Of a DNA stretch of 60,476 nucleotides, positions 1-60,476 are shown one piece after another (positions within the stretch are counted from its first letter, which is position 1; each line of letters starts with the position of its first letter). The position numbers and the translations under genes were made by a program. Under the pieces are notes generated by a model. It was not told the DNA's origin. It saw only the letters and a list, made by a program, of their open reading frames with translations, and searched no databases. This DNA comes from Spirogloea muscicola (Eukaryota > Streptophyta > Zygnematophyceae > Spirogloeales > Spirogloeaceae): the NCBI GenBank assembly GCA_009602725.1, contig WELB01000272.1, positions 1 through 60,476 on the forward strand, written 5' to 3'.

Positions 1-335
1 CCGCCAGGGCGTCCCGTAGGAGATTGTGGACGCCCACCACCTCAGGGCCAAGAAGGGGGCCAGGGGAAGCGCTAAGTAAAGAAGAAAGAGCTCGCCCATA
101 GAAGAGAGGGGCTGGCAGAAGCCAGCCAAAAAAGAATGGACAAAATCCAACCAAGCACACAAGTAAAACAAGCACACAAAGAAACAAAGCAGCTACGGGA
201 TCACTCAGTAACCCCTGCTAAGCAGCCTCAGGTCAGAGACGCTAGGCCTCTCTTTACAGCCATTGCCCCCATTGGGAGAGCCACTTTCTATCTTCATCAA
301 GAAAGTGCTCGCCCGTAGAGAAGAGGGGCTGGGTT
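1..335 (-). mobile_element. LINE 3' tails, minus strand (two nested units)
   Basis: Read on the minus strand, this stretch holds the last codons of a LINE open reading frame (ending DLRLLSRGY and stop, near 207-240). The 3' untranslated tail follows, running out toward base 1. The tail carries the family hairpin (about 100-118, stem GGCTGGC/GCCAGCC) followed by the ATGGGCGAGC block. A second tail, at about 300-335, has the ACGGGCGAGCAC block but only half of the hairpin. No intact reverse transcriptase is present, so these are 5'-truncated dead copies. Confidence 0.75.
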
Positions 336-559
336 CATCGCCCTCTGAGTTTGCGTTGTTACGGAGGCGTACAGAGGTCCAGCATCGATACACATCGCTG
401 GCCACGCAGTGGGCCCGTGCAGAACGAAGAAAATTGCGGCACTAATCCGATTACCCCCGATGCCATCAGCTCCTGTCAGCGGCAGTCGACATCTTTGGCT
501 GTCTGGGTCCTCGTTTCCACACACTTCTCCAGAATATTTCCAAATTAGGCTACACATGT

Positions 560-778
560 CGTGCAGATGTGTTTCCGGCTGAGATGGGCTTGCCAGCTGC
601 ATATCTGTCGTTCTTGCGACGACGAGCATCGGCCTGTTTGCAGCGTGCCCAGGCTAATGCTTTGCACCAGAGAGCTGGGCGAGCTCTAACTGGTGGCAGA
701 AGGGCTTCGTATCTGACATCTAGTATGCAGGCATCGTTTAGTAACCTTTATGTTTTGACCCGTGGTTACTGAGCGGGT
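560..778 (+). mobile_element. divergent LINE 3' coding end
   Basis: The last 67 codons of an open frame end in ALHQRAGRAL, then FSNLYVLTRGY and a stop at 770-772. This matches the C-terminal pattern of the other LINE tails in the window (HxRAGRA, then SDLxLLTRGY-stop), but the intervening residues differ strongly. It is therefore probably a separate sub-family. No recognisable family hairpin follows; 779-1055 shows no gene and no repeat that I recognise. Confidence 0.55.
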
Positions 779-1055
779 CAACTTTCTGTAGGTTATGTAG
801 GTCTTCAGATGTGCTTGCCTTTTGTACTTGGCCGTTTGGCCCTCGTTTGTTTCAAACACACGAAGTTCCTCTGCTCTTCTACTGGAAGAGAGAAGGCGCA
901 TGGTGCGCATGAAATTGGAAGGAAGGCCAATTCTGGCATCACAAATTTCCTTTTAACTGGGTAATGAGCTGGCTAAGGGGAACACTAAATATCCCCGAGT
1001 GAGCACATGCCTTCTGACAAGCTATATTGAGGAGCCATACCACCACCACTACTGG

Positions 1056-1198
1056 AAGCGTCGCTCTCCGTCGCTTCCCTTTCCTTCGCTTTCTCTCGCT
1101 ATCGCAAACCGCCCCCCTCTCTTCCCCCCCCCTTCAAACCGCCCCCTTCCCTCCCTCTCCATCTCCGTCTCCATCTCCCCCTCCCTCTCTGTCCCCAG
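1056..1198 (+). repeat. pyrimidine-rich (CT) low-complexity tract
   Basis: About 140 bases are almost entirely C and T, with short imperfect runs such as CTCCCTCT and CCATCTCC. It lies directly upstream of a LINE coding end at 1199. Similar tracts occur in intron 2 of pectate lyase A (about 4446-4630) and at 5697-5872. It could be the former poly-pyrimidine tail or target of an insertion, or simply low complexity. Confidence 0.6.
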
Positions 1199-3470
1199 CC
1201 ATTGCCGTCAACTGGCAGAACTCCAGCGCTCTTTGGCTCATGCAGTCCATGCGCGCGCTGGCCGCGCTATGGCTGCTCCCTCCGGATCTCAACAGAGTGC
1301 CTCTTTCCCTGCAGCGAGCTACTCTGACCTGCTGTTGCTCACTCGCGGGTACTGAGCTTCCCTCTGCATCGTCTTGTGTTCTGTAATGTAATTTTTTCCT
1401 GGCTTCTCTTTCTTTGGCTTCGGACATTGTCCTTCTTTTTGGGCTGGCTTTGCCAGCCCCTTCTCTCTATGGGCGAGCACTTTCTTCAGCAGGCCGTACT
1501 ATGGCCGCCGCCTCTGGGTCTCAGCGGAGTGCCTCTTCCCTGCAGCGAGCTATTTCAGACCTGATGGTGCTCATTTGTGGGTACTGAGCTTCCCTCTGCA
1601 CCGTCTACTTGTTTTGCAGTGTTTTGTAGTGGTCCTTTTACCGGCTCCTCCTTTCTTTGGCTTTTGACATTGTCCATTCTTTGCCAGCCCCTCTTTTCAC
1701 GGGCGAGCACTTCTCTTTCTTCACGCACTTTCCCCTCCGAAGCTCCTTCCACTCTTCCCCCTCCGCGCACTTGCGCGCCTTCTATGATCCAGGAGGCCGG
1801 ATACACGGTGGCGATGGAGAACGATTCCGCTATGCCAATCCTCCAGAGGGCCGACGGACTCCACACGCGCTGTGTCGACCTGGTGGCGTCCACGCCGGGC
1901 GGAGGCGCGCGAATCGTTGCTGATGTGGTCACCTCTGATAATGGTCGACCGCTCCAACCCGGGGCTCTCTGCCTCGCGGGCTGGCCACGCTGCGGCGAAG
2001 GCCGCTCGCAGCAAGGCGGCCAAACACGCCGACCACCCGGCTGCAGATGAGTTCGTCCCCCTGGCTTTGGACGTGCACGGGGCTCTCGGGTCCCCAGTGG
2101 CTCGACCTGCTGGCCAGGCTTGCGCGGCGCGCTGTGTCCTGCAGGCGCGGTGAGCCGGCTGACTTCAACGCCGCAGGTTCGTCGGCCCAAGTCTGTTGTA
2201 TGAGATTGTCGGTCTCCGGCTTCCGTCAGGGCGACGTCTTTCCGCCGGCTAGCTATTCAGACTTGCATCTCCTGACTAGAGGTCACTGAGTGTTCCCTGG
2301 CTGATGTCTTAGTCCAAGTCCTTCGCACTCTGGCTCCTTCAGACCTTGTCCATTCCTTTGGGCTGGCCTTTCCCAGCCACCAGTCAATCTGGCCGCCCTT
2401 TCTTTCTTCAGCATCTCCCTTGCTTTGCATCACCGGGTTGGTCGCGCCCTTGCAGCAGCCTTCTGCTCCTAGTTACTCTGATCTGCTGTTGCTCACACGT
2501 GGATACTGAGCATCCATCTGCATCTCCCTCTGCACCGTCTTGCACTTTGTAGTGTAGTCCTTTTTCGGCACTTCTTTCTTTGGCTTTGAACGTTGTCCAT
2601 TCTTTTTGGGTTGGCTTTGCTAGCCCCTCCTCTACGGGCGGGCACTTTCTTCTGGTTTGCGCAGCGGGGTTGCTCTTCCTCCCCTCAGCTCATCTGATTT
2701 CCTACTGCTGACACGGGGGTATTGACGGCGCCCTGTCTGCCTCGCCATTGGCTCCGTCATGAACACCTGCATGCGTCTGGCTGGCAGTTTACAGCCGATT
2801 ATTTAACATCAGCAGCCACATACTCTCAGCGGTCCATGGCCCAAGCCTTGCATCTGCGCGCTGGCCGTGCTCTCGCTGCGGCCTCCGGCTTTTCGTCAGG
2901 GGGATAGTTTTCCGGCAGCTAGTCTGTCGGATTTGAGGCTCCTCACTCGTGACTACTGAGTGGTCCATCCTCCCCCCGTTCTGCCATACATCCTACTGCT
3001 GACACGGGGGTATTGAGGGCGCCCTGTCTGCCTAGCTTTTGGCTCCGTCATAAATACCTGTATGCATCTGGCTGGCAGTTTACAGCCGATTCTTTAATAT
3101 CAGCAGCCGCATTCCATGGCTTCTTCAGGCCCCTTCGTAGCTGCTGAGCGATTCTGGCCCCTTCGAACCTTTTGTCTAATCTTTTCGGGCTGGCTTTTCA
3201 CAGCCCTTGCCCCCATTAAGAGTGCCACTTCTTCTTTGATCTGTGGACAGTTGGCTGGCTTTCACAGCCGTCCTTAGCCACCAGGAACTCGCCTTCCCTC
3301 TCACCCTGGTTTGCCGGCTCTCCTCACTCCCACCTACTGCTGACACGGGGGTATTGAGGGCGCCCTGTCTGCCTAGCCTTTGGCTCCGTCATGAACACCT
3401 GTATGCATCTGGCTGGCATTTCACAGCCGATTCTTTCATATCAGCAGCCGCTTTCTTCTCTTGCCCGGCT
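1199..3470 (+). mobile_element. head-to-tail concatemer of LINE 3' tails
   Basis: At least eight coding ends in the same orientation follow one another. Stops fall near 1355, 1588, 2289, 2510, 2725, 2959, 3017 and 3357, most ending LLTRGY or a close variant. Most are followed by about 100-150 bases of tail with a hairpin: 1441-1459 (GGGCTGGCTTTGCCAGCCC), then about 2352-2378, 2607-2630, 2779-2797, 3072-3092, 3199-3218, 3252-3270 and 3408-3428. Loop length and outer bases vary, but the GGCTGGC...AGCC core persists. Several units change directly from a tail ending CTTTCTTC into the interior of the next coding end (for example 1487/1488 and 2655/2656). This is the signature of repeated 5'-truncated insertions at the same terminus. 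The array ends about 250 bases before the pectate lyase start codon. Confidence 0.8.
1780..2289 (+). pseudogene. LINE ORF fragment, endonuclease-like C-terminal region
   Basis: This is the longest coding piece inside the 1.2-3.5 kb tail array. It begins in IQEAGYTVAMEN, continues through a TRCVDLVAS...IVADVVTSD stretch, and after frame changes reaches ADHPAADEFVPLALDVHG and finally DLHLLTRGH-stop at 2287-2289. The order matches the larger copies at 17.8 and 32.5 kb. At least two frameshifts break it. It shows only the segment after the zinc knuckle of those copies; reverse transcriptase sequence is absent. Confidence 0.7.
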
Positions 3471-3727
3471 TCCTCTGCTCCTGGCTCTGCCCGCAGCTCG
3501 CTAGTCCGAGGATCCTCCCGCTGCTGGGCCCCCGTGCTGGTCCGGCGCGCATCCCAAGGTGCCGGCGGCCGTCAGCTAGCCCATCATCGGCTGATCGCTG
3601 GGAAGCCGCGGCCCGCCTCGTAGCCCAGCTCCGTCGTTGCCGCGTCGGTCCGCCAGCCATTGGCCACTGCTGCAGCCGCCCGCGGCCATCAGCGCCGCGG
3701 GCGGCACCGGGCTTGGCGACGAGGCCC

Positions 3728-5533
3728 ATGAGCTTGCCGCCGCCGGCAGCCCCGTACGCGGCCGTGGACACCTCGCTGCGTGGCCTGGCGGGCGCCGCCG
3801 AGGGCTTCGGCGCCGCTGCCGTGGGCGGCCGCGACGGCCCCGTCTTCCACGTCACCTCGCTCGCTGGCAAGTTCTCTGCCGCTGCCACTACTGTCGCCAT
3901 GGCCGCTGCCACTGTCGCTGCCGCGGTCGTCATCTTTGTGTGTTTGCTGCTCTTCATTCTGAGAAACACCGGACTGATGGCGGCCTTGTACGGTGGTGGC
4001 CCCAGATGCTGGTCCTGGGAGCCTGCGTGAGGCCTGCGGGCGTCAGGAGCCCCTGTGGATCGTCTTTGACGTGTCCGGCGATATCAAGCTGGCCTCCGGC
4101 GTCCGTGTGGGCTTGTACAAGACGCTGGACGGGCGCGGCGCGCACGTCCGTCTGCTCGGCGCCGGCCTGCTGTTGCGCGGCAGCACCCACGTGATTGTGT
4201 GCAACCTGGCCTTCACGGGCGGCCGCGGCCACGACGCAGATGGCATCCAGGTGAAGCCGGGTGCGCAGCACCTCTGGATTGACCGATGCTCCCTCTCTGA
4301 CTATGACGATGGCCTCATTGACATCACGCGCGCTTCAACCGATATTACCATTTCCAGGTCAGGGTCACTTTCAGCGTCGCCCTGGAAATTGCAGCAGGCA
4401 CCACTTGCTCCCACCCATTCAAAATCCAAAACTATCTACTCTCTGCCCTCACCCAAAATTTAAACCCCCCCCCTTTCCCCCTCTCCACCCCAAACTTACT
4501 TTCGCCCCCCTTCCCCCTTGTTTCCAAACTCCTCCCTTCTCTCCTCTCTCTTCCATTGCTCTCAGTCTCTCCTTTGCCCTCTGGGCATCTTGCGCATCCT
4601 GCTCCTTACTCTCCCTCTACCCAAGTGACATTCATTGCCAGTTTGTTTGGACCGCGGGCAGGTGCCACTTTTTCAAGCACGACAAGACCATGCTCATTGG
4701 CGCAGACCCAAAGCACGTGGAGGACCGCTGCATGCGCGTCAGCGTGCATGCATGCTTCTTTGATGGCACACGGCAGCGTCACCCACGGGTTCGCTTTGGC
4801 CGGGTGCACCTCTGGAACAATTACACGCGTGGCTGGGGCATCTACGCCGTCTGTGCATCTGTGGAGGCCCAGGTCAGCAGCCTGCCATGCTAGTGCACTG
4901 TGCTTGACTCAGACAGCCTCAAACTTGCCAAGCAGGCCTCCTGCTGCAGCTCGCAAGGACATAGGAGTTGACAAGTTACCAGCCCTGAGTCATTCTCAAA
5001 ATGAGTTCTGTGCCTGCCAAATTGCGCTCAGGTCCTATCGCAGTGCAACATATACGAAGCGGCCGTGCACCGGAAGGCCTTCGAATACTACATTGAGCAG
5101 GTCTGCTGTCAACTCTTGTGTTTCCAAACTTCATCTGACTTGACCTGCGTCAATGGCTTCCTCGTCATATGCCTCTTGCTGACCCCCTGCTGCTGGCCGC
5201 TTAACAAAGTCCTTGACCTGAGATCCATCTTCAGCAACCGTAAGTGTCGTGGCTTCACAAAAGCAGGAACCTCAGTATGATTCCACTAACTTGGCCAGCC
5301 CATCCCCCTGTCGGCAGGCCAGTGACCGCCCGGCGCCAGCTTCGGGGAGCATTCGCTCAGAGGGCGACCTCTTCTTGTGCGGAGCGCAAGGCGAGGCCCT
5401 GCGGTCCGAGGCCGTCTTTGTGCCCCAGGAGTTTTACAAAGCGTGGACAATGGCGCCACCGACGCCCGCACTGATTGAACAAATCAAGGTGAACGCAGGG
5501 TGGCAGGACGTTCAGCTTCCACGGGACACTTGA
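3728..5533 (+). CDS. pectate lyase family PL1-like protein, copy A
   Basis: Five exons give 328 residues: 3728-3866, 4006-4357, 4662-4872, 5032-5100, 5318-5533. PL1 signatures are VTSLADAGPGSLREAC (joined across intron 1), WIVFDVSGDI, LDGRG, an acidic DADGIQVK segment, LWIDRCSLSD (the WiDH-like motif), HDKTMLIG, and RHPRVRFGRVHLWNNY (matching RxPxxR with the catalytic arginine). PL1 enzymes cleave polygalacturonate by beta-elimination on a parallel beta-helix with bound calcium. Intron 1 begins GC (GCAAGT, 3867-3872) where paralogue B has GTAAGT. The start is uncertain: the position of B's ATG is not an ATG here (CCATTGG), so I use the first downstream in-frame ATG. No signal peptide is visible, which is odd for a secreted lyase. 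Intron 2 contains a long CT tract. Confidence 0.85.
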
Positions 5534-5696
5534 GGCCGTCCAGCTCCCCAAAGGACATCACTTGCAATGTCAACTACTCGCAGTGCATTTGAACGATCTG
5601 CAGATGGACAAATGAATTCGCAGATGAAGGATGCCTGTCACATTTTTGCCTGAGATGCTTGTTCAAGGGAGTGAAGCGAGCTCTCCCACCGTGAAG

Positions 5697-5872
5697 CGGG
5701 CCCTCCCCTCCCTCCCTCCTCCCCTCCATCCCTCCCTCCCTCCCGGCACCCCCCCCTCCCCTTCCCTCCTCTCCCTCTCTCCTGCTCTCTTTTCCTCCCT
5801 CCCTCTGTCACCTCCCATATCGCTCCCTCCAAACTCTTTCCTCTCCAAAGCCCTGACCTCTCCCTCTTCATG
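5697..5872 (+). repeat. CT-rich low-complexity tract
   Basis: Nearly pure pyrimidine, with CCCTCC and CCTCCCTCC runs, about 165 bases downstream of the pectate lyase A stop. Open frames on either strand here are compositional and not genes. From 5534 to about 5990 I see no other feature. Confidence 0.6.
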
Positions 5873-5989
5873 CACTCGGCGGCTGCTTTTCTCAGCTGTT
5901 CCTTGGCCATCAGTAGCCGCTTGCCTTCCCTTTGGTTGTGAGGACGTGTTTGAGTAAAATTCCAGTTATTGGCCGCTATCGGCCTAGCG

Positions 5990-7000
5990 GTCAAGCTGGC
6001 CTAGCTGGGACCCCTATAGATGTTCTGTGGACAATGGCTGGACATCCTAGACAGAGGAGCTCTTCCAGATAAAAGAGGTCCCAGAAATCTCCTGAAACAG
6101 TCGATGGCTGTGAAAAAGAAGAAGCAGCTCGTTCGAAGAAGACGCAGCGCGTTTTCCACAGGGGGCGAGGCTGTTAAGGGCCAGCCTGCAAAAGAATGAC
6201 AGGTCCAGAAAGGTCTGAGTGCAGATAAAGATGTAATCAAAGGATGGCAGCTCAGTCCGCTTAGTAACTCCTACTTAGCACAAGTGGGAGAAACTAGGAC
6301 GATAGCAGTCCCCCTGCAGAAGTTGTAGGCGGCTGCCGGACATGCCAGCACTCAGATGCAAGGCGTGAGCGCTGCAGGGCGACAGAATTGAAAGAAAGTG
6401 GCTCTCTCAAAGAGGGCAAGGGCTGTCTAAATGAGGAATTGGCTCTCTCCAATGGGGGCAAGGGCTGTGAACAGCCAGCCCGAAAACGATTGACAATATC
6501 CGAAAGGGCCAAAAGCGCTGTCTCAGAGCTTGGCCTGTAGGGGAAGAAATCACATAGGAACCACGAGTAAGGAGCCGCAGATCAGAAAGGCTAGCAGCCG
6601 GAAAGCAATCCCCTTGACGAAAGCCAGAGGCTGCAGCTACAGCACGGCCAGCACGCAGATGCAAGGCGTGGCTCAAGGACTGGATTGAGATAATAGGCGT
6701 ATACGAAAGACCTAAGCTAGCGAGCCAGCGGCGCTGAAGTCGGCCTGCTCACCTCGCCTGCAACACAGCACGTCGCGCAAGCCGGGCCAAGAGGTCGAGC
6801 CACTAGGATCCGAAAGCCCCGTGCACGTCGATGGCCAAGGAGACGACCTCGTCCCCTGCCGGGTGGTCCGCGCACTTCGTCGCCTTGCTGCGAGCGGCGT
6901 TCGCAGCTGCATGGCCAGCCCTCGAGGCAGAAAGCCCCGGGTCGAAACGGTCCACCACATCCGTGGTGACCACGTCAACGCCTCGTCTCCCCCGAGGCGT
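5990..7000 (-). mobile_element. LINE remnant with nested tails, minus strand
   Basis: Reading the minus strand from about 6990 there is VDVVTTDVVDRFDPG, then ADHPAGDEVVSLAIDVHG, then FSAAGSLA and an in-frame stop. A frameshift follows, then SHALHLRAGRA and SDLRLLTRG near 6570. The tail has a family hairpin at about 6462-6486 in its GGGCTGGCTGTTCACAGCCC form. A second degraded coding end follows (about 6260-6390). Premature stops and frameshifts make it a dead copy. It sits between the two pectate lyase genes, in the opposite orientation, and ends about 540 bases upstream of copy B. The GC-rich stretch 7001-7532 holds nothing else I recognise. Confidence 0.75.
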
Positions 7001-7532
7001 TGCCGCGCCAGCCTCGAGCGCCCGGTCGCCTAAAGTCCACGCCTCCCCGACGACCGCACCTCCCCCAGGTGCCTCCCAGCCGCGTCCCACCCCCCCCCCG
7101 CCTCGCACCTGCCCGCCGGCCCGCCGGCCGCTCCCGGCGGTTCGCCTCCCCGGCGCTGACTTCTTGCTGCCGAGCATCTCCTCCCCCGCCGTGCCCGGGC
7201 GCCCGCGGCGTGGGGCTCGAGCTCCGGGGACCGACCCGAGCTGCAGTCTTAAGCCGCGGCGGGGCGCCCCAGCTCCACTCCAGCTCCAGGCCGCGCTCCC
7301 CGACCTCCCACTCTGAACCCTGCCCTCAGCTCCCTCCCGCAGCCGCCCCTCCTGCCCATTGCCCGCCGGCGGCTGCGCTCTCCGCCCCTGCCTCTCCTGC
7401 TCGCCGCCGAGCCCGGGCCCGCCGCTTCCCCAGGCCGCAGCCCACCTTGCATTCCCAGCCGGAAGCCCGTCAGCCCGCTTCCTAGGCTGCAGCCCGCCTT
7501 CCTGTGTCTCCAGGTCTGCCCGCCCACCCGCC

Positions 7533-9377
7533 ATGCCGCAGGCACCTCCCGCCACCACCGCCGCACTCGGCACAGCCCACTCGGTGAAGGCTTCACCAGC
7601 GAGGCCGCCGCTGACGCCCAAGGCCCCGTACGCGGCCCTGGACGCCTCGCTGCGCGGCCTTGCGGGCGCCGCCGAGGGCTTCGGCGCCGCCGCCGTGGGC
7701 GGCCGCGACGGCCCCGTCGTCCACGTCACCTCGCTCGCTGGTAAGTCGTGCATCCCCGCCGCCGTTGCCGCCATCGCCGCAGCCGTCGCCGCCGCCGTCG
7801 TCAGCTCTCTGCATTTGCTGCTCTGCATCCTTGAGAAGTACTGAGCCATTGTCGGCCTCGTGCGGTGGCGGCTTGCAGACGCCGGACCTGGGAGCCTGCG
7901 TGAGGCCTGCGGGCGTAAGGGCCCCCTGTGGATCGTCTTTGACGTGTCCGGCGACATCAACCTGGCCTCCGCCGTGCGCGTGGGCTCGCACAAGACGCTA
8001 GACGGGCGCGGCGTGCACGTCCGGCTGCGCGGCGCCGGCCTGCTTCTGCACGGTAGCACCCACGTGATTGTGTGCAACCTGGCTTTTACCCGGGGCCGCG
8101 GCGACGACTCGGACGCCATCCAGGTCAAGCCGGGCGCGCAGCACATTTGGATCGACCGCTGCTCCCTTTCTGACTACTTCGATGGCCTCATTGACATCAC
8201 AGTCGGTTCCACCGACGTAACCGTCTCCAGGTCAGGGTCACGTTCAGCCTCACACTGGACAATGCAGCAACATCAGTCTCTCTTCCCCTGTCCGAATGCC
8301 AAGGATGTGCCCTCAGCCTGGCCCCCCTCCCGCCCTGTCTCTCCCTGCCTCCTCGCTCCTCTTTCTCTATCCTTTGCAAGCTTCGCGTATCCTGCACATC
8401 CTTGCTCCCCGCTCACCCTGTACGCCAGGCGTTAAGCGGTGCCAGTGTACATTGCTTATCGGCAGGTGCCACTTCTTCAATCACGACAAGACGATGCTAA
8501 TAGGCGCAAGCCCGAAGGATCTGGCGGATCGCAGCATACGCGTCAGCGTGCACGCATGCTTCTTTGATGGCACGCGGCAGCGCCATCCGCGGGTGCGCTT
8601 TGGGCGCGTGCACCTCTGGAACAATTACACACGCGGCTGGGCTATCTACGCCGTCAATGCGTCCGTCGAGGCCCAGGTCAGCATCCTGCATCGTTGCTGC
8701 TCCAGACCGCCTCAAGCTCAGCAAGCCCCCTGCCAGAGCTCGTATGGGCTTAGGGCTTGACTAGTCATATACCGCATCACTAATCGCAAATTTGTTACAG
8801 ACTGAGCACTGTGCCTGCTGTGTTGGGTTCAGATCCTGTCGCAGTGCAACATATATGAAGCAACCGAAAACAGGAAGGCCTTTGAATACTCTGCCGAGAA
8901 GGTACATCGCTCGCTATATGTGACTTGCTAGCTCTTCGCCTGACTTTACCTGCCGCAAGGGCTGCCACCTCGAACGCCTCTTGCTGACCTCCCTGCTACT
9001 GGCCGCCTACGAGATACTCCACTTGAGCTCCATACTCAGCTACCGCGAATGCTGTGACTTCATGAAGCAGGATTATCAGAGATGATAGACTGATGCCCCT
9101 ATTGCCCTGACCGCAGGCCAGCGACCGCCCAGCGCCAGCTGCGGGGAGCCTACGCTCGGAGGGTGACCTCTTCTTGCAGGGTGCGCACGGCGAGGCCCTG
9201 CGGTCTGGAGCCGTTTTTAGGCCGCAGGAGTTCTACAAAGCCTGGACTATGGCGCCAACGACGCCGGCCCTGATTGAGCAGATCAAGGCGAGAGCGGGGT
9301 GGCAGGACATCCCACTTCCACCTGACACCCGTGTCAAAGGCCATCACCATCACAAGGACATCATAGCACATCTGTAG
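7533..9377 (+). CDS. pectate lyase family PL1-like protein, copy B
   Basis: Five exons give 366 residues: 7533-7740, 7879-8230, 8466-8676, 8833-8901, 9117-9377. Exons 2, 3 and 4 have exactly the same lengths (352, 211, 69) and phases as in copy A, so the two arose by tandem duplication. It shares VTSLADAGPGSLREAC, SDAIQVKPGAQHIWIDRCSL, HDKTMLIG, RHPRVRFGRVHLWNNY and the C-terminal EGDLFLQG region. Intron 1 has a canonical GTAAGT donor. The N-terminus is about 23 residues longer than the start used for A and is Ala/Pro-rich, not a clear signal peptide. The C-terminus extends about 15 residues past A, with a HHHH run. All motifs expected for calcium-dependent polygalacturonate elimination are present, but activity is inferred. 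Confidence 0.88.
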
Positions 9378-10443
9378 CAATATCAGTCCTCGCGGTGCAC
9401 TTGAACAGGGTGCCCATAGACAATTTGGTTTGTTGTTGTACAGAATACTGCCAATTGAAGCAAGCCCTGCTGATAGGAGACTCGATGTATGGAAATACTT
9501 GGCAGCAAAACACACACCTACCCCGCAAGCTCCTGGACACAGCTAGATGAAGCGTCCTGCAATGCAGCTGGTGATTGCATATTGCGTGTGCTTATCACAA
9601 GTGCTTGCTCAACATTTACTTTCATCCCTGTTATGGCACTTAATTTTCCATACCAATCATTGCTATATTTCGTCTACAATGCCGTCAACTGTAAATTTGC
9701 TAGCAATTTTGATCTTGCTGGAATTGTATGGTGGTCTTTGACAAATATAAATAGGAGACTGTGCCCCTGAAGATAAACCTCGGGTGGTGGCTGTATGTTT
9801 CGAGCACATCAGATGCAGTTTCTACCGCCTGCAGCAATATTGCCTCTACTACCAGGTCTCATGATCTTGCTCGACACGGCTACATGTAATCAGGGCAGAG
9901 CGCCAGCCAGCTCAGCCGAGACTGATGCAATGCTCGCCGGGCCATCAAGCGCAGATTCCATTCTCGGAAAACCATGTCAGTTAAAAGAGTCAACTAACGA
10001 AACCCTGAAGAAGGTGCTACAAGAGGTCTGCCAGTTGCACGATTGACTAAAAGTGCAGAATGAGCAACAAGCTCTTAGCTGGTAAAATTGCTGCTGAAAG
10101 TTCAAAAAACAGCACTAGACTAAGACAGGCCATGAACGACTCATCTCGACTGTAACCCAGTTGCATGTATGTTCATGTGTCCGTGTCTGAACACTTAGCT
10201 GTCCATGGGAAGTAATGTGAACGCGAGCAGAGGCGTGTTGCAACTGCAGCTGTCATAGGATGTGACTCAGGCTGCGCTGCGAAGGGGAGTGGCAAGGTTG
10301 CGGTGGTCTGGGTGATGGCTGCTAGAAGGCCTTGGCTTGCATGGAGCTCAGATAGTTGCGAGCGAGCAGAGGCAGGCATGAGCAGGAGCAACTGGCCGCC
10401 AGCTGTCTGCAAAACTCCTTAGCCGGCCCATGACCACAGCGGC
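9378..10443. other. no gene recognised
   Basis: Between the pectate lyase B stop and the minus-strand gene at 10444 there are only short open frames. An 83-residue frame at 9795-10046 (+) has a hydrophobic start followed by a polar helix-like end, but no splice context or family match supports it. The interval probably holds the two 3' untranslated regions, since the genes converge. Confidence 0.5.
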
Positions 10444-11496
10444 TTAGTTGGCCTTCTGGTCGCCGGCGTTTTTCTGTGGCTGCGCGAGGCCCTTGCAGGC
10501 GGCCCCCCCGGGACACCGGTCGTATGCGCGGTTGTGCTTCTGGTGCAGGCCGACCAGCGCAGACTCGAGGTCCCGGTAGTCCAGGCCGGCGGCCTTGGCC
10601 ACCTCCTCCAGTCGCCGCTGCGGTGAGGCCTCACAGCCGCCCTCCCCGTCCTCTGCCGCAGCCCCCCCGCTGCCCTCCTTGCCGCCGCGGTCGCCGCCGC
10701 CGCGCCTCCTGCGGCTGTGCGCGGAGAGCGAGGGCGGGCGGCGGCGCTTTCGGCGCGGTGGCGGCGCGTCCAGGAGGCGGAGGTGGGCGGCGGCGCGCAG
10801 CGTGCGGTCCGAGGGGCCGACGACGGCGCCGGNNNNNNNNNNNNNNNNNNNNNNNNNNNNNNNNNNNNNNNNNNNNNNNNNNNNNNNNNNNNNNNNNNNN
10901 NNNNNNNNNNNNNNNNNNNNNNNNNNNNNNNNNNNNNNNNNNNNNNNNNNNNNNNNNNNNNNNNNNNNNNNNNNNNNNNNNNNNNNNNNNNNNNNNNNNN
11001 NNNNNNNNNNNNNNNNNNNNNNNNNNNNNNNNNNNNNNNNNNNNNNNNNNNNNNNNNNNNNNNNNNNNNNNNNNNNNNNNNNNNNNNNNNNNNNNNNNNN
11101 NNNNNNNNNNNNNNNNNNNNNNNNNNNNNNNNNNNNNNNNNNNNNNNNNNNNNNNNNNNNNNNNNNNNNNNNNNNNNNNNNNNNNNNNNNNNNNNNNNNN
11201 NNNNNNNNNNNNNNNNNNNNNNNNNNNNNNNNNNNNNNNNNNNNNNNNNNNNNNNNNNNNNNNNNNNNNNNNNNNNNNNNNNNNNNNNNNNNNNNNNNNN
11301 NNNNNNNNNNNNNNNNNNNNNNNNNNNNNNNNNNNNNNNNNNNNNNNNNNNNNNNNNNNNNNNNNNNNNNNGCCTTGCCGCCGCCGCCGCCCTTGCCGCC
11401 GCCGGCCCGCGGCTCTTCGGCCGCCGCGCCGCTGGCCTCGGCACGGTTTTCGGCGGTGTCGGCCTCGGAGCCACCCTCGCCGTCGCGCGCAGCCAT
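10444..11496 (-). CDS. unrecognised Ala/Arg/Gly-rich protein, interrupted by a gap
   Basis: An ATG at 11496 opens a frame (MAARDGEGGSEADTAENRAE...) that enters a 539-base N run and re-emerges in the same frame if the gap length is real. It ends at a TAA at 10444-10446. The C-terminal 60 residues are the only complex sequence (RRLEEVAKAAGLDYRDLES, then HQKHNRAYDRCPGGAACKG). The rest is very GC-rich and biased to Ala, Gly, Arg and Pro. I do not recognise a family. A TATA-like ATATATA about 200 bases upstream on the same strand supports a real minus-strand promoter. Because the gap hides half the protein, neither intron content nor length can be judged. Confidence 0.5.
   Translation of the reverse strand: MAARDGEGGSEADTAENRAEASGAAAEEPRAGGGKGGGGGKXXXXXXXXXXXXXXXXXXXXXXXXXXXXXXXXXXXXXXXXXXXXXXXXXXXXXXXXXXXXXXXXXXXXXXXXXXXXXXXXXXXXXXXXXXXXXXXXXXXXXXXXXXXXXXXXXXXXXXXXXXXXXXXXXXXXXXXXXXXXXXXXXXXXXXXXXXXXXXXXXXXXXXXXXXXXXXXXXXXXXGAVVGPSDRTLRAAAHLRLLDAPPPRRKRRRPPSLSAHSRRRRGGGDRGGKEGSGGAAAEDGEGGCEASPQRRLEEVAKAAGLDYRDLESALVGLHQKHNRAYDRCPGGAACKGLAQPQKNAGDQKAN
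10833..11371. other. assembly gap (N run)
   Basis: 539 unresolved bases, flanked on both sides by extreme GC and GCC/GGC repeats, inside the unrecognised minus-strand gene. Confidence 0.99.
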
Positions 11497-11694
11497 GACT
11501 GCCCAAGGCCGCCCCCGCGATCGACGGTGCGTCTCACGGCGGGAAATGCGGCGGGGTCCGCGCCGTCTCCCGGCCTTGCCGTGCCTCTGCTGCCACGGCC
11601 ACGTGGCACCGCGTTGGGTCCCGCCATTTAGTTTGGCCACGTGGTGGCCTGCAAGGCCGACAGCTGGTAAGGCCATGCGCGAGCGTGACCCGTC

Positions 11695-11706
11695 GGATAT
11701 ATACAC
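11695..11706 (-). promoter_or_regulatory. TATA-like element for the gene at 10444-11496
   Basis: On the minus strand the sequence reads GTGTATATATCC, about 200 bases upstream of the ATG at 11496, in otherwise GC-rich DNA. The position would leave a 5' leader of about 170 bases. Confidence 0.45.
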
Positions 11707-11799
11707 ATAGGGGAACCCTGAGCGATCGGACGGTCGTGCCCTGCTGAGCCCGAGGGTCCCGAGTTGGAGCCGGCTCTCTGGACGAGAAGCGGAGCTGCA

Positions 11800-11962
11800 C
11801 ATCAACAAGGGCTCGCCCATGAAGGATAGGGGCTAGACAAGCCAGCCCGAAAAAGAATGAGCAAAGTACGAGAAGGGGGCCAGGAGAAGCGCTAAGAAAG
11901 ACAAGCACACAAAGAAACAAAGCAGCTACAAATCACTCAGTACCCCCCGCTAAGCAGGCGAA
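11800..11962 (-). mobile_element. LINE 3' tail, minus strand
   Basis: In minus orientation the TTAGCGGGGGGTACTGAG coding end (11936-11957) is followed by a tail. The tail holds the hairpin at about 11833-11853 (GGGCTGGC...tctaGCCCC, one stem base altered) and then ATGGGCGAGC at 11808-11820. It lies about 100 bases upstream of the TATA-like element of the neighbouring gene, so it may supply upstream promoter sequence. Confidence 0.7.
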
Positions 11963-12054
11963 TCACTCCAGCTGCAACTTACCGCAACTTGACCTTGCGG
12001 CTGCTGACTTGGGTAGATTAGCACCCATTCGCTGTGGTGTCTTGCGTGGCCTTG

Positions 12055-12530
12055 TGGTTTTGGCTCCTTCCGGCTCTTCGGACTTCGCCAACACTTTCGG
12101 AACTGGCTATTCACAGACCCCGCCCCATTTGGAAGAGCTCACTCCTTACTACACTGTGCTGAGTCACTGTGTGCGATAGCGCTTTCTCTGGCCCCTTAAA
12201 CTTAGCTAGCTCATTCTTCTGGGCTGGCCACTCACAGCCATCGCCCTTTACTGGAAGCGTCTTCCTCTTCTCTCTTTTTACAAGTTACTCTTTACTAGTC
12301 CAATGTCCCACTCCGTATTCATGAGGCGTCTGCTGCTGTTTAGCACTTCCGGCCCCTTGTGGACCTTGTCCTTTTCTTTCTGGGCTGGCCTTTCACAGCA
12401 CTCTCCGGCCCCTTCGGACCCTGTCACCTTTTCTTCTGCTGGCTTTTCACAGCCCCTGCCCCCTTTGGATGAGCTCATACCTTTTAACAGCCACAACTCC
12501 CCACCGAAATCTCTCTCTCAGCTGTGACAT
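12055..12530 (+). mobile_element. tandem LINE 3' untranslated tails without coding ends
   Basis: Four tail-type units follow each other, each with a hairpin of the CTGGC...TCACAG class: about 12104-12122, 12222-12242, 12381-12399 and 12430-12452. They are followed by variants of the CCCCTTTGGAnGAGCTCA block. The recurring lead-in GGCCCCTTnGGACC..GTC is shared. No LLTRGY coding end lies between the last units, so the tail itself appears to be the repeated unit. From 12531 to 13251 I see no gene. Confidence 0.65.
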
Positions 12531-13251
12531 GGCCAGCTTCCATGGGCCCTCCTTGACTCATGTTGAGACAGAGGCCCAGCACAGAAGGTGGCCACCTCTA
12601 CTGGCTACCCTTTGATGCAAGCGGATCCTGCGCCCACTGGCTCTGTGTGCCCAAATGGACCGACCGCTGGAGGTCTAGTGATGAAGGCGAGCCATAGGTA
12701 CTGGCAGGAGGGGAAAATGCACTGCCAGTCAGCATCGACGGGCTGACGATATGGACGGCATGTTGGAGCAGAGGGTGGGAGCGCGACTCTTTTGCCCAAA
12801 GTCCTTGCTGTAGCGAGAGTGGCAGTATGTTGCATACATGAAATCAGTGGGAAGCTAGCAATCTCCATCTGAGTGGTGCGGCGTCCCCAACGTCCCCAAC
12901 CAAGCCTGGTTGATAGCTGCTGCCTGAAGAAGCACGAGCTGCAGCGTGTCCCAATGTCCCTGCAGATAGATGCATCAAGTGCAAGCCTGCAGGACTACAA
13001 GCCTTTTCAAGCTGGGCTGTGGCAGCGGATAGCAGGGAAGTGACAGCTTCTCGTGGATCTAGAGAAGCGGCACTTGAAACGATCTGCAGGAGCAAATAGC
13101 AGACTCAGAAGACCCTCCAGGTGCAGCTCAACGAGCACTTGGCCGGCCCGTGTAGAGCTTCTGCATTCAGCTCTCACTTCAGAGCAGTGGCAATGTTGGG
13201 AGCCTCCAGTGGATAGGCGAGGCAGTCTCAATAGATGTCAACTCTCTGCAT

Positions 13252-16200
13252 TCAGCTTGGTCGAAGCTCAAGAGTGATGGGGCAATGGTCACTGCCAAGA
13301 TAACCTGCAGTTTGCAATGAAGACTGCTTCAGCACGTGTCGGCAACTTCGGAGCTTCAGGCCAAGCTAATGGTGAGCCTCAAGCCTGCCAAAATGAAGTA
13401 GCCTCATTGGCAAGAGATCAAAAGCAATGTGCAATACTCTATCCATAAATGAATTCCTGTCATCAAGGACCTCCATGCAGTGGGAGAAGCTCACCTTCCA
13501 TCTCAATGCCAGTCCCATGTACTGTACACATTACTACACGATGTGTGATACTCCTTGACACCAAGAAGTAATCTATTCTCATCCGCTTGCCTCGAAATCT
13601 GGTCACAGAAGTCAGTGAGCTTCACACACTTTACTGGGCAACAATGATGAATCTCGTGTGAACAGCTGTATGATAAAGTACGTTCCAGAGAACTTGGATA
13701 ATCCTGGAGATTGTTGTGACATGCTACACAACTCCAAGGACCTTGCCGTATGCCGTTTCTGTGACAGCAGTTCTGACTTGAGTCAGCTTGCCAAGGCTCA
13801 GAACAATACTTGCCAACAGGATGGCCAGACCATGTGTATCCTGCATCATAATCCTTTTCTGGATGCATGAGCCGGTATGCATCCACCAGATCACCCCTGT
13901 GTATGCACTCAGCAACACGAGAGAGTCTCTCATGACTAACCCTCTCGTCTTTCTCATGCATAACGGACAATAGCTGCACCTCTAGTGACATGAGCCATGA
14001 AAGTAGCTCCTTGCCTTACAGCATTGAAGTGACAATGTACAGATACCAGACTACCTGGTCCTTTGACAGCTCAGGCAGAGCCGGAATGTGTAACGAGGTC
14101 TTCCCAGCCCACTCACCTTCTAAGGAACTCCGAGAAGCGGAACCTCTCTGCCGGCGTGTAACCTGGTTGGCCTCGATCCTGCGAAAATGATGGAAAACTT
14201 TGGACTGTGACTATGTTTTGCTGGCTGACAATCAAGGCCAAGCAAGCAACAAGGTCAAGCAGTGAGACCTGTAACTGGACTACTGACCTCTGCATTCGGG
14301 GGGATGTAACCATCCTTCTTGGCGTCTCGGAAAAATTCGGGGTGCGTGACATCAACCGCCTTGTGGCTGCAGGATTCAAGAGGCAGTCAGGAGATAAAGA
14401 TACATGTCAAGTGCAGGCAGAGATGAGCAGGCGCTCCAGCCAACAAAGAGCCCATGAGGAGATGTTGACAAATATAAGTAGTGCTCCCTCATTGGTGGAG
14501 CCGCATGTCAGTCCGACTCCCCTGATAATGAGACTAGTAAAAGTATTCCAACAAAGATTGGCTCACAAGCTCCAGAATATAATTTGAGGACTGGTAACAC
14601 TTTGTTCACCTGACATTGAGGTCGCCACACCAGACAAGGGGCTTGCAAGACAAATTGGCAATGTCCTCTTTGGAATCAGGAGATGAAGAAGTCTTCTGTC
14701 GTGAGAGGAGAAACTGGAGCACCCTCCTATCCCAATCCCTCCTTCGCTGGAAGCCGCTGGGCTCATCTCGCCAGGAGTTATTTGGGACATAAGTGGTCAT
14801 CAGAGTGAGCGATTTGAATTCCGCCACGATTGCTCTCCCCTCCATCTCATGCAGTCCTGTTTTATGAGGAGGTGGTAGTTGATTAGACACGCTGCAACAA
14901 GTAGTGAGATAGACGAACAAGGAGAAAAGTGTTAGGCGCTTGTCACACTGCCCTTAATTGGTGGACATAGTTTCCTCAATCTACCTAGCACATGTGGAGG
15001 CATGGACACACCTGACCATTCAAACACTACTGTTGGACCTCTATATAAATGTCGTACTTGCCAGTCACAACGGAAATATTGCCTTCTGTGTAAGGTGGCC
15101 ATGCTTGAAGGAGATCTCACCCTTGGAAGCAGCATCAGCCTCAAGATTGAAGCTGACTGCTGGAGAACATATGCTCTTCTTGACAAGGAGAGCTGTTCCA
15201 CCATACATGTTGTCTCCCAGCGACCACCAAATTTTGTATTGAGAAAGTGGATGAGTGGCCAGAGCTCTCAGCATGATAGCCATGTCGTTGCGAGACGGTC
15301 CAGTGTCATCTTTGAGGGTGTCTTGAAGCTTGGGCTCACCCTTCTTTCCTGCAGCTGGCATGCGAACCTCCTGAGAATCAGTGTCAGAAAGTAATGAGTT
15401 GGACCTGCAAGCACCCGAATGTGCTGGTTGAGCAAGGATACTCCCTGCTTGCATGTGCAGCAGATCGACAAGCAATATTTGATAGCAAACACAGCAGTGT
15501 ATTACTCAAGTAGCAAAGCTTCGTAAAAGTCATGGCCAGCATGCAAGCCTGACTTGAATCGCAATGACGTCGGGGTCTTCTTTCCGCACAAAGTCCAGCA
15601 CAGCATCCCTCTCATTCTTCATCCTTAAGAGGAAGCTGTTGGCGTTCCAGGAGACAAACTTCCTGGGCTCCTCTCCTTCCCCTTGCATTGCTTCAACATC
15701 GTCCTCTGTACTCCTTGCCTTTGACGCTGACGCCGCTCGCTTCGAATCAAACATATGCCACATACCACTGCCAGCTTTTGAGCTGCCACTCTGCCCGTTT
15801 GCTTGACCAATGTTTGTAATCCCACTCTCTACATCACTTCTCTCACATGCCTTTCCAACTTCATTCATTGAAGTCCCAGCCTTGCATTCTTGTCCTTGGT
15901 ACTCAGCATTTTCATTGCAGGGTACTCGCTGTGACTTGTCATCAGGCAGCATTTCTTGGAGGTTGCCAGTCACTTGCTGCAACGTCGATTGATTGACAGG
16001 ACCTGCATACGAAAAGTGGCAATTGAATTGAAGAACATTAAACATCAGAGTAAGTTAAGGGCAACCATACTTGTTTTTCGACTATTCCGGGATGTAGTCA
16101 GCCTCTATACAGTGCGCTCAAGTGCTTCGCATAAAATTGTTCGCCTCTCAGTTCGTCTGTAGAAGTTCTGACACATGGCAAACTCTTGAGAACCTGCATT

Positions 16201-16612
16201 CCTGCACAGGAAGGCTAGCATTGAAGCCTGCTGAATAGCTCCAATGACCTTGGAAACAAAGGGCAGAAGGGTGCCAGGCGGGTGGCACAAATCCAAAGGC
16301 AGTGAGCAAGCACCCAAGCCAGGACAATTGCAGGGATGATTTAGTGGCAGCTGGCATGAGAGGCGGGCCAGTCTGCTCTGTGCAACCCAAAGGGCAGGGA
16401 GCTTGCAGGGGTGTCAAGCCCCAAGAAGAGGGTGACACGCATTGGCTTTTGCATTGTTGAAAGGGCCTCATTGCCACGTACCCTGCATCAGCAGCAGCTG
16501 CAGGGCTGCAGCCCTCGCCGCCCTTAATGTCGCCGGCAGCTGGAGGCGTGCCCTGAGAGCGCTGGCGCTTGAACGAGGGGTCCTTGACAACCGGCTGGAA
16601 GAAGCGCTTCAT
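13252..16612 (-). CDS. APE1L: APE1L-like AP endonuclease (exonuclease III family)
   Basis: Exons on the minus strand, start to stop: 16612-16482, 16002-15554, 15370-15121, 14856-14610, 14366-14288, 14178-14117, 13896-13810, 13598-13495, 13304-13252. The order of motifs is that of plant APE1L: N-terminal MKRFFQPV, FVSWNANSF, DPDVIAIQ joined to EVRMPAA (metal-binding Glu), TTYVPNN, PLVWCGDLNV, THPEFFRDAKK, GQPGYTPAERFRF, GKFRGKRMRIDYFLVS and GSDHCPITLEL (catalytic Asp-His). The family nicks DNA 5' to abasic sites in base excision repair; this subtype also handles blocked 3' ends. Exons 2-9 join in perfect phase (443 codons). Exon 1 does not join exon 2 in frame with the donors I can see, so a small exon in 16003-16481 is probably missing from my model. 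Exon 2 carries a long low-complexity insert before the catalytic domain. Confidence 0.9.
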
Positions 16613-17214
16613 TCCTGAGGCTGTGCCTCGTCCAGCTCCACCCAGGTCCTCCCACTTGCCTCTACCACCATATAGCACGAGAAGCTGCACGCCAGCCGCC
16701 TTCCAAAAGTTCGAGCAGCCGCAGCTCAGGCTACCTGGCGAGCTTGCCCAGCAGTGGCCTGCTGCGAGACGGTACTGCAGCCTCGGCTCTGCTCTACACA
16801 TCCGCACACGTCCTGGCTACGGTCTTCTGCCCGCCGAGGGGGTCGTCGCGGCTCAGTCCGCCCGAGGCGGCGGAAAGGGCGGCGCCCAGGCTGTGCGGCG
16901 CCCGAGTCGGAGGACTGATAACCAAAAATGGCGACTGGCAGACCGGCTGGAGCCGCGCAGTGCCAGAGCCCCAGCTCCGCTTGCCGGTCCGCTCGGAGGA
17001 GCCTGCCGGCCCGGCTGCGAGGCCCTCGCTCGGCCAGGCCGCCGCGGCTGCCCGAGAAGCCTCGAGGCGGCAATGGAGCCGCGGCGCTGCAACGGGAACG
17101 CCTGAGCTGGCCCGCCGCCCCGCCAGCGGCAAATTCGCGGCGGCGGCGGCCACGTCGCAGGGGGCCCGCCTCGGCTGGCAAGCTCACGAGCTGGTGACGA
17201 GGTGAGCAGCCGCC
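16613..17214. other. GC-rich upstream region, no gene recognised
   Basis: Strongly GC-rich, CpG-dense sequence upstream of the APE1L start. Long overlapping open frames on both strands reflect composition only. It probably contains the APE1L promoter. Confidence 0.45.
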
Positions 17215-17800
17215 GCCTTCATACATTTCTGGGCTGGCTTTTCCAGCCCCTCTCTTCTATGGGCGAGCTCATTCTTCTTTTTCCAGGCCCTATCCTACAT
17301 GGGCGAGAACCCTTTCTGCTCGCCCAAGTCTTCCGCATGCGCCTGGCGGTATCGTTTCCACGCTCCCTTGCTGCCCACGCCGTCCACACGCGAGCAGGCC
17401 GTGCTACGTGTGCTTGTTTCTTTGTGTGCTTGATTCTTTGTGTGCTTGATTTTCTCAGCGCTTCCCCTGGCCCCCTTCTCGTCCTCCGTTGAATCTTTTT
17501 TGGGCTGGCTTTTCCAGCTCCTATTCTCAATGGGCGAGCACGCACTTCGTGCGATGGCCGCCTCCTCTGGGTCTCGGCGGAGTGCTTGGGTTCGCGACCC
17601 CCCCTTCGCGACCCCCAAGCGCAGCGGGGTTGCTCTTCCTCCCCTCAGCTCATCTGACTTCCTACTGCTGACACGGGGGTATTGAGGGCGCTCTGTCTGC
17701 CTAGCCTTTGGCTCCGTCATGAACACCTGTATGCATCTGGCTGGCAGTTTACAGCCGATTCTTTAATTTCAGCAGCTGCTTTCTCTTCTGGAGCAGGCGG
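17215..17800 (+). mobile_element. nested LINE 3' tails
   Basis: Successive tail units occur in plus orientation. The hairpin at about 17231-17250 (GGGCTGGCTTTTCCAGCCCC) is followed by ATGGGCGAGC. A truncated tail at 17280-17320 has the same block. The hairpin at 17502-17520 is followed by ATGGGCGAGCAC. A coding end SSDFLLLTRGY-stop occurs at about 17645-17685, and a CTGGCTGGCAGTTTACAGCCG hairpin at about 17736-17757. A duplicated GCGACCCCC unit lies at about 17592-17618. The array leads directly into the LINE fragment at 17.8 kb. Confidence 0.72.
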
Positions 17801-18990
17801 CAGCTGACGTGGAGACTGGCACGTTGCCCTTCCAGGCAGCTCACCGCTCAGCCCGGGATGCGTTGCTTGCAGACCCCGCCCTGGTGCCACGGGCCGTCCC
17901 GTTCGCGCACCTCGTGCGCACGGCCGACCTCCGGGCCCAAGCTCGCTTCATGGCAGAGGTAGATGCGGCCTCCTTCACCACGGCGATGGGGCTCTTGCCA
18001 TCGGCCGACCTCTGGGGGCGCGCGCGGTTGCTCTCGGCATCCTCACCAGGGTCGGCAGCTTGGTTGTCTGCCCTGCCGATCCACGACGCGCTCCGAATGC
18101 CCGATGACGCCTTCCGTACGGCGGTGCACCGCCTCCTCGGCCTCCACCAACCCTGCCTCAGTGGAGTACAGCAGTGTGAGTGCGGAGAGCGCAATTCAGA
18201 CGCGGCATGGTTGGCAGCTCACATGCTCAGGTGCGCACGGGGCGGGGAGCGGACAGGAACACACGACCTGCTGCGGAATGCGATGTTTGGCATCTTTGTC
18301 GAGGCCGGTTACACGGTGGCGCTCGAGAATACCAGCATCATGCCTCCGACCGCTGCGGCAGATGGCCGCATGCACACCCGGCGCGCCGATCTCGTCGCCA
18401 GCGCGCTCGGCGGGGGGCCTCGGCTCATCGCCGACGTTGTCACCACTGACTGCTTTGTTTCCAGCAGCGCCAAACGCTCGTCGGAGGAGGCGGGCTACGC
18501 AGTCTGCCAAGCGGCGGGCGTAAAGGAACGGAACTACTCGGACCACCCGGTGGGAGACGAGTTTGTTCCACTGGCAGTCGACGTGCACGGAGCCTTTGGC
18601 ACAAAATGGCTTGACTTGCTTCACCGCCTTGCGCGGCGTGCAGCGGCCCGCCGCCTCGGGTTTGGGCAGGGCGAGCAGCCGGGCTTGAATGTCGCCGGGC
18701 CCCCGCTCAAGTCTTCCGAATGCGTTTGACCATCTCGATGCAGCGGTCCCTTGCCTTCGCGGTTCACTTGCGTGCAGGCCGAGCTTGGCGGCGGCCTCCG
18801 GCTTCCGTCAGGGCGACGTCTTTCCGCCGGCTAGCTACTCATACTTGCATCTCCTGACTAGAGGTTACTGAGCGTTCCCTGGCTGATGTGTTAGTCCTAG
18901 TCCTTCGCACTCCGGCTCCTTCAGACCTTGTTTATTCCTTTGGGCTGGCCTTTCCCAGCCACCAGTCAATCTGGCCGCGCTTTCTCTCTA
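17790..18990 (+). mobile_element. 5'-truncated LINE with zinc knuckle and endonuclease-like domain
   Basis: A 306-codon open frame (17809-18729) carries, by residue: CECG (123-126) with H138 and C142, forming a probable zinc knuckle; THDLLRNAMF (151-160); EAGYTVALEN (165-174); RRADLVAS (191-198); LIADVVTTD (206-214); and then the FVPLAVDVHGAFG segment. A frameshift near 18715 moves the end into the frame that finishes YSYLHLLTRGY-stop (18869-18871). The tail has its hairpin at about 18940-18960. The D...DxxxTD arrangement after a Cys/His knuckle resembles the restriction-like endonuclease C-terminus of site-specific non-LTR elements, but I infer that from layout alone. The reverse transcriptase is missing. 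Confidence 0.75.
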
Positions 18991-19014
18991 TCCTCAATGG
19001 GCGAGCCCTTCTCT

Positions 19015-19228
19015 TGAGGAAGAAGTGCTCGCCAATAGAGAAGAAGGGCTGGCAAAGCCAGCCCTAAAAAGAAGGACAATGTCCAAAGCCAAAGAAAAGG
19101 AGCCGGAGCCCGCCTCTTTACCTGCGGTTGCTTAGCAGGGGTAACTGAGTGACTGTTTCGTAGCTGCTTGATTCCATGGGTGCTTTGTCCAATCTTTTTG
19201 GGCTGGCTTTGCCAGCCCCCTTCTCGCC
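19015..19228. mobile_element. opposed LINE tail fragments
   Basis: A minus-strand tail (about 19027-19150) has the GTGCTCGCCAAT block, a full hairpin at about 19047-19066 (stem GGGCTGGC/GCCAGCCC) and a coding end reading LRLLSRGY-type near 19120-19148. It faces a plus-strand hairpin at about 19199-19218. The two tails point toward each other across about 50 bases. Confidence 0.65.
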
Positions 19229-19230
19229 AC

Positions 19231-19440
19231 AGCGTGACAGCGTACAAGAGAAGCGATACTAATAGGAAGATCAGGCTCACGATGATAATGCACACAGCCC
19301 AAAGGGACTCACTATGTTGGGCGCTAGTGCTGTCCCACGCTCAAACTTCCTTGAGGTTGCGCACGACTCCCATCATCCCTTCCATGACCCTTCGCCCATC
19401 AACCCTCAAGCAGATGAGTTACGTATCTATGTAAACTGTA
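19231..19440. repeat. flank shared with 26920-27130 (segmental duplication edge)
   Basis: From ACAGCGTGACAGCGT through GGGACTCACTATG and CCCACGCTCAA to GACCCT(T/A)CGCCCATCAACCC, this block recurs with few differences at about 26920-27130. Each copy lies downstream (minus-strand sense) of a BtaA-like gene. The duplication therefore included about 0.6 kb of 3' flank as well as the gene. Confidence 0.75.
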
Positions 19441-19875
19441 CAGTTTCGACAGCAAAAGTGCTGGGCCTCCTGACGCAGACAAGTGGATGACGTTCTGGTA
19501 ATCTATTGCCAGGCGGATGATACAATCAAGGGGCAAATGACTTGCAGCATGACGCGTGCATTCTCTGCGAATTTTGTGACAGTGTTCAATGTGAGCGGAG
19601 ACATACTATGAGGAGGCAACAAGACCCGCAAAGACTCTGAAAACAGAGGAAATGTTTTATTCAAAGCATTTCCAAAAGGAATTGCCGTGGCAGGCCATAA
19701 TAAATATCTGCACATTCAAGTCAAAAAGAACATGTGCAAGTGGCTACTCATCGAGGCTTTGGCTGTGAGTGTGACTGCCAGCTTAATAGAAAGGAACAAG
19801 GTGCACAAGACGATCGTGAATCGGCCCTTGCACGCATAAAGGTGTCTTGCAGCATACTGGTGGCAGCCGCTTAAG

Positions 19876-22711
19876 TTAGCTTCGCTTGCTTCCCGCAAAG
19901 ACAGACTCTGGGCGGCCCCAGAAGAGATGACTGTGGTCTTTGAATGGGAGCCTCGAGACCAATTCCTCATCAATGTCAAGGACCCCCTCAAAGCTCCGCC
20001 GCTGGTTGCCAAGAGCTCTTCGGTGGAGGAGCAAGCCTGTCCAAGTCCCAGTGGCCAATAGCTTTGTTGTAATTACCAGCCTTGGCATCAAGGCTACATG
20101 CAAGCACTCTCTACTCACTGGGCACCTTCATTAGTGGTAGGCTTGTGATGATGACTACAAGGCATTGTCAACTGATATCATGTGCATGTTGAGGCTCAAT
20201 GTGCTTGCATCACCTCCAGGAGCTAGGGCAGGTTCGATGCTTTGTATGGAGCTCGTGAGCTTCTCGTCCTCCAGCCAGTCACCAATATTGGACAAAGTTA
20301 TAAAATCAAAGCCCCTCCCGGCCTGTTCACATTGCAACAATCAGGTGGTATACATATGATTCATGTCTCCGCAAGCCTCCTGTGTTGTTCGCTATGGCTG
20401 GAGATGGGCAGCTACACCTATCACAATCTCCCTTAAGCTTGAATCAGCAAGCCAAAGAAGACACACCTCAGAGTGCCAGTTTCTCCTGTTGATCAGGTAA
20501 ACAAGAGATGATTCGGAAGGACTGACGAGAAACCAAGCATGCTGCGTCTGCTGCAAGCATAAGGCTTCTCACCTTGTCTGCTAAAATGGTGGCGAGGTCG
20601 ACCACGTTCCCGACGTGTACACGTAAGCTTGGGGGGGACTCTGCTTTCAAGGTCTGCAATTGTAGACAACTCATTTGGTAAATGAGGAGTTATACTTCCT
20701 CCATCAGGATGTTGAGAATGTGTCGTTATTGCTGGAGATTAGCGACACTCATGCAACAGATTATTTGTAGTTCGGAAAGTATTGGAAGAGGTCAGCTAAG
20801 ATACACAGTCAATGCAGCCATGAATCTGTTGTGAGCAAATCTGATGGAAGGAAACAACTTGTTGCTTGCCTTGATCCCCTCGTTGCTAAAGTACAGTGGC
20901 AAGCTTGAAGAGGCGTCATTTGTTGGCATGGACCCTTTGTATTGAACACTCATGATGAAGTTGTCCTCGAACTTCTCTGGGTCTTCCTCCAGTTGCTTCA
21001 TCACACCTGGTCGTGGAAAACAGCAAGTGAGATTTGGTATCAGATGCTGGGCAACTTGTTTCATGACCCAATGCACATGCATGGAACTTGAAAGGAGATA
21101 TTTGACAGCTGCGGGAGGGCGCTCGCCTGCAAAAATGGCTCTAAAAGCGTCCTTGTTGCGAAGGTAAAAGTCCAGCAGCTGGGGCTGCATTCGGCCCAGC
21201 TGATGTAATACATGGAAAGAAATGATGCGTCTTGTCAGGGTGACGGGCTGTAATGATAATGAAGATTCATCCAGAAGCAGCAGAAGCGAGCTTAAGACGC
21301 AATCAGATACTACCGATTATCCTGAAAATGACCTGTGCATAAACAGCAAGCTGGATCCGGAAGCAGGGCGGTAAGAGATATGGAGATGCTCTTCAGTGCT
21401 GGCTTATGCAATGAAGAGTCTAGCGCGGCTACCAAGAGCAATCAACATTGTTTTGAGTTGCTGGTGCCCACAGAAGGTTGATTTCGCGCAAGCAAAAGCA
21501 GGTAGCAGCGTTGATTCGCCCGCTCACTTCAAAGGAGTTATAGAAGATCTCATCCGGCTGGCAGGCAATCAGAGCTTCATCAATCGCCTCACGTGAGGAG
21601 CCCCAGCCCCTGGCCACAGCCCCCGCGATGAAGCCAGCTTTGTCCTTCCGCAACAGCGCATCCATGTCGAAGCCGTTGCCACTCAGATTCTTCCTAATGA
21701 TGCTGTACATTTTCTCGAATGGCGAGCATGTCGAGGCACCATAGGCAATATTCCTTTGAACGAGTGCATCCCAGAAGCTCTGCAAAGACATCTTCAAGAA
21801 GCGGCTCAAGATGGTTGTGATTGGCTCTTCAGAAGCACATAGAAGCTGTGCTGATCTTGGTGTCCTAATTCTCGTGGCTCTTGGCCTCATGTAGGAAAGA
21901 GCTTTGGCAGTTGCAAGCTGCCGTCCACACACCGACCTGAGTCTCAGAAGGCAGCTGGTCGCGCACATTCTCTTTGTAGGTGGCAATGCGAGTGTCAGCC
22001 GCTGCGCCGCTGTGATCGCCATCGAGCCCCAGAAATTGTACAATCTTGCCTCTGCTCTCCAGAACCTTGACTGCAGCCTGGCACATGCAGGCAGGTGCTC
22101 AATGAGTGAGAAGGATGCCACCATAACTGGACAGGCTGGTCAAAGCCAATGTGACAATGCAGAGAAGATGTAGACCTGAGCAACGCTCTCACCTGCTTCA
22201 GGAGCAGCAGGTGGTTCTGGGCGGGGTTCAGGTCCACGGCATCCACGCTTGCAACCTTGTCGCCGAGGGTTAGCATGGAGAGCACGTTGTCAGACCCTCC
22301 TGTGATGGCGAGCACCCGCAGCTTCCGCTCCGGCTCTCCTCTGGCTTTCATCCTGCTTGACAATTTCGTGCCGCTGCAGCTCGTCAGGGGCAGAACATCC
22401 GGTGCCGTGCGAGTCGCGAGCACAATGTAGACCAGATCGATGTCCAGTGAATGATGGGCGGGACCCGGCACCGCGAGCGCAGCAGAGTTCAGGGCAGAGC
22501 GAAGGTCGACCGGAGCAGGCCTGGCGAGCAGGTAGTTGATGCAGTGCAGCTCGACGCGGTGGTCCTCGTTGTTGATGCCGATAGGCGTTACGGACGGCCA
22601 GCTGGGGCCCGGCAGGCCCTCGTGGTCCACGTACACCTTCTTGGAGGGGGGCAGGCACGAGTAGACCGCCGGCCGCGGCTCGCCGTCGGCGGTGCCAGCG
22701 TCTGGCGCCAT
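19876..22711 (-). CDS. DUF3419 / BtaA-like aminocarboxypropyl transferase, copy A
   Basis: Exons, start to stop: 22711-22193, 22077-21937, 21779-21528, 21199-21088 (end uncertain), 21006-20870, 20653-20573, 20322-20214, 20036-19876. Features of the family are an SAM-binding ITGGSDNVLSM followed by VDAVDLNPAQNHLLLLK, then SFWDALVQRNIAYG...FEKMYSIIRKNL, NVVDLATIL, and FDFITLSNIGDWL. BtaA transfers the 3-amino-3-carboxypropyl group of S-adenosylmethionine to diacylglycerol, the first step to the betaine lipid DGTS made by many algae. The methyltransferase half (BtaB) fused to it in Chlamydomonas is not seen here. The intron after exon 5 starts GC (GCAAGC). Exon 4 could instead end at a GC donor 27 codons in. 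The exact substrate is inferred; membership in DUF3419 is more secure. Confidence 0.82.
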
Positions 22712-23080
22712 GGCGGAGCGCGCGGGGTGGCGGCTGCGGCGGCGCGGGGCGAGCCGAGAGGGAGCAGGAGAATGGGCGGCGGGTTGTGAGTGAGATGCAA
22801 GTGGCTGCTCTTATCAATGGCGGGAGGGGGGGAGGAAGGCGCGCGGTGCGCCTGCGATGGGAAGGAGTCCACTGACAGTGAGGCCTGTCCAAGCCTGTCC
22901 CTTCTTAGTCCTGCTGACGGGGCGATGAGCTGTGTAAGAGAGAAGGCGCGCGGGGCGCACGAATTGACATGGAGGCCAAATCAAGCCGACACATTGTTCA
23001 GGCAGAGTCTAGGGCAAAGTAAACAGGGCTACATCATACGGAAACCGAAAGCAAGGTGCCTAAGGTGACATCAGTACCCA
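22712..23080. other. upstream region of BtaA-like copy A
   Basis: The GC-rich start (22712-22790) aligns with 30435-30560 upstream of copy B. Where B has TATATAAG this copy has TTGATAAG on the minus strand (about 22810-22818). From 22900 to 23080 I see no gene. Confidence 0.4.
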
Positions 23081-23412
23081 CGGGTGAGCACGAAGAGAGG
23101 AGAGGGGCTGGCAGAAGCCAGCCAAAAAAGAATGGACAAAATCCAAAGAGCTACAGGAGAATCACTCAGTAACCTCTGCTAAGCAGCCGCAGAGAGTGGA
23201 TCCCAAGCAAGTCCAAGCAAGTCTCCAGAGTTCTCTTGATCTGCTGTTGCTCACACGTGGATACTGAGCAGCCATCTGCATCTCCCTCTGCACCATCTTG
23301 CACTTTGTAGTGTAGTCCTTTTTCAGCACCTCTTTCTTTGGCTTTGAACATTGTCCATTCTTTTTGGGTTGGCTTTGCCAGCCCCTCTTCTCAATGGGCG
23401 AGCACCTTCTTC
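23081..23412. mobile_element. two LINE tails in opposite orientation
   Basis: Minus-strand tail 23085-23200: hairpin GGCTGGCagaaGCCAGCC at about 23107-23124, coding end near 23166-23192. It abuts a plus-strand coding end (LLLLTRGY-type, TTGCTCACACGTGGATACTGA, stop near 23265). The plus tail has its hairpin at about 23367-23386, in the GGGTTGGC...GCCAGCCC form with a G-U pair, and GGGCGAGCACCTTCTTC running into the N gap at 23413. Confidence 0.68.
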
Positions 23413-23619
23413 NNNNNNNNNNNNNNNNNNNNNNNNNNNNNNNNNNNNNNNNNNNNNNNNNNNNNNNNNNNNNNNNNNNNNNNNNNNNNNNNNNNNNNNN
23501 NNNNNNNNNNNNNNNNNNNNNNNNNNNNNNNNNNNNNNNNNNNNNNNNNNNNNNNNNNNNNNNNNNNNNNNNNNNNNNNNNNNNNNNNNNNNNNNNNNNN
23601 NNNNNNNNNNNNNNNNNNN
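23413..23619. other. assembly gap (N run)
   Basis: 207 unresolved bases between a plus-strand LINE tail ending CTTCTTC and a minus-strand LINE fragment. Confidence 0.99.
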
Positions 23620-24045
23620 CGAGGACCACTGACCCCCGTAACACCCGTGGATGTCCATGGCCAGGGGGTAAAAGGTATCACCCGCCGGGTGGTCCTTGTA
23701 CTTGTTCAACTTCTTCTGTTCGGCCACCTTCACAGCATAGCCGGTCTCAGAAGTAATGGGGCCCTTCGTCCGGAAGCTGTCGGTTAGGACGACGTCCATG
23801 AGGAGCCGCTTGCCACCTCCCAGGGGGACGCCAACCAGATCGACACGCCTCGTCCGAGGGACCCCATTGCGGAGCTGGACGGGCATCACCCCGGTGCTCT
23901 CCAACGCCACTTGATATCCCGCCTCCTTGACGATGCCATACATGGCGTCACGTAGGAGGTTGTGGGAGCCCGTGCGCTCACTGCCTCTGGCACACCTGAG
24001 CATGTGGTCACCAATGTCACCATGTGGTGAGGAGGGAGGGAGGAG
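23620..24045 (-). pseudogene. LINE endonuclease-like fragment, minus strand
   Basis: The minus frame reads HMLRCARGSERTGSHNLLRDA, EAGYQVALES, TRRVDLVGVPLGGG, LLMDVVLTDSF and then KDHPAGDTFYPLAMDIHG before the gap. This is the same segment as in the 17.8 kb copy, with an intact frame over about 140 codons. It is clearly diverged from the other copies (VGVPLGGGKRLLMD), suggesting a different sub-family. The reverse transcriptase is absent. Confidence 0.72.
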
Positions 24046-24400
24046 GTCTATGGCCGGGGCGTTGCACCTTCGTGCCGGCAGAGCCCTCGCTGCTGCCTCT
24101 GGCTCTGGCCAGGGGACCCACTCCCACGAGCCTAGCATATCCGATTTGCGGCTGCTTAGCGAGGTTACTGAGTGATTCGTAGCAGCTTTGTTTCCCTTCT
24201 CGTACTCTGTTCATTCTTTTTCAGGCTGGTTGTTCCAGCCCCTATTCTCAATGGGCGAGCACTTTCTTCTTCTTTGTTTCTCTGTGTGCTTGTTTTTCTT
24301 AGCGCTTGCCCTGCCCCCCTTCTCGTACTCTGTTCAATCTTTTTTGGGCTGGCTTTTCCAGCCCCTATTCTCAATGGGCGAGCACATTCTTCTTCTTCGA
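24046..24400 (+). mobile_element. LINE coding end with two successive tails
   Basis: The coding end ALHLRAGRALAAASGS...SDLRLLS loses frame one base before the usual RGY-stop (24049-24175). Two tails follow, each with its own hairpin: about 24223-24243 (AGGCTGGTTGTTCCAGCCC) and about 24346-24365 (GGGCTGGCTTTTCCAGCCC). Both are followed by CTATTCTCAATGGGCGAGCAC. The two tails are nearly identical, with no coding end between them. Confidence 0.7.
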
Positions 24401-24540
24401 GGAGGGGGGTTGCCTGCCGGCAGCGCTGCTCGGGTTTGCCGGGGAGAGAGGGAGGGCTATTATCTTCTATTTCCAGCTTCCTCGCCACGTGGCAGGCAGA
24501 GGCGAGGCCTAGGTGTGAACCCAAGAAAGGGGCAGCAACC

Positions 24541-24685
24541 GGAGCGGCGCCACGCGACCGGGCCCGGTCGGGTTGCCCCCCCCCCAGGCCGCGCCGCCGC
24601 CCGACCGGGCGCGCCGTCCCCCGGTCGCGACTGGTGCCGGTTGCGGACCCCCTTAGCCCAGGCCGCGCTCACCTGGAGGTCCTCA
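24541..24685. repeat. CCGGT-rich dispersed repeat, copy 1
   Basis: A very GC-rich block (GCGACCGGGCCCGGTCGGG, CGACCGGGCGCGCCGTCC, CCGGTCGCGACTGG, GCCGGTTGCGGACCC, GCCGCGCTCACC) recurs almost unchanged at 30588-30715 and in looser form at about 34530-34620. It contains several short self-complementary ACCGG/CCGGT pairs. Copies 1 and 2 are both followed by a GGTCCT...GGAAGAG stretch and a minus-strand LINE tail. Confidence 0.7.
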
Positions 24686-24699
24686 CGGAAGAGAGAGGG

Positions 24700-26100
24700 A
24701 GACGCTTCCATGAGAAGGCGGTGGCTGGGAGAGAAGTGGCTTTCCCCATGGGGGCAAGGGCTGTGAGAAGCCAGTCCGAAAAGAGTTGACAAGGTTTGAA
24801 GGGGCCAAACTACGATGGTTCTTTTCGGGCTGGCTTCTCACAGCCCTTGCCCCGATTTGGGGAGAGCCACTTTCTTTCTACACTACGAAGGGGCCAGAAG
24901 CTGGGAGAGGCCAGCCCAAAAAAGAAATGAACAAAGGGCGAAGGGGCCAGGGAAAAATAGAAGTGCAAGCCCATAGAGAAGAGGGCTGGCAAAGCCAGCC
25001 CAAAAAGAATGGACAATGTCCAAAGCCAAAGAAAGAGGTGCCGGAAAAGGACTACACTACCAAACACGACAACACACTAGGGAAGCTCAGTACCCGCGAG
25101 TGAGCAACATCAGGTCGGAGTAGCTCGTTGCAGGGAAGGAGGATGTACTGGAATGTCTTTGATACGCATAGAAGGAGGCACTCCGCCGAGATCCAGAGGC
25201 GGCGGCCAGAGCACGTCCTGCTCGCGTGTGGACGACGTGGGCAAGGGATCGTTGGAACGATAGCGCCAGGCGCATGCGGAAGACCTGGGCTAGCGAACCG
25301 GCGGCGTTGAAGCCGGCCAGCGCCCCTGGCAGACCCGGCCGCCTGTCAATGGCCTGACAGGCAAGCTGCTGGAGGAGATCCAGCCAGCGGCTGCCGAAAG
25401 CCCCGTGAACGTCGATCGCCAGGGCCACGAATTTGTCAACAACAGCAGCGCGGCCAGATTGACTGGTGGCTGGGAAAGGCCAGCCCAAAGGAGTGGACAA
25501 GGTCTGAGGGAGCCTGAGTGCGAACGACCAACCGGGTGGTCGGCATATTTCGCTCTTTACCCCCGGGCCGCCAGGCCGACCGCATGCCCTGCAATCGACG
25601 CCGACCCTGGTGGAATTGGCGGAGGGGAAAGCGCTACAGCTAGCACATATGGAATCAAGCAAGAGAAGAAAACGCGCGGTGCGCATGAAAAGAAAGCGTG
25701 GGCATGTGGAAGAGTGGCCCATGTGCTTGTCCGCATAACGGGGTGGCTGGGAAGGGCCAGGCCGAGGAAGGGACAGTGTCTGCAAGATAAGACGCTTCCA
25801 GGAGAGGGCAGTCGCTGTGAGAGGCCAGCCCAAATATAAGAATGAACAAAGTGAGCTCTTTTGAAAGAGGAAAGGGGGCGGGGGCTGTGAACGGCCAGCC
25901 CAGAGAGACCGGACGAGGATGAGAGGGAGAGAATGAAAGATGCTGCCAAGAGAGGGCGGTGGCTGGGAGAGGCCAGCCCGGAATAAATAATTAACAAAGT
26001 CCAAAGTGGCCAGGGAAAGGGCTAAAGCACACACATAAGCAAGTAGCTACCTAATACTCAGTAACCCCTACTAAGCAGCCGCATGTCGGAGAAACTAGTC
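24700..26100 (-). mobile_element. cluster of minus-strand LINE tails and a coding fragment
   Basis: Minus-strand hairpins occur at about 24752-24775, 24905-24925, 24987-25006, 25468-25488, 25742-25762, 25810-25830, 25878-25900 and 25962-25980. One coding fragment (about 25090-25440, minus) reads DKFVALAIDVHGAFGSRW, FNAAGSLAQVFRMRLA, HTRAGRALAAASGSRRSASF and a degraded ending YSDLMLLTRGY-stop near 25087. A single plus-strand hairpin at about 24825-24845 faces the others. The 25.4-26.0 kb units are tail-only repeats of about 65-150 bases. No intact gene lies in this interval. Confidence 0.68.
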
Positions 26101-26780
26101 TCCTGGTAAGAGAGAGAGGCTCACGCCGCGCACTTGCGGGCAGGCCGCGCTTTGGCTGTCACTTCTGAATTTCGTCGGGGTGACTCGTTTCCAGCTGCGT
26201 GTTACTCCGATTTGCGGCTTCTGACTTACCTGCTCGCTGTAGCCACTTGCAGAGCCGTGGGCTATTCACGAGATAGCAGCGGAGGGAAGCTTAGTAACCC
26301 CGGGTTAGCAGCAGCAAGTCGAAAGTAACTTGCTGGCAAAGAGGCACCCCGGCATCCAGAAGCAGCAGGCATAGCACGGCCTCACCGCAAGTGCACGGCG
26401 TGAGCCAGGGAGCGTTGGAAGGAGAGAGATGATTCCATGTTTGCTAGCTCTAGACCTTCCCCTGGCACCTTGGCACTTCCTATCTTGGGGGCTGGCCTTT
26501 CCCAGCCCCTATTCTCTATGGGCGCGCACTTCTTCTTTATGGAGGGCCTGTGTGGCCAAGTACATGGGCAAGCTGTGCGGCTACTTAGCAGGGGTTACTG
26601 AGTGTTTCGTAGCTCTCTCTTCGTAGCTGCTTGATTCGTGTGTGCTTTAGCGCTTTCCCTTGGTCCTCTCGAACTTTGTTCATTCTTTTCTCTGGGCTCG
26701 CCTCTTTCAGCCACCGTCCTCTCCTGGAAGCATCTTTCTTCCAGGCTTTAACCATAGGATAGCGTGCTGGGCCACCAAAG
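26101..26780. mobile_element. further LINE tails, both orientations
   Basis: A plus-strand coding end (MRAGRALAVTSEFRRGDSF...YSDLRLL, about 26134-26225) loses its usual ending. A minus-strand coding end (LLLLTRGY-type, TAACCCCGGGTTAG) lies at about 26285-26330. Plus-strand hairpins follow at about 26489-26508 (GGGCTGGCCTTTCCCAGCCCC, then ATGGGCGCGCAC) and about 26690-26712 (degraded). From 26780 to 26919 nothing is recognised. Confidence 0.6.
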
Positions 26781-26919
26781 AAGCAGCTCTCTGCAAGCGA
26801 AGGCGCGCTCTGCGCATGAGATGAAAGGTTGGCCAACTATAGCCAATACACTGTTCAGGCAAAAGGTAGTGCACTTGGGGCTTCACAATCGAGGCACTAT
26901 ACTAAGGTGGCTAAGGTAA

Positions 26920-27130
26920 CAGCGTGACAGCGTGCAAGAGGAGCGATACTGAAAGGAAGTAGGCTCACGGCGACAATACACACAGCCCAAGGGGACTCAC
27001 TATGTGGGCGTTATTGCCCTCCCACGCTCAATCTCCTTAGAGGCTGCACACATTTCACGTCATCCCTTCCATGACCCTACGCCCATCAACCCACATGCAG
27101 ATGAGCTACATACCTATATACCCTGTGCAG
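26920..27130. repeat. flank shared with 19231-19440
   Basis: Second copy of the 3' flank of the BtaA-like duplication. Small indels and substitutions distinguish it from the first copy. Confidence 0.75.
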
Positions 27131-27544
27131 TTTGTGCCGGTCCTCCCGACGCAGACTAGTGGACGACGTTCTGGTCATCTATTGCCAGGTGGATGATAAA
27201 GTCAAGGGGCAGATTGACATTTAGCATGGCGTGAGCAGTCTTTGCGAGACTTGTGACAGTGTCCAACGTGAGCGGAGATGTACTGTGAGGAGGCAACAAG
27301 ACCCGCAAAGACTCCTGAAATAGAGATAATGCTTTATTAAAAGAAGGGACAGCCTTGGGAGGCCATGAAAAAAGAATGCAAGATATAAGTCAAGAAGGAA
27401 CATGGGCAAGTGGCTCCTTCATCAAGGCTTTGGCTGTGAGTGTGACTGCCAGCCTATTAAAAAGGGACAAGGTGCACAAAGACGATCGAGATGCCCTTGC
27501 ATGTATAAAGGTTTCTTGCAGCACACTGACGGCAGCCGCTTAAT

Positions 27545-30434
27545 TTAGCTTCGCTTGCTTCCTGCAAAGACAGACTCTGGGCGGCCCCAGAAGACATGGC
27601 TGTGGTCTTCGAATGGAAGCCTTGAGACCAGTTCCTCATCAATGGCAAGGACCCCCTCAAAGCTCCGCCGCTGGTTGCCAAGAGCTCTTCGGTGGAGGAG
27701 CAAGCCTGTCCAATACGCAGCGGCCAATAGCTTTGATTAAAAGACAGTTTTGGCCTTAAGGATACATGCAAGCGCTATTTACTCACCGGCCACCTTCATC
27801 ACTGGGAGGCTTGTGATGATAAAGTTGTCAAGGCATGGTTGACTGATATTATTTGCATCTTAAGGCATGGCCTAGGCTTGATGTGCTTGCATCACCTCCA
27901 GGAGCTAGGGCAGGTTCCATGCATTTTATGGTGCTCGTGAGATTCTCCTCGTCCAGCCAGTCACCAATGTTGGACAAAGTTATCAAATCAAAGCCCCTCC
28001 CGGCCTGTTCACCTCAAAACGACAGGTGGTATGCATATAATTTATGCCTCAGCAAGCTTCCTGTGTTGATCGTTGTTGCAGAAGATGGGCAACTACACCC
28101 ATACAATATCCCTGGATGTTATCCAAAGCTTAATGTAGAAAGCCAAAGAAGAAGATGGGCAGCTACACCCATCACAATATCCCTGGATGTCAACCAAAGC
28201 TTAATGTAGAAAGCTAAAGAAGACACCTTCGTGTGCCACTTCCCCCAAGGAGCAAGAAATGATCCGGAAGGACTGAAGAGAAACCAAGCTTGCTGAGTAT
28301 GCTGCAACCATAAGGCCTCTCACCTTTTCTGCCAGAATGGTGGCGAGGTCAACCACGTTGCCGACGTGTACACGTAAGCTTGGGGGAGACTCTGCTTTCA
28401 AGATCTGCATTTGTACACGATTCATACTGTAAATAAGCAGTAACATTTGCTTCCATCAGGATGTTGAGAATGTGTCATCATTGCTGGAGATTTGCGAAAT
28501 ACATGCAGCAGATTATTCGTAGTCCGGAAAAGTAAGGAACGAGGTTGACTGAGATACACAGTCAGTGCAGCCATGAGCGTTTTCAACAAAGTAAAGAAAA
28601 CAAGTTGGTGCTTGCCTTGATCCCCTCGTCGCTGAAGTACAGTGGCAAGCTTGAAGAGGAGTCATTTGTTGGCATGGACCCTCTGTATTGGACACTCATA
28701 ATGAAGTTGTCCTCAAACTTCTCTGGGTCGTCCTCCAGTTGCTTCATCACACCTGCTTGCGATGGACAGCAAGTGAGATGTGGAAGCAGAAGCTGGGCAA
28801 ATGCTTAATGACTCAGTGCACGTGCATGGAATTTGAAAGAAGATGTTTGACAGCTGCAGGAGGGCGCTCGCCTGCGAAAACAGATCTGTAAGCGTCCTTG
28901 TTGCTCTCGAAGTACTCCAGCAGCTGGGGCTTCATCCGGCCCAGCTGATGCAAGACACGAGAAGGACATAAGTTCGTCGTGTCAGGTTGACGAACTGTGA
29001 CGATTATGCAGATTTCTCAAGTAGCAGCAAAAGTGAGTTTGGGACGCTATAAGAAGACAGGTTATCTTATAATTGATCTGTGATCATGAGCAGCACGCTT
29101 GATTCGGAAGCAGGGCGGTAACAAATATAGAACTGCTCTTGAATGCTGTCTTTCACCATGGAGAGGCTAGCGCGGCTACCAAGAGCGATCAACAATCTTC
29201 TGAGTTGCTGGTGCCCACAGACACTTTGACTTTCGCGCAAGCAAAAGCAGGTAGCTGTGCTGAATTTGCAACTCACTTCAAAGGAGTTATAGAAGATCTC
29301 ATCCGGCTGGCAAGCAATCAGAGCTTCATCAATCGCCTCACGTGAGGAGCCCCAGCCCCTGGCCACAGCCCCTGCAATGAAGCCAGCTTTGTCCTTCCGC
29401 AACAGCGCATCCATGTCGAAACCATTGCCACTCAGGTTCTTCCTGATGATGCTGTACATTTTCTCGAATCGCGAACATGTCGAGGGACCATAAGCAATGT
29501 TCTTTTCAACGAGTGTGTCCCAGAAGCTCTGCACAGTCAACTCCAAGGAGCTGCTCAGGATGTTTGTAATTGGCTCCTCATAAGCCCATAGCAGCAGCTA
29601 GGCCCCAATCTCGTGGCTCTTGGCATTGTGTAGGAAGCAACATTGGCAGTTGCGAGCGCCGATCGTAAACCCACCTGTCTCAGGAGGCAGCTGATCGCGC
29701 ACGTTCACCTTGTAGGTGGCGATGCGAGCGTCAGCCGCTGCGTCGCTGTGATCGCCATCGAGCCCCAGAAATTGTACAATCTTGCCTCTGCTCTCCAGAA
29801 CCTTGACTGCAGCCTGGCACATGCAGGCAGGTGCTCAATGAGTGAGAAGGATGCCACCATAATTGGACAGGCTGGTCAAAGCCATTGTGACAATGCAGAG
29901 AAGATGTAGACCTGAGCAACGCTCTCACCTGCTTCAGGAGCAGCAGGTGGTTCTGGGCGGGGTTCAGGTCCACGGCATCCACGCTTGCAACCTTGTCGCC
30001 GAGGGTTAGCATGGAGAGCACGTTGTCGGACCCTCCTGTGATGGCGAGCACCCGCAGCTTCCGCTCCGGCTCTCCTCTGGCTTTCATCCTGCTTGACAAT
30101 TTCGGGCCGCCTGCAGCTCGTCAGCTGCCGCGCGAGTCGCGGGCGCAATGTAGACGAACTCGATGTCCAGTGAACAATGGGCGGGACCCGACACAACGAG
30201 CATAGCGGAGGTCAGGGCAGAGAGAAGGGCGCCCGGAACAGGCCTGGCGAGCAGATGATCGACGCAGAGCAGCTCGACGCGGTAGTCCTCATTGTTGATG
30301 CCAAAAGGCGTGTCGGACAGCCAGCCGGGGCCCGGCAGGCCCTCGTACTCCACGTACACCTTCTTGCAGGGAGGCAGGCACGAGTAGACCGCCGGCCGCG
30401 ACGCGCCGTCGGCGGTACCGCCGTCGGGAGCCAT
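27545..30434 (-). pseudogene. DUF3419 / BtaA-like, copy B, probably broken
   Basis: The exon layout is that of copy A: 30434-29929, 29813-29675, 29528-29277, about 28950-28840, then an exon ending at 28616 with the same GC donor, and the remaining exons down to the TAA at 27545-27547. Exons 3 to 8 are open and very close to copy A. Exon 1 is 13 bases shorter, with the loss near 30100-30130 just before ERKLRVLAITGG, so the frame from the ATG meets a stop at 30084. Exon 2 is 2 bases shorter at its 3' end, which again changes frame. The GT that may end exon 4 in A is AT here. Either this is a young pseudogene with a preserved body, or the indels are assembly errors. Confidence 0.75.
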
Positions 30435-30554
30435 GGCGGAGCACGGGCCGGGCGGCGGCTGTGGCGGCGCGGGGCGAGCGGGCGTCGCTGAGCTCGGCCG
30501 GCGCGGAGGGAGCAGGAGAATGAGCGGCGGGATGTCGAGTGAGAGAGCGGCGGC

Positions 30555-30567
30555 TACTTATATACGG
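30555..30567 (-). promoter_or_regulatory. TATA box upstream of BtaA-like copy B
   Basis: The minus strand reads CCGTATATAAGTAGCC about 125 bases upstream of the ATG at 30434. The aligned position in copy A has TTGATAAG instead. Confidence 0.5.
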
Positions 30568-30587
30568 CCCCGAGGNACCGGGACGGG

Positions 30588-30715
30588 AGCGGCGCCCCGC
30601 GACCGGGCCCGGTCGGGGCCCCGCACCCGTGTGCCGACACCCGACCGGGCGCGCCGTCCGCCGGTCGCGACTGGCGCCGGTTGCGGACCCGGGCCGCGCT
30701 CACCAGCAGGTCCTT
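30588..30715. repeat. CCGGT-rich dispersed repeat, copy 2
   Basis: Near-identical to 24541-24685 over GACCGGGCCCGGTCGGG, CGACCGGGCGCGCCGTCCG, CCGGTCGCGACTGG, GCCGGTTGCGGACC and GCCGCGCTCACC. It lies immediately upstream of the TATA box of BtaA-like copy B and is followed by a minus-strand LINE hairpin at about 30757-30777. Confidence 0.7.
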
Positions 30716-31819
30716 TCTTGGAAGAGTGCCCGTGTGCTTGTCCGCTGGGCGGTGGCTGTGAAGGGCCAGCGGAGGAACGGACAAGCGTCTGCAAGTAAGC
30801 GCCAACTAGAGAGGACAAATGGAGGAGTATCTTCCAGTCGAAGATGATGGCCATGATTGGCCACTCCAGATAAGAGGAACAAGCCAAAGAGGACAAAAGT
30901 CTCAGTAGCAGCCTGGCTCGGGGGCCTCCTTCCTGCTGGCGACTCTTCTCACGAAACAGAGATCTAACAAACCAGCACTGCGATTTCGATAGCGCCCCAC
31001 AAGGCCACTGCGGATTTCGCACTCTCCTTACCTCCACGCCTCCAGCTCCGAACGAACTCGCTAGGGAGCGTCGCTAGGCGAAGCTGCTGCCGGCACCGTC
31101 GCCAGCGCCTACTGCTACCGCTGCAGCAACTCGTGCTGCGCAGTCTGGTTGCGTGGGGGGCTTTGCGAGCTGGTTGCGCCAGACAGCAGGACACAGGGCT
31201 GACGAGTGCGGCAAGATGCCATGACAAGGGCGGCCCCTTGTCCACTTAAGCCATCAGCATTCCAACGAGATGATTCCACCAGAGTGTGACTGGCCGCTGC
31301 TGATCTTTCTGCGTCGCACTAATGAAACGACCAGATGCAGGCCATGATGTAGGCAAGAGACAGGAACGCGCATTATCTGCAGTAGTCCATATTCCGAGGT
31401 AGCAACATGCCCTTGTTAGGGGCAAGCTCCAACAACCTGCCCCGTAAGGGGAGGACACCATAAAGCATTGTGGCAGCATATGCAGTGATGAACTCATAGT
31501 TGGAGCGTTAATGCCGCAAGGACGGCTTGACGGATGCTTGGAGAGGCTAGGTTCCTCGGTCAGGCGGACGAAAGGGAAAGTTGGTCTGCTTCCTCAAAGG
31601 GAGAACGGCGCGACCGGGAGTCGTGGCGCAGTAGATCAAGGTGCTGACACTGGAAACGGCGACGCGAGGCGACCATTATTGTGAGTACCCTTAACGGTAC
31701 TGTTAGTGGTCGTTGACATCCTACGCTGGACGTTGAATCGTGCCGAATCTCAATATCCTTTGCTGCTGAACAGGAGATCCTCTGTGGAGGATTGAGCTTG
31801 CTCAACACTGACAAAACAC

Positions 31820-32059
31820 CTGCGGCGCTCATTAACGTCCGCTAAGCAAGAGCAGGTTCTAGAGCATGCAGTCAGCTCATGAGCTATGTATGACATGATG
31901 GTCGGGAAGTTCCGGCAGTCTAAGTCACCACCAAGGGCGAGAGCAATTTTGATCTTCTCCATAAGTCTGTTAGGCTGTCCCTCATTCAGCCAGTCCTTCG
32001 TCGGATGCTGGATATGGATGAGGTAAAGTTGTGGAAACGGCCCTCCTTCGAAGAGCTGA
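31820..32059 (-). CDS. orphan candidate exon of an unrecognised gene
   Basis: An 80-codon open segment on the minus strand runs between a plausible acceptor (GCTCAG, ending at 32060) and a strong donor (GCAG/GTGTTT after 31820). It contains FEGGPFPQLYLIHIQHPTKD, EKIKIALALGGDLDC and ELTACSRTCSCLADVNERRR. The composition looks coding, with balanced hydrophobic and charged residues. I could not connect it to further exons with confidence, and I do not recognise the family. The rest of 30800-32400 shows no clear gene. Confidence 0.35.
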
Positions 32060-32439
32060 CTGAGCAAGCAAGCAGAAAATGAATGAGGCCTCCTTCATGC
32101 TGACTGTTCAGGTGCGCCAAGGAATTTCTGCATGAGCACAGCACATCAGTATAAAAATGCAGTGGTGACACTAGACATTTCTTCATAACAAATGACGGGC
32201 GCTGCATTGGCATCAGGTCTCTGGAGGTATGGGAGCTCAGAATTCCTGCAACATCGTTTGGGCACGCACATGAGGGGTAGCTCTGGGCAAGCAGCAGGCC
32301 GGAGGAGGAGTGAGGAGGCTGGTGATGGTGGGACGGGCCTGCGCTGTAATGCTTGTGAGCCGAGGCAGTTCGCGACGGTGGGAGGGCAGCAGCCACAGGA
32401 AGGGCGGGGGGGGGAGAGGGTGGGTTGGAGGGAGGGAAC

Positions 32440-34200
32440 GGGGTTCGGGGGTTGGGACGGGGCCGCTCTTCGCTTTCTGCACCATCCGCGCAGCCAAATG
32501 CAGCGCTTGGTCTCCCCAGGGGGCCTGCCAGCCCACTTGCGCTTGCCCTCGGACTGGCAGACACCAGCTGGGGGCTTCATCCTCCTCGGCGCCCCCATAG
32601 GCTCCCCAGTTTTTGTGGTGGTGCAGCTCCAGGCACGACTGCTGGAGCACCTCCGGCCGGCGGACCGCCTCCACACGCTGCAAGACATGCAGCTGGCGAC
32701 CGCTATGCTGACCAGAAGCATTGCCCAGCGTCCGCACTACCTGGCCCGCGTCCTCCCCCCCTCCCCGGCGGTGAAGACGGCGTACGCGGCTTCTGACTCT
32801 GGCATTCTGGCGAGCGCTGCCACTCTCCTGCAACACCCCGGCTTCCTCACCACACCAGCCGCGTTGCTCCAGGCTAGCCTGCCTGTTAGTCGCGGCGGTC
32901 TGGGCTGCCGCCCAGTCGCCCGCGTCTGCGAGGCCGCCTACCTGGGCAGCTGGGCCCAGGTCGCCGCACCCATCAGCCGGCGGTTCCAAGCTCACGGCAT
33001 CCGCACCTTGGAGCGGGTGGTAGCTGAAGTGGAATGCGGCTCGTTGCCCTTCCAGGCTGCTCTCCGTGCTGCCCGCGAGGCGCTCCTGGCGGCCCACCCC
33101 GACATGTCGAAGCAGGTCGTTCCGTTTATCCACTTTGCGCACACCCCCGACCTGCGGGCCCAGGCCCGCTCACTGCGCTTGTGGACAAAGCGGCCTATGA
33201 CCAGGTGGTGGAGATCCTTCCGCCGCACGACATCCGATGGCGCGCCCAGATCCTCTTCGCCTCCTCCCCCGGAGGCGGCGGCGTGGCTATCAGCACTCCC
33301 CATCTACGGCCCGCTGACAATTTCAGACGCGGCACTCAGGACGGCGGCCCACCGGCTCCTTGACCTCCTCCCTCCCTGCCTCGTCGGGGTCCAACAGTGC
33401 GAGTGCGGCGCCCGCCACGATGACCCTGCGGCGCTGGCGGCCCACATGCTCCGCTGCGCGCACAAGCGCGAGCGGACAGGTTCACACGACCTCCTGCGAG
33501 ATGCCATGCAGGGTGTGTTCCTGGAGACCGGCTACAAGGTGGCAGTGGAGAACTCGACGATCATGCCCATCCTGCGGGGCGCTGACGGACAGCTTCACAC
33601 CCCGCCGCGCGGACCTCGTTGCCATGCCGCCCGGAGGAGGTCCGTGTATCATCGCTGATGTGGTGACTGCAGATTGCGTTGATTTGGCCAACCCCGCGAA
33701 GTCGGCGACGCTCGTCGGGCACGCGGTCGCTTTGGCGGCTCGGAGTAAGGAGCGCAAAGTACTCTGACCACCCTCCAAGCGATGCCTTCGCGGCACTGGC
33801 CATTGACGTACACGGGGCCTTCGGCACTGGCTGGTTGGATCTCCTCCAGCGGCTTGCCCGGGAGGCCATCGAGCGGCGGCTGGGTTCGCCAGGCTTCAAA
33901 GCTGCAGGCTCCCTCGCGCAGGTCTTTTGGATGAGGCTGGCGGTCTCGTTACAGCGCTCTTTGGCTCATGCGGTCCATGCGCGCGCTGGCCGTGCTATGG
34001 CTGCTGCTTCTGGGTCTCGGCAGAGTGCCGCTTTTCCTGCTTCGAGTTACTCTGATCTGCTGTTGCTCACACGTGGATACTGAGCATCCATTTGAATCTC
34101 CCTCTGCACCGTCTCGTGCTTTGTAGTGTAGTCCTTTTTTTGCACTTCGAAGTGCCAAAAAAGAAGTGCCAAAAAAGGCTTTGCCAGCCCCTCTTCTCTA
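32440..34200 (+). mobile_element. LINE remnant: reverse-transcriptase end, endonuclease-like domain, tail
   Basis: This is the most complete LINE here. It starts inside the polymerase (RPLFAFCTIRAAKC, frameshift, LVSPGGLPAHL, GGFILLGAPIGS). It continues with the thumb-like region typical of algal LINEs (QLATAMLTRSIAQRPHYLAR, then LPVSRGGLGCRPV, AAYLGSW). Next come CECG...HMLRCA and RTGSHDLLRDA, and the RRADLVA...DVVTAD region, which needs two frame changes near 33600-33660. It then reads FAALAIDVHGAFG and SDLLLLTRGY-stop at 34081-34083. Several frameshifts make it non-functional. It shows that the tail families belong to one LINE clade with polymerase, knuckle and nuclease in that order. The apurinic endonuclease and upstream domains are lost. 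Confidence 0.82.
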
Positions 34201-34350
34201 TGGGCGAGCTCTTCTCTCTATTCTGGCTCCTCTTTCTTTGGCTTTGGACATTGTTCAGTCTTTTTGGGCTGGCTTTGCCAGCTCTCTTCTCTATGGGCGA
34301 GCACTGCGCGTTTGCCAGCCCCTCTTCTCTATGGGCGAGCATTTTCATTT
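34140..34350 (+). mobile_element. three nested LINE tails
   Basis: Half-hairpin TTTGCCAGCCCC plus ATGGGCGAGCTC occurs at about 34180-34210, a full hairpin at about 34266-34286 plus ATGGGCGAGCAC, and another half-hairpin plus ATGGGCGAGCA at about 34313-34340. A short duplicated GAAGTGCCAAAAAAG precedes the first. The loss of the left half of the stem in two units suggests insertions that began inside the hairpin. Confidence 0.65.
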
Positions 34351-34689
34351 CATATGGAAGCGCTCGATTCTGGTGTCGTTTGTGGCTGTCGATGCAGCTG
34401 ACGTGCCAGATACTGGCGTTGACTACCATTGACCTGCTGCTGTCGAGCCCAAAGCAGCGGGCGTGCCACGTGGCCCACGACGAGATGTCCCGGCGTTTGA
34501 GCTGGGTGGGGGGGGATACATGTCCAACCGGGCCTGACTCTCAACCGGTGCCGGTTGGTCCAACCAGTCCACGCCGGTCGCAACCAGCGCCGGTCGCTCC
34601 CCTCCTCGACCCGGCCGTTGCGCCGTTTCGAAACGCCACCGGGCTCGGCCGCCGCCGCCGCCGCCGCCGCCGCCGTCGCCGCCGCCGCC

Positions 34690-34693
34690 NNNN
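34690..34693. other. short assembly gap in a GCC repeat
   Basis: Four Ns inside a (GCC)n run just upstream of the coiled-coil gene start codon, so the leader length is uncertain. Confidence 0.95.
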
Positions 34694-34699
34694 GCCGCC

Positions 34700-37600
34700 A
34701 TGGCCGCGCCGGGCGGCGCTGGCACAGCCGCGGGCCCGCTTCAGGCGTCGCTGCGGCGGGAGCGCGCCGCAGAGGACGAGCTGCGCCGCGCCGCCGCCGA
34801 GATCGATCAGCTGAGCCTCGTGGTGCGCTTCAGCCTGCTGCCATCGCCGCTGCTTCCGTGCGACGGCGCACTGCGGGCCACTCTGGCGACACACTACGCT
34901 CGTACGAGCACCATCACATTGTTCCGTCAGAGTGATGCGTTCGCTCTGTCGCACATCACGGCTGCAGGTGCAGCAGTACAAGCAAGACCGGGACAGCACT
35001 GCCGTCCTGCAGCAGGCCAGGGAGGAGAAGATTGCTCGCCTGGAAGCTGTCGCAGATAACCTTATACCCACCTCCACTTTCCTAGCCCAGGAGTGGTCCG
35101 CGATGCTCTTCGAACGCAAGGTAACAAGCTACGCTTGAGTGTGACTGTGCTTGTCAGGGTACGATGGCCCTCCTGGCCATCCTAGCTGTGGCGCTTATTG
35201 AGCTATCTGAATTATGAGCGTTAGCACCTACAGAACCTTTCAACTGCGTGTGGCAGGTCCTGGAAGAAAAGTTGGACAATCATCCCGACGTTGCAAGGCT
35301 GAAAGTTGAGATTCAGCGTCTGCATCAGAAACACGAAGAGCTGAAGGCCTTCCACGAGGTCTGCTGACTAGAAGTTTTAGTACTTCTCATGCTCAATGTT
35401 AGAAGACAGCACGCATGTACTGCAATCTGCAGGTGTTCCATACAGCGAATTGTGTGCACGACAGGGTGGCGAACGAGAGACTCTTGTAAGGGAGGCTCAA
35501 GAGCTTCGTCACCACCTACTTGCAGTACTGGACTCCCAGAAAGTACCATGTACGCCCGCAAGTGCGGCAAGGCGGACATTGTTGGCTACTCCTGAGCAGG
35601 TATAAGGCTGCCAAGTTTCACAGGTTCTGAAGTGCTGGAATCGTTTACCTTCACAGCTTCTAGAAGGCTTTCGTCAAGCTGCTCATCTTAGGGCCTTCTG
35701 CATGCAGGTGCTGGCAAGGAGGTCACTCGGTCGCATGAGGCAGCCACAAGGACTGCTGCAGGAGGAGCGCTCACCGCCACAGCAGTACTTTGAGAAGCTC
35801 AATGACCATCAGTCTCCTGCTAAAGGTCTGGTGTCAGTAAGAGAGGATGACACCAGTCAGGAAACCGCATCTGGAGATCTGAATGCAAAGAACAGATTGA
35901 TAGAAGCGCTACAGCAGGAGAAGAAGGCTTGGGAGGAGAAGCAGGCGAAGTGGGAAGAGGAACTTCAAAATTGGGAGGAGATGGACAAGGTGGAAAAATA
36001 CATAATACTCTGGCCTTATTACTTGAGTGTGTGTTACCTAGAAGACGATGCACGGCACTGTGATGCTGGCATGAAGCGGCATGCACACTTGTAATCGCAT
36101 TATGTGTACTCTAGATTGAGATGGATCATGTGCCTGGTTGGTCTCAGGTGTGGTCTTCTCGAGAAGACGACTGGGCCAATACAGTGGAGCATCAAGCTGC
36201 TGAGCTGGTTGCACTTAAAGAACAGTTGGATATATCTCAGAGTACTGCTGAATCAGAGAGGAGGTCAGCTGAGGAAGCCAAAGATGCAGTAGCAACTGCT
36301 ATCCTCGGTCATTCCAGACTTCTTGAACAGTATGTTGAGCTGCAGGTGGGAGTGCTTCTCCCAACTGGCATGGCCATCTGAAGCAGCGCCACACTTTTTC
36401 AGCATGCCTGCAATTGCTGCCTGAGGTGACTCAAGCTGTGAGAAGTGACTCTGCAATCCGTGCTGTTCAGGAGAGGCACCTGACTTTGCTGTCGAAGCAG
36501 AGGATGATCGCCCGAAGTGCCAAAGACCTGTCTGACATGGCAGACAGAAGAGGTGCATGCGACGCAGCTGAGCTGAAGTGGTTGGAGATGTATGCACCCG
36601 CTATAGTACATCTGAAGCAGCAACGGGAGACGATGCTGATGATACCTTCTGGGGAGCATACAAAGGCTTTGGAAGTTGTACGTGGTCATGTTCTTACCTC
36701 GGCCACTCCACAGTCGGCCAGAATTGCTTTGTGGCTACGTACTCTGCATGAGGAACAGTTCAAAGGGAAGTCCTCAATTGGCTGTCAGAGGAATTCGTTT
36801 GACGTGCTGTGTGCAGGCACAGGACTTGCGTGTGAAGCTGGAGCAAGCTGCGGAGTCTGTAAAGGCAGAGGCCAGCTGGAGCAGGCTGAACGGCTTGCCG
36901 AACTATTCCAGAGTACCGCCAAGGAAGCTTCTGAAAAGGAACGAAGCGTCAGACAGGAGATGGAGGTCTCGATGCAGGCTCTTAAGGTGGGAATGACCAA
37001 AGAAAGCGAACAGCTGAGGCAGCAGGCGGACATGGACAAGGAGAAGCAGGAGGCTGAGGTTGCATCTCTGTTGAAGGATCTACAAGAGTCAAGCAATCAG
37101 GTGTAAGAATGGCTCCTAATGACAGAGTGTTACTGCATGGCCTGGTAGCATTACGTAACATGTGTGACATCTCCTTGTCAGCCAGGACTGGAGTACTAGT
37201 CATCACTCTTTGTGGTTGACATCCTGATGTACTTGATTCAGCCTTAACCTTTCCTATGAGCAGGTCATGGAGTTGCAGGGTAAGCTTGAGAAAGCCTCAG
37301 ACTTGGTAGCAGCTCTGAGGTCTCAAATGATGGATTCTGAGGCAATGACTAAGGACTTATCACGGGCCATGCAAGAGGCATGCGATCGCGAGGATCTTGT
37401 ATATCGAGAGATGCTGGAACTGAAGAAAGAGATGCTAGCCGTGAAGGAGCAAGCCAGGAAGGAGATGGAGGCCTGCATTACAAAGTACCAACAGGAGGCT
37501 GCAGCAGAAAAAGCACGGCATGAGGCTGAGGTGGCCACTCTGGTCCAGCGTATATGTGAGATAGGCATGCAGGTATGCTTTCCAGTATCTTTCCTTGCAG

Positions 37601-37949
37601 AGCAGGCCCTCGCTTAGACTGCTGATACTCCATAACCAGGGTGCTGATGCACTTTGGCACTGACGTTCATTGCCTCGTGATTTATTGATCAGCTCTTCAG
37701 TGCTTCTAATCAGTACCTCCTTTCTTGGCAGCTCGAGGGTGTCAAAACGCCAGCAAAGCAGAAAAGCTTCAGGTCGCCCTTAAGACCAATCCAAGTTGCC
37801 GTGAGCCAAAGAGCCAAGGTACAACGCTGTCCAGGCCAGCAATCCAAGCTGCACTCTCCACGTTGCACAATGATCTGCTTGATCTTAGTGGGAATATCAA
37901 GAGAATCTTTCATGCACTCAGAATCGTATCTCATAAGGGCCTGTTGTAG
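34700..37949 (+). CDS. long coiled-coil protein, family not identified
   Basis: In-phase exons: 34700-34819, 34968-35120, 35257-35358, 35465-35599, 35708-35989, 36115-36345, 36471-about 36675, 36876-37100, 37264-37572, 37732-about 37818, plus a last exon ending by 37949. All joins use phase 0, which is itself a pattern. The protein is rich in Glu, Lys, Gln, Leu and Ala with heptad-like stretches (REEKIARLEAVADNL, LEEKLDNHPDVARLK, EKKAWEEKQAKWEEEL, KEMLAVKEQARKEMEA). A basic KQKSFRSPLRPIQ stretch lies near the C-terminus. No motor, GRIP or other catalytic domain is visible. A structural role (cytoskeleton, Golgi or centrosome tether) would fit the composition but is not shown. The ATG lies directly after a (GCC)n repeat and a 4-base gap; upstream coding sequence cannot be excluded. 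Confidence 0.72.
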
Positions 37950-38009
37950 CGCAGCTGATCTGGCCCATGAAGACGATGAGAAGGGTCGAGGTTGATCCTT
38001 CAGCGAGGT

Positions 38010-39290
38010 AAGAGATCGAGGGACTTACATTCCATAGCTCAATCGTGTGCCAGCATCAGACGTACCTGTATGAATACCAGTCCAGCAGGACTCTGTGGAG
38101 TCAAGGCAACAAGGCATGCGCTGCTCGCTGACAGTGCAGTCCACGTGATCTGCAGAGAAAATAGTGTACAATGAGGTCACACTATCATTCCTTTGACTTC
38201 CGTAGCATCCAACAGGTCTTCCGTTCCCCTCAATAAGGTGCCCAGGATACTGTAGCTTGCTATTGCACTTCTCCATCAAATCCATTAGCTCACCTTAAGG
38301 TGAACAGTGTGCCTTGTGAGGCTATTCTTGCTAAACTCGTATAGGACATCAGACAAGTAGGATGGATGTAACTGGCTTAGAAAAAGCACCTCTCACCATC
38401 AAAGCTAGGATGGACGTAACTGGCTTAGAAAAGCATCTCTCACCAACAAAGCTAGGATGGACGTGGACATATCTTGACCAAGTCTTGTGCTCCTGAGAGG
38501 TACCTCCTGAGAGAATGTATGTATCAAATGATCACTCCAACTTGCGATGTCAAGGTGCACAAGCAGTCTAAGTGAAAGGGGTCTGGATTTTTTAGACGTT
38601 CCCACAAGCTGGCTATACGATCTGCTGTCAGTGGTGGTTTTAGAGAATGAGTTATTCCCCTGCATGACAATACTAGCATGTAGCACTGACGGCAGGGCCC
38701 CATGGGCTTCTGCTGAATACTCAGATAATAGGACATCTACAGTCCTGGCAAATCAGATATTGAACGTGATGATGTCCTTGCCCTTGAGCACATGTACAGC
38801 GTCAAAAGACTTCCTCGGAGCTGCTCGGCTAGAACAGTGGTTGACATGCTGTGCTTATGCTTGTCAAGCTCTTAAGCTTGACTAGCGTCCATCGGCTACT
38901 CAAGTTGTCCGGTCCCCTGATCGACACACGTAACAAGGTTATTGACATGGACAAGTTATGACTGACGACATTGCAGTACGATCCACTTCGAAAGCCTGCA
39001 AGACGGCTGCATATGCCTGTCTTCAACAGCTTGTAGACGAACTTTGTCAGGTTGACTACAGCCTCCACTTTTGCCTCTGCTTGCCTTTCCCTCTTGTCCA
39101 CAATCTTCCATTTAGCTTGACACGAGTTCTGCGGCCAATGGGAAAGTCATTCTCATTTTCTCCTTGTATTGTAAGCAGCTCTCTGGCACTTGCAACTTGG
39201 GGTGTAGAAATCTTCTGGTGCAGCTCAAGAATCTTCGTTTGTGTTCACCTTGTTACTAGCCACACTGTGCTACCTTGAAATCAATGGCTC
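38010..39290 (-). CDS. unidentified multi-exon gene, minus strand
   Basis: Several open segments with good splice edges line up on the minus strand: LELHQKISTPQVASARELL (about 39230-39140); AKVEAVVNLTKFVYKLLKT (about 39080-39020); then, after an acceptor TTTGCCAG, TVDVLLSEYSAEAHG...PLSLRLLVHLDIASW ending LGQDMSTSILALL with donor GTGAGA (about 38745-38445); QLHPSYLSDVLYEFSKNSL ending HTVHLK with donor GTGAGC (about 38375-38302); and a last segment YPGHLIEGNGRPVG running to a stop near 38025. The helical, repeat-like composition suggests a solenoid, but I do not recognise the family. The 5' end is not found. It converges with the coiled-coil gene; the two 3' ends are under 100 bases apart. Confidence 0.5.
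38358..38470. repeat. about 50-base tandem repeat, 2.3 copies, spanning splice sites
   Basis: The unit (T)AGGATGGACGTAACTGGC, TTAGAAAA, GCATCTCTCACCA, AAAGC repeats at 38358 and 38406, with a third partial at 38453. On the minus strand each unit contains an acceptor-like TTTTCTAAG and a donor-like GGTGAGAG. Confidence 0.75.
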
Positions 39291-39589
39291 TGGCAAGCGA
39301 GGTGTATGAATGCTGCAATCAATTGATTGCACTAACTGTCGTCTGATGCTGGTAGTGGATGATGCGGCAAGGTGTCCACGCTTTCTCAGTGGAGGCTGCT
39401 AAGAGGTCTCCCGCTCGCCGTGACGTGATGCGCACCCTCATGCAAGTGTGACAATCGTCAATCTTGCATCGTGTGCCAAGTTTCTTCATTCTGGCAGAAT
39501 GCAAGGGTCTTGATGGTCAATTTTGCCTTTTGGACGGTCTTTCCTATGCTCGACGTCAACGACAGTGGCAAATGGCAAGAGGCCAGTCA

Positions 39590-39790
39590 GCGGCGGTTGC
39601 TAGACCTCCCCTCAGCTCATCTGACTTCCTGATGCTGACACAGGGGACTAACAGCGCCCTGTCTGCCTAGCCTGTGGCTCCGCTAATACAGTCATGAACA
39701 CCCTCTGTGTGCACCTGGCTGGCTTCAACAGCCGCTCCTTTGATAACAGCAGCCGCATTCTGCTTGGCCTAGTTACCTCTGGCGTCCTTG
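39590..39790 (+). mobile_element. degraded LINE tail
   Basis: SSDFLMLTQG-type coding end (CTCATCTGACTTCCTGATGC..ACACAGGGGAC) followed by GCGCCCTGTCTGCCTAGCC and a CTGGCTGGCTTCAACAGCCG hairpin at about 39716-39736. This is the same sub-family as the tails at 3.3 and 17.7 kb, with more substitutions and a lost stop. Confidence 0.65.
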
Positions 39791-40710
39791 CAGGTCAAGC
39801 CTGGCAAGCCTTGCAACAAGTGAAAGCCTCAAATAGCGTCAGACGCGCAAAGAGTAGCCCATGGTTGCACCACAGCAGTTAAAGTTGAGAATTCCCCTTT
39901 GCACGTCCCTTTCCTCGTACTTGCCACCCCATGGCTACGGGCGTGGTGCAACGATCAAGCCATACAGTTGAGCCATACAGAGCTGAGTCCCAGCCACTGC
40001 ATCTCCGCAAATGGCGCCTCGCACGTCCTTCTCGAGTCCACTATGTGGCAGCTTGGAGCGAGGAGGGAGGTTGCACGCCCCAGAGGAGGTGTAGCATCAG
40101 GAGAGACGAGGGCGGGCCGCCGGTTCAGCACTCGCAGCAAGGGGAGGCTCTCTGCCTGGCCGTCAGCCACGGGCCTTGTGCTCGGCGTGACACAACATCT
40201 GCATGGCAACATCGTGTGCCCTTTCGACACGTCTCAGCCTTGTTTGCATTGGACTGGGCCTCTCCGTCCCCATTCAGAAGAGCTTCCCCTCCTTACGGTG
40301 TGACTCGTGCCGCGGCGCCGCGGGCGCTCGGCGAAGGATCGGGAGCCCTCAGGGCTGGGCGCGGCGCCCGAGGGCCCGACGGAGAAGGGCGAAGTCCCCC
40401 AAGTCCCGTTGCCGCTCATGAGTCCCGTCGGCTGGAAGCGCGCTACGCGGCGGCAGCGGCAACAGCGGCAACAGCGGCGGCGGCGGCGGCGGCGGCGGGC
40501 CGGCTGGGCGCACCCCTCCGGCTGTCCATGTCTGCAGCCACGCGGGCACTGCGGTTGGGAGTGCCCGAGAATGACGGGCAGCCTGGAAAAGCCCCAAACC
40601 CCGTCTCCCGCTGCAGCCCTCCCGACCAGCGCCGCCGCCGCCGCCGCCGCCGCCGCTGCAGCCGCCGCCGCCGTCGAGTTGGCCACCTGCGGCGTTCTCT
40701 GAGCGGCAGG
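39791..40710. other. GC-rich upstream region of the PPR-SMR gene
   Basis: Includes (GGC)n at about 40476-40500 and (GCC)n at about 40630-40660. A frame open from 39931 continues into the PPR exon 1, so the true start could be an ATG as far up as 40528 (MSAATRALRLGVPEN), which would give an Arg/Ala-rich organelle-targeting-like leader. No other gene is recognised. Confidence 0.4.
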
Positions 40711-43700
40711 ATGGAGGCGCTGCNGGCCCCCGCTGCCTCGGTGGGTCCGAGGCCCCGAGTCGGGCCTGGAGGGGCCGCGCCGAGTGCCAGAGCCGCCGCT
40801 GGCGGCGGCCCCAATGTGGACACGCAGCCGGCCCGCCGGCGCCAGCAGCCGCAGCCGCACAGGTGAAGGCCCTCTAGCTGCAATCTGAGCACCAGTTTTG
40901 CTTTCAGAAGAGGCAATCTCAGCCATCTCGAGCTCGTCTGCGGCAGCGGACATTGCCGGCGACCGGTTGGTTCGCACGCACTGACTGCTTGCCCTCGCCT
41001 CTGTGAGCAGCTCCAGCGGCTGGCCGAACGAGCGCCTGCAGGCGATCCTCAAGGCCTCCAGGAGCAGCACATCCCTGGACGACCTCCTGAGGTGCTCGCC
41101 GCTGCCACTGCTGCCGCCATTGCTGCCGCCTTTCGCCTCTCGTTGACCTCCGCTGTCTCGCGGCGGGGCGCCAATGGTGGCGACGAGCGCGCTGCTGCCA
41201 GGCGAGCCGCCGCCAGACAGCCATGTGCCCCTTGCTTGCCCCAGGTCGCTGGCGCCCTTCCGGGACGCCATCAGCAGCCAGGACATGGCGCTGGTGATCA
41301 AGGAGCAGGACGACCACGCGCAGGCGCTGCAGCTCCTGGCCTGGATGAAGCAGCAGCCGAGCTACGAGCCCTCCACGTACCTCTACAACTTCGTCATGCG
41401 CAGCCTGTGCCGAGCCCGGCAGCTCGTTGCCGCGGAACAGGTGTCACTTTGCCTCCGTTGGCCCACCTCGCTTGTTCAGCGTCGCAGTTGCAGCCGCTCT
41501 CTGCTATAGCTCCCAGTCAGTCCGTTGAGCATTCAAGCATCTCCGGAGATGATGCTGATAACTTGTACTCAAGCGCTCGACTGGTCCTCGAGCGAGGTCA
41601 AGCAAGCCACTAGTGACATCATGCTCTAAGAACCTGCAGGAGGCTTTGTATATGTCCATTGTGTTAGTTCCATCACAGTCATGGTAGGCTGGTTGCAGCA
41701 AAGTTGCCCTGAAGCGTAGATTATGGTGTGGCTATCCTGCCTCTTTCGTCAGCTCTTGAAGGAGATGGTTGAGGATGACTGCGAGCCAGACAACGTGACG
41801 TATGCCACGCTGATGACAGCAGCCAGCCGGGCTGGCCAGCCCAGGTCCGCGATAGATTGGTTCGAGCATATGCAGGTAATGAGTCAGTCCTCTTGTGCCA
41901 TTGTGGCTTGCCTTCGTCTCCTTGCACCAACCATTGCTTCCCATGAGCTGCCCATTGCAGATAATTTCTGAGCTCTACTAAGTTCGTTCTATTTGCGGCA
42001 CCATGAGAAGTATGTTCTGCACCTGGATCCGAGCAGACAAAAGCTGCTGTTAGATGCCTGCCAGTTGCCTTGTGAGTTTGATTGGGCACCTCCATCCCCT
42101 TACCTTTGTTGCTCTCGTCAGCTTGCAGCGTACAGGGCTAGTGCCGGACCAGGTAACATATACCGCGGCTGCAACGGCGTACGGCATGGCCGGCATGTAC
42201 AAGGAGGCTCTTCGGCTGTTTGAGGAGATGAAGCGTGTCGGTTGGAAGCCTGACGTGATCCTATACAGGTGAAACAACCTCCCAAAAGCAGGAGGGAAGA
42301 ATGTTGGGCTCGCTCGCTCTCCAAGCTGAAGATCATACTTCGGTGGTGCAATGCCTGGTCTCTAATCAACTTGACCTGTGCACTTTGGTGGGCAGTTCGG
42401 CGGTGCACATGTACGGCAAGGCAGGCCGACCGAAGGCGGCCACGTCCACCTTCAGGGAAATGCAGGCGGCAGGGATCCTGCCCAACACCATCGCCTTCAA
42501 CACCATGATCAACATCTTTGGCAAACAGGGCATGACACACCAGGCCAACCGTGTCGTCAACGAGATGCTAGTACGTCAAACCTCCTGTCCAGTGTCTCTT
42601 CTTAGCGATCATCATCTGAGCAAGCCTGCCCAACCAGCTAAGCTGCTAGTACGTTTGTCTGTCGCTTTTCAGTTGATACATGGATACAGCAGGCGCTTCA
42701 AGTGGCCAAGTGCTTATGGAGGCAGTCTATCAGCAGTATCAGCTAATCATTGGACGTTCAGACTGACAAGAGCGCTGTGCTGGTTGTGTAGGCAGCTGGC
42801 GTCAAGCCCAACCACGTGACCTTCAACATCCTCTTCCACGCCTTTGAGAAGCAAGGCAGGTCGGACGAAGCCCTCGCTCTCCTGGAGCACATGAGCAAAC
42901 TCAAAGTCAGGGGTGATGTTGTCCTCTACAACTCTGCGCTGCGGTTGTTGGTCAAGAAGGGGGACCTGGAGAAGGCATTTGCGCTTTACGAGCAGATGCT
43001 GGATAAGGAGGTCAAGCCCAACGATGGCACCTACAGGGCCCTTGCGGGCCTCTATGCAGAGGCTGGTCGGCCTGCAGGTACTAGCTTCTGGCTTGGAAAG
43101 CTCCTCTGCAGTGTGCAAACCAGTCCTTGCGCCTGTTGGTTGAATTTGTAGCAATGACTGGCAATGTCATAGGAGTGCACAACGAGAGCAGCACGGTCAT
43201 TTCACATCTGTTGCTACTCAAATGTGCTGCAATGTCTGTGCCTGTGGTTCATGTACCTCTCACAGCTTTGCGTAAGGCAAGGTCAGGAGTGTGGTTGTCC
43301 AACTTTGAGAATCTAGAATAGGGATCAGGGTTTAGAGGTCTTGCGGTTTAGGGGTATACATTGGCACGGTGATCCTGACAATGGATGTACCGGGCAACTG
43401 GGATTGCTCACATTGATGTACACGTTTAGCACATATCCTTGGCACCTGATGCAGATGTAGGACGAGCGCTGCAAAGCCTCGCGGCACTAGGAGCTACACC
43501 TGATGGAGCCCTGTACGCAGTCATTGTGCGTGGCTATGCCAGGGCTTACAGATTCGACTCCATCGAGGAACTTGTTTCGAGCCTTTCACAGGTGTCAGGC
43601 TCTTTCAGCCTATTATGTCTGGCCATCTGTGAAGTCAACTGCGACAGATCATGGACTTCTAAGGACTTTGCAAAGGAAGGACAGAGAGTACAGCACCTTT

Positions 43701-45385
43701 AAGAGCACTCTAGTTGCTGCAAAGTGACTTGCTATGCTGATGTCTTCTGGTGCAGGATGTTGGCGTCAATGACTACTTTGTTCTACAGTGCCTTCTGTGG
43801 TCGCTGGCACTCTGTCGGACGGGCGAGGATTGTCTCCATGTCCTCTCTTGCATCAAGAGACTATCGGCCGACCTTCATGAATACCTAACATCCTCCTCAG
43901 AGCAGGGCACCAGCAGCACTCAGCTGCTGGCACAGATATTGGATCTTGTCAGTGGAGGCAGTGTTCTGCCTCTGGTAAACTCCACCTTGGATGCCCTCTG
44001 GCACCTTGGCCTGCGGAAACGAGCAAAGTACCTGCTCAGTCAAGGACTGGAGTCTGGCATTTTTGCCCAGCTTGATGATCAAGGTATCTCTGAAGATTTA
44101 ATAAATTTCCATGTTAAAACAAAATATCACTATGCATCAGGACCAACTGATAATCGATGCATAGATTGCATCACCTGCTTGCTTATCTTTTTGATAGCGC
44201 ATCTATATGTCATTGTTACATGTATGGTTGTCTGCAATTTGTTGCTTTCTGTTTCTAGATAATAAATTTGCTGGATATGGCGGCTTTACAGGGCACTTAT
44301 TGTCCATAGTCGCAGGTGTGAACCATTTGAGGCTGGCCTCCTTATCAACTGGGGCAGGCCGTGTCGCTCTCTACAATTGGCTCCGCTCCTTGCGTGGGCA
44401 AAGGGACCTGCCAAAGTCGTTAGAGATCAGCACAGGCAGGGGCAAGCCTGTGCAAGGTGGTGCTGTGGGTCCCCTTCGAGCTGCAGTTGGTACACTCCCA
44501 CCTCTGTGGCTAGTTTGTGCAACCTGCTCTGACTGGCAACGCGATGACCTGCTCGCACTTGCTGTTGTCACGCACGCTAATCCGCAGCCATGCAGCTTGG
44601 CCATTGTTTTCCCTGTGCCTACGTGCCTGCGTGCTTCAGTCACCATGTTTCTTCATGTCTTGTGTGGCCTTACTGTTGCTTTGTGCCATTCATGGTACTG
44701 GTTGGACGACCATCGCGTATAGCATTTGACCATGTTGAGGCATCTGTGATGACTTGTGAAACGACTTGTTGCTTCTCTCATATGCTTGCTGAGGTGTACA
44801 TGCCACCCGCCGACCGTTGCAGCTGCAGAGCTGTGCAATCTCGGAGCCCCATTCACGGAAGCTGACTCGCCGGGCATGTTCACAGCTCCAGCATCAGCCG
44901 TCAGCAAGTGGTTGCAAGAGGAAGAGACCGCGGATAAGCTTGTCCTCAGGAACGACTACTCATGGCTCCACAAAATCGAGCAAGCGCAGGATGGTGCAGG
45001 CAGCAATGCGCCGCCTACTATAGACAGCAATGTGGGGGATCGGAGCAAGATGGAGGCCTCTGAAGCCTCAGAGCAGCCGGAAGGCATGGAGGAGCTCGAA
45101 GAAGAAGCGTCTGCCTCACTTTTGGAGGCCGATGAGCAAGGCCCCATGTTAGCAAGCATGCATGCAGTTGTGGGAGTCAGAGAAGGTGGAGCAGCTCATA
45201 TAGGGCCGGGTCTCGGTGCTCTTGTACTCGGCGATGATGGCAAGTACAGGAAGCAGTGCGGGTGTGGGAAGGTGTGGGACAGCAGTCGGCGTAAGTGCGC
45301 AGAGAAAGATGGCGGTTGCGGCGCCAAGCTCCCAACGCTTGCGGAGCTTAAGCAGCGCAGTAGGGTCGTAACAAAAACCCCATAG
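40711..45385 (+). CDS. PPR-SMR protein with a Cys-rich C-terminal tail
   Basis: Exons: 40711-40862, 41011-41091, 41245-41440, 41753-41875, 42129-42268, 42396-42570, 42792-43077, 43430-43591, 43756-44083, 44316-44489, 44829-45385. The join after 43077 is out of phase, so an exon there may be missing. Pentatricopeptide repeats are plain: VTYATLMTAASRAGQPRSAI, VTYTAAATAYGMAGMYKEAL, IAFNTMINIFGKQGMTHQAN, VTFNILFHAFEKQGRSDEAL and more, about 7-8 repeats. A small MutS-related domain follows (GAGRVALYNWLRSL, ISTGRGK, GPLRAAVELCNLGAPF, SKWLQEEE). PPR-SMR proteins bind organelle RNA or nucleoids (the GUN1/SOT1 class in plants). The SMR LDLHG motif is replaced by LRLASLS. The tail ends in an acidic stretch and CGCGKVWDSSRRKC...GGCG, a possible zinc site. 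Chloroplast targeting is likely but unproven. Confidence 0.88.
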
Positions 45386-45727
45386 CGGCCCCAACATGGG
45401 CTACTGGAACAGTGTGGACGTGTCAGCTTACCACAGGAGGCCGTCTCACCTGCTTACACCTGCTTGTTAGAGCTTTGCAGGCTGCAAAGGCCGACTAGTG
45501 TGCTTGCTCACCAACTGCGGCAGGCGAGTTCCACGCGCTAGGCACCAGTGCCAACATCAACATCGGTCACAGCTGCGCCATTGGCTGATCCCAGTTTCAA
45601 GACAAGTGCGGAGACACTGGCAGGGCCCTCACAGGCCAGGCTGGATCTGGCGCGTTCTATGACATGCGGGCTTGTTCAAGCTCCGGATGCAGAGTGAGTC
45701 TGACTCTCATGAAAAACTACAGCAGAC
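45386..45727. other. convergent 3' intergenic region
   Basis: 342 bases between the stop codons of the PPR-SMR gene (+) and SEC13 (-). No further feature is recognised. Confidence 0.5.
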
Positions 45728-47090
45728 TCAGGTGACCGTCGTGACCTGACCCCACTCGCCGTCAAGAGCCTCCTTCCAAAGCGTGACAGCATTGCTCGCG
45801 TCCGCGACCGCGAGGATGTTGCCCGTGAGTGACCAGCTGACGCGCCACACAGGCGTCTTGAAGTCGTGCAGCAGTATCGGGACCCACTGATCGCCCTCCT
45901 TGCCCTGACAAGCATAGCAGACAGTCGCACGGAGACCTGTGGTAAGGACAGAGCGACAGAGCCCGCTGCTGAGTTGCATCCGAGCAGTGCCCAGAACATC
46001 GACTCGCACAGCTGCAGCCTCACCTGGGTCCAGATGACAACGGTGCCGTCCTGCGAAGCGCTGGCGATGGTGTTCTTGGGCAGGCCGAGGTTGGGCGCCC
46101 ACGCGACATCGCGCACCCAGTCTGTATGCTTGGTCAGTGGCGGGAAGCAGTCCATCTTCCAGCTCCCGTCCGAGAGCTTCCACACCCTGCAATGGGGCAG
46201 AGCATGAGTACGCTGCACCGTTGAACATGGAGCAACGTCGCCGGCCTCCACCACCGGCTCTCATTGGAGGGTCCTGCGTCCACCGCAAGCCGTTGCACGA
46301 GCCACGAGGGAGTGGCGGAGAGGATCAGGTGTTGGCCCGCTCGCTCACCGGACGGTGTTGTCGCAACCGCCGGAGGCGAACTTCTGGATGGGCGTGGAGG
46401 CGGGGGCGCCGATGAGGGATCCGGGGGCGGCGGCGGGCGCCCAGGACACGGAGGTGACGCCGACGGGGTGCGCCTGGGAGATTTTGGCGCGGTCCCAGCC
46501 GCCGTCCGGCTGGGCGGTAAGCACGGAGATGGAGCCGTCGGACGAGGCGGCAGCGAGGCACAGGCCCAGCTCCGGCGGCGCCCAGTCGATGCCGTTCACG
46601 CTCGCATCGTGCTCCTGGAACACCTGCAGGAGCGCCATGGCGGACCAAGCTTGGCATTCAGATACCTCAGGCTGAGTCGCACATTCTAACCAGTGTGGAT
46701 CGAGTCGTGAATGTGGGTCCTCGTTGAAAATTAAGCCGGCGGTAGGCGAAGTGAGGAGAGCCGCCAGAGCGGCAGCGGCGGCGGCGGCGGCGGCGGACCT
46801 GGGCCTGCGTCCACTGGCCGGGCGCGGCCTCCTTCCAGAGCACGACGCGGCGGTCGTACGAGGCGGACGCCAGGAGCGCGCCGAAGCGCGGGTGCGCCCA
46901 GGCCACCTGCCACACTGGCCCGTCGTGCCCCGCCAGCTCCGCCACCGCGCCGCCGCCGCCGCCGCCGCCGCCGCCCAGCGCGAACACCTTGACGGTGCGG
47001 TCCGACGACGCCGTCGCCAGGCGCTTGCCGTAGTAGTCCACCGCCGCGTCGTGCACCGCGTCGCTGTGCCCCGTCTCCAGCGTCGCCGCN
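45728..47090 (-). CDS. SEC13: SEC13 WD40 protein (5' end in gap)
   Basis: Exons from the gap edge: 47089-46799 (5' end missing), 46623-46349, 46186-46024, 45904-45728, all in phase. WD40 blades read in order: LETGHSDAVHDAAVDYYGKR, LATASSDRTVKVF, LAGHDGPVWQVAWAHP, LLASASYDRRVVLWKE, HDASVNGIDWAPPELG, FASGGCDNTVRVWKL, WVRDVAWAPNLG, TIASASQDGTVVIWTQ, TPVWRVSWSLTGNILAV and AVTLWKE. The protein is a shared subunit of the COPII coat outer cage (ER to Golgi transport) and of the nuclear-pore Y complex, completing its propeller with a blade from SEC31 or NUP145. A glycine run (GGGGGGGGG) encoded by GCC repeats is inserted in the first blade loop, which is unusual. The start codon is not visible. Confidence 0.93.
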
Positions 47091-47415
47091 NNNNNNNNNN
47101 NNNNNNNNNNNNNNNNNNNNNNNNNNNNNNNNNNNNNNNNNNNNNNNNNNNNNNNNNNNNNNNNNNNNNNNNNNNNNNNNNNNNNNNNNNNNNNNNNNNN
47201 NNNNNNNNNNNNNNNNNNNNNNNNNNNNNNNNNNNNNNNNNNNNNNNNNNNNNNNNNNNNNNNNNNNNNNNNNNNNNNNNNNNNNNNNNNNNNNNNNNNN
47301 NNNNNNNNNNNNNNNNNNNNNNNNNNNNNNNNNNNNNNNNNNNNNNNNNNNNNNNNNNNNNNNNNNNNNNNNNNNNNNNNNNNNNNNNNNNNNNNNNNNN
47401 NNNNNNNNNNNNNNN
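47090..47415. other. assembly gap (N run)
   Basis: 326 unresolved bases between the divergent SEC13 and LRR genes. It hides the SEC13 start, the shared promoter and perhaps the first LRR exon. Confidence 0.99.
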
Positions 47416-47519
47416 CGGCGACCCCAGCTAGCGGCGGCTGCGGCGGCGCCACTCAGCCCCGTCGGGTTCAGCTGCTGCCGTGCCTGCGGCCGGGGCCACC
47501 TTGGCGCGCGGCGCGGACT

Positions 47520-50500
47520 GAGCTGCGCTCCGCGACCACCGTTTCCGCCGCCGCCGCTGTCGCCTCCGCGGCCGCCGCCGACGCCGCCGGCGACGCGCTG
47601 CCGCTGGCCAAGGCCCAAGCTGCGCTGGCCGAGGCCGTGCAGACGCTCCAATCCGGCAATGCGGTGCGTCGCGTGCGCCTCGCGGACTGTCCGAGCGAGC
47701 TGAGCATGCGGGATGAGCTGACGCCATTGCCAGTGCTTACGGGTCTTGCTCGGAGACGGCCATGGGGCTGATGCTCTGCTGCAACGTGGAGCTCTCAGAC
47801 GGCAGTCGACCTTCGCTACAAGCTCTTCCCACTCATGGCGCGTTGGCGGAGCAGCCCAGCCGCGGCTGGTGGCAGCCTGACGCTCGAAGGCGGTCTGGAG
47901 CCTCGAGAGACGAGCACCGGCGACCACGACGGGTTTTGGCAGGAGGCAGTCCGCCGCTGGCGCGACCTCTGCGAGGCAGTCGCCGAGAGCGAGACCCTCA
48001 CGGCGCTGCACCTCCAGGTCCGGCACTCTGGCCCCGGTGACCGACCAACTACGCAGCATGCTCAGCTGCTGGCCCAAGCTTGACGTGCAACGCTTGATAC
48101 TGTCGAGTGGACAGTGTCTGGTGTTATTGAGACCGTAATCGTATTGTAACATGTCTATGCGAGATGTGGGGGCATCCAAGTTGTCCTCCACACCCCGGAA
48201 AGGACTTCAGATCTGTGGTGACCGCGCTGCCCGTTGCATCATCTTGGGTTCTCTGACCTGTGTGTGTCCTGGAGCTCAGGGTAATGACTTGGGCACGTAC
48301 TTGGGTGCCAAGGTGGGCTTCCTCGAGCCGCTGGCCGACGCACTGTATCGCAACTGCTCCCTGCAGGTTCGTGGGCGCACCTGGAGACTTTTTTTATGCG
48401 AAGCTGCATTGTAGCAAACGTCCTCATGCACTTCAGCAGATGCGCATGAACCCTTGAGTACCAAGGATGAAAGCCGAGACTGACGAGGGGCTCAGTCCTG
48501 CACTCAGCCCTCTCAAAGCCTTGGCCATTGGAATGGTATTAGCATTTGGCTTAATTTCTTGAGTGATTTGTATGGGCATATCTTCCTCTCTGGGCATGTT
48601 GACTAGAGCAAAGACACCGAGCATTTTATGGTACTTTTGCTGGCCCTCGAAGTGCTCTCTTGTCTTCCCTCTTCCGATCTGCAGGTCCTAAATATGTCCT
48701 GCAATGGCTTGTCGGACGCCGACGTTGTTATGCTGATGGAATGTGTGGTTGGCAGCATGTCATTGAAGGTAAATCCACCTGCTCAGCATGGAGTAGCCAC
48801 AGGGCTCCTAGGTCGAGGCTGCCTGAGGTAGCAAGCTGCTGCTCTTGAGCATTTGCAGTACTCTCGTGTGCTTTTCTCTGGCCTTGCAGGTCTTGCGTTG
48901 GCAACTTGGGGTGTTGAGCTTTACCCAGTAGGAGCTTGCATGATCAGATGATTGTCACACAACAGATTCTAGAGTCCGCCTGGATAAAACTAGCACAGGT
49001 AGCAGCAGTGTGCAAGTATCAAAGTAAGTTGTTGCAATGGAAATCGTTTGGACCTCTGGATTGCTGTGCTTAAGAGTGCAATTTCGTTGAGCAGGCACTG
49101 TATCTGTATGGCAACGCGCTAGGGGACAGTGCAGCCAGTTCCATTTCAAAGGCCATCAGAGCTGGCCTGCCGTAAGCTTCCTCACTGGGCCAGGGAGCGT
49201 CATCAATGTCTGCTTGATTATTGAGAATCTCAGTGTAAGGTTTGTGGAAGATACTGAGCATATACACATGCCAGAGAGCCGAAGAGCCATGTGTATGCCC
49301 CCTGCCTGCTTACATTGTTGCTTCTTTGTGAATTTCACAGGCTCCAGGTCCTGGAGCTCAGTTTGAATGAAATTGGGGATGCTGGAGCTCTAGCCCTGGC
49401 CTCTGTGGTCGGGCAGAGGCAGGGGCTGCTGCAGCCGCTGTGGTTGCACCTGAGCAGCAACCGCATTGGCCTGCGTGGCATCGAGGAGCTGTCGTCGCTG
49501 GAAGCCATGCCACCCCGCCTTCAGTCGTTTGTCGCTGGTGACTCCTGGCGACTGGGCCACTTTGGCTCTTCGCAAGGAGGAGATGCTGCCACTGGCGGCG
49601 TTTTTCTCTTGGGCAACCCGGGCTGGACAGAACTAGCTCGACTTTCCGCTTCTAGTTACGAGCTGATAGATGGTGCCAAGCCTGTTGCCGTCCCTGCAGC
49701 TGCGCCAACGAATGATACTCTGTTAGAGGCAGCGTCGCCGTTGGGCCTAGTGGCAGCGACCTCACAGCTGGGGGCAGGGAACGAGATTGGAGATGCTGAT
49801 AGCGGATTAGCCACGGCATCCATGGAAACAGTTGCACTGCCATTGCCCTCAGAAGGAAAGGCTTGGCAATCTTCAATGGATTTATCTGGAGGGGAGCAGG
49901 AAGGTTGTCCCAGACAATGTTCCAGTGAGTCGTCTGCACTTGACAACAACTACAATGAAGGAAGTTCCTCAATGCTGACAACATACCATCACGAGGATAG
50001 AGACTCGCGTGAACAAGATGCTAATAGTCATCATCTTGGGGGACAAGTCCGTCTCACATCTTGCAACCCAGCACGTCTGGAGGAGTTGATTCCCAAGGAC
50101 TGGAAATATGCACTGCAGCATCGAGCTGGCTACACAATAGCACTGGCCAGGATCAGTCATCAACTTGGAGAAATATGGGCCCGTGGCGGGCAGGTGACCC
50201 CCAGGCAAGAACTGCGGTCCATTGAGCTGCCTGCCGAGGCCATAGCTCTGCGAATTTGCAGCATGCTGTACAGTACTCTCTCATCTTGACGACCAAGATT
50301 ATTGAGCGTCCTGGATCAAGCCCAGGGTTGGACGAAATTAACCATAGATCAAAATGTATCTGGCAGGAAAGAGAAGATTTTCAAGGCTCTGGAGTTATGC
50401 CCCTTGTCACAAGTGCGCGCCGTAATAATTGGGTATCCCAGACGCTTCTGAGCATCCCTTGAAAAGGAGGCCCCCTCAGTATGTCATACAAGCAGCAAAA

Positions 50501-52119
50501 GGAAACTGGATATAGTCGATGCATATTGTTCGGATGTCGTCCAGAGCTACCTTCGTTGGCTTATGTAGCCACACAGATCGTTCACTAATAGTACCTCAAT
50601 TCCCTCATGACAGGACAAAGACCCAGAGTAAGGATGACTTCGGGGATGGCCTTGCCTTCTCCAATCCTGAGGTAGTGTGTGCTTCACCTTACATTGCTGA
50701 GTCTTATTTATGCGTGCCACTCCCTGTGAGTCATGCCCTCCGGCCTTTGCCAGTCAGTCTTATCATGTCAAAGCGAGTGCTTTGACGTGGTCACTCCACA
50801 GCCAGTTGCATAAACAAGGCCAGCAGAATGGCAACAACAGAAGGGTTGACGAAGTTGTCAGCCAGTACTTTGGCCAGGACATCTCTGGTTCTTAAATATG
50901 TGGCGTACTCTGATGTACTTCCTTGCGGGTCTGGCTTGGCACAATCATTGCATCTGCAGTACAGGTTGAACCCCTTATATGACCAAGACTTTGACTACAT
51001 ACTTGCGGCTCTGAGACTGCATACACTGGAGCTTGGAAGGGAGTGGAGGGTTCCTGCCTCTGGAGATCTTTCTCCATGGGCCTCACAGGCAAGTTCTTCA
51101 AGTGCAGCCAACATCTGACACCTGGCCTGGTCTGTGCGTGCCAGCACATCCCTGTGGCTAATAGGCGGCTTGACATATTGTGGTTGCTTGACATTGTGGT
51201 TGAATGCAGACAGGCGGCCGTTGACCATGGTTTCAATGGGGGTCACTTGCACAAGAAAGACTCACAACACAAATTGTGCCGTGCATTCAGGGAGTTCTCC
51301 TACTCAACATGGCAATGACATATTCGCTGGAAATTGAGCCAGAGGGCAGCACCAACAGGGAATTATGGCTTCCCTTCTGCCGGGCTATCCTGGAGACCGT
51401 TGCACAACACCACAACTGCATCCCCTTTGCTTTTTGGGGCTCACACGAGAGCAGGATAGTGCGAGACACCTTCAAGGTCTCATGCCACTGCCTATTTCCT
51501 AAACCCAACATGCAGTCCTGTATCAGCATCCTCTGCAATCTGCACAAGCAACCGTGTGAATTTGGGAATGGACTCCGTGGCCATCCTTGGCCTACGCATT
51601 ATAATCATATTTGTGTCAATGTGTTCCCCAGCAATTCATGAGTTGTGCCTGCATAACTCTTGCATGACAATAAGTACAGATTCTATTAAGTGGGTGGTCT
51701 CGTTGGGGTTGACGTGGTCTTACTGAAGTATTTACACCTCGGTCATCAATTTTGGCCTGCTGGCCCTGACTATATCTGGCTGTCATCTTACTTGTTTGGC
51801 AGGAATTTGACCATGAAGTCAAGGACCTCCCTGGCAAGAAGCACAAATGCATTGTAGAGCCAGTGCCCGCCAATCCGAGGAACAATTTTGCAGGTGATCA
51901 CAGGGACACTGCAGCCTTGTATGCCTCTTATGGTCTAGGGCTAGCATTCTTGACATTCTTTTTCAAGGCATTGAGGACTATGTAAAGATTAAGCGGGCAT
52001 ATATTGATGAGATTGCCTGCATTTTTCTTGCAGACGAAGAGAACAGACCTTTTGCAGTAATCAACGAGCACCTGATACAGAACAACCTCGATCCTATTGA
52101 TTGGACCCTTCCTTGCTGA
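47520..52119 (+). CDS. LRR protein apparently fused to a UNG-fold domain
   Basis: Confident in-phase exons: about 47806-48017, 48280-48366, 48685-48768, 49095-49171, 49341-50193, 50326-50432, 50614-50671, 50960-51088, 51291-51476, 51803-51893, 52034-52119. The first part has ribonuclease-inhibitor-type leucine-rich repeats (VLNMSCNGLSDADVVMLM, ALYLYGNALGDSAA, VLELSLNEIGDAGALALASV, LHLSSNRIGLRGIEEL), then about 150 Ser/Ala-rich residues. The second part follows the uracil-DNA glycosylase fold: IPKDWKYAL, EKIFKALELCPLSQVRAVII, GLAFSNPE, LSPWASQGVLLLNMAMT, IPFAFWGSHE, HKCIVEPVPANP, and INEHLIQNNLDPIDW. The catalytic Asp and His positions of the family are not conserved. Without the splice at 50193 the LRR frame stops at 50289, so a short isoform is possible. 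The intron after 51088 starts GC. The 5' end is uncertain. Confidence 0.72.
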
Positions 52120-52447
52120 AAGGAGTTGTTAGGCTCAACGAGCACGACATCAGATGCTGCTTTTTGACTTCACAGTGGCAGGAGATTGATATCCTGACAT
52201 GTTTACAGTCATCTTGCCGCTGGCAGCTTCTCTTGGTCAAGCACTGAAAAGTTGATATACAGGAACCTGCACTTTCATGAGCTTTGGATTTGGGCCCTAC
52301 ACTGGAAAGAAAGACACTCGCATACTTACTTATTCATGCAAATTACCATAACTCTGAGTATAGAAAGAAATGCGGCTGCTGATATTAAGGAATCGGTATA
52401 GGAGGGCTTTGAGAGCCCAAAACGTCTCCAAGTTTCTCCTCTCAGCG

Positions 52448-54655
52448 TTAGTGACCTGGAGTCAGAACAAACTGCTCCACAGCCACAGCTAGTCCATCGT
52501 TGTCATTAGTCAAAGTGACATGATGTGCAACTTTTTTAAGTGCTTCTCCTGCATTGCCCATGGCCACGGCAAAGCCAGCCATTGTCAGCATTTCAATGTC
52601 GTTTTCCCCTGTGCACAAAAGAAGATTCTAATTAGTGGCTGGAGGAGGCCGGAAGTGGTTGTTGTCTCAGCCCAATTCTCTTAAGACTATTTCTGCTTGC
52701 GTATGAAGACTATTTCTGCTTGCGTATGAATCGAGATTTACTTGTTACCAGCCGTTCAAACCATCCTGTGTGACTTGTGTTTGCATCTCCAGGAACCCAC
52801 TGTGAAGAACCTGTGTAAGGCAGGTACACCTACCATCTCCTATAGCCATGACATTGCCTTGGTCTATGCCAAGGTCAGCAAGAACTTGGGCCAGGCCGCG
52901 GCCTTTAGAAGCACCAGCTGGTAGAACCTCAAGCATTCCATGCAGCGCTGTTACAATTGTAGCTTTGTCTCCCAGCACAAGCTCTACTTGTGGCCTCAAT
53001 CGAGCCAGAGTGTCGTCGCTGGACATGAACAGCAGCTGCAGCATAACCACCAAACAAAGTAAGAACAAGTTGGTATGTGTCCTATCAGCAACAGTGCACG
53101 GACTCGGTATAAAGGCGAGACTTGGCAATTCACTATTTGACTGCAACCATCAATTGTAACAGGCAAGGCCTCAGAAGGTGGAAGATCTGTTGACATCCTG
53201 AATTGTCAGAGCACCTTATGCAATCAGTCATCATTGCCTTGCCCGCAATTTGACCTACTTTGTTTACTGATAACAACATTAACCACAATTACAACTACTG
53301 CTTGTTGCTTGTCGAATATGTCTTTCAAGCAAGCAAACTTGACTGAGACACTCAATGAACTTGAAGTAGCAAAGTCATCACAGACTAAGACTTCGAAATG
53401 CTCCAGGCTTGTACAAAGTACCACAAGGTCATCGCAGGGCGTCACATGCTGTCAATCCCAAATGCTGAGAGCTCTGACCAGCCCAGTATAATGGTAATTT
53501 GTTGATATCTGAAGCCTTTATTGCAAGACCACTGACCTTGTGTATTATCAAGCTACCAACGACGTTGAGTAAAGGGCCCACAGCCTCGGGAATAGGTTCA
53601 CCATACCCAATCAAGCGATCAGTGTGAAAGTTTGTTGCTTCACATAGACTGCAGTCAAAAGAGAGCTGCAATCAGGACTTGGCAATGTATCCTGCAAGGA
53701 CAGCAAGCAACCGCCTACTGTAGCTGAAAGATAGACCTGTTGTTCTAGCAATGCCAAGAGCCATATAAGACTGTGACAAGACTAGAAAATTAGATAATCC
53801 CGCATCCGCAGGACGGTATGCAGAAATTGTCAAAACTCACATCCGCTCACCGCAACAAGCAATCAGGGTAAGATTTTCCTGTTGAGCAAGCTTAATCACA
53901 GCCTTTGCAAGAGCTTCATCCATCGTTCGCTCATATGCAACTGAGCCATCTGCATTGTATATGAGCAGTCCCTGGTAAGGGGACAGTGTAAATGGAGGGG
54001 ACAATACATCAGACATGCTGATGTGACAAGTCTAAGGGCAGTTTGCATCGATGAGTATGATTTAGCAGCATCACTGATCGTCCACATGTCACACAATGGA
54101 GCCAGTCACATCATTATGTAGTTGCCATATCGTCTGAGAGGATGCGGCAACTTCTGGATAACCCAGGCACTGAAGTTGAAGCATCCTGATAAATGTCGCT
54201 TATACAAATAGATGTCACTATCACCTGGAGGTAAACGCCAGGAGTCGAGATTCTTAATCTTGGCAAAACTGAAGTTACCCAAGGCCCCCTGGTTTTGCCA
54301 GTTGCAATGACAACCTGCCACGTAGATGAGTGGGTCACAATATGGCAGGTAACTTCACAAGAGCAGCTGTGCCAGACCAGCTTTTGCTAGTATGGCAGCA
54401 AGCACAAGGCAATTGAACAGAGAGCTACTGTCAGGCAACAGTAAGTGGCTACTTGTGAAGAATAGAGTACATCCACTTCACCTGCACCCCTTGATCCATA
54501 GCAAGTCGCAGAGCTCGCACGGTGCGTTCACTGAGCTCCTGCTTTGAATCCAAAAGAGTCCCGTCGACGTCAGTCGCTATCAGCCTGATCTGCTCCGCGG
54601 GGCATGCTCGATTATCCTGGATCGATCGCTGGACTGGTGCAAGTGGCCTGCTCAT
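52448..54655 (-). CDS. Cof-type HAD-superfamily phosphatase
   Basis: Six exons, 289 residues: 54655-54482, 54314-54225, 53971-53841, 53648-53537, 53035-52834, 52608-52448. All four HAD motifs are present: DVDGTLLDS (nucleophile and acid/base Asp), ATGK (motif II Thr), LPAGASKGRGLAQVL (motif III Lys) and GDGENDIEM (metal Asp). The Cof/YbjI cap is recognisable by GLLIYNADGS and ETNFH-like EATNFHTDRLIGYGEP. Such enzymes hydrolyse small phosphomonoesters; the plant members include plastid sugar- or nucleotide-phosphate phosphatases. No clear transit peptide precedes the domain (20 residues, MSRPLAPVQRSIQDN). It is transcribed away from the S28 peptidase gene; the shared upstream region carries the inverted duplication. 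The specific substrate is not predictable. Confidence 0.9.
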
Positions 54656-54690
54656 TGATCCCTTGCCAGAAAAAATGGACGAACTGCCTC

Positions 54691-55300
54691 TTCGTAGCCG
54701 GACCTGATCATCCCCAGCACCAGCGATTGATTATGAGCGACGCTGTTTCTCGTGGTCGACTCTTGGTCCCGCGGCCTTCCCAGCAGGTGTGCCGCTGGCT
54801 GCCTGGTTGCGCTCGGCGGCCGCTCCCTATTGCATGGCGACAGCTTTGATCCCGCTCGTCGGCCGGCGACCGCGGGCCATCGGAGGCGCGATATTGCGAG
54901 TTCCATGCACTCTCCACCTGCCGAGAATGGCAGTAATAGTAGCGCTGCTCGAATGCTCAGGCTCAGAGACCTGCGAGAACGACCGTGACTTAGTCGCTAC
55001 CACGAGAAACAGCGTCGCTCATAATCAATCGCTGGTGCTGGGGATGATCAGGTCCGGCTACGAAGTCACGGTCGTTCTCGCAGGTCTCTGAGCCTGAGCA
55101 TTCGAGCAGCGCTACTATTACTGCCATTCTCGGCAGGTGGAGAGTGCACGGAACTCGCAATATCGCGCCTCCGATGGCCCGCGGTCGCCGGCCGACGAGC
55201 GGGATCAAAGCTGTCGCCATGCAATAGGGAGCGGCCGCCGAGCGCAACCAGGCAGCCAGCGGCACACCTGCTGGGAAGGCCGCGGGAGCAAGAGTCGCGA
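54691..55300. repeat. large near-perfect inverted duplication in a divergent promoter region
   Basis: Block B (about 54758-54991) reappears inverted as B' (about 55064-55297) with only a few mismatches, such as CCATGCAC against CCGTGCAC. Between them lies A' (about 54999-55063), which is the inverse of A (54691-54757), the sequence just left of B. The order is therefore A, B, A' inverted, B' inverted. It sits between the HAD gene start (minus, 54655) and the S28 gene start (plus, 55512). Confidence 0.85.
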
Positions 55301-55511
55301 CTTGGACTGCTGCGCCGCAACCACTGCAGCCTGACGACCAGCCTGAGCTGCGGGCCCGTCGGCCGGCGCCGCAGCGGCGGCGACTGTGGCGGCCGGGCAG
55401 GCGGCCATGACTTTGAGAAGTCTAAGAGCGTCTCAGATTTCGTCTTGCTCTCAAGCTGCTCCCCGCGCTAGAGTCGCTCTCGCGGTCTCGCTGGTCAATG
55501 CGCGCTTCGCC

Positions 55512-58500
55512 ATGGCGGTCGCAGGCTTCGCACGGCCGCCGCCGGTCCTTCTGCTGCTCGCCTGCCTCGTTGCCGCCGGCCCGGCGGCCGGCCTCCGCAC
55601 GCTGATCATGCCAGACTCGACTATGGCCGTGCCTGATCAGCAGCAAGCCGTGTTCCGCCAGACCGTCGACCACTTTGCGCCTGCGGTGGGCCTCTCTTGC
55701 GCACAGATGTCAGTCGCTTGGCCTCCGCTTGTCGGGCAGGAGCGTCTGACATTTCTGATCACTGGTTTGGGCTAGCACATCGCTGATCGGCGACTGAGAT
55801 GGCATTCGCAAGGGACAATCACTGACAATTGCAGTATTTCACCTGCAATGTGGCGGTAACGCGTGATTTGACTCTGCTCAAAGATGCCGTGGTCATTACG
55901 TGATCCAGGCCACTGCGTTCTTCAAACAACGATATTTTGAGTCTCTCGCGCACTTCAGGGAGCCAGATGGACCAATCTTTCTCATTGTCTGTGGGGAGTA
56001 TGTGTGCCCAGGCATCCAGAATGACTACACAGTGGTAAATTCTAGCAGAAGTTGCCATGCCTTTGCCACGGCAATTGTACAGTACATCCCAGCACCACCA
56101 AGCACAGTGCACATGTGCATGCGGAGATGGATAAGGCTTGACCTGCTGACCAAATCATCAACCAACTTAGTGGAATAGTAGCCACAATTTACTGCGGGTG
56201 GTTTGCTATATTTGCAGGTGTTGGCAGAAAAGTATGGAGCTGCACTAGTTGCACTGGAGCATCGGTACTATGGCGAGAGTTGGCCATTCTCCTCCCTTTC
56301 AACTGAGAACCTGCGTTATCTTTCATCCAAGCAGGCCATCTTCGACTTGGCCACCTTCCGCCACTTTTATCAGGCAAGATACAGCTGTCTGTACATGGAG
56401 ACTGCAGCAGTAAGAGACTGAGAGCTGGACCCATGCCCATGATACTGGTCAAGTAATGCCTGACCTTTGAGGGAATGATGGTGCAGGGTTCCATCAACAG
56501 GCGTTATAATCGCACTAGATATTCAGGAGACAGTTCGTGGTTTGTAATAGGCGTCTCCTATCCAGGGGCTTTGAGTGCCTGGTTCAGGCTCAAGTTTCCT
56601 CATCTCACACTTGGAAGCCTGGCGAGCTCGGCTGTCGTACATGCTATTGTCAACTACACAGCATTTGACATGCAGGTAACTATTGCACGCGTAGGACAAA
56701 GCTCCTTCTTTATGCCTTGGTCCTGTGCAGGCTTACCTACGCACAGCTGCAAGACCACCATATTGTCAGCTTGTATGTTTGGCTGCAGAGCTGCAACTTG
56801 AGATTTGTGGAGCTTATACTTGTTCGGCCACATCACCATGCTGTCCTTGAATCATATGCTTTCAGGAATTGTTGACCTGTGCTGTGCTAGTCTGTGCAGG
56901 CACAACCCTCACAAACTGTCGTCCCTGCAGGTTGCTCGGTCTGCTGGACCTGAATGTGCAGCCGCTTTGAGGAGGGTCACAGCCTTGGTGGAGCATGGCC
57001 TAGCAAAGAATGAGACAGCAGTCAAGGAATTATTTGGGGCCCAGCAGGCAAGTCCTTGACTGCACCTGATAATGAAACTGCAACTTCGCTTACCATAGCT
57101 GCTGCTGTTTGCCAGTAGCAAGCAGTCTTGCTGTTACCTACCTTAGCAATACCTCTGCATTTCTGACGCACATCAGCAGATATTGCAGGTGGCAAATAAT
57201 GAGGACTTCCTGTACTTGCTTGCCGACGCTGCAGCTCTTGCGGTGGGTCGCCATGTGCAACAGTGTCAGCGAGGTAGATGTGAAATTTACCAATGCCTCT
57301 GTGGCTGACCTTGTGTGAGTGCGGGCTTGAGTACCATTTACATCTGCCTGGCATGGACTGTCCTACTGAGTTGGATCTCATGAATGTCAAGATTGCAGAT
57401 GCAATATGGTCACCCAAGTGTACTGTGTGGCCCACTGGTTGCTGCAAGCCGAGCTGGTTTTGATCTCATGGTAAGCTTGGTCATCAAACAAGTCAAGTAA
57501 TGAGACGTGCTTAAAAGTAACCCTGTTACTACATTACAGGTGCTCTCAAGACCTTCTCAATGTCTGCAGAAATGGCACTGCATTATACAACCTTACACAA
57601 CCCTGGTAGCAAGACTGTTCTGTCATGTTGGCAACAATACATTTGCATTGAATAGCGAACGAGGTTGCACTGTCTTGCAGGAGGAGTTTGCAGCATATGT
57701 GAATAGCTTCTTCTACAGCCGATTTGGTGTTGACCCTTTCACCTACTCCCGAGAGTTCCTCAGCAATGTCACGCCATCACCTGCCAGCTGTGAGTGACAG
57801 TACGCGGTCAATGGAGGATATACTTGCATGCTCCTCACCGTTGAGTTCGTCAGACTTGGGTGCCTCACATAGATCACAGTATATGCGTGTGTCTCGATGT
57901 CTGCCAATGCGCTTTGAGGTGATACAATGTCCTGGGCCTTATTTGTCAACACTTTCTTCAGACCTCAATGTGGTAAGGCACAAGAGACAAATGCAGTGCA
58001 GTGATAAATCCCATGCCTATCACTGGCATGAGAATGTCATGACATATGTGAAGCCTTTGTGACACATCTTGAGCTGGCAGCTGGAAGACAATGGTGGTAT
58101 CAAACATGCACAGAATTTGGCTTCTTTCAGACTGCTCCAGAGAAGGACCCGCTCCGTTCGTCCTCCATAAACTTCACGTCAGTCTGCTTCCTCTTATGCT
58201 GACTTTCTCATCAAAAGATTGTCCTATTCTATTTGTTGCTCAATCCTGTCTACTCATGCTGCATACTCAAAGAGCATGGCAAGGGATCAGCTGAAGGTCC
58301 ACATATGTCCATAAGGGGAGCCTATGGTCACATGCTCCAGACGTGGAGCAAAACGTGACAATGTGCCTCGTTTCACAGATATCATGCTAAGATGTGTGAG
58401 GAGCTTTTCGAGAAGAAGTTGTTGCCAGATGCCAAAGCTACAAACATATACTATGGTGGGAAGAAGATTACTGGTGCGCTGCTTACAAAGCCAGCACTTT

Positions 58501-59267
58501 CTACATTTGATGAGAAGATGCTAAATGTTTATAGTATTTTCATAGAGAAGAAGATGATCTAAGCAACAGTGGTTGATTGGCATGGGCTACTTTCTAGGTT
58601 CTCACATAGTCTTTACAAATGGATCGCAAGACCCCTGGCGCCATGCATCAAAGCAAAATTCTTCCGTCTCAGGTATCTTTCCTCTCCACAGCCCACCCAA
58701 GTGAAGCAGACGGAGGTGGTCAGGTACAATATAGCTTGACAATTTGTCTTGACCAGAAGCTTTATCTGCAATGTAACTTGGGGCTCAGGACTGGCGTAGC
58801 TTTGTGGAGATTATACACCTCCCAGGCATGATCTGATTATGAGATCATGCTCATTGCTGCATTGTCTATTTTCGTTTTGCCTTCCTGTGTCAGAGCCTGC
58901 TCTTGTCATCACTTGTAGCAATTGTGGACATGGCTCTGATCTTCGAGGATGTCCTCAAGGCCCGTATCAAGCCTTTGGTATGCCCATGATATGAACAACA
59001 TTGCTGTATCATACACACCTAACACTGGCAAAGGTTCTCTATGTTCTCTGAGATAGCTTCTGTCGAGTAGTGAGCCGGAGGCTGAGGAGCGTGATGATCA
59101 CATGGTTGATTAGGCGCTTGGCACTGTTAACACTTAGCATGCCTTCATGTGCAGGAGATGCCTCCTTATGTTCGAGACCAGATGCAATCTACCGAGCACG
59201 CTCACTAATAGAGGGTTGCATGGACGCATGGCTCTGGCCAACCCTGAGCAGCATGAGCAGCTTATGA
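55512..59267 (+). CDS. serine carboxypeptidase S28 (prolyl carboxypeptidase-like)
   Basis: Thirteen in-phase exons: 55512-55685, 55909-56034, 56218-56373, 56487-56675, 56931-57047, 57189-57242, 57399-57470, 57681-57789, 58081-58177, 58379-58473, 58598-58672, 58894-58977, 59155-59267. The N-terminus has a signal peptide (PPPVLLLLACLVAAGPAAG). Family landmarks are FRQTVDHF, FFKQRYF, PIFLIVCGE, LEHRYYGESWPFSSLST, the nucleophile in GVSYPGALSAWFR (usually GGSYPG), ASSAVVHAIVNY, FLYLLADAAALA, QWWYQTCTEFGFF, ATNIYYGG, the catalytic Asp in TNGSQDPWRHAS and His in CSNCGHGSDLRGCPQ. These enzymes cut after proline near protein ends in vacuole, lysosome or outside the cell. Introns after 56373 and 57047 start GC (GCAAGA, GCAAGT). 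All three catalytic residues are present, so activity is likely. Confidence 0.93.
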
Positions 59268-59850
59268 CGTGTAGAGCATGCCAAATTGATCCCCCAGCCA
59301 CTTTGTCAAACATGTGCTTTGACCAACCCTTTGAAGTACTTGTCCTTTATACTTGGCGCACGTTGACATAGCACATCTGAATCGTCTGCGCTGCACCCAA
59401 CGCTCAGTACAACTACTTGTTCTACATGCATAGAGTTGTCATGTAGCTCCATGGGCTCTCTCAAGTATGACAACATAAGGAACTCCCTCAAGTGGGTCGG
59501 CTCTAATAATTTCTTAGCAGTGCATCGGCTTGTAGCTATTTGAATCAGCAATCCAGCCCATCTATGCCCGTCTTTTCCTCGGTCACGGCAATAGTACCAC
59601 ATATCTTTGTATGTCTTACTATGAAGGCTCACAGGGTTGTTTCTCTTGGTCACGGTTTGCTTATTTTCTCGGCTCTTGTTGCTGCTTACTGGTGGAGTTG
59701 TTTCCTTAGGTAAGTGCATCTGGATACCTGTCACTCAGTTTGCACCTGCACGACCTGCCCATGCCGCCCGCAGCCTCCTCCTCTCATGTATATACAGCTA
59801 CTGAACAAGGATAATGGGTATTGTAGAAAGTTTACACCCTCAATTCTTAT
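59268..59850. other. no gene recognised
   Basis: Sequence downstream of the S28 stop. Only short frames are open on either strand; it presumably includes the S28 3' untranslated region. Confidence 0.5.
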
Positions 59851-60476
59851 ACGAGCTGTTTCTCCTCTGGGCTCCCTTTTCAGAGCCCTCGCCCCTTGCG
59901 AAGCGCTTCCTCTTCGGTCAGGGCTTGCCTTTGATCTGGCCATCCCTTGGCTGTTACTTTCTCCTATGGAAGAGCCGCTCCTGCTTACCAGGTCCTAAGC
60001 GCCGTCGGAAAGGCCGGCCCGTGCGGGCTCCGCAGTGCGGCGCCCTCGCTGGGGCCGGCCGCAGGGGCCTGACGAAAAGCACAGCCCGCGGCTGGTCGCC
60101 CAGGGCCACTTGACAACAGAAGGAAGACGTCCTCCAGTAGTGGGCGACAGGTGAGATTGGCCAAACCCAGGGGGAATTAGATGACAAAGTCCGAAGGGGG
60201 GCCCGAAGAGTGTTAGGCGTAGAGGAAGGGCTCGCCCATTAAGGATAGGGGCTGGAAAAGCCAGCCCAGAAAAGTATGAACCGAGTGTTAGGCACAGAAC
60301 GAGAAGGGGGCCAGAGGAAGCCAGAGGAAGCGCTAAGAAACCAAAGCACACAAAGAAAGAAAGCAGCTACAAATTACTCAGTAACCCCTGCTAAGCAGCC
60401 GCAAATCAGAGAGGCTAGGGTCCTGGAAGTGGGTCCCCTGGACAGAGCCAGAGGCAGCAGCGAGGGCTCTCCCGGC
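59851..60476. mobile_element. LINE tails at the window edge
   Basis: A plus-strand tail fragment lies at about 59860-59912 (CTGGGCTCCCTTTTCAGAGCCCTCGCCCC, a variant hairpin). The GC-rich stretch 60000-60080 separates it from a minus-strand tail at 60215-60476. The latter has hairpin GGGCTGG-ctttt-CCAGCCCC at about 60250-60269, an ATGGGCGAGC block at 60228-60240, the coding end LRLLSRGY-stop near 60378-60405, and ALAAASGS at the very edge. The LINE continues beyond the window. Confidence 0.7.

What the first reader, a model, noticed from the sequence alone, without database searches (positions are those of the whole stretch)
49341..52119. LRR gene spliced into a UNG-fold domain
The LRR exon would stop at 50289, but a strong donor CAG/GTGACC at 50194 joins in phase 0 to 50326. 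The joined protein then reads through the UNG order: IPKDW, a 35-residue helical stretch, IFKALELCPLSQVRAVIIG, GLAFS, WASQGVLLLN, FWG, PIDW. The UNG N-terminal tryptophan helix (IPKDWKYAL) is already encoded in the last LRR exon, so the two cannot easily be separate genes. I know of no described LRR-UNG fusion.
Basis: partly seen in the sequence, partly recalled or inferred. Interest (0 to 1): 0.82.

Follow-up and report, generated by a model that had tools for sequence, protein, structure and literature searches.

The report
Leucine-rich repeats fused to dead UNG
One algal-type gene joins a leucine-rich-repeat protein to a copy of the DNA-repair enzyme uracil-DNA glycosylase that has lost its catalytic residues, and three diverged copies of the gene in the same genome all keep the combination intact, so it is probably a working adaptor protein and not a repair enzyme.

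Summary
The fusion is real at the DNA level. One uninterrupted exon (49341-50204) carries the last LRRs, a ~190-residue linker and the first UNG helix; six further exons complete a family-1 UNG domain (NCBIfam UNG 4e-25). Two diverged copies in the same genome (C8, C6; 83-85% identical, introns included) keep ten intron boundaries and one open frame of 575-581 codons. dN/dS is 0.27-0.30 (UNG) and 0.45-0.48 (linker), against 0.63-0.93 for introns read as codons. A GC-AG intron, 50205-50366, fits all three and scores ~10 bits better. A catalytic-type UNG is encoded separately. Best reading: a pseudo-glycosylase used as a binding domain in an LRR adaptor. Transcription, function and occurrence in other eukaryotes were not tested.

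The parts
47835..48017 (+). probable first coding exon (ATG...LTALHLQ); true 5' end unresolved
   Evidence: ATG and 61-codon frame kept in 3 of 3 copies, dN/dS 0.25-0.45; the stretch upstream is not frame-conserved
48280..48366 (+). LRR exon (GNDLGTYLG...), 29 residues
   Evidence: splice sites and frame conserved in 3 of 3 copies
48685..48768 (+). LRR exon (VLNMSCNGLSDADV...), 28 residues
   Evidence: Pfam LRR_6 E=8.7e-14 over the assembled protein
49095..49171 (+). LRR exon (ALYLYGNALGDSAA...)
49341..50204 (+). bridging exon: last LRRs, linker (about 49519-50076), first UNG helix (LEELIPKDW...GGQVTP)
   Evidence: open in 3 of 3 copies; length differences from the C6 copy all multiples of three
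50205..50366 (+).
   Evidence: GCAAGA and TGGCAG identical in 3 of 3 copies; best UNG score of the 4 junctions scored
50367..50432 (+). UNG exon (KEKIFKALELCPLSQVRAVIIG)
50614..50671 (+). UNG exon with the altered water-activating loop (TKTQSKDDFGDGLAFSNPE)
50960..51088 (+). UNG exon (YRLNPLYD...GDLSPWASQ); GC donor follows
51291..51476 (+). UNG exon (GVLLLNMAMT...FAFWGSHESRIVRDTFK)
   Evidence: the Q|GVLLLN intron position and phase match the canonical UNG gene of this genome (compared by eye)
51803..51893 (+). UNG exon with the altered His/Leu loop (EPVPANPRNNFA)
52034..52119 (+). last UNG exon (EENRPFAVINEHLIQNNLDPIDWTLPC, stop TGA)
   Evidence: stop codon at the same place in 3 of 3 copies

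Best explanation
A single nuclear gene encodes an RNase-inhibitor-like LRR array, a flexible linker and a C-terminal family-1 UNG domain that is a pseudo-enzyme. Shown: homology, the single reading frame, conserved splice sites, purifying selection, and replacement of most active-site residues. Inferred: the UNG part arose by duplication of the organism's own UNG gene, lost the water-activating Asp loop and the catalytic His, and was kept as a folded binding surface. The protein would work as an adaptor: the LRRs bind one partner, and the UNG fold binds another protein, or at most reads DNA without cutting the base.
For: UNG homology over profile positions 4-223 of 225 (88.8-95.6 bits in 3 of 3 copies); a profile of the three copies finds 43 UNG sequences among the 58 PDB sequences listed at E<=1, best 2.7e-12, and the other 15 have E>=0.036. 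Pfam LRR_6 at 50.9 bits, cut-off 23.4. Ten introns have the same boundaries in 3 of 3 copies. dN/dS is 0.27-0.30 in the UNG part, 0.45-0.48 in the linker and 0.33-0.45 in the LRRs, against 0.63-0.93 for introns read as codons. All 20 matches to the UNG part and all 15 to the LRR-linker part lie at the same three loci, so these searches showed no LRR-only relative. A separate catalytic-type UNG (QDPYH, HPSGFS) lies on C183, with a second copy on C169. Aligned without gaps to that protein at both loops, GQDPYH becomes GTKTQS (GTTTQI in the C6 copy) and HPSGFS becomes VPANPR (VPANLR in the C8 copy), while Phe (GLAFS) and Asn (LLLN) stay. Asp64 and His187 are the catalytic residues of E. coli UNG (passages of PMC1936997). 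The intron at Q|GVLLLN has the same place and phase as in the canonical gene.
Against: No transcript evidence. Pfam UDG (PF03167) does not detect the domain, and no UNG score reaches the curated cut-off (88.8-95.6 of 162 bits), as may be expected of a very diverged member. No structure was predicted. The linker's constraint is only modestly stronger than the intron baseline, and its third-position excess reaches p<0.05 in 1 of 3 pairs. The adaptor role itself has no direct evidence; a new chemistry cannot be excluded from sequence.
Confidence: 0.72

Rival explanations
1. Two overlapping transcription units: an LRR protein ending inside or just after the bridging exon, and a UNG-like protein started from an internal promoter, for example at the Met (MDLSGGEQ/MELSGGEQ/MEVSGGEQ) in the linker.
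For: Two in-frame ATGs of the bridging exon are kept in 3 of 3 copies (MPPRLQSF at the end of the LRRs and the linker one above), and unspliced read-through past 50204 stops soon in all three.
Against: No stop separates the LRRs from the UNG helix in any of the three copies. The unspliced C-termini differ between copies (the C8 copy changes frame), so that end does not look selected. The linker keeps the frame.
Confidence: 0.12
2. The UNG-like domain is an active glycosylase or another DNA enzyme with a changed active site, aimed by the LRRs.
For: Uracil-pocket Phe and Asn and the Gly-Ser pair (WGS) are kept in 3 of 3 copies. The poxvirus UNG keeps activity with altered loops (PMC1936997 passages).
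Against: That viral enzyme still has the Asp, Tyr and His; here all three are replaced in 3 of 3 copies, and a canonical UNG is already present.
Confidence: 0.08
3. A decaying gene: the UNG exons are a dead duplicate that happens to lie downstream of an LRR gene.
For: The catalytic motifs are lost; identity to the canonical UNG of this genome is only 28% over 209 residues (C6 copy).
Against: No stop or frameshift in 575-581 codons in 3 of 3 copies, UNG dN/dS about 0.3, intact splice sites.
Confidence: 0.04

Closest known systems
Family-1 uracil-DNA glycosylase (UNG; NCBIfam NF003592, TIGR00628)
   Same: Same family by sequence profile over nearly the whole length; keeps LLLN, the GLAFS Phe and WGS in 3 of 3 copies, and PIDW in 2 of 3 (PTDW in the C8 copy)
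   Different: Catalytic Asp, Tyr and His replaced; Pro-rich loop not recognisable by eye; fused to LRRs; score far under the curated cut-off
Poxvirus UNG (vaccinia D4), a UNG with a catalysis-independent role
   Same: A diverged UNG whose binding of A20, needed for viral replication, does not depend on glycosylase activity (passages of PMC1936997)
   Different: D4 keeps five of six active-site residues and activity, and is a single-domain protein; its entry codes 2OWQ and 2OWR were not seen among the codes printed, which name few organisms
RNase-inhibitor-like LRR proteins (Pfam LRR_6; the label 'RI-like' is recalled)
   Same: 28-29-residue repeats, partly one repeat per exon
   Different: C-terminal UNG-like domain; no NB or TIR match; transmembrane parts were not looked for
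NLR integrated (decoy) domains
   Same: An LRR protein carrying a non-catalytic copy of a cellular protein (idea from PMC4246468, of which I saw the listing and the start of the abstract)
   Different: No nucleotide-binding domain among the Pfam matches (first exon not included), so no evidence that it is an NLR

Membership tests
Family-1 UNG | sequence-profile similarity over the fold | tested here: met
   E=4.4e-25, profile 4-223 of 225; the curated cut-off of 162 bits is not reached
Family-1 UNG | water-activating loop GQDPYH with Asp and Tyr | tested here: not met
   GTKTQS or GTTTQI in 3 of 3 copies; motif definition from passages of PMC1936997
Family-1 UNG | His/Leu intercalation loop HPSPLS | tested here: not met
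   VPANPR in 2 of 3 copies, VPANLR in the C8 copy, where the Leu is present
Family-1 UNG | uracil-specificity motif LLLN and stacking Phe | tested here: met
   GVLLLN and GLAFS in 3 of 3 copies
Family-1 UNG | uracil excision | not testable with these tools
   needs protein
RI-like LRR | tandem LRR_6-type repeats over the curated cut-off | tested here: met
   50.9 bits against 23.4
NLR with integrated domain | nucleotide-binding (NB-ARC/NACHT) domain | tested here: inconclusive
   no such Pfam match in 575 residues, but the first exon (61 residues) was not included and the 5' end is unresolved

The most novel reading that the evidence does not exclude
The LRR/pseudo-UNG protein is a sensor: a non-cutting UNG copy serves as bait for UNG-binding proteins (for example UNG inhibitors of viruses) or as a reader of uracil in foreign DNA, coupled to an LRR signalling scaffold outside the NLR class.
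Probability: 0.08. Interest if true: 0.8.

Novelty: new variant of a known kind. Interest (0 to 1): 0.47.

Why it matters
UNG is among the most conserved repair enzymes (recalled). A conserved cellular pseudo-UNG attached to a protein-binding scaffold would show that the fold has a non-repair use outside poxviruses, and would give a natural catalytically altered UNG to study. The case also shows how three diverged copies in one assembly can test a gene model without RNA data.

Tried and rejected
Donor 50194 with acceptor 50376 and donor 50217 with acceptor 50366 are also possible in all three copies but score 77.4 and 80.5 bits against 88.8. They cannot be fully excluded, and the other 13 of the 16 shared junctions were not scored.

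Pfam UDG found nothing in the spliced domain or in the genome; the genome search reads exon by exon. Relatives in IMG/VR (73 stretches matched a pattern, none a relative by tblastn) and in GTDB contigs (166 stretches, none a relative) were not found; each of these searches used two short peptide patterns, and the collections hold viral contigs and prokaryote genomes. Paper searches for an LRR-UNG fusion or an inactive UNG paralogue gave nothing that looked relevant in the rows listed (1 of 1, 15 of 43, 12 of 897 and 2 of 2 papers). A search for a triploid green-alga assembly (8 papers) named no candidate I could match; the species is unknown to me. I looked at the outline and abstract of PMC7145615 (NB-LRR proteins in Chlorophyta) and did not use it further.

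Structure prediction was not run: the spliced protein is not read letter for letter from the DNA, which the tool requires.

Full report
Setting. The window is the stretch 1-60476 of contig C272 in an unnamed assembly of 153 Mb and 471 contigs.

Observation. The seven exons from 49341 to 52119 have splice consensus and consistent phases. The LRR part matches Pfam LRR_6 over its cut-off. Four upstream exons (47835-48017, 48280-48366, 48685-48768, 49095-49171) extend the LRR protein; the 5' end stays unresolved.

Three copies. A protein search of the same genome found the same set of UNG exons on C8 and C6. The three copies align at 83-85% over 5 kb, introns included. The 7.5 kb downstream of the gene is for the most part also found on C8 and C6, at 84-93% identity, so these look like homologous chromosome segments of a polyploid or hybrid genome and not local duplicates; this is inference. 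They give a comparative test. Ten introns keep their boundaries in 3 of 3 copies, two of them of the GC-AG type (there the four LRR introns were entered up to four bases off, and the boundaries given here are read from the letters printed). One frame of 575 (window), 575 (C8) and 581 (C6) codons, stop and first exon excluded, runs through LRR, linker and UNG. Relative to the C6 copy, the exons of the window copy lack 3, 3, 9 and 3 bases and those of the C8 copy lack 3, 3 and 12. The direct window-C8 comparison shows gaps of 11, 8 and 3, where overlapping gaps of opposite sign net to 3. Intron indels are multiples of three in 9 of 29, 6 of 23 and 8 of 23. Pairwise dN/dS is 0.27-0.30 (UNG), 0.45-0.48 (linker) and 0.33-0.45 (LRR), against 0.63-0.93 for introns read as codons in three frames. 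By codon position, the linker's differences rise towards the third position but reach p<0.05 in only 1 of 3 pairs, and the short UNG-helix stretch of the same exon shows no significant third-position excess in any of 3 pairs, so the evidence from codon positions is moderate.

Junction. A scan of donors GT/GC in 50120-50299 and acceptors AG in 50300-50399 gave 70 workable junctions in the window and 16 workable in all three copies. Among them, 50205 (AG|GCAAGA) to 50366 (GGCAG|G) has the best consensus by my judgement. It scores 88.8 bits against 78.3 (reader), 77.4 (50194/50376) and 80.5 (50217/50366), and it extends the match into the N-terminal helix (profile 4-223 of 225). A point that does not sit well: the first part of the proposed intron (50205-50250) is itself well conserved between the window and the C8 copy, so longer exon forms or intron retention remain possible.

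Active site. PMC1936997 (passages) lists the UNG active-site residues as Asp64, Tyr66, Phe77, Asn123, His187 and Leu191 in E. coli numbering. Against the canonical UNG encoded on C183, the two loops align without gaps: GQDPYH to GTKTQS (window and C8) or GTTTQI (C6); HPSGFS to VPANPR (window and C6) or VPANLR (C8) (MAFFT and BLAST of the C6 copy alone: 28% identity over 209 residues, E=1.3e-15). Asp, Tyr and His are thus replaced in 3 of 3 copies; Phe and Asn are kept in 3 of 3. The genome keeps a catalytic-type UNG on C183 and a second copy on C169, which lacks one base in one exon, so the fusion need not do repair.

Origin. The intron at Q|GVLLLN is at the same place and phase in the canonical gene (CAG|GTACCT...AG|GGCGTG) and in the fusion (CAG|GCAAGT...CAG|GGAGTT). 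A second intron lies within a few bases of the GQ|DPYH intron of the canonical gene but in another phase. The canonical gene appears to have a further intron after ACLT that the fusion lacks, and the fusion has the intron at 50205 that the canonical gene lacks (by eye). On balance this favours duplication of a nuclear UNG over a bacterial or viral origin; I made no tree.

Mechanism. I propose an adaptor: LRR surface plus pseudo-UNG surface. The poxvirus UNG is a precedent for a UNG fold kept for a catalysis-independent protein contact. The family, the frame and the selection are supported here; the adaptor role is inference.

Novelty. I found no described LRR-UNG fusion in the listings, which search open-access papers only. 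I rate it a new variant of a known kind: a new domain architecture with a pseudo-enzyme of a known family.

Noticed in passing
L019 (G000:C6:405228-405533), L017 (C102:483240-483593), L018 (C31:1-339): A second kind of diverged UNG-like sequence in the same genome: an N-terminal piece (L019) with GQSPYP in place of GQDPYH, and C-terminal pieces (L017, L018) with H(H/P)VAR in place of HPSP. Best NCBIfam UNG E 1.4e-8 (L019 piece) and 2.6e-11 (L017 piece). That the pieces belong to one gene family is inference; origin not settled.
   Followed up: partly
L015 (G000:C169:284000-289500), near local 3600: The C169 copy of the canonical UNG gene lacks one base relative to the C183 copy at the start of the exon reading LIDTKRHH: a frameshift, an assembly error or another splice site.
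   Followed up: no
window 54690-55297: A self-complementary (inverted-repeat) stretch of about 0.5 kb, with related copies on C8, C6 and C31.
   Followed up: no
window 50205-50366 and 51089-51290: Two GC-AG introns proposed in one gene, both with AG|GCAAG donors kept in 3 of 3 copies.
   Followed up: yes
C272, C8 and C6 segments: Three collinear segments at 84-93% identity suggest a triploid-like or hybrid genome.
   Followed up: partly
window 52448-54730, minus strand: Open frames that look like a HAD-type phosphatase gene (IATDVDGTLLDSKQELSERT, GENDIEMLTMAGFAVAMGNA); the label is recalled, not searched.
   Followed up: no
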